A stretch of 26,655 nt of DNA from a virus, in IMG/VR virus record IMGVR_UViG_3300028800_000283, positions 1 to 26,655 of that record, one strand, 5' to 3'. Under the pieces are notes generated by a model. That model did no database searches, had not been told where the DNA came from, and worked only from the letters and a program-made list of their open reading frames with translations. This document shows, one piece after another, positions 1-26,655 of this stretch. Numbering within the stretch: position 1 is the stretch's first letter; every line of letters starts with the position of its first letter. Position numbers and translations under genes: made by a program.

Positions 1-609
1 GTTTACAGGAATACCGAGGGAATATGGCCCCGCAGACTGACATGCTGCCATCTTGGGGACGTTCGTCGTCCCGCCGTCGTTTATCCATTGGTACTGTAAA
101 AAGTTCTTGCCGCCCATAAGAGCTAAGAATTGCGCACCGATGTCTATGATGTTCTGGGGGATGGGGGCGAAGTATTCATCCAATGTCATGGTCGCCGTGA
201 CGGGAAGGAGAGTAAAGGGAACCACGCCGTATTTTCGGAAGATGTCATAGGCGGTGGAAACGTTCCCTCCGTTGGTGCCGAGGCCCGACAATACGCCAGC
301 AAAGCGCTCGGAGGAGTGGAAGTGGGGTTTTCCATCCGTTCCCGTGTCCATGAATCCCCACGTCGTGAGCTGGGAAACGACGGACGCCGGGAGAAGGTTG
401 TCCGCGATAAGCGCATCCATGAAGGCATCTACATTTTTTGTCGCTCCGAAGTCCCAGCAATCATCTGTATCTCCATTCGAGAGGAACTGAGGGACAAAAA
501 AGTCAAAATGAGAGAGCCAGTTCGTCGTTGTAATACCACTAAGTTTCAGTTGGCCATCGCCATGACGATAGTCGGTATCTTTGACAACGAGATTAATATG
601 ATTATTCAC
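1..609 (-). CDS. Papain-like cysteine peptidase, 3' part of a split gene (runs off the left edge)
   Basis: Read leftwards from a GTG at 609, the frame stays open to the window edge for 203 codons. Papain-family landmarks appear in the expected order: CWDF (residues 51-54, the catalytic Cys in the CW-x-F context), SSERFAGVLSG, TNGGN, then KYGVVP, then CQSAGPYSLGIPV, which resembles the stretch before the catalytic His. That His would lie outside the window. Papain-like peptidases occur in many phage genomes, but their substrate is usually unknown. The GTG has no visible Shine-Dalgarno and follows an in-frame TAA by two codons. The natural 5' end of the gene appears to be the fragment at 1104-1163, separated from this part by an HNH endonuclease gene. 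Fold assignment is fairly sure. Whether this part is translated on its own is unknown. Confidence 0.7.
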   Translation of the reverse strand, partial: MNNHINLVVKDTDYRHGDGQLKLSGITTTNWLSHFDFFVPQFLSNGDTDDCWDFGATKNVDAFMDALIADNLLPASVVSQLTTWGFMDTGTDGKPHFHSSERFAGVLSGLGTNGGNVSTAYDIFRKYGVVPFTLLPVTATMTLDEYFAPIPQNIIDIGAQFLALMGGKNFLQYQWINDGGTTNVPKMAACQSAGPYSLGIPVN

Positions 610-1096
610 GAGATTTTAATAAATAATTTATAAGAGATTGCAATGTCTCTGTATTATCTTTAACAAACCCAAGTGCCGTATTGCATCTCTGACAAATCCA
701 CCCCCTAAACTTACCAGTGATATGGCAGTGATCGAAACAAAGCCCTTTCTTAGTATCAGTTCCGAAAGCTCCACATACTTCACATTGTTCTGGTCGAGGG
801 CGACCTGCTAGTTTCTCTTTATATCGGAGTGTATTCAATCCACCCGACCATCTCCCATTTTTATCTCCACGTTGATTTGGGTGAGGTTTACCTTTGTTTG
901 TCTCACTCAGTTTCCTATTTCGTTCATCGGAAAACTTTTTACCCTTATGATTAGGTGGAATAAGTCCTAATCTCAAAGCGTTTTTCCGACGCAATTTTCT
1001 AACTTCTGCGGAAACGGGTTTTCGGTGTTTCCATTTCATACCCTTAGTTGAGGGTGGCTGTATTGGTTTCCCATCTTTCCAATATCCCTTTGGCAT
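602..1096 (-). CDS. HNH homing endonuclease, endonuclease VII-like with NUMOD3-like motif
   Basis: 164 residues. The C-terminal half holds a zinc-bound HNH nuclease of the recombination endonuclease VII type: CEVC (105-108) and CQRC (135-138) are the metal-binding pairs, and FDHCH (121-125) plus N139 form the active-site core, followed by the usual ALG...L...YL tail. Residues about 48-75 (NHKGKKFSDERNRKLSETNK) match the NUMOD3 DNA-binding repeat of homing endonucleases. The gene sits inside a papain-like peptidase gene and ends 7 bases into the downstream fragment. There is no room for an intron: only 13 bases separate its start from the left copy of the flanking repeat. It therefore looks like a free-standing mobile endonuclease that inserted directly. 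A TATAAT lies 7 to 12 bases upstream of its ATG. Confidence 0.85.
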   Translation of the reverse strand: MPKGYWKDGKPIQPPSTKGMKWKHRKPVSAEVRKLRRKNALRLGLIPPNHKGKKFSDERNRKLSETNKGKPHPNQRGDKNGRWSGGLNTLRYKEKLAGRPRPEQCEVCGAFGTDTKKGLCFDHCHITGKFRGWICQRCNTALGFVKDNTETLQSLINYLLKSRE

Positions 1097-1114
1097 ATCT
1101 TTATTATAACACGA
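607..1114. repeat. 5-bp direct repeat flanking the HNH insertion
   Basis: On the minus strand TCGTG occurs at 1114-1110 and again at 611-607, just outside the two ends of the endonuclease gene. Removing the 503 bases between the GTG at 1112-1110 and the AAT at 606-604 restores one continuous peptidase frame. The repeat could be a target duplication or a repair junction. At 5 bp it could also be chance. Confidence 0.4.
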
Positions 1115-1163
1115 AATCCGTTTCGCGGGGTTTTATGATGACGCACTTGTGATTGATGTCCAT
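1104..1163 (-). pseudogene. 5' fragment of the split papain-like peptidase gene
   Basis: An ATG at 1163 follows the stop of the holin-like gene as TAA-C-ATG, the same junction seen between other genes of this phage. It encodes MDINHKCVIIKPRETDFVL and then stops. Joining the GTG codon at 1110-1112 to the AAT at 604-606 gives a frame that continues directly into the peptidase part (reading ...ETDFV then NNHINLVV...). The fragment is therefore best read as the original start of that gene, cut off by insertion of the HNH endonuclease. Whether the 19-residue peptide has any role is unknown. Confidence 0.6.
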
Positions 1164-1164
1164 G

Positions 1165-1452
1165 TTATTTGGTAAAGAAATAGACAATGATCGCCGCAAG
1201 GGCAAAGACGAGCGTGAGGACGGTGACTAATCGCCCCGCGCTGATTGTTTTTCCTTCGTTCACCCCTTCCTCGTACCGTTCGCCAAGGAGGATTTTCTTT
1301 ATCGCGGCTTCACTGTCGGCCACCCGTCCGTTCTGTATTCCTATCCTGCGGCTGATTTCGGTGGTCTGGGTTTCCAGCACCCCCATACGGACGGAAAGAT
1401 TGCCGATAGCGTTCAATAACTCGATGTGTTTTTTATCGTCGCTCTGTTTCAT
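1165..1452 (-). CDS. Holin-like protein, coiled coil plus C-terminal membrane helix (XhlA type)
   Basis: 95 residues. The N-terminal two thirds are charged and helical (HIELLNAIGNLSVRMGVLET and onward) and probably form a coiled coil. The C-terminus has one hydrophobic segment, about residues 73-93 (LVTVLTLVFALAAIIVYFFT), ending in a single Lys. Length and layout fit the XhlA-like family found in phage lysis cassettes, where such proteins act with a holin or serve as accessory holin. It lies after the tailspike and before the peptidase gene, a common place for lysis genes, but no endolysin is visible in the window. It could also be a membrane-anchored protein of other function. Confidence 0.6.
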   Translation of the reverse strand: MKQSDDKKHIELLNAIGNLSVRMGVLETQTTEISRRIGIQNGRVADSEAAIKKILLGERYEEGVNEGKTISAGRLVTVLTLVFALAAIIVYFFTK

Positions 1453-1499
1453 TCTAGTAATCTATTTCAAGATGGGGATTCCATTTAATCGTTTTAGTG

Positions 1500-1562
1500 C
1501 TAGAGGAGCGACTGCCGTTTCGATCCGTATGCATTGGTGCCGTAGCCTGAGAAGCCGTACAT
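1500..1562 (-). CDS. Possible 20-residue peptide, Gly/Tyr-rich
   Basis: An ATG two bases after the tailspike stop opens a frame of 20 codons (MYGFSGYGTNAYGSKRQ...). The tight spacing matches the neighbours, and repeated YG pairs resemble small phage peptides. There is no clear ribosome binding site, and a frame this short can occur by chance. It fills part of the 112-base gap between tailspike and holin-like gene. No function is proposed. Confidence 0.3.
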   Translation of the reverse strand: MYGFSGYGTNAYGSKRQSLL

Positions 1563-1564
1563 GA

Positions 1565-3226
1565 TTATGGGCAGAATCCGGGATTACTTGTGCTCGTCGA
1601 GAGCTTTCCGCCGGAGGCATACCATTGGTAGAGCTTCGTCGATGTCGCGCCCGCTTCAAACCATTCCGCGCAGCCGGGGGTCGTTCCCGATGTGCCAAGC
1701 AGAATGTTATCAAAGAATTGGAACGCTCCCGTGCCGTTCAGTAAGCTCGCCGCGATACCGCCGTGGGTATAGAAGTTGCTGTTGCCCGACGTGTAATCGA
1801 CGCCTTGGATGTAGTTGTTTTGCGTCCAGTTTAAGCATCCCCAATTTTCAGCATTCGAAGTGTTTCCGGCAGGGAAGATCGAGGTGACGGCATTGCCGCT
1901 ATTGTTTTGGTTCAACGTATTGCAGACGTTCGCGATGCCATTCACGGTGCTATTACCGTTATTGACATATTGAGCGACGGCTTGTGCTGAAGAATTATTG
2001 CGGGCAAGTTCAACGCCGTAGGAGTTATAGGTGCCTCCAATGTTCACGAACTCTGCAGGAGTGGTGGTTGTTTGCGGCGAATCGTTCTGCATATTCCCGC
2101 CGATGTTCGTGATGACCGTTCCGTAGAAGCTCGATGCCATGTTAATAGGAATATATGCACCGTATGTCGGGTAGCCGGGGTTCTCGAAGTTCACTCCGAT
2201 GAACGTCATGTTGTTTCCGTTTTGCACATCGACGCCGGAATCGTCGATTGAGCCGCCGCTCCATACCCCGTTTTCAAGGGAGTTGGCATTGAACTCGACG
2301 GTCGCCGTCGCATTATTATTTGCGGGATCGAGTGCCTGAACATTGAAGAAGTCCATTGATTCGCCGGAGTTTGAGGGAGAGGCGATGTTCACATTCACTG
2401 CATTCCCTACGAGTACGGTATTAGAGAGATCGGACATATACGTGTTTGTCGCCGTACTGTATCCTTTCCCGAATCCTTTAATGGTGAGGCCGTCATTGAT
2501 CGCGTGTGTTGCTCCCGAATTGCCACCTTCAAGAAGTCCGATTTCGGTGCTGGTTGATTGTGAATTATTTCCTTGAAGGGTCAAGCCAAACAGTCCTCCT
2601 CCTGAAACGTGCGGCGTAGTTCCCCAATTCTCTTGGATAAGCACGCTCGATGTCGCGCCCGTCCAGTTGAGGATCGTACCGCCGCCGCCGACGCCCCTAT
2701 ATGAGCAATGTTGCGTGAGCGTAATTGTCGATGAAACATTGAATGTTCCCTGTGGGATATAAATGGTCGTTCCCGAGGCCACGCTTGCGCAAAGAGAATT
2801 GAGATATGCCCCGTATTCCGAAAATCCTGACGGTGTCCCGGAGGCGGCGAATTGGTAGCTGTCGAGATTCGCGCCGTTGCTAAAGGAAGGGGTCGTCGTA
2901 TTGTTTGTCTGATAGGCGGTTGATGTTGCCTTGCTGCCGTCCGTCGTGAAGGAACTTGAAGCGGAAATGGAGCCGCCATTCTGATACACAATACCGCCCG
3001 AAGTCCACGGTGTCGTAGAACCTACGCCGCTGCCACTCCCTCCTGCGATGCCGAGCGAGGACGTTGCCACCCATGTCGAACTTCCCACCGCAGTGGAACT
3101 TGCGACAAGCACGCTACCGTTCGCGCCGGGTGGCGGAACAGACTGCGACACAAGGGAAGCCGATGCGATGCCGATACCGAGGAATGTGCTGATGATGATT
3201 GCTGCACTGATGATATATCGTTTCAT
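1565..3226 (-). CDS. Tailspike-like beta-helix protein with Sec signal peptide
   Basis: The open frame runs back to 3412, but the real start is most likely the ATG at 3226, which follows the upstream stop as TAA-T-ATG; residues before it read like a shadow frame. This gives 553 residues. The N-terminus is a textbook signal peptide: MKRY, a hydrophobic core, then ASA at about 21-23. A Ser/Thr-rich linker with STTPWTSGGIV follows. From about residue 125 the pattern GAYLNSLCASVASGTTIYIP and many short N/G-rich turns fit a pectate-lyase-3-like right-handed beta-helix as in phage tailspikes that cut surface polysaccharide. The C-terminus (GTTPGCAEWFEAG...) looks like a capping module. Whether it is a virion part or a secreted protein is open because of the signal peptide. 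Confidence 0.65.
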   Translation of the reverse strand: MKRYIISAAIIISTFLGIGIASASLVSQSVPPPGANGSVLVASSTAVGSSTWVATSSLGIAGGSGSGVGSTTPWTSGGIVYQNGGSISASSSFTTDGSKATSTAYQTNNTTTPSFSNGANLDSYQFAASGTPSGFSEYGAYLNSLCASVASGTTIYIPQGTFNVSSTITLTQHCSYRGVGGGGTILNWTGATSSVLIQENWGTTPHVSGGGLFGLTLQGNNSQSTSTEIGLLEGGNSGATHAINDGLTIKGFGKGYSTATNTYMSDLSNTVLVGNAVNVNIASPSNSGESMDFFNVQALDPANNNATATVEFNANSLENGVWSGGSIDDSGVDVQNGNNMTFIGVNFENPGYPTYGAYIPINMASSFYGTVITNIGGNMQNDSPQTTTTPAEFVNIGGTYNSYGVELARNNSSAQAVAQYVNNGNSTVNGIANVCNTLNQNNSGNAVTSIFPAGNTSNAENWGCLNWTQNNYIQGVDYTSGNSNFYTHGGIAASLLNGTGAFQFFDNILLGTSGTTPGCAEWFEAGATSTKLYQWYASGGKLSTSTSNPGFCP

Positions 3227-3227
3227 A

Positions 3228-4676
3228 TTATTGGCAGTTAGAAGTGTTGTAATAATAGGAGATTCCAGCGACGATCTGGAATGAACTCGCGGAACCTGCT
3301 GAATACATGACCTGGCACGCGCCCGACGAAGCGTTACCTTCACTAACGGTGGTGGTTGCGGTTCCCGTATTCGCGAACGATGCCGTGGTGCTTGCGGTCG
3401 CTCCCACCACATTCAGTTGTGCTGTACTCGTCGTCGTCGTGCCGACGGCGAGATTGCCAGTTACGTATGCACCCCCGTTTACCTCGACAAGTCCCGCGCT
3501 GCTTGATGCCGAAGTGCCGGGAGTGAGAATAATATTACCCCCCGTGCTTGATGCGCCACTTCCCGATGCGGAACCGGGAGCAATGGTAATGTTTGCCGCT
3601 GGTTGGTTCACGGCACTAGGAGAAAATGTATTAAGAGTGAATGCAGGACTCACGCCACCGTTGGAAAGAGTATTGAAGATCACAGGAACGTTTGATGAAT
3701 AGGTGACGCCGCCACCGCTTTTTTGGATGTCAAATTGCCCGCATGTCCCCAAGCAGAACTGTTGTCCATCGGCTTGGGAAAGTATCATTTCGACGCCCAC
3801 CCCTGCTCCTCCGTTTATGAATTGGACGGTTGAAGTCGGATTGGTTGAATTGCCCGCGATCTGTTGCTCGAATTGAAGTGCCGCAGGAACCCAAAAACCA
3901 GTAGAGGGAGCTGATGATGTCGCGGTAAATCCTATCCCTCCATTCACGTCGAGAGCGTCTACGGGAGCTGTCGTACTCCCGATCATGACTTTCCCAGAAA
4001 ACGTCCCGCTCGCTGCGGAAAACGAATTGGAGCCGATATTCAGCGTCGTGTTTTCGTTTGAGCCGTCGAGTTTAAGGTAGGTCGTCGCGGCGGTGGAGGT
4101 TGAAAGGCATGTTGCACAGGTAATCGGGATTCCTACTCCATTGCCGGATATCACCCCCGTCGTGCTTGCAGTCGAAATATAATTCGAGGGATTTGTCGAA
4201 AGGTAATAGGTCGTGCTTGCGATGGTCGTTACCGATCCAGTCGTGCTTGCGATGACGATGCCGCCGATTGTCCACGGCGTCGTAGAGGCGATATAGACAG
4301 TTTGTGGAGGGGTTGATGTGATATATCCGGCGGGGTTTGAAGCGAGGTAAAACGTCGTCGAATTCGCGCCTTGCCATGTCCCGATCCAGTTGCCGAGCGT
4401 AGTCGTCACTCCATTATTGATAATGACATAGCCGTTCGTCCCTGACGCGTTCACAAGGATGCCTTGGCCTGGATAGATGATTGTGGAAGATGCGGCCGCT
4501 GAAATAGGCTCCCACGTCGAGGTTGCCCCATTCGTTTGAAGATAGTAACCACTTACGGGGTTGGTTCCTACCTGGTTGGAATTGAATACTGATGCGCCAT
4601 ACGCGCACAATGTTATAAACCCGAATGTTACGGCAACTATGATGATTGAAATAATCAGGCGTTTCAGGCGTTTCAT
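3228..4676 (-). CDS. Secreted or anchored Ser/Thr-rich fibre-like protein
   Basis: 482 residues. It starts with MKRLKRLIISIIIVAVTFGF followed by ITLCAYGA, a signal peptide or membrane anchor with cleavage possible after AYGA. The body is almost all Ser, Thr, Gly, Asn and Ala, with fibre-type segments: STTPWTIGGIV (shared with the tailspike), VMIGSTTAPVDALDVNGG (a variant of the GIGTTSP-LDVNG module common in phage fibres) and a C-terminal block ending NTSNC. The start overlaps the collagen-like gene by ATGA. I infer a surface-exposed trimeric fibre or adhesin. No S74 chaperone domain is seen. The style resembles surface proteins of Patescibacteria. Confidence 0.5.
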   Translation of the reverse strand: MKRLKRLIISIIIVAVTFGFITLCAYGASVFNSNQVGTNPVSGYYLQTNGATSTWEPISAAASSTIIYPGQGILVNASGTNGYVIINNGVTTTLGNWIGTWQGANSTTFYLASNPAGYITSTPPQTVYIASTTPWTIGGIVIASTTGSVTTIASTTYYLSTNPSNYISTASTTGVISGNGVGIPITCATCLSTSTAATTYLKLDGSNENTTLNIGSNSFSAASGTFSGKVMIGSTTAPVDALDVNGGIGFTATSSAPSTGFWVPAALQFEQQIAGNSTNPTSTVQFINGGAGVGVEMILSQADGQQFCLGTCGQFDIQKSGGGVTYSSNVPVIFNTLSNGGVSPAFTLNTFSPSAVNQPAANITIAPGSASGSGASSTGGNIILTPGTSASSSAGLVEVNGGAYVTGNLAVGTTTTSTAQLNVVGATASTTASFANTGTATTTVSEGNASSGACQVMYSAGSASSFQIVAGISYYYNTSNCQ

Positions 4677-5500
4677 GATTTTTGGTAATCAGAAAGGATG
4701 TCGCCCGTGTTCCAAGAATTAACTGTCGTGATACTTGCACCGACTATCGTATAATCCACGGTCGGAGTGAACCGTTGTCCGATACCAAAGAGTTGGACGG
4801 TTCCCACGACGGGAGTATTTGCGAGGGTAAAGGATGTCCCCGAACCCGCTACTACTTCATTATATACGAAAGTCGCGGATGTTGCACTACCCGACCCGCC
4901 GCCGTGCATCAGTTCCTCCACCCGATACTTGATGCCGTCCTTCATAAAGGTTGAAGCGTTTTTAATATGCGAGATGTCCAAAGGCTTCTCCTTTTTGAAT
5001 CGTTTTACGATGGTATCAAAAATCTCGTCCATATCGGGGGATTCTCCGTCCTCTCCATCCTCGCCATCAATCCCGTCCCGACCATGATTTCCGTCCACGC
5101 CATCCCGTCCGTCGATTCCATCACGTCCATCCTTGCCGTCAAGCCCTTTTTCGCCGTCAAAATAATCCTTTCCCTTTATGGGACGGAAAGATTCAACGTG
5201 GGACTTGAGAAAATCGGCCAATCTCTGTATTTCCTCTGGGGTGAAGTAGTCTTTACCTTTTGCGGGGGTATCGCCTTTTTCGCCCTTATCTCCTTTATGG
5301 GCTTCTTTGATCGCCGCGATATCTCTCAAATGACTCGTTTGCTCCCTTAATTCCATCAATTTAAGGGCTTCTAGCGGGCTATTTTCGTTCTTTTGGGCAA
5401 TGGACTTCAAAAGACCCGTCTGCTCTCTTATTTCAAGCACCCGGAGCATTTCGGGGTCGTCGTGGAACAGGTCTTGGAGTGTTTGCTTTTTAGCGTCCAA
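4673..5500 (-). CDS. Collagen-like tail fibre or appendage protein
   Basis: 275 residues from a TTG at 5500. The N-terminal part repeats itself: LEIREQTGLLKSIAQ (22-36) and MELREQTSHLRDIAA (49-63). GKDYF occurs twice (82-86, 110-114). Residues about 116-154 are 13 uninterrupted Gly-X-Y triplets rich in Asp (GKDGRDGIDGRDGVDG...), which would form a collagen triple helix; phage fibres use such stalks. The C-terminal 80 residues are a small beta-rich domain with a T/G linker. It is the first gene behind a promoter at 5521-5550. The TTG follows an in-frame TAA and lies 6 bases after an ACGGGC element, with no Shine-Dalgarno. The next ATG is at residue 18, so the start is not certain. Confidence 0.7.
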   Translation of the reverse strand: MDAKKQTLQDLFHDDPEMLRVLEIREQTGLLKSIAQKNENSPLEALKLMELREQTSHLRDIAAIKEAHKGDKGEKGDTPAKGKDYFTPEEIQRLADFLKSHVESFRPIKGKDYFDGEKGLDGKDGRDGIDGRDGVDGNHGRDGIDGEDGEDGESPDMDEIFDTIVKRFKKEKPLDISHIKNASTFMKDGIKYRVEELMHGGGSGSATSATFVYNEVVAGSGTSFTLANTPVVGTVQLFGIGQRFTPTVDYTIVGASITTVNSWNTGDILSDYQKS

Positions 5501-5506
5501 TTAAAA

Positions 5507-5550
5507 GCCCGTATAATAGCATTATACACCATTTGACAAGACTAGGGCAA
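5507..5550 (-). promoter_or_regulatory. Promoter for the appendage/lysis operon, with ACGGGC element
   Basis: On the minus strand TTGCCC (5550-5545), an 18-base spacer and TATAAT (5526-5521) are followed 8 bases later by ACGGGC (5512-5507). The collagen-like gene starts 6 bases further on, so the mRNA leader would be very short. The -35 region overlaps that of the divergent plus-strand promoter. Confidence 0.6.
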
Positions 5551-5562
5551 GAGGTATATTAT
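5533..5562 (+). promoter_or_regulatory. Sigma70-type promoter of the plus-strand RNA
   Basis: A perfect TTGACA (5533-5538) is followed at 16 bases by TATATT (5555-5560) or at 18 bases by TATTAT (5557-5562). Transcription would start near 5567-5569, just before the first hairpin of the structured region. It is the only full-consensus -35 box I found next to a -10 box in the window, and it faces away from all structural genes. Confidence 0.65.
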
Positions 5563-5566
5563 TAAA

Positions 5567-5956
5567 AAGTAGTTGAAAATCGAATATCCCGAAAGGGAGG
5601 CCTCGCTGCGAAGATACAAGACCGTTGTGGTCTCGCAACTTAGCAGGGAAACTTGTTAAGGGCGAGGCCAGAGCGGTTTTTAATTACCTAAAACATCCTG
5701 CGGGTTAGGTGGCTTACTATCAGCCTCCCGTGGTTGCCTATTGAATGATAGACTTGGCTTCAACCTTATACAAAAAGTGAACCAAGCGGTGCTAGATCGT
5801 TTTCTCTGGCGATACTAGACGAACCCCCGACCCATATACGGTTATCGGAGCGAGAGTAGAGAATGCGGCGAATCGAGAAAAAACGATTACGGGCGTCGCT
5901 TAAAACAGGTCGAATACGGCTCTTAGCCTTCCCTTGCCAAAAAGTTAAGTGAACCA
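5567..5956 (+). ncRNA. Structured RNA of unknown family (about 390 nt)
   Basis: No convincing gene lies in this stretch. On the plus strand it folds densely. Hairpin 5587-5598 is TCCC-GAAA-GGGA. Directly adjoining it, an 8-bp perfect stem (5599-5606 with 5662-5669) closes a three-way junction that holds hairpin 5607-5637 (TGCGA/TCGCA and GACC/GGTC) and hairpin 5639-5660 (9 bp with two G-U pairs and a GAAA tetraloop). Only one unpaired base separates the arms. Further stems are 5686-5691/5705-5710, 5717-5722/5746-5751, 5792-5799/5810-5818 (one bulge) and 5865-5875/5884-5899. G-U pairs and GNRA loops fit the plus strand only. It follows a TTGACA promoter. I could not match it to tmRNA, RNase P RNA, tRNA or group I or II introns. 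It could also be a long structured leader of the two ORFs behind it. Confidence 0.6.
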
Positions 5957-5957
5957 A
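5775..5957 (+). repeat. 11-base direct repeat in the RNA region
   Basis: AAGTGAACCAA occurs at 5775-5785 and 5947-5957, 172 bases apart. The second copy touches the ATG of the following small ORF. It may be a protein or RNA binding site, a duplication scar or the edges of a module inserted here. Confidence 0.4.
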
Positions 5958-6148
5958 TGGAAACAACAGATAAAAGAAGAATAGAAATTGAGCAAGAGCT
6001 AGATTCGATTATTACTAAAGCGAAAAAAGAAAACGCTGAATTAATTTCGGCGGCAAAGGAAAGTAATTCCGATAAAATATCCTCCGCTTGCTCGTGGTTT
6101 ACGAAAGATATTTCTAGCGCATGGCTGGAAAGAAGAACATATACTTAA
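5957..6148 (+). CDS. Small charged protein of unknown function, plus strand
   Basis: 63 residues, the first ORF after the structured RNA. The first 45 residues are highly charged and helical (METTDKRRIEIEQELDSIIT...), probably a short coiled coil; the end (SWFTKDISSAWLERRTYT) has three aromatic positions. There is no clear ribosome binding site. It overlaps the next plus-strand ORF by 28 bases. Base composition is more AT-rich than the surrounding structural genes, which suggests separate origin. I do not recognise it. That it lies downstream of a promoter and is not opposite another gene argues that it is real. Confidence 0.45.
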   Translation: METTDKRRIEIEQELDSIITKAKKENAELISAAKESNSDKISSACSWFTKDISSAWLERRTYT

Positions 6149-6321
6149 ATTTAAGAAATCGTTGTATAAATTTTCTAAATAATAAAACAATGATAAATAT
6201 AATATATATAGTTATAGTCGCTTTTGCGGCAATCTGGCTAACGTGCTGGATTATTAGCCTTATTCGGATGTGGACGTATCGCCCGAGCCTGAAGCAGTAC
6301 CAAGAAGATCCTTTACCGTAG
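6121..6321 (+). CDS. Small single-pass membrane protein, plus strand
   Basis: 66 residues. A basic N-terminus (MAGKKNIYLNLRNRCINFLN) is followed by one strong hydrophobic segment at about residues 25-48 (INIIYIVIVAFAAIWLTCWI and onward) and a short polar tail. An internal ATG at 6190 could give a 43-residue form that begins just before the membrane helix. The 3' end overlaps the convergent minus-strand gene by 62 bases. The DNA is very AT-rich (ATAAATATAATATATATAG around 6192-6210). It could be a holin-like or superinfection-type moron product, but nothing specific shows this. Confidence 0.45.
   Translation: MAGKKNIYLNLRNRCINFLNNKTMINIIYIVIVAFAAIWLTCWIISLIRMWTYRPSLKQYQEDPLP
6236..6259 (-). 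terminator. Small hairpin at the end of the fibre/ejection operon
   Basis: GGCTAA (6236-6241) and TTAGCC (6254-6259) form a 6-bp stem with a 12-base loop immediately after the stop at 6260. No U-run follows on either strand, so it is at best a weak or factor-dependent end point between the convergent units. Confidence 0.25.
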
Positions 6322-7798
6322 AAGCTCCAGCTTTGCCAAGTAATTCAATACCTTGTCCGACTTTATAAATCGTCTGTCCACCAATAGTCCCAATGGGTAC
6401 GGTAGCGGCCTCCATTATATTCTTTAACGTTGTTCCTGTTCCGCCCTTAATAGCACCAGTCATCGCTTTTCTTCCGAGTGCGGAAATGCCATGAAGGTTT
6501 CCATAATCTATGTATGCCTGTTTTACGTTATCGCCAAGAGAATTATAGATAGTTTGACGAGACATTCCCGCGAGCGTATTACGTACGTCATTTAATGCAC
6601 CGGCAATGGGTTGTCCTTTATAAGCTTTTTCTGGCACAAACTCAGCCCATCCTTCTTTATATTTTTGAAGTTGAGCTAGGCTTATATCTTTTACTCCAGC
6701 AAAATCTTCCTTGATTGAATTAAGAGCATTTTTAAGAATCCCTAAACGCGTTGGGTCGTTTGTTTCACTTGTAATCTTTTGTTCGGCTTGATTTAGAAAG
6801 TCTGGAATATTTACCTTGGTATCTGACTGTTCAAGAGCTGGTTTTATCAAGCCACTCCATAGTTTTGTTTGTGCCTTTTTTGCTTGTACGCCCATGCTGG
6901 ATTCAGTACCCATAATTCCTTTATCAAAAGCTGCACTTGCGGCGGTACTAGGAGCTTTACCACTTCCTATATCAAGAACATTTTTAACTCTTTCAAGTAG
7001 TGGAGTAGATGCTTTATATGCCTGTAATAATCCAGCCTCTGCATCAGATTTTGGAATAAACATCTTTGCTACACCCTCTCCAGCTGATTTGAGAACATTT
7101 CCTATTGGAGCTGCTAATCCTCCCGCTACAGCACCTGCGGCAGTCGCAGTCGGATCACCACCTGTTTGAGCTGCTGTTACTGCGCCCGCAGATGTTGCCC
7201 CTACCGCACTATGCCCTAAAACTTTTAATATGCCACTCAATGCTTCCCCTGCTTTCGGGCCAAACTGTTCTGCAAACTTTGCCGTATCTACTGCTTTATT
7301 AATTGCGCCAGTCGCATCTGCCTCTGCTCCACCGGGGATGAAAAACTGTGCTATGTCTCCTCCTATTTTTCCTACTGTTTCTCCCGTGTTGGATGGTTGT
7401 GCAGTTGCCTGAAGATTTTTAATGGATTGTGCAGCTCCACCTTGTTCATTAGTTTTCAAATATCCAAGCCCGGGGATATTACTCATAGCATTGCCGATAT
7501 TCTTTCCGATGTTCGCTACACCAGCAACAGTTCCGATGGCAGATTTCGCAAGTCCCGTACCTACATCGTTAATAGTTCCTGTTACGGGGTTTGAGTTTAA
7601 CTTATCTAATAGTGATGGTGTTTGAGTAGACTGACTAGGTTGAGGAGGATTCTGCAAAGCTTGCTGGGCAAGTTGTGTTCTCCTGTCCTGTGTCTGTTGG
7701 ACGGCTGTCGAAGGCGGAGTAACCGAAGTAGTCTGCGGAGTGTTTGGGATTCCTAGTGCATTGTTCGCCGCCTGAATCTGTTGAAGTGATAGTGCCAT
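6260..7798 (-). CDS. Candidate internal virion (ejection) protein, Gly/Ala-rich
   Basis: 512 residues. The N-terminal 65 residues are disordered (Q/P/T-rich). Residues about 75-250 hold alternating Gly/Ala-rich amphipathic and hydrophobic segments (TGLAKSAIGTVAGVANIGKN; AVAGGLAAPIGNVLKSAGEG), typical of proteins that insert in membranes during DNA ejection. Residues 260-460 are helical and charged. A second Gly-rich hydrophobic part lies near the C-terminus (VPIGTIGGQTIYKVGQG). It is the last gene of the unit that begins with the fibre at 11891 and starts as TAA-A-ATG after the 754-residue protein. No lytic transglycosylase motif is visible. The role is inferred from composition and position. 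Confidence 0.45.
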   Translation of the reverse strand: MALSLQQIQAANNALGIPNTPQTTSVTPPSTAVQQTQDRRTQLAQQALQNPPQPSQSTQTPSLLDKLNSNPVTGTINDVGTGLAKSAIGTVAGVANIGKNIGNAMSNIPGLGYLKTNEQGGAAQSIKNLQATAQPSNTGETVGKIGGDIAQFFIPGGAEADATGAINKAVDTAKFAEQFGPKAGEALSGILKVLGHSAVGATSAGAVTAAQTGGDPTATAAGAVAGGLAAPIGNVLKSAGEGVAKMFIPKSDAEAGLLQAYKASTPLLERVKNVLDIGSGKAPSTAASAAFDKGIMGTESSMGVQAKKAQTKLWSGLIKPALEQSDTKVNIPDFLNQAEQKITSETNDPTRLGILKNALNSIKEDFAGVKDISLAQLQKYKEGWAEFVPEKAYKGQPIAGALNDVRNTLAGMSRQTIYNSLGDNVKQAYIDYGNLHGISALGRKAMTGAIKGGTGTTLKNIMEAATVPIGTIGGQTIYKVGQGIELLGKAGASTVKDLLGTASGSGDTSTSE

Positions 7799-7799
7799 T

Positions 7800-10064
7800 T
7801 TATTGATTCCAGTTTACTAAGTCCCCATAATTAGGGAAACCATGCGACGGGTCTTGGATGTAAGCGATAATATCTGAGTCCGACATATTTAATCCCGTAA
7901 GGGTGTTTATAGCATCGCTAACGCTTTTACCTGTTATAGAGTTTGTACCCTTTGCGTTGTTCTGTATATAAGTGTCTACCGCACCTGACGCTTTCGTTCC
8001 GTCGATAAGAAGTTTATCAGATGCACTTGGAGTCCCTACGAGTGCTTGTTCTCGATCGGTCATAAGTTTTGAAATATTAGCGATTTTTTGGTCAGCCACT
8101 GCTTTAGTATCGGTGTTTGAGGGAAAGGTGCTTTGCACTGCCTGCACCATACTCGCACCTCCACGGAAGCCTTGCGTACCTGAAATTGCCTTTAATACGT
8201 CTAGTGCCGCATCTTGAAACACTCCCGAAGCTGCAGCGTCGGGATTGGTCTGAAGTTCTTTCGCCATTGTAATCGCGGCGGAATAGTAGCTATCTCTTGC
8301 CGCCGCACTGTCGGTTGTAATTCCATCAAAGGCAGACTTAATGGTTTGAAGTTTACTTGTAGCATCGGCGATGTTTTGAATATCCAGTGCGATATTTTTA
8401 TTCGTTATAACTTTATACCCTGCGGCTTGAGCATCTGCTACGGCAGCATTAGCTTCAGTGGGCGTTCCCTTGAAGGCGGACATATCAACGTACTTAACGC
8501 CATTTGAAGCAAAGGCGACATACGGAGCAATCGAAGCTGGTGGGTTATAAACCAATCCCAAAGGACTAGTAACAGGAGAGGTCGCGCCGCTAAATCCGCT
8601 AGGAGTTCCTGCGTTCTTTCCTGCGGCAGTTCCAGCGGCTGTTGCATAGGCTTTATTATACGTCTGGGCGTTCTCCCAGGTAGTATAACTTTCGGGTACT
8701 TGGCCCGCTTTAGTAGCATCTTGAGTGTACTGAAGATACTGCCCCATATCACCCGTAAGCGTTGAAGTATATTGTCCAGCGGCAGATAACGCATCGGAAA
8801 GACTTGTCGAGTTTTTAATTGCATCTATAACACTTTGCGGAGCATTATTTCCTACGGCAGTTTTAAGAACTGAATTGATATCGGGAAGTGATGCAGAGTT
8901 TCCGGCCGCTACGAGAGCGTCTGCGATTGTTTTAGATGCCATGATAGCTTTTACGACATCGGGAGATGCGCCGTTTTTCTGTGCTGTCTGAGCGACTTGA
9001 AGAATATTCGCAGCATCAGGAGAAAGATTGGAGATAGTAGAAGCAATATCGGAAGAAGAAATGTCCGTATGTCCGTTCGCCTGAAGTGCGGCCAAGATGT
9101 CTTTCGGATTGGTTACTCCCGAAGCCATGACTTGCTGGACTGCGGCGTCCTTCATCGCCTGTTGGGTGTCTGCAATGACGGCTTTAAGACCATTCTGTAC
9201 ATCAGTTTGTGCCGCGTCATACGCATCATAAGCAGTCTTAAGGTTGGCAATGTCATTGTTCTGTAGAGATTGAGTAAGCGAAGCTACTGCTGAAGCTTCT
9301 TGTGTCTGTAGTGAAGCGATTTTATTTGCCCCTGCAGTAATGATTGAGCCGATAGTTTGCGCTTGGAAGCCACGATCAAACTCCGCCACGCCCGTCTGGA
9401 AGCCACGGATTTGAGCAGTATTAGTGTTGTTTGTATTTACGAGTCCCTGAGTATTGATAAGTTGCTGAAATTGCTGTTCAAGTCCGTTGATTTGAGCTTG
9501 TTCCCCTGCATTTAAAGGAGTTGAGCCATTCTGAATACTTGATACTGCGTTCGCAAAAGTTGTCGCCGCTTGTGCTTGTTTAGCATACGAGGCGTTCAAA
9601 GCGTCTACATTCGGATTTCCCGATGAAGTAGAACCCTGTGTGCCGTTCACATAGGTTACCTGTCCGTTCGCCCCAACTTGATAACCTTGACCGGAAGACG
9701 TGTAATAGGTTGGACTTCCCGCTGTTGCAGGGCCCGTCTGTTGCGTATTATAGACCGAAGTATCGGGATTGGCGTCGTTTGAGTTTTGGCCTCCATAGGG
9801 CACGCCCGTTTGTGGATTCACGCCGTAAGGGGCGCTCGATGATTGCGTAGAAGGCGCGGGAGTAGAATTAGGAGTATAACTTACCATAGCGGTATTACCT
9901 CCGTTGTTCGTAGGGGTTGTTCCGACAATCGTAGCCCCAGAAAGGGGATTTCCCTTTGAGTCGGTCGTCGCTGGAGCAACCGAACCAGAAGGAGGCGTCG
10001 GCGTTACGGGAGCCGGAGGGGTAGAAGGAACCGTCGGAGTAGGAGTGGTAGGGATGTCAGCCAT
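7800..10064 (-). CDS. Large Ala/Gln/Asn-rich helical protein, candidate internal virion protein
   Basis: 754 residues. The first 150 are a low-complexity Pro/Thr/Ser/Gly region (TPTPTVPSTPPAPVTPTPP). Residues about 150-470 are long helices rich in Ala, Gln and Asn (LEQQFQQLINTQ; VASLTQSLQNNDIANLKTAY), with repeated short units such as DVVKAIMASKTIADAL. The last 250 residues are mixed, with a small C-terminal domain ending SHGFPNYGDLVNWNQ. There are no Cys and few aromatic residues in the helical part. Such proteins in podovirus genomes are often ejected into the host with the DNA. It starts inside the stop of the previous gene (8-base overlap). A tail-shaft scaffold is an alternative. Confidence 0.45.
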   Translation of the reverse strand: MADIPTTPTPTVPSTPPAPVTPTPPSGSVAPATTDSKGNPLSGATIVGTTPTNNGGNTAMVSYTPNSTPAPSTQSSSAPYGVNPQTGVPYGGQNSNDANPDTSVYNTQQTGPATAGSPTYYTSSGQGYQVGANGQVTYVNGTQGSTSSGNPNVDALNASYAKQAQAATTFANAVSSIQNGSTPLNAGEQAQINGLEQQFQQLINTQGLVNTNNTNTAQIRGFQTGVAEFDRGFQAQTIGSIITAGANKIASLQTQEASAVASLTQSLQNNDIANLKTAYDAYDAAQTDVQNGLKAVIADTQQAMKDAAVQQVMASGVTNPKDILAALQANGHTDISSSDIASTISNLSPDAANILQVAQTAQKNGASPDVVKAIMASKTIADALVAAGNSASLPDINSVLKTAVGNNAPQSVIDAIKNSTSLSDALSAAGQYTSTLTGDMGQYLQYTQDATKAGQVPESYTTWENAQTYNKAYATAAGTAAGKNAGTPSGFSGATSPVTSPLGLVYNPPASIAPYVAFASNGVKYVDMSAFKGTPTEANAAVADAQAAGYKVITNKNIALDIQNIADATSKLQTIKSAFDGITTDSAAARDSYYSAAITMAKELQTNPDAAASGVFQDAALDVLKAISGTQGFRGGASMVQAVQSTFPSNTDTKAVADQKIANISKLMTDREQALVGTPSASDKLLIDGTKASGAVDTYIQNNAKGTNSITGKSVSDAINTLTGLNMSDSDIIAYIQDPSHGFPNYGDLVNWNQ

Positions 10065-10359
10065 TGGATAGTGCTTGCCGCTTTAGTTCAAGTTCTTTTT
10101 CCTTTAAGCGTTGTGCCATAAGTTCTTTTACGTGAGCTTGTATCTCTTGCCGGTCTTTTGCTTCGCGTTCCTGCTTATCTTTAGCCTTTGCAAATGCCTC
10201 ATTCATGCTTTTCAGGTGATAATCAGACACCTTCTTCTTATGCTCTTCGAGGTTTTTCACGATATCCGAAGCGTGCGTCTTGATGCGGTTCAATTCTTTT
10301 CTTGCCTTGCGGCTTGTGATTACTATAGGGGTAAAAGTTTTTCCCATATTTTTTACCAT
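10057..10359 (-). CDS. Small basic coiled-coil protein
   Basis: 100 residues, very rich in Lys, Glu and Arg. After a short beta-like N-terminus (MGKTFTPIVITSRKARKELN) it is one long charged helix (residues about 25-95). It overlaps the fibre gene by 7 bases and the next gene by 8, so translation of the three is probably coupled. Placed between fibre and internal proteins it might be a chaperone or a minor virion component. I do not recognise a family. An internal ATG at 10347 is an alternative start. Confidence 0.5.
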   Translation of the reverse strand: MVKNMGKTFTPIVITSRKARKELNRIKTHASDIVKNLEEHKKKVSDYHLKSMNEAFAKAKDKQEREAKDRQEIQAHVKELMAQRLKEKELELKRQALSNG

Positions 10360-11891
10360 TCAATAATTACTATTCCTGGTGCTCCATTACCCCCTCCTAT
10401 TACTGCAGTGGCCACTTCAATACTTCCACCGCTTGCCCCAGCTCCTGTGCCGCTGGCATTTTTTCCCGCTAATGCATTTCCTGAAGTTGGGGTTACAGAA
10501 GTTCCTCCAAGACCAGAATAACTATTTGCGCCCGCCCCACTTGTTCCGCTATTTCCATTACCACCTGAAGTTCCATTAGGCGATCCCGCTCCACCACCGT
10601 TTGCATTCCCAGCTCCGTTCTGTGAATTACCTGCTCCACCTCCCGTTACAATGAGGCTATCAAAGACCGAGTTGCCACCCGCCGTAGCACTCGTAGTTCC
10701 ACTTGTTGCACCAATTCCCGCAGAACCCACGGTAACTATGTAACTGCTGCCCGCCGTGACAATATAAGGATATCTAGATAGATAACCTCCACTACCCCCA
10801 CCCCCTGCGGATGCAACTTGGCTAGAGCCTGTCGTTGCTCCTCCACCCCCTCCACCCCCACCGTTTAAAGTGACATAGACCGTCGATATTCCTGTTGGAG
10901 TTACAAAAGTGCTCGATGATGTATAGATAATCCTATTTGAGAAATTGGAAATAGAACTTAATGTAGCCGGAGCATTCGCTACGGGGGTAACCAATTGGAA
11001 ATTCGTCCCGTCATATTCCAAGGTAATTATCTGGCCCACCGCTATATCACCTACGGCGGGACTCGTCGAGCCGTTCAGTTTAACGATATTCTTAGCGCCT
11101 AAACCATTCACATTTACCGAAACGGCCGCCGAAGTATTCGTATTGAGGACTTTTAATGAAAACGTTTGGCCTGCGGTATACGCCGAAATTGCCGGAGAAG
11201 GTGCAATCGTAATGATGTTCGCGCTCGGAGAAGTGTCCAATACATAATCGGAAAGGAGCGTGGATCTCTGGGTATTAAGGGGTTGGACAAGATAAGCGGA
11301 TGTAGAGCCAACAAGGGTTTTTGCATCTACCTGTGCCTGAGTTGCAATCTGAACGATACCTTTCGTAGTGGTATTAGCATTCGGGGCTCCAGCGACCGCA
11401 ACCGTATCTACATATTTTTTTGGAGCAAATTGTGCATCAAGCATCGGCGCAAGGTATGAATCCTGCTGGGGAATGTTCGCCGATGAAAACGTAATGAGCG
11501 AGTTCACCATCCCGTCGGTGTTCTTGTTCACGAACTCGTTATAAAATCCTGACGTGTTGGAGAGGATCGCGGTCGTCGCTCCTGCATGAGTCTTTGAAAG
11601 GCCTGTCGTTGCGGTATAAGGGTAAACAAAGGCGACGTATTTTACTCCCGTCAGGGTTGCGGTGCCATTACTGTTCTGCGTAACTCCCGTGAACGAAACC
11701 TGTTCTTCGTTCGTCCCGTTGCCGGGTTCAAGGGTAAGGAATGCAATCGTCCCCAATTGGGACATCTGAATCAATGTCCCGTCGATCTGGGTGAATGTCT
11801 GAAGGGTAAGGGTCGTATCGCCGATGATCGCGCCCGCGCCCGAGAGGAGGAAGGGTTGCGCCTGAAGAGGCAGAAAGTTCGTGGTGGACAA
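10353..11891 (-). CDS. Tail fibre with polyglycine-rich receptor-binding tip
   Basis: 512 residues from a TTG at 11891. Residues about 1-150 are a beta-rich base domain that may attach to the virion. MLDAQFAPKKYVDTV and NANTTTKGIVQIATQAQVDA are typical phage tail-fibre repeat sequences. After a beta domain (about 215-320) comes a glycine-rich C-terminal region (about 345-505) with runs of up to eight Gly and motifs such as GGGGSGGYLSRYPYIV and GGGAGN, ending in GNGAPGIVIIEW, the usual finish of polyglycine-sandwich adhesin domains. That domain normally binds the host receptor. It is the first gene after a good promoter; ACGGGC lies 8 bases before the TTG and no Shine-Dalgarno is visible. Confidence 0.75.
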   Translation of the reverse strand: MSTTNFLPLQAQPFLLSGAGAIIGDTTLTLQTFTQIDGTLIQMSQLGTIAFLTLEPGNGTNEEQVSFTGVTQNSNGTATLTGVKYVAFVYPYTATTGLSKTHAGATTAILSNTSGFYNEFVNKNTDGMVNSLITFSSANIPQQDSYLAPMLDAQFAPKKYVDTVAVAGAPNANTTTKGIVQIATQAQVDAKTLVGSTSAYLVQPLNTQRSTLLSDYVLDTSPSANIITIAPSPAISAYTAGQTFSLKVLNTNTSAAVSVNVNGLGAKNIVKLNGSTSPAVGDIAVGQIITLEYDGTNFQLVTPVANAPATLSSISNFSNRIIYTSSSTFVTPTGISTVYVTLNGGGGGGGGATTGSSQVASAGGGGSGGYLSRYPYIVTAGSSYIVTVGSAGIGATSGTTSATAGGNSVFDSLIVTGGGAGNSQNGAGNANGGGAGSPNGTSGGNGNSGTSGAGANSYSGLGGTSVTPTSGNALAGKNASGTGAGASGGSIEVATAVIGGGNGAPGIVIIEW

Positions 11892-11899
11892 GTAAGTTA

Positions 11900-11943
11900 G
11901 CCCGTTATGGTTTCATTATAATGCATTCAATCCCTTATGTAAA
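11900..11943 (-). promoter_or_regulatory. Promoter for the fibre/ejection operon, with ACGGGC element
   Basis: On the minus strand TTTACA (11943-11938), a 17-base spacer and TATAAT (11920-11915) are followed 9 bases later by ACGGGC (11905-11900). The -35 box overlaps the end of the nozzle gene. The fibre start codon is 8 bases after the element. It is the only one of the six without a TTGC -35 box. Confidence 0.65.
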
Positions 11944-13846
11944 CCGATTCTTCGGGGGCTCCTCTCGCATTCAGACCGAAGGCAATGAGTTGGAACTGCT
12001 GATTGATTCCATTAATGGAAAATGATACCGAACTCTCGAAGAAATTAGTATTCCCAAATGTCGGTTCCCAACGAAATTTCGGCGGCAAACCCTGAATGGA
12101 CGAACTCATACCTCCTCCAAGTTTTTGCTTTCCCAAAGAATCTTCTCCGAGGGGCCCTAATTCGGCGGGAATGCAGACATACTGTTTATTCGCCCCTGAC
12201 AGCATAAAAGTCTTCTCGGTTGCACATCCGTCCAATTCATACGTAACTCCCGCAGAAAGGGTCGTATTGGCAGAAATATATCCCTCCACATAGAGCGCTG
12301 TCGCCGATTTAAGGATGTGCCGAGAACCGTACTGTTCGTAGGAAAACACCATATCGCAAGGAATAGGATAGCCGGAGAAACCGGGATAAACACGATCCGC
12401 ATACCCCGTGAATAACTGATAAGATTCCGAAGTATTGTAGCCGTGTCCGTAGAGTTGCCCTCCGACAACAAAGAACCGTGAAACGGGGATGGTTAGCGGC
12501 GCGTCCCAGGTCTGGGAGGTCAGGGAATATGAAAGCACCAGTCCTTCCTTCGGCACAGCGACGTAGATATAGTATCGGTAGTAAAATATGGAACCGTCCG
12601 TGAAATCGTAGGAATCAATATCCAACTTGATGGGGTCGCTGATGTTCTGCACTTGCGCCTGGGTCAGATACGTCGGTAAAACCCCCATCATATCAATCGT
12701 CGTTTCGTTTGAGGCGGAAATGATGTAGTTCTTCATGTTGGAAACCATCGCCTGACTTAAGGCTCCCTGCTGTTTGCCTATTTTCAAAGGCAGCATCCCG
12801 AATGTTTCATAGGGATTTCCCGATGCGTCCGCTCCTGCGGTGAAAATCGTGGTATACCATAAATCCTGCCCTGCGGAAACATACATCGTTGCCTGCGTTC
12901 CTGTCCCTTGAACGATAAAAGCGGTTGTATTCTGGTCTAACACTCCCGAACCGCCTTCGCCCGGCTGACGAGGCGTGGAGTGGGAGTAGTCGGTATAGGA
13001 ATTGACCTTAGAAAGCCAAATTGCGGCGTTTTTTGTAGAGCCAAGATATATCTGGTTGTTGAGAACCGAGATTACGTTAGGGCTGAATCCCGTTGGAGGA
13101 CCGGTGAAAGTAGACGTAGCCGTTACAATGACTGATTGATGAGCCACCGCTCCTACAGTGATACCCGAAGCATCGGGAGTTACTCCCGTTAATGTCGTCG
13201 TTCCTTCGCCGCCCGTATAGGTAAAGACCGAAGAACCAACCACGATCGAGCGGGGAGACGTAGAAGCATAGAATCCTAAATCAGTCCATGTGGTTGTTCC
13301 GTTGGTCGTGATAGAAGCCGAGGTAGAAGTATTGATAGTCGTGACCGCGCCGTTCCACTCATAGATATTCCCATTTCCATTGACTCCTAAAGCAACACGT
13401 TCGGATTCATTGGTATTCCAAAAGCCCGTAAAGTTAAAATTGCTGTCCGTAAGTCCAGTAACGAGATCAGTCCATGTTACCGTTCCGTCGGATGCAACAT
13501 AGCGAAACTGCATCTTTCCATCGGAACCCGTATCATTAAAACCCGTCCGAATATGGGATTCCAACCCTGCGCCATTTATAAAATCAAAAGCTCCCAGAAT
13601 AGGAGCGGCTATCGTTGAAGTAGCGCCGTCCAACGAATACCCTTTTCTTATTTGAATACGCTCCGATACGTTCGTTTGGACGTTCTTTGAACCTTTAATC
13701 AAAACACCAGGGGCAAGGTTCGTAATATCCTCACGGTTTCGGTATCCATATTTATAACTGGATACCAAAGAAAACTCAGCAGAACGTGCGGCAATAAGCC
13801 GACGTTCCATCGCATATCCTTGCCCATGTCCCGCGGGAGCTGCCAT
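11927..13846 (-). CDS. Tail nozzle / tail tip candidate, beta-propeller-like
   Basis: 639 residues, almost all beta. After a helical N-terminus come repeated blades with W/Y-G-N signatures (ALGVNGNGNIYEWNG, NVISVLNNQIYLGSTKNAAI, MYVSAGQDLWYTTIF, YYRYYIYVAVPKEGLVLSYS, FFVVGGQLYGHG). N-terminal DITNLAPGVLIKGSKNV and QIRKGY resemble the start of phage nozzle or head-stabilising proteins (P22 gp10 and T7 gp12 functional class). Position after the connector candidate and before the fibre fits a nozzle. It starts by a TAATG one-base overlap with the preceding small gene. Family naming is inference; a beta-rich structural role is clear. Confidence 0.55.
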   Translation of the reverse strand: MAAPAGHGQGYAMERRLIAARSAEFSLVSSYKYGYRNREDITNLAPGVLIKGSKNVQTNVSERIQIRKGYSLDGATSTIAAPILGAFDFINGAGLESHIRTGFNDTGSDGKMQFRYVASDGTVTWTDLVTGLTDSNFNFTGFWNTNESERVALGVNGNGNIYEWNGAVTTINTSTSASITTNGTTTWTDLGFYASTSPRSIVVGSSVFTYTGGEGTTTLTGVTPDASGITVGAVAHQSVIVTATSTFTGPPTGFSPNVISVLNNQIYLGSTKNAAIWLSKVNSYTDYSHSTPRQPGEGGSGVLDQNTTAFIVQGTGTQATMYVSAGQDLWYTTIFTAGADASGNPYETFGMLPLKIGKQQGALSQAMVSNMKNYIISASNETTIDMMGVLPTYLTQAQVQNISDPIKLDIDSYDFTDGSIFYYRYYIYVAVPKEGLVLSYSLTSQTWDAPLTIPVSRFFVVGGQLYGHGYNTSESYQLFTGYADRVYPGFSGYPIPCDMVFSYEQYGSRHILKSATALYVEGYISANTTLSAGVTYELDGCATEKTFMLSGANKQYVCIPAELGPLGEDSLGKQKLGGGMSSSIQGLPPKFRWEPTFGNTNFFESSVSFSINGINQQFQLIAFGLNARGAPEESVYIRD

Positions 13847-13980
13847 TATTTCTTTTTGTTGGTTTTCTTCTTACCCTCTTTTTTTGCTACCACCTCGTTT
13901 GCGTTAAGCAACGCATCTGCTAATGCTTTTTCACTTGCTCCCTGCATCGTGCTGACGATAATTTTATTCGTACCGCTCAT
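13846..13980 (-). CDS. 44-residue basic protein of unknown function
   Basis: Starts as TAG-C-ATG after the HExxH gene and ends TAATG into the nozzle gene, so it fits the operon exactly. The first 30 residues could form an amphipathic helix (MQGASEKALADALLNANEVV). The last 14 are almost only Lys with Asn and Thr (KKEGKKKTNKKK). The basic tail suggests binding to nucleic acid or to an acidic partner. No family is recognised. Confidence 0.55.
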   Translation of the reverse strand: MSGTNKIIVSTMQGASEKALADALLNANEVVAKKEGKKKTNKKK

Positions 13981-13981
13981 G

Positions 13982-14407
13982 CTATACCAACCCCATTATG
14001 GAAATCTTCCGTACTGACTTTTTCGGAGAAGATGACTTTTTGGCAGTTGTTTCTTTATATTTTTTATACATTGCGCCAGGTTCGACGTTCCCGCGCCCCA
14101 TTTTATACTTTCGCTTTATTGCTCCGGCCTTATAGTGCATAGTCTTGCGTTTCACCTTATCGGCCAATGCTCTTTTTCCCGATAACGACATTTCTTTCAT
14201 GGCTACTTTGGTCTTTTTGTAGGTCGTTTTTTCCGTCGCCTGGGGGTGTTTGGCGTGGAACGTTTCGTGGTAGACGGTATCAGCCAACTCTTTGACATCC
14301 CCCTTGTGCTTACGGACGTTCACCTTGATTGTTCCACCTTCTTCCTCCCCAAACGCTTTGATGTGGTTATCAACTACTATTTTCCGCTTGGGGAGTTTCT
14401 TTTTCAT
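13982..14407 (-). CDS. Lys-rich protein with HExxH motif, possible zinc metallopeptidase-like
   Basis: 141 residues. The N-terminal part has short beta segments (RKIVVDNHIKAFG; GTIKVNVRKHKG), then a helix with LADTVYHETFHAKHP, where His47-Glu48-x-x-His51 is the zinc-peptidase signature in the right setting (hydrophobic residue before, second His three later). The C-terminal 80 residues are strongly basic (KRKYKMGRGNVEPGAMYKKY). Such small HExxH proteins occur in phages with unknown function. It might be a virion maturation protease or have lost activity. It lies between the connector-like and nozzle-like genes. Third metal ligand not identified. Confidence 0.5.
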   Translation of the reverse strand: MKKKLPKRKIVVDNHIKAFGEEEGGTIKVNVRKHKGDVKELADTVYHETFHAKHPQATEKTTYKKTKVAMKEMSLSGKRALADKVKRKTMHYKAGAIKRKYKMGRGNVEPGAMYKKYKETTAKKSSSPKKSVRKISIMGLV

Positions 14408-14408
14408 G

Positions 14409-14552
14409 TTATTCGTTCGATGTGGGGATAGTGGACAAATCCACGCCCACTGCAGGAACTTCCACTACCGCTTCAACGGCAGGAACCGCAGGCGTCCCCT
14501 CGAACGTCTTTTCGGTTCCGTCGTCATAGGTGATGACAGCTTTTACGATCAT
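14409..14552 (-). CDS. 47-residue protein with Val/Pro/Ala repeat
   Basis: Fits between neighbours by TAA-C-ATG at both ends. It begins MIVKAVITYDDGTEKTFEG, an amphipathic beta hairpin, continues with the repeat PAVPAVEAVVEVPAVGV and ends in a polar tail. No family is recognised. Unlike its neighbours it is acidic rather than basic. Confidence 0.55.
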   Translation of the reverse strand: MIVKAVITYDDGTEKTFEGTPAVPAVEAVVEVPAVGVDLSTIPTSNE

Positions 14553-14553
14553 G

Positions 14554-15180
14554 TTAGCAATTACAGGTCTTACAATGTTTCATCGACCCTTTATGATGCT
14601 CTTTCTCGTGTTTGGTATGAACTTTCTTCTTACCGTGGTAATTCGCCTGACCGGGAGCTGCATGAGCCGCACGCGCCAAGTTTCCGATCACGCCGCCCGG
14701 AACGCCCTGAGCTTTGAGTTGCGCCGCACGGCCGCCATGGCCGAGTGCGTTCGATTTGCCCTCGAACTTTCCCGTCGTCTTGATGGTCTTCTTATGCTTG
14801 CGGTGCTTCGAGTGCTTGCGCTTCGCCATCATTGCCGTTGTTTCTGAATTATTCATCGGAGAATACTTCGGCATAAACTGATTTTCCGTCATGCTTCCTG
14901 GAAGGCTCATGGAACGAGCATTGTTGGCAACGACTTTCCGTTTCTTCGTGTGCTTCTTGAGTTTCGGCATTGCTGAAGGTTTGGTCACGAGTGACTTTGG
15001 ATAGAGCTGTTTCGGAACAGACACTTTGGGAGCTTTTGTCGTGAACTTCGGAGCCTTAGGAAGGGTTACTTTTGGCATCTTTACCGACGCAACCGCTTTC
15101 ATATGCTTCCTTTTCTTTTCCTGGAACGCATTGAAGCGTTCGCCAGGCTTATATATCTTTTTCATATTTTCGGAAATCAT
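14554..15180 (-). CDS. Very basic Lys-rich protein, possible DNA-condensing virion protein
   Basis: 208 residues with extreme Lys, Arg and His content. Residues 34-62 repeat a K-x-P-K-V/F-x-x-P unit (MPKVTLPKAPKFTTKAPKVS). There are further basic blocks at about 74-84 (KKHTKKRKVV) and 118-133 (KRKHSKHRKHKKTIK). A small Gly/Ala-rich region (GHGGRAAQLKAQGVPGGVIG) precedes a His/Lys-rich end with CKTCNC, possibly metal-binding. The start overlaps an acidic mini-gene by ATGA. No family is recognised. The composition suggests binding to DNA, RNA or an acidic partner inside the head or neck. Confidence 0.55.
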   Translation of the reverse strand: MISENMKKIYKPGERFNAFQEKKRKHMKAVASVKMPKVTLPKAPKFTTKAPKVSVPKQLYPKSLVTKPSAMPKLKKHTKKRKVVANNARSMSLPGSMTENQFMPKYSPMNNSETTAMMAKRKHSKHRKHKKTIKTTGKFEGKSNALGHGGRAAQLKAQGVPGGVIGNLARAAHAAPGQANYHGKKKVHTKHEKEHHKGSMKHCKTCNC

Positions 15181-15278
15181 ACTTCTTCGTAATAGATTTT
15201 TTTCTCTAATTCGTTAATTTCTTCGGACTCGTCATCCAGCAGTTCTTCTTCTGCTTCAATGAGTTCGTCCTCGTCCAT
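15177..15278 (-). CDS. 33-residue acidic protein
   Basis: MDEDELIEAEEELLDDESEE continues to 33 residues, 17 of them Asp or Glu, probably one helix. It starts as TGA-T-ATG after the connector-like gene, and its stop overlaps the start of the Lys-rich gene by ATGA. The coupling suggests it may shield or chaperone that basic protein. This is inference from charge and order only. Confidence 0.55.
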   Translation of the reverse strand: MDEDELIEAEEELLDDESEEINELEKKIYYEEV

Positions 15279-15279
15279 A

Positions 15280-16488
15280 TCAGCTATTGAATCCCCGACC
15301 TATCACCCTATGATACCCAGAGGGTGGAACTCCGTAATATGCTGACTGGGGCTTTTGCAGTTCAGACTTGTACCGCGCCCGATACTTCGTTAATGAATCC
15401 TGGTATGCCTGGCCGAAGAAGTTTCCGTCATAGAACGTCGCGTCGAGTCCCTGCTGTTGCTGAACGGCAAGCCACGCCACAAGGTTGAACAACAGATTGT
15501 AGCTTTCGGTATCAAGATTTATCAGGTTCGAGTCATCCGTCACGGTTTCCTGAAACGCTCCCGTCGTCGCGTCCCTGAACAAATACTTTGAATAGTATTC
15601 GTAAGAAAGGATCGTGCCGAGGACGGAGGAGATAGAGTTCACAAGGCATCCTGCCATGTTCGCCGTCACCGCAAGCGAGATGCGAAGATAATTTATCGCT
15701 GCAGGATTTGGCGTCCCTACGGTTGTTGCCTGCGACCAAATGAACTGGTCTTGGTTCCAACCATTCACGAATGCCGTCGCTTGATTTTGCATGACCGTGA
15801 GCGCGTAGTAATTCGATGATGATGAACCCCAGCGAAGTTCTACTGATGTGAGATTGGAAGCCGTCGGAACATACGTCCATGCGAACAGGTATGCTTGATT
15901 CAAGACTTGTTGGAGATTGACGGCCGACATGGTGGAATTCTCCACATATCCCGTGCCGGTCGTAATGTCGAACTGCAGTGAACCCGTCCCGTTCACGAAG
16001 TTCGTGTTGTTGTTTTGGAGATTGCTCGCGGTTCCCCCCGTTGTCCAAGTACCATTGTCCGTCGTATTTTCGGCTTGGTTCAGGTACACGGGAGGGTTCA
16101 AAAACGGGGCGTTGACACGAAGCGTCTTTAGCCCCGTATTGAAGTTCATCGTGAACATATTTGCATTCGCGTAGATGTTCTGCTTTGCCACGTCGAATGC
16201 CTGGTTATACGCTTGGCTCCAAATGTCCCTTGGGATTCGGTTGACCTGCGGGAAAATGTCAATGATGGCATTTCCCTTAACGTCTGCGGCGATAGGATAG
16301 TCGAAAACCCCATTAAAGATGGGGTTCACGAACTCCAGCGTCCGTTTCGTTTCCTGGGAATCTACGTCCAATAACAACTGCCTCGCGGCGCGATTGATAA
16401 CCCCATTCAGATTTGTGATCTGATTGTTGGTGGTGTTGTGGATTACTCCACTCAAATCGTTCTTTAAGGCAGTGATATTATAGGCCAT
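15280..16488 (-). CDS. Head-tail connector (adaptor) candidate with inserted beta-sandwich
   Basis: 402 residues. The N-terminus (MAYNITALKNDLSGVIHNTT; INRAARQLLLDVD) and C-terminus (NLLFNLVAWLAVQQQQG; QAYQDSLTKYRARYKSELQK) are helical and together look like a head-completion adaptor. Between about residues 135 and 275 lies a beta-rich block (GTWTTGGTAS...GTGSLQFDITTGTGYV...SNYYALTVM) resembling a jelly-roll carbohydrate-binding-like module. Gene position between capsid genes and nozzle supports a neck role. The start overlaps the preceding stop as TAATG. Adaptor identity is inference; the two-part architecture is visible. Confidence 0.45.
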   Translation of the reverse strand: MAYNITALKNDLSGVIHNTTNNQITNLNGVINRAARQLLLDVDSQETKRTLEFVNPIFNGVFDYPIAADVKGNAIIDIFPQVNRIPRDIWSQAYNQAFDVAKQNIYANANMFTMNFNTGLKTLRVNAPFLNPPVYLNQAENTTDNGTWTTGGTASNLQNNNTNFVNGTGSLQFDITTGTGYVENSTMSAVNLQQVLNQAYLFAWTYVPTASNLTSVELRWGSSSSNYYALTVMQNQATAFVNGWNQDQFIWSQATTVGTPNPAAINYLRISLAVTANMAGCLVNSISSVLGTILSYEYYSKYLFRDATTGAFQETVTDDSNLINLDTESYNLLFNLVAWLAVQQQQGLDATFYDGNFFGQAYQDSLTKYRARYKSELQKPQSAYYGVPPSGYHRVIGRGFNS

Positions 16489-16763
16489 TATCCTTTCGTG
16501 TAGGTTACCGTAATGTCGGGGCTTGCGGTCGTCGTGATTTGAAGGCCAGCTGCGATTGCCACGTCATACAACAAAGTGATGGGAGAACCCGCCGTGATGA
16601 TACCTACCGTCGCGCTGGGCGAAGTAGTATCGGTGATGGTGATGGTTCCTCCCGCACCCGTTCCGTTAATGGTGACCGCATGCAATGTTCCAGAACCCGT
16701 AAAGACAACGGGGGATGAAACACCCGCAATATGCTTATACTGATATTGGTTCTGGTTATACAT
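16488..16763 (-). CDS. Small beta-rich structural protein
   Basis: 91 residues: a Tyr/Gln/Asn-rich start (MYNQNQYQYKHIAG), then Thr/Ile/Gly-rich strands (GTLHAVTINGTGAGGTITIT; SPDITVTYTKG) that suggest a small beta-sandwich. It starts TAA-G-ATG after the previous gene, in the capsid cluster. It could be a decoration or head-completion protein. No specific family is seen. Confidence 0.55.
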   Translation of the reverse strand: MYNQNQYQYKHIAGVSSPVVFTGSGTLHAVTINGTGAGGTITITDTTSPSATVGIITAGSPITLLYDVAIAAGLQITTTASPDITVTYTKG

Positions 16764-16764
16764 C

Positions 16765-16986
16765 TTATGTGCCGCTTACTTTTACGAACGATGCCGTCGT
16801 GGTCGTGCCGGTATTGGAGTACAGAACCCCCGTTGTCGTGAGGAACAAGATACATCCAATCGCATACCCAGCCGCCGTTGGCAACGCGCTTCCGTAAGCA
16901 AAGATTATGTTTCCTGAATTATCGGTGAGAACCGAATTCACAGTCGAGCTTATTGTCGATGATAGATTAGTTCCTGGTGATGCCAT
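16765..16986 (-). CDS. Small virion protein of unknown function
   Basis: 73 residues following the major capsid gene. Middle part ALPTAAGYAIGCILFLTTTG with VLYSNTGTTTTASFVKV resembles a short beta module that I associate with small phage proteins next to the capsid gene. There is no charged core and no membrane helix beyond the short IGCILFL stretch. An accessory head protein is likely from position only. Confidence 0.5.
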   Translation of the reverse strand: MASPGTNLSSTISSTVNSVLTDNSGNIIFAYGSALPTAAGYAIGCILFLTTTGVLYSNTGTTTTASFVKVSGT

Positions 16987-17006
16987 TGTTTTGGTGTTTG
17001 GTTATA

Positions 17007-17031
17007 AGGGCTGAGCCGACTGCACAGCCCT
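17007..17031 (-). terminator. Hairpin after the major capsid gene
   Basis: On the minus strand AGGGCTG and CAGCCCT form a perfect 7-bp stem with an 11-base loop, 12 bases after the capsid stop. The sequence after it is TATAACC, not a U-run, so it is more likely a partial terminator or an mRNA-end stabiliser that keeps capsid message above its downstream genes. Confidence 0.4.
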
Positions 17032-17042
17032 CAACAGAACTC

Positions 17043-17978
17043 CTATCCTTGCGTCGTACCATCCGAACCGACTGAACCGGCGTAATCCGCGCAGAAGTAA
17101 GCCTCTCTAAAGTTCGCCTGATAGCGATAGGTAAGGTTGTTGGAATACCTCCAATCCGTAAGAGCCGTTTCGAGGCCCTGACGAATAAGACGGGTGAAAC
17201 CATGTCTGCGGGCGAGCAAGAACCATGCGGTATCCGAACCGCCAGCTGCGGCACCCAACCAGTGTGAAGTCCATACCGTAATTCCGAGTGAAGAACGATA
17301 GACGTTCACGTTGTTGTTGCCAGAATCTGCGATCAACGCCGAGTCCGTGATTTCACGAGCGTGCTTCCAAAGTGCCGGAGGCACCAAGAGCGTCGCCGGA
17401 GCGGAACCACGAATCACACCAGACTGGTCTTTCTGCTCAACTAAGCTCACGAGAGCCGTATTGAGCGAATTAGGAGTCAAAGAGGTCGTGATGTAGTTCG
17501 ACTGCGTGCCGCCGCCGATGAGCGGGTGAGCGGTATTGAAGATGCTCACGCCGTCAGCGGTCAAAGCCGTGGTGAAGCCGTTGCGGAACAACGCGAACGC
17601 ATTGTAGTCCTGAGTGTCTTTCGCCTTCAAAGCGAAATCCTTAACATCCTCAGCCCAGACGCCGTGCATATTGTCATCAAAGAGCTGCTTCGAGATGTCG
17701 ATGCCCTGCGCATAGGTGACGATGGCCGTGGTCTGTTTGTTGGTGACGTGAGGCGTCGAAAGGGGTACTGCACCCGTTTCGCCTACCACCGGGTAAAGAC
17801 CCGAACCCTTATTGATTGACTGAATCCAAGCGGCATGAGTAGTATCCTGCGGCTTGAATACTTCTGCGGTCGTGGCGTGTGCAACGCCAGGGAACGCTTC
17901 ATCGTAGTCAAACTGCTGGAAGAATACCGCATCAAGCTCGGTCTGGACGATACTGAAATTTTGAGCTTCGGTAAACAT
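17043..17978 (-). CDS. Major capsid protein, HK97-fold (Mu gpT-like)
   Basis: 311 residues. DGVSIFNTAHPLIGGG (about residues 142-157) is the FNTAHPL-type motif of Mu-like major head subunits. The order of an N-terminal helix region, TYAQGIDISKQLFDD, helical AEDVKDFALKAKDTQDYNAF and the C-terminal LTYRYQANFREAYFCADYAG fits the family. Length is about that of Mu gpT. It follows the scaffold-like and decoration-like genes. The mRNA leader in front (17979-18044) lacks a Shine-Dalgarno but has four ACGGG elements and a nested hairpin. Function is fairly certain. Confidence 0.8.
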   Translation of the reverse strand: MFTEAQNFSIVQTELDAVFFQQFDYDEAFPGVAHATTAEVFKPQDTTHAAWIQSINKGSGLYPVVGETGAVPLSTPHVTNKQTTAIVTYAQGIDISKQLFDDNMHGVWAEDVKDFALKAKDTQDYNAFALFRNGFTTALTADGVSIFNTAHPLIGGGTQSNYITTSLTPNSLNTALVSLVEQKDQSGVIRGSAPATLLVPPALWKHAREITDSALIADSGNNNVNVYRSSLGITVWTSHWLGAAAGGSDTAWFLLARRHGFTRLIRQGLETALTDWRYSNNLTYRYQANFREAYFCADYAGSVGSDGTTQG

Positions 17979-18044
17979 TTATGAGTTAATTAGTTTATTC
18001 ACTTTCGCCCGTGAATGCCCGTTAACTCGCCCGTGTTTACCCGT
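17979..18044 (-). promoter_or_regulatory. Capsid mRNA leader with four ACGGG elements and nested hairpin
   Basis: On the minus strand ACGGGT (18044-18039) and three ACGGGC copies (18034-18029, 18022-18017, 18012-18007) recur at 10, 12 and 10 bases, about one helical turn. TTCAC/GTGAA (18015-18011 with 18002-17998), nested in GTTAA/TTAAC (18026-18022 with 17989-17985), can pair. The last 25 bases before the ATG (AATAAACTAATTAACTCATA) are AT-rich without a Shine-Dalgarno and resemble the leader of the preceding gene. No TATAAT is seen just upstream, so this is more likely an RNA or operator element than a promoter. Confidence 0.5.
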
Positions 18045-18569
18045 TTACATCAATGCTGATACGCCATCAACGAAAGAGAACGCAACCGAACCTGGATGCT
18101 CAACGATATTGAGCGGGCGCACGATGCAGCCATTAAGAGCCGAATCCGTCGCCAAGAGGGTGTACGAACCTGTCGTAAGGTCAATCAAGACGCGATGTCC
18201 CACAATCGCATTATAGGAAGCCTGCGTCACTACGTTTGCCGAAGCAGCCGCGTTAATCTTGATGAGGTAAACCGTTTTCGAGTCTACGGGAACGAAATCA
18301 ACCGAACCCGCCAAAGACGAAGTATTGGTTGAATTTGTCTCCGCGATACCCAAGAGTCCAGTTCCCGTAACAGAATACGGAACGAACGGGCTGGGAACCG
18401 TGAGAAGATTCGTTGCCACGTTGGGCAACACAGCCGAAGCACCCGCAACGATAAGCACGGGCTCACCAGCGTTAATCACGCCAGCCGAAGCTACAACCGT
18501 GATTGACTGGGAACCGCGACCACCTTGCGCGCTTGACTGCTTGTAGATAGTTATATCTCCGAGAGCCAT
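18045..18569 (-). CDS. Capsid decoration-like protein
   Basis: 174 residues, mostly beta (ITVVASAGVINAGEPVLIVA; YLIKINAAASANVVTQASYN; IVGHRVLIDL). It begins MALGDITIYKQSSAQGGRG. Placement between scaffold-like and major capsid genes is the usual place for decoration proteins. The start ATG is preceded by AT-rich AATAAACTTAATTAACAAAT with no Shine-Dalgarno, nearly the same as the capsid leader. Sequence alone does not prove decoration; other small head proteins are possible. Confidence 0.5.
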   Translation of the reverse strand: MALGDITIYKQSSAQGGRGSQSITVVASAGVINAGEPVLIVAGASAVLPNVATNLLTVPSPFVPYSVTGTGLLGIAETNSTNTSSLAGSVDFVPVDSKTVYLIKINAAASANVVTQASYNAIVGHRVLIDLTTGSYTLLATDSALNGCIVRPLNIVEHPGSVAFSFVDGVSALM

Positions 18570-18589
18570 TTATTTGTTAATTAAGTTTA

Positions 18590-19060
18590 TTACCGCCTAT
18601 TCTTCACGAGATTCCGCTTGTAATTCTCGATCCATTTGTCGCTCTTTCCCATTGCTTTGAATTGCGCCAACTGGTCGGGAGTGATAAGCGTATCCGAAAC
18701 TGCCTGTCCTTCAGAATGTACCGTGGTCGAAGCGGGAATGTCGGTCTTATTGAGCTGCGCAAGTTTCAATTCCTTGTTCTCCTTGAGCGCTTTCCTGATA
18801 ATCTCATCTTTTTGCTTGTCCAACTCAAGGATATGCGAGCTTTGCAGTTCCTCGCGGGCGATTCGGCGGAATTTCTCCTCATCCGATTCGTCCTCGTGGT
18901 TCTTAGCCCTTTCTTTCAGGTATGCGGCCTGATAATTGGCCTTTTCCTCCTCCAACTTCGCTACTTTCTGTTCAAGGTCATCGTCAACAGTGACCTTTTT
19001 CTGTTCCTCAGTGACAATCGGCTGAGCGTTTGTTTCAGTTGTCGGTTTTTCTTCCGCCAT
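18590..19060 (-). CDS. Capsid scaffold-like protein
   Basis: 156 residues, highly charged and helical, with an acidic disordered start (MAEEKPTTETNAQPIVTEEQ) and a coiled coil at about 28-100 (DDLEQKVAKLEEEKANYQAA; REELQSSHILELDKQKDEII). The C-terminus is basic and ends WIENYKRNLVKNRR, as expected for a scaffold end that binds coat. Gene order scaffold, decoration, capsid supports this. It is the first large gene behind the promoter at 19241-19270, after a 180-base leader. Confidence 0.65.
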   Translation of the reverse strand: MAEEKPTTETNAQPIVTEEQKKVTVDDDLEQKVAKLEEEKANYQAAYLKERAKNHEDESDEEKFRRIAREELQSSHILELDKQKDEIIRKALKENKELKLAQLNKTDIPASTTVHSEGQAVSDTLITPDQLAQFKAMGKSDKWIENYKRNLVKNRR

Positions 19061-19240
19061 GTTTTAAGCCGTTTTGAAAGGTTTGGCCAACCTGATGGTT
19101 TAGTAAAAATCCCCGGACGAGGGGGATTTACTAAAGCATCTGATATTGTTCAACCCACGGGCGCAGGTTTATTATGTCAGATGCTTGGGTAAATCTCCCA
19201 AACATCGCCCGTGAAGTTGTCAAAAAACTTCTATAACCGA
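19061..19240 (-). promoter_or_regulatory. Structured leader of the head operon, attenuator-like
   Basis: On the minus strand, from the promoter on: hairpin 19231-19213 (GAAGTT/AACTTC), ACGGGC at 19212-19207, a 24-codon ORF from 19205, a 10-bp perfect inverted repeat AAGCATCTGA (19186-19177 with 19143-19134) inside that ORF, then tandem stops, then a hairpin 19132-19102 (AGTAAATCCCC pairing with GGGGATTTTTACT, two extra bases). A short peptide over one hairpin followed by a second strong hairpin is the layout of an attenuator. No proper U-run follows the last stem, so termination is uncertain. Confidence 0.5.
19131..19205 (-). CDS. Possible 24-residue leader peptide
   Basis: ATG at 19205 lies one base after an ACGGGC element, in the leader of the head operon. 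It encodes MFGRFTQASDIINLRPWVEQ and four more residues, then TAG TAA. It spans the 10-bp inverted repeat and ends just before the second hairpin. It could be a leader peptide whose translation sets which hairpin forms, a small functional peptide or chance. Confidence 0.35.
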   Translation of the reverse strand: MFGRFTQASDIINLRPWVEQYQML

Positions 19241-19270
19241 ATTATACCACAGCGTCGTTTTTATCTGCAA
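19207..19270 (-). promoter_or_regulatory. Promoter for the head operon, with ACGGGC element
   Basis: On the minus strand TTGCAG (19270-19265), an 18-base spacer and TATAAT (19246-19241) overlap the end of the preceding gene. ACGGGC follows 28 bases after the -10 box (19212-19207). The -10 context GTGGTATAAT is shared with the promoter at 20889-20916. Confidence 0.6.
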
Positions 19271-19727
19271 GGGGTTTTCGTGGAATATAACTTTTAAGAA
19301 CATCGACCACGTTTTTTTGTGCCGAAAGCGTGTATAAAATAGACCTTCCTTTCTTCATATCGTCAAGTCCTTCGCCGGAAATAAACATCGCGCGTTCCGC
19401 AAGGCTCTTGGGCGTTTCCATAAGTAGCTGCCAAAGCTCAGAATTGGCGATGAACTCGGCTTCGGACTTTAGATTGGACAATCGGCCTTCTTCGGCGCGT
19501 TCGCCGCCGATATAGACAATTCCTGCCTGCTTATTTAGGGTTACGATCTTGTGCAAATCTATCGAGGAAAGCAGGTCGTTGAGCTTTTGCTTGGCCAGTT
19601 CCTCGGCTTTCTCGTCGAGGTCGTCCGCCATCGTTTCAAGGATGTCTTTCTGGGCGAGTGCGAACGAATCAATGCCGCCCTGGCGATAGACTACTTTGAA
19701 TAAGGGGAGTTTCTTAAGCCAGTTCAT
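19242..19727 (-). CDS. Unknown protein of the head-gene region
   Basis: 161 residues, soluble. It begins MNWLKKLPLFKVVYRQGG, followed by helices rich in Glu, Lys and Ala (TMADDLDEKAEELAKQKLND) and a mixed C-terminal half (KSEAEFIANSELWQLLMETP; LDVLKSYIPRKP-like end). The start overlaps the previous stop by ATGA. No family is recognised. Being in the unit between portal and scaffold it may be a head accessory or assembly factor. Confidence 0.5.
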   Translation of the reverse strand: MNWLKKLPLFKVVYRQGGIDSFALAQKDILETMADDLDEKAEELAKQKLNDLLSSIDLHKIVTLNKQAGIVYIGGERAEEGRLSNLKSEAEFIANSELWQLLMETPKSLAERAMFISGEGLDDMKKGRSILYTLSAQKNVVDVLKSYIPRKPLADKNDAVV

Positions 19728-19963
19728 TCCATTTCCACGCCACCGAGGGCTTTAATTTGTTCAATAGAGGCACGAGCCTTTGCGTCCATCATCGCGGCTT
19801 CGTCTTGGTGCGTTGCGACATCTATCGCATTTCCCGTAACGATGGGGATTGTCAGTTTCGGCTGACTCGCCAAAAGAACCTCAATCATGCCGCGAATATA
19901 GCTCAAATCGGGCTTCTCCTTTTCCAATTCCCCTAACACCTTTTCAAGAATTGTCGTTATCAT
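19724..19963 (-). CDS. Small unknown protein
   Basis: 79 residues, helical (MITTILEKVLGELEKEKPDL; SYIRGMIEVLLASQ) with a second half AAMMDAKARASIEQIKALGG. It overlaps the membrane peptide gene by 20 bases and the next gene by ATGA. No recognised family and no membrane segment. Confidence 0.5.
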   Translation of the reverse strand: MITTILEKVLGELEKEKPDLSYIRGMIEVLLASQPKLTIPIVTGNAIDVATHQDEAAMMDAKARASIEQIKALGGVEME

Positions 19964-20057
19964 TGTTTTGAAACCATCCCATTCCCGCCATTAACGCAGC
20001 AACGCTGAAACCGATTATAAACCCCGTAGAGCCGAAGAAAATATCACCGAGCGTCAT
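19944..20057 (-). CDS. 37-residue single-pass membrane peptide
   Basis: ATG at 20057 overlaps the previous gene by 14 bases. MTLGDIFFGSTGFIIGFSVA is followed by ALMAGMGWFQNNDNDNS: one hydrophobic segment (about residues 6-28), then an Asn/Asp tail. It fills the gap that otherwise separates two coupled genes, so it is probably real. Small holin-like or membrane adaptor function is possible; nothing specific shows it. Confidence 0.5.
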   Translation of the reverse strand: MTLGDIFFGSTGFIIGFSVAALMAGMGWFQNNDNDNS

Positions 20058-20481
20058 TGATTTCGTCAATCCATTTAACTTTCAAATCTTCCAGCTTACG
20101 CTCCTTCTGTTCGTCGCTCAAGAATAACGTGATTTCCCCTTTCATGCCCTCAAACAATTCCTTCGCCTCGAAGACGGTTTTATTATCGAATAGTTCAAGC
20201 ATCGCTTTCAGGTTCTCGTACTGCGGATCGCTTGGCGTGAGGTTCGTATAAATATCAATCTCCTTCATCGTAACTTCCTTCATATTCGCAAGGAACTTTT
20301 CCATAATGACGGAATTGATAATGGTCAGGTTCTGCATCGCATCCTCAATACTCGTTGTCGCCTTGCAAAGTGCCGGATAGAACTGTTCTTTGACGAACTT
20401 CAAATTCTCATCCCGTTCCGCTTTCCTGCGGGATTGCTCGATGAGTTGCTCGGCCGTAAGATGGACTTGCTTCTTTTTCAT
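20044..20481 (-). CDS. Unknown helical protein
   Basis: 145 residues, charged and helical throughout, with an N-terminal basic part (MKKKQVHLTAEQLIEQSRRK) and regular Leu/Ile spacing later (MLELFDNKTVFEAKELFEGM). The start overlaps the preceding stop by ATGA. It might be a scaffold-like or packaging accessory protein given its position after the portal. No family recognised. Confidence 0.5.
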   Translation of the reverse strand: MKKKQVHLTAEQLIEQSRRKAERDENLKFVKEQFYPALCKATTSIEDAMQNLTIINSVIMEKFLANMKEVTMKEIDIYTNLTPSDPQYENLKAMLELFDNKTVFEAKELFEGMKGEITLFLSDEQKERKLEDLKVKWIDEINDAR

Positions 20482-20834
20482 TTCACCTTTTTAGGGCGGC
20501 CGCCTTTCTTTTTGGGTATATTAGCTATCGCAACTGCCGTTTCTACGTCTTTATCAAATTCCGTGGTATCAAGATTCACCTTCGTTAATTCTCGCCCTTC
20601 AATCTTATCAACAAGCCAAATCCACAGCGTCATCATGTCGGTTTCCGTTACGCCAAGATAGGATTGGATAGCGTCGATGTTTAGCATTTCTTCCACTTCC
20701 TTCACGAGGTAGCCGTCTGATTTTATCTGATTATCAAATACTTCCGTCGAGCCGCGCTTTACAATATTAAACTGGTTCGCTATTTTTATGCGCGTTGAAA
20801 TGGGGAGGCTCTGCCAACGACTATACAAAAACAT
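20478..20834 (-). CDS. Unknown protein with C-terminal AT-hook-like tail
   Basis: 118 residues. The globular part (about 1-105) is alpha-helical, with MLNIDAIQSYLGVTETDMMT and LWIWLVDKIEG. The last residues KKKGGRPKKVK contain the Gly-Arg-Pro core flanked by Lys that defines an AT-hook, a minor-groove DNA-binding element. First gene of a five-gene unit behind the promoter at 20889-20916. It could bind viral DNA during packaging. A short basic tail alone is weak evidence. Confidence 0.5.
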   Translation of the reverse strand: MFLYSRWQSLPISTRIKIANQFNIVKRGSTEVFDNQIKSDGYLVKEVEEMLNIDAIQSYLGVTETDMMTLWIWLVDKIEGRELTKVNLDTTEFDKDVETAVAIANIPKKKGGRPKKVK

Positions 20835-20862
20835 CGTGGTGTTGGTTAATATTTAATTTATT

Positions 20863-20916
20863 GCCCGCGACCCGTTTCATTACTTAAAATTATACCACTT
20901 CTTTATTGAGATGCAA
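20863..20916 (-). promoter_or_regulatory. Promoter for the small head-gene unit, with ACGGGT element
   Basis: On the minus strand TTGCAT (20916-20911), a 16-base spacer and TATAAT (20894-20889) are followed after 13 bases by ACGGGT (20875-20870) and a near copy GCGGGC (20868-20863). The -35 box is inside the end of the portal gene. The first gene starts at 20834, after an AT-rich leader without Shine-Dalgarno. Confidence 0.6.
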
Positions 20917-22939
20917 GCCCGGCAACAGGAGATTGAGAACCTACCTTGTTGAGCGGGTTTTTACCCGTCATCGCACCCAATGGGCTATTGCCAGCGTTCG
21001 GCATCTGGCCTGGTTGCCCTGGTGCCGTCGTAGGAACAGGTTGCTGAGGATTCGTGCCTTGTCCCATGCCTGGAGTAGCTTGTTTTGCCAAGTACTTATC
21101 AGGATCTGATTTTGTGCGCGGGTCAGTTTCCAAGAGAATCTTTGCCGTGGCTTCAGGGTCAAACATCCCCGGCGGGGCGGCTACCATTCGGTCGAACGTT
21201 TCCAACCCATACGCTCTCTCTAAATCCTCCGAACGAGGGTTCAAAATGTCAGCCGAGATAGTCGTCATATAGCTTAAGTCACGGAACAGTTCAGGATTCA
21301 CCCTTGAAATCTCAAGTTTCTTATCTTCTTCCTCGCCCAAAAGCTCAAAGGACTTGTTCATGTATTCATCCAATGTGATATTTTCGGGCATATTGGAATC
21401 GAAACGAATCTGCCGAGGGTTACCAACACCTTTCGCCTGAGCTTTCAAAGCAAAGGTCTTGTAGGTCAATTCGGGGTCGCCGTCAATCTGCATGACATCG
21501 GGCATCGTCAAATACTGCACGATATCTCCCACGCGGAGCTTGCCGAAATCTCTCACGTGCTTGGCAATCATCTGCAAGAACAATCCAAGCACCGTGTTGG
21601 CGTTCTGTTCCATGACGGATATTTCATACGCGGTTTGGCTTGAACCATTCGGCTGCGAAGCGGACTGTTGGTCGCCTGCGGATTCCGTGATTGACCGCTC
21701 GACTTCCTGGAGCGTGACCAGAGCGTCTTTCAAATCAGCACCGACATTGATTGCCCGAAGGTCTGCGTTCGGGTCTGACAACGTAGTAACCGCGCCGGGA
21801 ACGATGACATCCGAAGCAATGATTTCCCCGCCGATATTGACCATCGGCTTAAAGATTGAAAGATACGTCCCGTCAATGAACATCTGGTACAGCGTGTTGA
21901 TGACATCGGCGTCATATTGGAGTTTGAACGCCAAATCCTTGTAGTAAAAGAACCGCGAATTGATGAGTTCATAGCCGAACTTATCGAACGGATACAGTTT
22001 ATCATTCCTCGGATTCGGATTGTCGTGTTCCGTCAACATTATCCCGTTCACCATGATAATCTTCAAATCCATGTTCTTGTTCCAGTAGATGATTTCCTCC
22101 ACATCTTCCTGGCGCATATTCGGGTCGTAAACGTAATAGAACGTCCGATTCGCATCATCGTAGATAGTTTGGACGCCTGGCTTTACATACTTAAAGTTCT
22201 CATAGATGCCATTGTACTTTCCTTGCGCGGCGGAATAGGAATAAACTTTGCGCCACATCACCCAGCCCTGCTTCTGAATGTCCGGCTCATAGATGTTCTC
22301 GATATAAAACTGGTCTACAGGAACGACGCAATCCATGAACTCTGGGTATGCTTCGTCACGAATACGTTTCTCTTTCCACGTTCCGTCGGAATTGCGCTCC
22401 ACCTTGACCTGACGCGTTACCTCGCCATATTCCGTGTACCCAATGGACGCGGGGCTTTTAAGGGCTTCAATGACGCGCTGAAGGGCAATAAAGGGATAAT
22501 TAGACACGTCGCCCGACCACTCCATAAGCTGTTCCATCACTCTTGCGGCGTCCTCTTGGCTCTCGGAATCCTCGTTATAGGCAAAGATTTTAGGGAATAA
22601 GAGTCTAGCGGTCGCGTGAGCCGCGATACTCATGCACTTGTTTCGGACAATCGGCCGTAATGCTCTCGATCTCCACGCGGTCTGTGGGCTGCCTTCCCAC
22701 GCTTCGCCGTTGTTCGGCTGATAGGTATTCCATTCCATCTGGTCGTACTGGTCGCGGAGAATCAAGGACAAGTCGTTGAACTCAACCCTTGGGGTATACA
22801 TAGTGACCGTCGAAAGCACGAATTGACGGAGAATCATCGCCCTAACTTCAGCTTCTTCAGGACTTGGGTTGTAATCAGCAATCGTATCCTGAATCTGGCC
22901 CTGCTTATCTACCGAAGCACGCAAAAGCACGGCTTGCAC
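20903..22939 (-). CDS. Portal protein (podovirus / P22-like size)
   Basis: 678 residues from GTG at 22939. The body reads as a portal: an N-terminal helical and clip region, LILRDQYDQMEWNTYQ, VVPVDQFYIENIYEPDI, then stem helices (DALVTLQEVERSITESAGDQ; TAYEISVMEQNANTVLGLFL) and a Pro/Gln/Gly-rich C-terminal tail (about 620-678), which is usual for portals with a flexible end. Size is close to the 725 residues of P22 portal. It lies after terminase. The frame is open a further 14 codons upstream to an ATT at 22981 that sits 6 bases after an ACGGGT element, and the added SIVKVTDVDQKKQ looks coding, so the true start may be 22981. Confidence 0.75.
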   Translation of the reverse strand: MQAVLLRASVDKQGQIQDTIADYNPSPEEAEVRAMILRQFVLSTVTMYTPRVEFNDLSLILRDQYDQMEWNTYQPNNGEAWEGSPQTAWRSRALRPIVRNKCMSIAAHATARLLFPKIFAYNEDSESQEDAARVMEQLMEWSGDVSNYPFIALQRVIEALKSPASIGYTEYGEVTRQVKVERNSDGTWKEKRIRDEAYPEFMDCVVPVDQFYIENIYEPDIQKQGWVMWRKVYSYSAAQGKYNGIYENFKYVKPGVQTIYDDANRTFYYVYDPNMRQEDVEEIIYWNKNMDLKIIMVNGIMLTEHDNPNPRNDKLYPFDKFGYELINSRFFYYKDLAFKLQYDADVINTLYQMFIDGTYLSIFKPMVNIGGEIIASDVIVPGAVTTLSDPNADLRAINVGADLKDALVTLQEVERSITESAGDQQSASQPNGSSQTAYEISVMEQNANTVLGLFLQMIAKHVRDFGKLRVGDIVQYLTMPDVMQIDGDPELTYKTFALKAQAKGVGNPRQIRFDSNMPENITLDEYMNKSFELLGEEEDKKLEISRVNPELFRDLSYMTTISADILNPRSEDLERAYGLETFDRMVAAPPGMFDPEATAKILLETDPRTKSDPDKYLAKQATPGMGQGTNPQQPVPTTAPGQPGQMPNAGNSPLGAMTGKNPLNKVGSQSPVAGLASQ

Positions 22940-22987
22940 CTGCTTCTTTTGGTCTACATCAGTTACTTTAACGATGCTAATTTAAGT

Positions 22988-23038
22988 ACCCGTAAAATCT
23001 TATAACTTTATTATACGCTCATTGAGTTGCCTGTGCAA
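22988..23038 (-). promoter_or_regulatory. Promoter for the portal gene, with ACGGGT element
   Basis: On the minus strand TTGCAC (23038-23033), a 17-base spacer and TATAAT (23015-23010) are followed after 16 bases by ACGGGT (22993-22988). The -35 box lies in the last codons of the preceding 83-residue gene. Confidence 0.65.
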
Positions 23039-23270
23039 TAGGAGCGAACGTTTCAGGAGCTGGATTGCCCGCGATATCATCGGCTAAATACTGTTCCAAC
23101 ACCGAAACATCATATCCCAAACTGGAAAACTTGTTTATCACGTTATTCAGATATGCTTCAGGCATATCGGCTAATTGGTAGGTCACTCCAGCGGCCGAAA
23201 CGTGATATCCCTCAGCCCAGAGATTCGTGATGTTGGAATAAGGGGTCAGGTCTACTTTGGGTTTTGTCAT
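23019..23270 (-). CDS. Small unknown protein between terminase and portal
   Basis: 83 residues, start coupled to the terminase stop by ATGA. It reads MTKPKVDLTPYSNITNLWAE, GYHVSAAGVTYQLADMPEAY, then a helix LNNVINKFSSLGYDVSVLEQ. No Cys and no membrane segment. No family is recognised. Position suggests a packaging or portal accessory. Confidence 0.55.
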   Translation of the reverse strand: MTKPKVDLTPYSNITNLWAEGYHVSAAGVTYQLADMPEAYLNNVINKFSSLGYDVSVLEQYLADDIAGNPAPETFAPIAQATQ

Positions 23271-24553
23271 AGTCGTGGGATATACGTTGTCGCTACTCTC
23301 GGCTTTTGGGAGTTCAATTCAACAGGTGCACCAGGAGAACCTTGAATGTTCCCACCGGGCATATTGTTCCGAGGCATGGCTGAAGAAGCGTAGTGGACGT
23401 TTGCATTAACTCGATTTGGGTCTTTGATTGATGCAATAGCATATCGTAAAGCATCCATCGCGTGATTGTCTTTGTCCATTGGTTCGTTCAAAATAATGCC
23501 ATCCTTGTCCGTCATCCATACATAATTTCGATATTCCTTGATAAGATTGACGCTCCGTTTTGTGACTGAAATCTTCTGCTGTTGGACATACCCTATACCG
23601 CGATTGATCGAACCTGGGCCTTTTTGCGCTGGTAAGATGGTTAATCCATGCAATCGAATCTCGTCAATGCTCTTTGGTTCCGCTGAATCCGCTATCACAA
23701 GAGCCTTCGGTTGGTTTAATAAGATATCCGCAATCGGCTTATTCAACAGCCCTTTTTGATACGCCACTTCGTCGAGAATATAGCCGCCATTATAATAATA
23801 CACCCCAACAATGGCCGTAGGATCGTTTGAATAGCCGAAGTCCACTCCGTAGCGATCTAAGCGGGCCTCAAAAGGAATATCGTCAACATCAACCTTCCAC
23901 CCCTTGTAGATTCTCGTTTCAATTTCTCCCAACTGACCCAAACCATAGACAGTCCACCACGCTTTATCGCTCATGTGCGACTCTATTTCCGATACCATCG
24001 TTGGATTGAGCGCTTCATTGTCTTTGTACGTCAGCGTTATAAAATCAATGTCATTGGGTCGCGCAGGAAGCACCTGCGTATAAAACCAGAACTCCGATGA
24101 GGGATTCCAGTCGAGCCAGACGATTTTTGACGTTCGGACGATTAGCTGGTCAACAATTTTGTAATCCAAGTTATTACACTCATTCACAAAAAGAACATCG
24201 CGGCGTGGGCCGTGCGCTTTGCCATACTCGTCGATGCTCACAAACTCGATTTTCGTCCCCGTTTCAAACGTATAGACCGTCCGGGGATTCTTGACCCACC
24301 GTGAATCTTGCCAATAGCCATGCGCTCGCATGATGTTTTGAAAGTCCAGCATCGCACCTCCCAAGAGATGGGGATAAGACTCTGAAACTACCGAGATAAG
24401 CTCGTTCTTATGCGTCTGTGCGTAATCAATCAACCAAAAAAGAATTGAGATGGTCTTTGATGCCGACGTTCCACCGGCGACCGCTCTAATTCTCTTGTTT
24501 AACTTGAATATTTTTTTCGTGGCCGTCGTGTCCTTGTAAGCTATTTCTGCCAT
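23267..24553 (-). CDS. terL: Terminase large subunit (ATPase and nuclease)
   Basis: 428 residues from ATG at 24553 (a TTG three codons earlier at 24562 is possible). It pumps DNA into the capsid and cuts it. ATPase: Walker A GGTSASKT (27-34) and Walker B DVLFVNE (119-125, catalytic Glu 125), followed by VWLDWNPSS. Nuclease (RNase H-like): Asp 238 in YGVDFGYSNDPTA, Asp 289 in VIADSAEP and Asp 367 in HAMDALRY, all present. The whole reads as a Terminase_3/Terminase_6 member of about usual length. It overlaps the small subunit gene by 68 bases and leads to the next gene by ATGA. All key residues are intact. Confidence 0.92.
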   Translation of the reverse strand: MAEIAYKDTTATKKIFKLNKRIRAVAGGTSASKTISILFWLIDYAQTHKNELISVVSESYPHLLGGAMLDFQNIMRAHGYWQDSRWVKNPRTVYTFETGTKIEFVSIDEYGKAHGPRRDVLFVNECNNLDYKIVDQLIVRTSKIVWLDWNPSSEFWFYTQVLPARPNDIDFITLTYKDNEALNPTMVSEIESHMSDKAWWTVYGLGQLGEIETRIYKGWKVDVDDIPFEARLDRYGVDFGYSNDPTAIVGVYYYNGGYILDEVAYQKGLLNKPIADILLNQPKALVIADSAEPKSIDEIRLHGLTILPAQKGPGSINRGIGYVQQQKISVTKRSVNLIKEYRNYVWMTDKDGIILNEPMDKDNHAMDALRYAIASIKDPNRVNANVHYASSAMPRNNMPGGNIQGSPGAPVELNSQKPRVATTYIPRL

Positions 24554-24986
24554 CCGTTTCAACGCTCTTACCCCCGTAGATCGGTTTAGGAAGCGTTACA
24601 TTTAGGTTAAGCGACTTTTCTACGATACGTCCTTTGAGTTTATTGTATTCTTTTACAGCACCGAGTTTTGATTGAAAGTCCGCGTGCTGGGTGATGAGAA
24701 ACGATAACTGTTTATCGACAAAAGCGTCATTGAAGCCCATTTCTTCAAGCAATTCATTGATTCGTTCGATAACCTTTACAGAACTCAATAAAAATGATGC
24801 TCTACTGCACGCCGTCTTATACCAATTCGGTTTACTCTGATCCGGCTCATACGATTCAATATACGCCTGAACACCATTGCCGAATAATTCAGAATCTTGC
24901 GACGTATATACCTCGCAAAACCGCTCTTGTTTTAGATTGAGTTTTCTTTCTTTAACTTGGACTTCCGCTAATTCCTTATTCCTCAT
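24486..24986 (-). CDS. terS: Terminase small subunit
   Basis: 166 residues from ATG at 24986, chosen because it overlaps the upstream stop as ATGA and has GGAAAGAG seven bases before it; the ATG at 25004 would lose this site. LNLKQERFCEVYTS with GNGVQAYIESYEP is the typical start of Terminase_2-type small subunits that recognise viral DNA. A helical middle (ERINELLEEMGFNDAFVDKQ; LITQHADFQSKLGAVKEYNK) gives the oligomerisation part. It lies next to the large subunit. The C-terminus (SLNLNVTLPKPIYGGKS) is probably the part touching TerL. Confidence 0.82.
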   Translation of the reverse strand: MRNKELAEVQVKERKLNLKQERFCEVYTSQDSELFGNGVQAYIESYEPDQSKPNWYKTACSRASFLLSSVKVIERINELLEEMGFNDAFVDKQLSFLITQHADFQSKLGAVKEYNKLKGRIVEKSLNLNVTLPKPIYGGKSVETDGRNSLQGHDGHEKNIQVKQEN

Positions 24987-25924
24987 ATGTGATTCTCTTT
25001 CCAATTATTAAATAGAATTCGTCCCGCTTCTTCGCACATTTTTTTGGCGTCGGGTTCGTTTAATTCGTAGAACGCCTTATTGGGTGGATTTATGGCAAGT
25101 CTTGGTTTTTCTTGTTCTTTTTGCGGGGCGACCCAGCCTTCATCTTCCTTTTCTTTCCAAGCCATTCGTTCCTCGTAACTCTTTCCTTCGTAATTATAAT
25201 CGAATTTGTTTGCGAGCCAATATCTCTCTTCGGTCGTGAATTGCATCTTTTCCGCATTGAGATCCGTGAGGAAATCACTCATCTGGTCACGGATGGTCTT
25301 TGAGAACAAGGCAATCCGTAATATATTTTTCGCCGTTTTTGTCTTGTCGGATACTCCTGGCCCCCATGGGGTCAGTTCCCTTTGAATGCTTAAATCCACC
25401 AATCTCATTATCTCACGGACAGGATGCTTTTGCAAGGCATTTTTATCGAGATTTTGTAAAACGTCTTTTCCCCGCAGGCCATACGCCTGGTCGGTGTTCC
25501 AAATGGCGGTCAGATAATAGCACCATCCTATATATTCCGTGGGTTCGGTGCTTATGAGGGCGCGAAGAAACTCCTTGGCGGCTTCCGAATAATCTTCTTC
25601 CGGGAAGCGGTTGGGATGCTGGCTGTGATCAGCCGCGTAAATATCTCCAAGCCATGCTTTTATTCCTCGCAATAACCTATGAACAGTGAAGGGTTTTGAC
25701 GCGAGAAAGCGAACTCCAGCGATGATGACCCTTTTCAGAGTATCTACATAGCCGAGATCCTCTTGTTTGGGGTAAAATGGTGCTGGATACTTTGACCCTT
25801 CAAAGAAGGTCAGAAAACCCCCCTTGGGGTTTATTTCTACCCGCAGAACCTCTTTTGTGAGGCAAGGAACACTGGTGCAGTAGGGTTGAGTTCCGTAATC
25901 TTGGTTACACTTGGCGCAAATCAC
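24983..25924 (-). CDS. Unknown protein with N-terminal zinc finger
   Basis: 313 residues from GTG at 25924. The first residues ICAKCNQDYGTQPYCTSVPC hold four Cys (C-x2-C, then C-x4-C), a probable zinc ribbon. The rest is helical (DTLKRVIIAGVRFLASKPFT; VREIMRLVDLSIQRELTPW) with a Lys/Glu-rich disordered stretch near 265-282. Start follows ACGGGC by 6 bases; a promoter lies at 25948-25976. It is upstream of the terminase genes. It could be a packaging or regulatory protein. No family is recognised. Confidence 0.55.
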   Translation of the reverse strand: MICAKCNQDYGTQPYCTSVPCLTKEVLRVEINPKGGFLTFFEGSKYPAPFYPKQEDLGYVDTLKRVIIAGVRFLASKPFTVHRLLRGIKAWLGDIYAADHSQHPNRFPEEDYSEAAKEFLRALISTEPTEYIGWCYYLTAIWNTDQAYGLRGKDVLQNLDKNALQKHPVREIMRLVDLSIQRELTPWGPGVSDKTKTAKNILRIALFSKTIRDQMSDFLTDLNAEKMQFTTEERYWLANKFDYNYEGKSYEERMAWKEKEDEGWVAPQKEQEKPRLAINPPNKAFYELNEPDAKKMCEEAGRILFNNWKENHI

Positions 25925-26141
25925 TACATTGCCCGTTTAATATATGAATTATAATGTCTAAGCGGGAAAAAAGCAAATAACCAAACCACAAAACCATCGC
26001 GAATACGATTACCCCTAACCCTATTTTTATGTATTGGACGATCCGCTCTTCCTTTCCAAGCCTTTCATTCCCCAAATAGGGGGCGCAGTCGCTTGTTATA
26101 CATTCCCCCTTTTTATGATTTTGCGTGCAAATAGGATTCAT
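25905..26141 (-). CDS. Small membrane protein with N-terminal Cys-rich part
   Basis: 78 residues from the ATG at 26141, which overlaps the preceding stop as ATGA; a GTG at 26174 would add 11 residues. N-terminus NPICTQNHKKGECITSDCAP carries three Cys and one His, a possible metal site. A hydrophobic segment at about 37-57 (YIKIGLGVIVFAMVLWFGYL) spans the membrane once. The end overlaps the next gene by 20 bases. Family unknown. Confidence 0.5.
   Translation of the reverse strand: MNPICTQNHKKGECITSDCAPYLGNERLGKEERIVQYIKIGLGVIVFAMVLWFGYLLFSRLDIIIHILNGQCSDLRQV
25931..25976 (-). promoter_or_regulatory. Promoter for the packaging operon, with ACGGGC element
   Basis: On the minus strand TTGCTT (25976-25971), a 17-base spacer and TATAAT (25953-25948) are followed after 11 bases by ACGGGC (25936-25931). 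The GTG of the next gene is 6 bases further. The promoter lies inside the end of the membrane protein gene. Confidence 0.6.
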
Positions 26142-26260
26142 GTATATAGTTTCTCCCCGCACTCGCAGTCCCACCGGCTAGGACTCCAGCGTTCCATTCT
26201 TTTACCGTCTTTTGGGCATTTCGGCGGCCAAAGGGTCAAGAGTTTTGCGAGGAGGTTCAT
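26138..26260 (-). CDS. 40-residue zinc-ribbon-like protein
   Basis: ATG at 26260 overlaps the upstream stop as ATGA, and its own stop overlaps the next start as ATGA, so it fits the operon exactly. It reads MNLLAKLLTLWPPKCPKDGK, RMERWSPSRWDCECGEKLYT. A Cys in PPKCPKDG and a CEC pair near the end (Cys 14, 32 and 34) resemble an incomplete zinc ribbon. No family recognised. Confidence 0.5.
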   Translation of the reverse strand: MNLLAKLLTLWPPKCPKDGKRMERWSPSRWDCECGEKLYT

Positions 26261-26487
26261 TCTTTCGGGGCTATAAGAGAGAGGATTTCTTTTTCGCGGG
26301 CGACAATGAGTTCCAATATCCTTCGGCGCAACTCGCTTTTTACCTTGATGTAAGATACGGAAGTATAATCACGCACTATTGCGTTAAGAGAATCTTTTGC
26401 AGGCGCATCATGGCATAGACACTCGCACTTAAAGTCTTTTCCCATCACTTCTTGCGCTTGTTTTAATCCCGCCGCGAGTGATTTCAT
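26257..26487 (-). CDS. Small unknown protein with Cys/His cluster
   Basis: 76 residues. KCECLCHDAP (about residues 20-29) holds three Cys and a His close together. The second half is a charged helix (VKSELRRRILELIVAREKEI). It overlaps the upstream gene by 59 bases; an ATG at 26445 with a weak AAGAAG before it would shorten both overlap and protein. Function unknown. Confidence 0.45.
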   Translation of the reverse strand: MKSLAAGLKQAQEVMGKDFKCECLCHDAPAKDSLNAIVRDYTSVSYIKVKSELRRRILELIVAREKEILSLIAPKE

Positions 26488-26655
26488 CCCATGACGCTTG
26501 CACGGCGGCGCGATTTTCTTTTGATTGGCAGTTCTTGCAATACTTCGGAGCTATTTGTTTTTCTGCGGCCGGAAACTCTGATATATCGGCGCCGCAACCT
26601 TGCTGCTGGCAAAGATAAATCACCTTTTGATTAAAAACGTCGTCGGGCTTTGGCG
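26429..26655 (-). CDS. Partial zinc-finger protein at the right edge
   Basis: The frame is open from the window edge through PKPDDVFNQK into VIYLCQQQGCGADISEFPAA, so the real start is probably outside; a GTG at 26623 is the only internal alternative and has no Shine-Dalgarno. CQQQGC and CKNC form a likely zinc-binding set with about 22 residues between the pairs. The tail (GGIKTSARSDGKRL) is basic. About 74 residues are visible. Role unknown; it may bind nucleic acid. Confidence 0.5.
   Translation of the reverse strand, partial: PKPDDVFNQKVIYLCQQQGCGADISEFPAAEKQIAPKYCKNCQSKENRAAVQASWDEITRGGIKTSARSDGKRL

Follow-up and report, generated by a model that had tools for sequence, protein, structure and literature searches.

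The window analysed here spans the whole of the IMG/VR virus record IMGVR_UViG_3300028800_000283 (26,655 bp), whose tail, head and terminase block lies on the minus strand. Between the minus-strand genes ending at 6260 and starting at 5500 there are 759 bp without a strong gene. The AT and GC skews flip over about 5500-6250, as is expected of a plus-strand transcription unit. The plus strand of this segment contains a possible ORF of 63 aa (5957-6148) that would belong to the inserted unit and whose codon support is weak (0.06, compared with 0.06-0.47 for the main genes of the phage), and a possible 43-aa hydrophobic ORF (6190-6321, within the ORF 6121-6321) with a codon score of -0.11. No family was found for the former and no significant one for the latter, and the small downstream ORFs used as queries retrieved no relatives. 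A scan of the window for tRNA and tmRNA genes found none. Elsewhere in the window, positions 602-1096 carry a gene for a recombination endonuclease VII (PF02945), probably of the homing type, in which a weak NUMOD3 motif was seen.

The tail gene adjoining the segment (6260-7798) has relatives in a contig of a Patescibacteria MAG and in a contig of a Clostridiales MAG, so that a CPR (Patescibacteria) host is possible. In two related loci, L006 and L018, the neighbouring gene directly precedes a gene with collagen-type repeats. In a third, L019, an ORF situated in the same gene junction (5804-6523) resembles an HNH-type endonuclease by eye, and the gene junction thus seems to be an insertion hotspot. 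The segment of the window therefore looks like inserted cargo, and we infer a moron-like insertion between two minus-strand tail genes.

A sigma-70-type promoter is found on the plus strand at 5533-5562. The consensus TTGACA (5533-5538) is combined with TATATT at 5555-5560 (spacer of 16) or with TATTAT at 5557-5562 (spacer of 18), giving 11 of 12 consensus matches, in accordance with the promoter recognized in the first-pass annotation. No other plus-strand site of the window reaches 11 of 12 matches, and shuffled sequences are expected to yield 0.6 such sites on both strands. Transcription would start near 5567.

Folding of the record in 442 sliding windows (mean z -0.13, sd 1.3) gave its strongest RNA-fold outlier on the plus strand from 5521 onwards (z -6.3). 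Other strongly negative windows were observed at 19081-19240 (minus strand, z -6.0), 13681-13840 (minus strand, z -4.9) and 21961-22120 (plus strand, z -4.6). At the locus, significant structure is limited to about 120 nt directly after the promoter (5567-5690). G-U pairs favour the plus strand, the z for 5567-5695 being -6.85 there versus -4.34 on the minus strand, which agrees with the strand previously assigned on the basis of these pairs. Structure extending over about 390 nt with at least four further stems, as proposed in the first-pass annotation, is not borne out: the remaining non-coding stretch (5691-5956) is no more structured than chance, 5681-5830 (z -0.65) and 5820-5956 (z +1.22) being at the level of shuffled sequences.

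The structured core can adopt two folds. In the one that we call fold A, a 5' hairpin CCC-GAAA-GGG (5587-5598) abuts an 8-bp helix P1 (5599-5606/5662-5669), which closes a three-way junction (5599-5669). The arms of the junction are P2 (5608-5636) and P3 (5639-5647/5652-5660), the latter being a 9-bp hairpin with a GAAA loop (5639-5660). The hairpin stacked on P1, the junction and the GAAA-capped arm had already been described from the sequence, and this description is correct base by base. Folding of 5567-5695 revealed in addition a 14-bp closing helix, P0 (5569-5582/5674-5687), which had been missed and which joins the 5' end of the RNA to the strand carrying the U-run.

Fold B, overlooked in the earlier description, is a 27-bp rod (5618-5680) composed of the helices 5618-5626/5672-5680, 5628-5636/5662-5670 and 5639-5647/5652-5660, with a z of -10.25 for 5613-5681. 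It is mutually exclusive with P1 and P0, and the competition rests on a duplicated strand. The 3' strand of P1, GCGAGGCC (5662-5669), pairs either with the 5' strand of P1, GGCCUCGC (5599-5606), to form the junction, or with GGUCUCGC (5629-5636), a near-copy of this 5' strand, to form the rod. In the same way, the U-run strand has as partner either the 5' end of the RNA (P0) or 5618-5626 (rod). The U-rich tract itself, UUUUUAAUU (5677-5685), follows the CGG end of the rod as a terminator-like tail; it is short and no ORF lies close behind it. A simple terminator pattern scan did not list the rod, because its stem contains mismatches. The computed energies of the two folds are similar for 5575-5695 (-50.2 for the rod versus -48.1 for the junction). 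In computed equilibria, which do not describe kinetics, the rod makes up 99.8% of the ensemble for a transcript ending at 5681 and the junction 98.6% for a transcript ending at 5695, and the rod prevails again from 5900 onwards. What looks like a tidy three-way junction in the bare sequence can thus be one of two competing folds.

We folded the gaps in contigs of related phages and so came upon a second copy of this RNA at 17590-17703 of the contig IMGVR_UViG_3300025289_000070 (L030); this search gave many GC-rich false leads until the presence of a promoter was required. A covariance model, R1, was then made, after L030 had been seen, from the window sequence alone and the junction structure given by the window's own fold. 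With filters off, R1 matches L030 at 17596-17701 with 22.3 bits (E = 6.6e-4 in 89 kb, or about 0.002 across the 277 kb searched unfiltered), the next-best score in these 277 kb of relatives being 12.5 bits; with default filters the match is missed. In L030 a promoter TTGACT-TATAAT precedes a hairpin CCGC-UAAU-GCGG, the counterpart of the GAAA hairpin. P1 is formed by GGGACAAG/CUUGUCCC and encloses two arms, and the rod AAAGUUCCC.../...GGGAAUUUU is followed by U7 and by the ATG of a 90-aa ORF, whose Shine-Dalgarno sequence AGGGA sits inside the rod. The two copies thus differ in sequence but have in common the promoter, the 5' hairpin, a P1 of 8 bp, the junction and the rod, and the duplicated-strand design is shared with unrelated letters. 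P0 has no clear counterpart in L030. The placement of the RNA between promoter and gene is seen in L030, while in the window the next ORF, with its weak coding signal, lies 275 nt further on. The ORF of L030 (17704-17976), whose 3' end overlaps a strong terminator-like hairpin, has no confident family.

The alignment of the two copies shows that 14 of the 30 pairs of the junction are changed on both sides and that 96% of cells pair, compared with 40-50% in a control with slid partners; as the alignment was fitted to the junction, these both-side counts lean towards it. The covariation called for by the earlier reading is seen against one divergent copy. The outer helix of the rod was absent from the model used for the alignment; nevertheless, all nine of its pairs are in register in both copies, three of them with both sides changed. 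A shuffle control for this helix alone (68/500) is weak with two sequences, so that the helix counts as support and not as proof. We also combined hairpin, P1, duplicated strand, rod and U-run into a joint descriptor. At or below -0.40 kcal/nt and with a U-rich tail, it retrieved the window and L030 loci only, and nothing at that threshold in six shuffles of 273 kb. The likeness of the two copies may be due either to homology or to convergence.

The RNA corresponds to no catalogued family. In agreement with the earlier remark that it resembled no familiar class, none of the 4227 models of Rfam 15 matched at gathering score in the window or related loci. At E<=10, two chance-level matches were obtained for 5400-6300 of the window, and nothing beyond chance for L030. 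Searches with blastn in phages and plasmids gave nothing useful, and an exact-pattern scan of IMG/VR with the hairpin and P1 gave no match. The L030 ORF as query retrieved its own contig and one contig with identical DNA in the region, and no others. No third copy was present among 80 terminase relatives, the best score of unfiltered searches in 378 kb of these being 14.6 bits, which we took as noise. For the phylum of the Patescibacteria MAG, R2 gave no accepted copy in 380 genomes; R1 gave none in 295 genomes around this MAG, and none was detected in 398 genomes of the phylum of the Clostridiales MAG. These genome searches (1,073 genomes) used strict filters, with which weak members could be missed. 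One R2 match (L038, E = 0.04) was rejected, since it is at chance level for 380 genomes and the descriptor finds no such element there. The number of distinct copies is thus two, and more than 1,100 genomes and phage records yielded no further one. A different structured stretch was observed in the related record L007 (IMGVR_UViG_3300041409_001217), downstream of the same tail gene and on the strand opposite to it (7225-7790, minus strand, 566 nt, z -5.2), and is followed by an Abi_alpha (PF14337) gene. It had no Rfam match at gathering score or beyond chance at E<=10, and was discarded as a homologue of the window RNA because neither RNA model matched it. This stretch could be a large structured RNA in its own right.

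Taken as a whole, the RNA is real, compact and bistable, and it would belong to a known kind, that of terminator/antiterminator leaders. As to its function, our tentative reading is that it may act as an attenuator. It would lead a moron-like transcription unit, placed on the plus strand between the two minus-strand tail genes, with the rod as presumed intrinsic terminator and the junction as presumed antiterminator. The junction would form first while the RNA emerges, and it would depend on a signal (a metabolite, a protein, an RNA or the speed of transcription) whether the polymerase terminates near 5680. In L030 the rod would also hide the Shine-Dalgarno sequence of the ORF whose start codon directly follows the U-run. 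Several observations speak for this reading: the strong promoter upstream, the competing folds of similar energy and the stability of the rod; the R1 match in L030 with its both-side changes and outer rod pairs; and the layout of promoter, RNA, U7 and ORF in L030, the joint descriptor and the skew reversal. The two folds exclude each other while sharing a strand, and both are supported by the second copy; the rod (z -10.2) is followed by UUUUUAAUU in the window and by UUUUUUU in L030. Against it stand the existence of two copies only, the short U-run of the window with no ORF close behind, the weak coding signal of the downstream ORFs, the unclear P0 of L030 and the weak shuffle control for the outer helix of the rod.

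The same features allow other readings. An independent small RNA of some 115 nt, running from 5567 to about 5682 and terminated by the rod, is conceivable but in our view doubtful; its targets in trans would be RNA or protein of the phage or the host, and the junction would be its transient or mature form. Such an RNA would account for the strong promoter of its own, for the terminator-like rod with its U-run and for the lack of an ORF close behind in the window. In L030, however, a ribosome site and an ATG follow immediately on the same RNA. Moreover, pairing with the downstream region is no better than in shuffled controls. The longest stretches complementary to phage mRNAs, of 18 and 16 nt with G-U pairs included, fall within genes, and we estimate them to be near chance. 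The segment could also act as a palindrome at the level of DNA or RNA processing, for instance as a recombination or replication site, an RNase III site or the end of a mobile element. The minus strand is indeed structured as well (z -5.3), and the junction between the same two tail genes receives insertions such as the possible HNH-type ORF; G-U pairs and GAAA loops nevertheless favour a plus-strand RNA, and both copies have a promoter directly upstream and the same design with changes on both sides, which makes a palindrome unlikely. We hold processive antitermination of the HK022 put type, in which the nascent junction would bind RNA polymerase and cause later terminators to be ignored, to be quite unlikely. 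Like putL, the RNA is structured, compact, two-armed and placed right behind a phage promoter, but put RNAs consist of two adjacent stem-loops over about 70 nt (PMC9378689), and a triple-helix region is part of their description. They have neither an enclosing 8-bp helix nor a competing rod, whereas here about 100-120 nt form either a closed three-way junction or a rod.

Long terminator hairpins are common, and with two copies only one might suspect a coincidence of ordinary terminators behind promoters. The E value of R1 over 277 kb and the failure of any shuffle to satisfy the joint descriptor make this very improbable; nor does having a rod entail a duplicated P1 strand beside a 5' hairpin. 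The large ornate non-coding RNA of about 390 nt envisaged in the first-pass annotation appears the least probable reading. Its location in a phage, its GNRA loops and the dense pairing of the first 120 nt speak for it; ROOL, GOLLD and OLE are likewise structured non-coding RNAs of unassigned function, the first two also encoded by phages. These RNAs are hundreds of nucleotides long, however, and ROOL and GOLLD often lie beside tRNA islands (PMC12286853). The window RNA is structured over about 120 nt only and has two competing folds; its last 270 nt are at shuffle level, it has no neighbouring tRNAs, the relative exists for the 120-nt core only, and the Rfam covariance models of ROOL, GOLLD and OLE find no match in the window. 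The bistable design points to a switching leader or a short RNA rather than to a rigid compact particle.

The attenuators and riboswitch-type leaders, to which our preferred reading assigns the RNA, resemble it in being close to the promoter, in having a strand common to two mutually exclusive helices, and in that one fold ends in a U-run, with the ORF directly behind in L030. It differs from them by the lack of a recognised aptamer or protein-binding site and of an Rfam match, by the absence of a close ORF in the window, and by the extra 5' hairpin abutting P1. Among phage RNAs, the C4 antisense RNA of P1 and P7 and the CI RNA of P4 also have repeated strands complementary to a shared partner. 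An antisense RNA of this type was considered and rejected: the best downstream duplex (-46.9) is close to the shuffled mean (-46.6), and there was no Rfam match.

We regard it as rather unlikely that the RNA founds a new class of small bistable switch on the inserted cargo of phages that may infect Patescibacteria, in which a three-way junction, abutted by a 5' hairpin and with its closing strand duplicated inside the RNA, would compete with a terminator rod in response to a signal. The strand-exchange design is so simple that a single in vitro transcription assay could test it. Should the switch prove real, terminator/antiterminator leaders would have gained an unnamed family, from a group of phages that has been little studied, and it would demonstrate that cargo lodged among late genes can come with a conditional RNA gate of its own.
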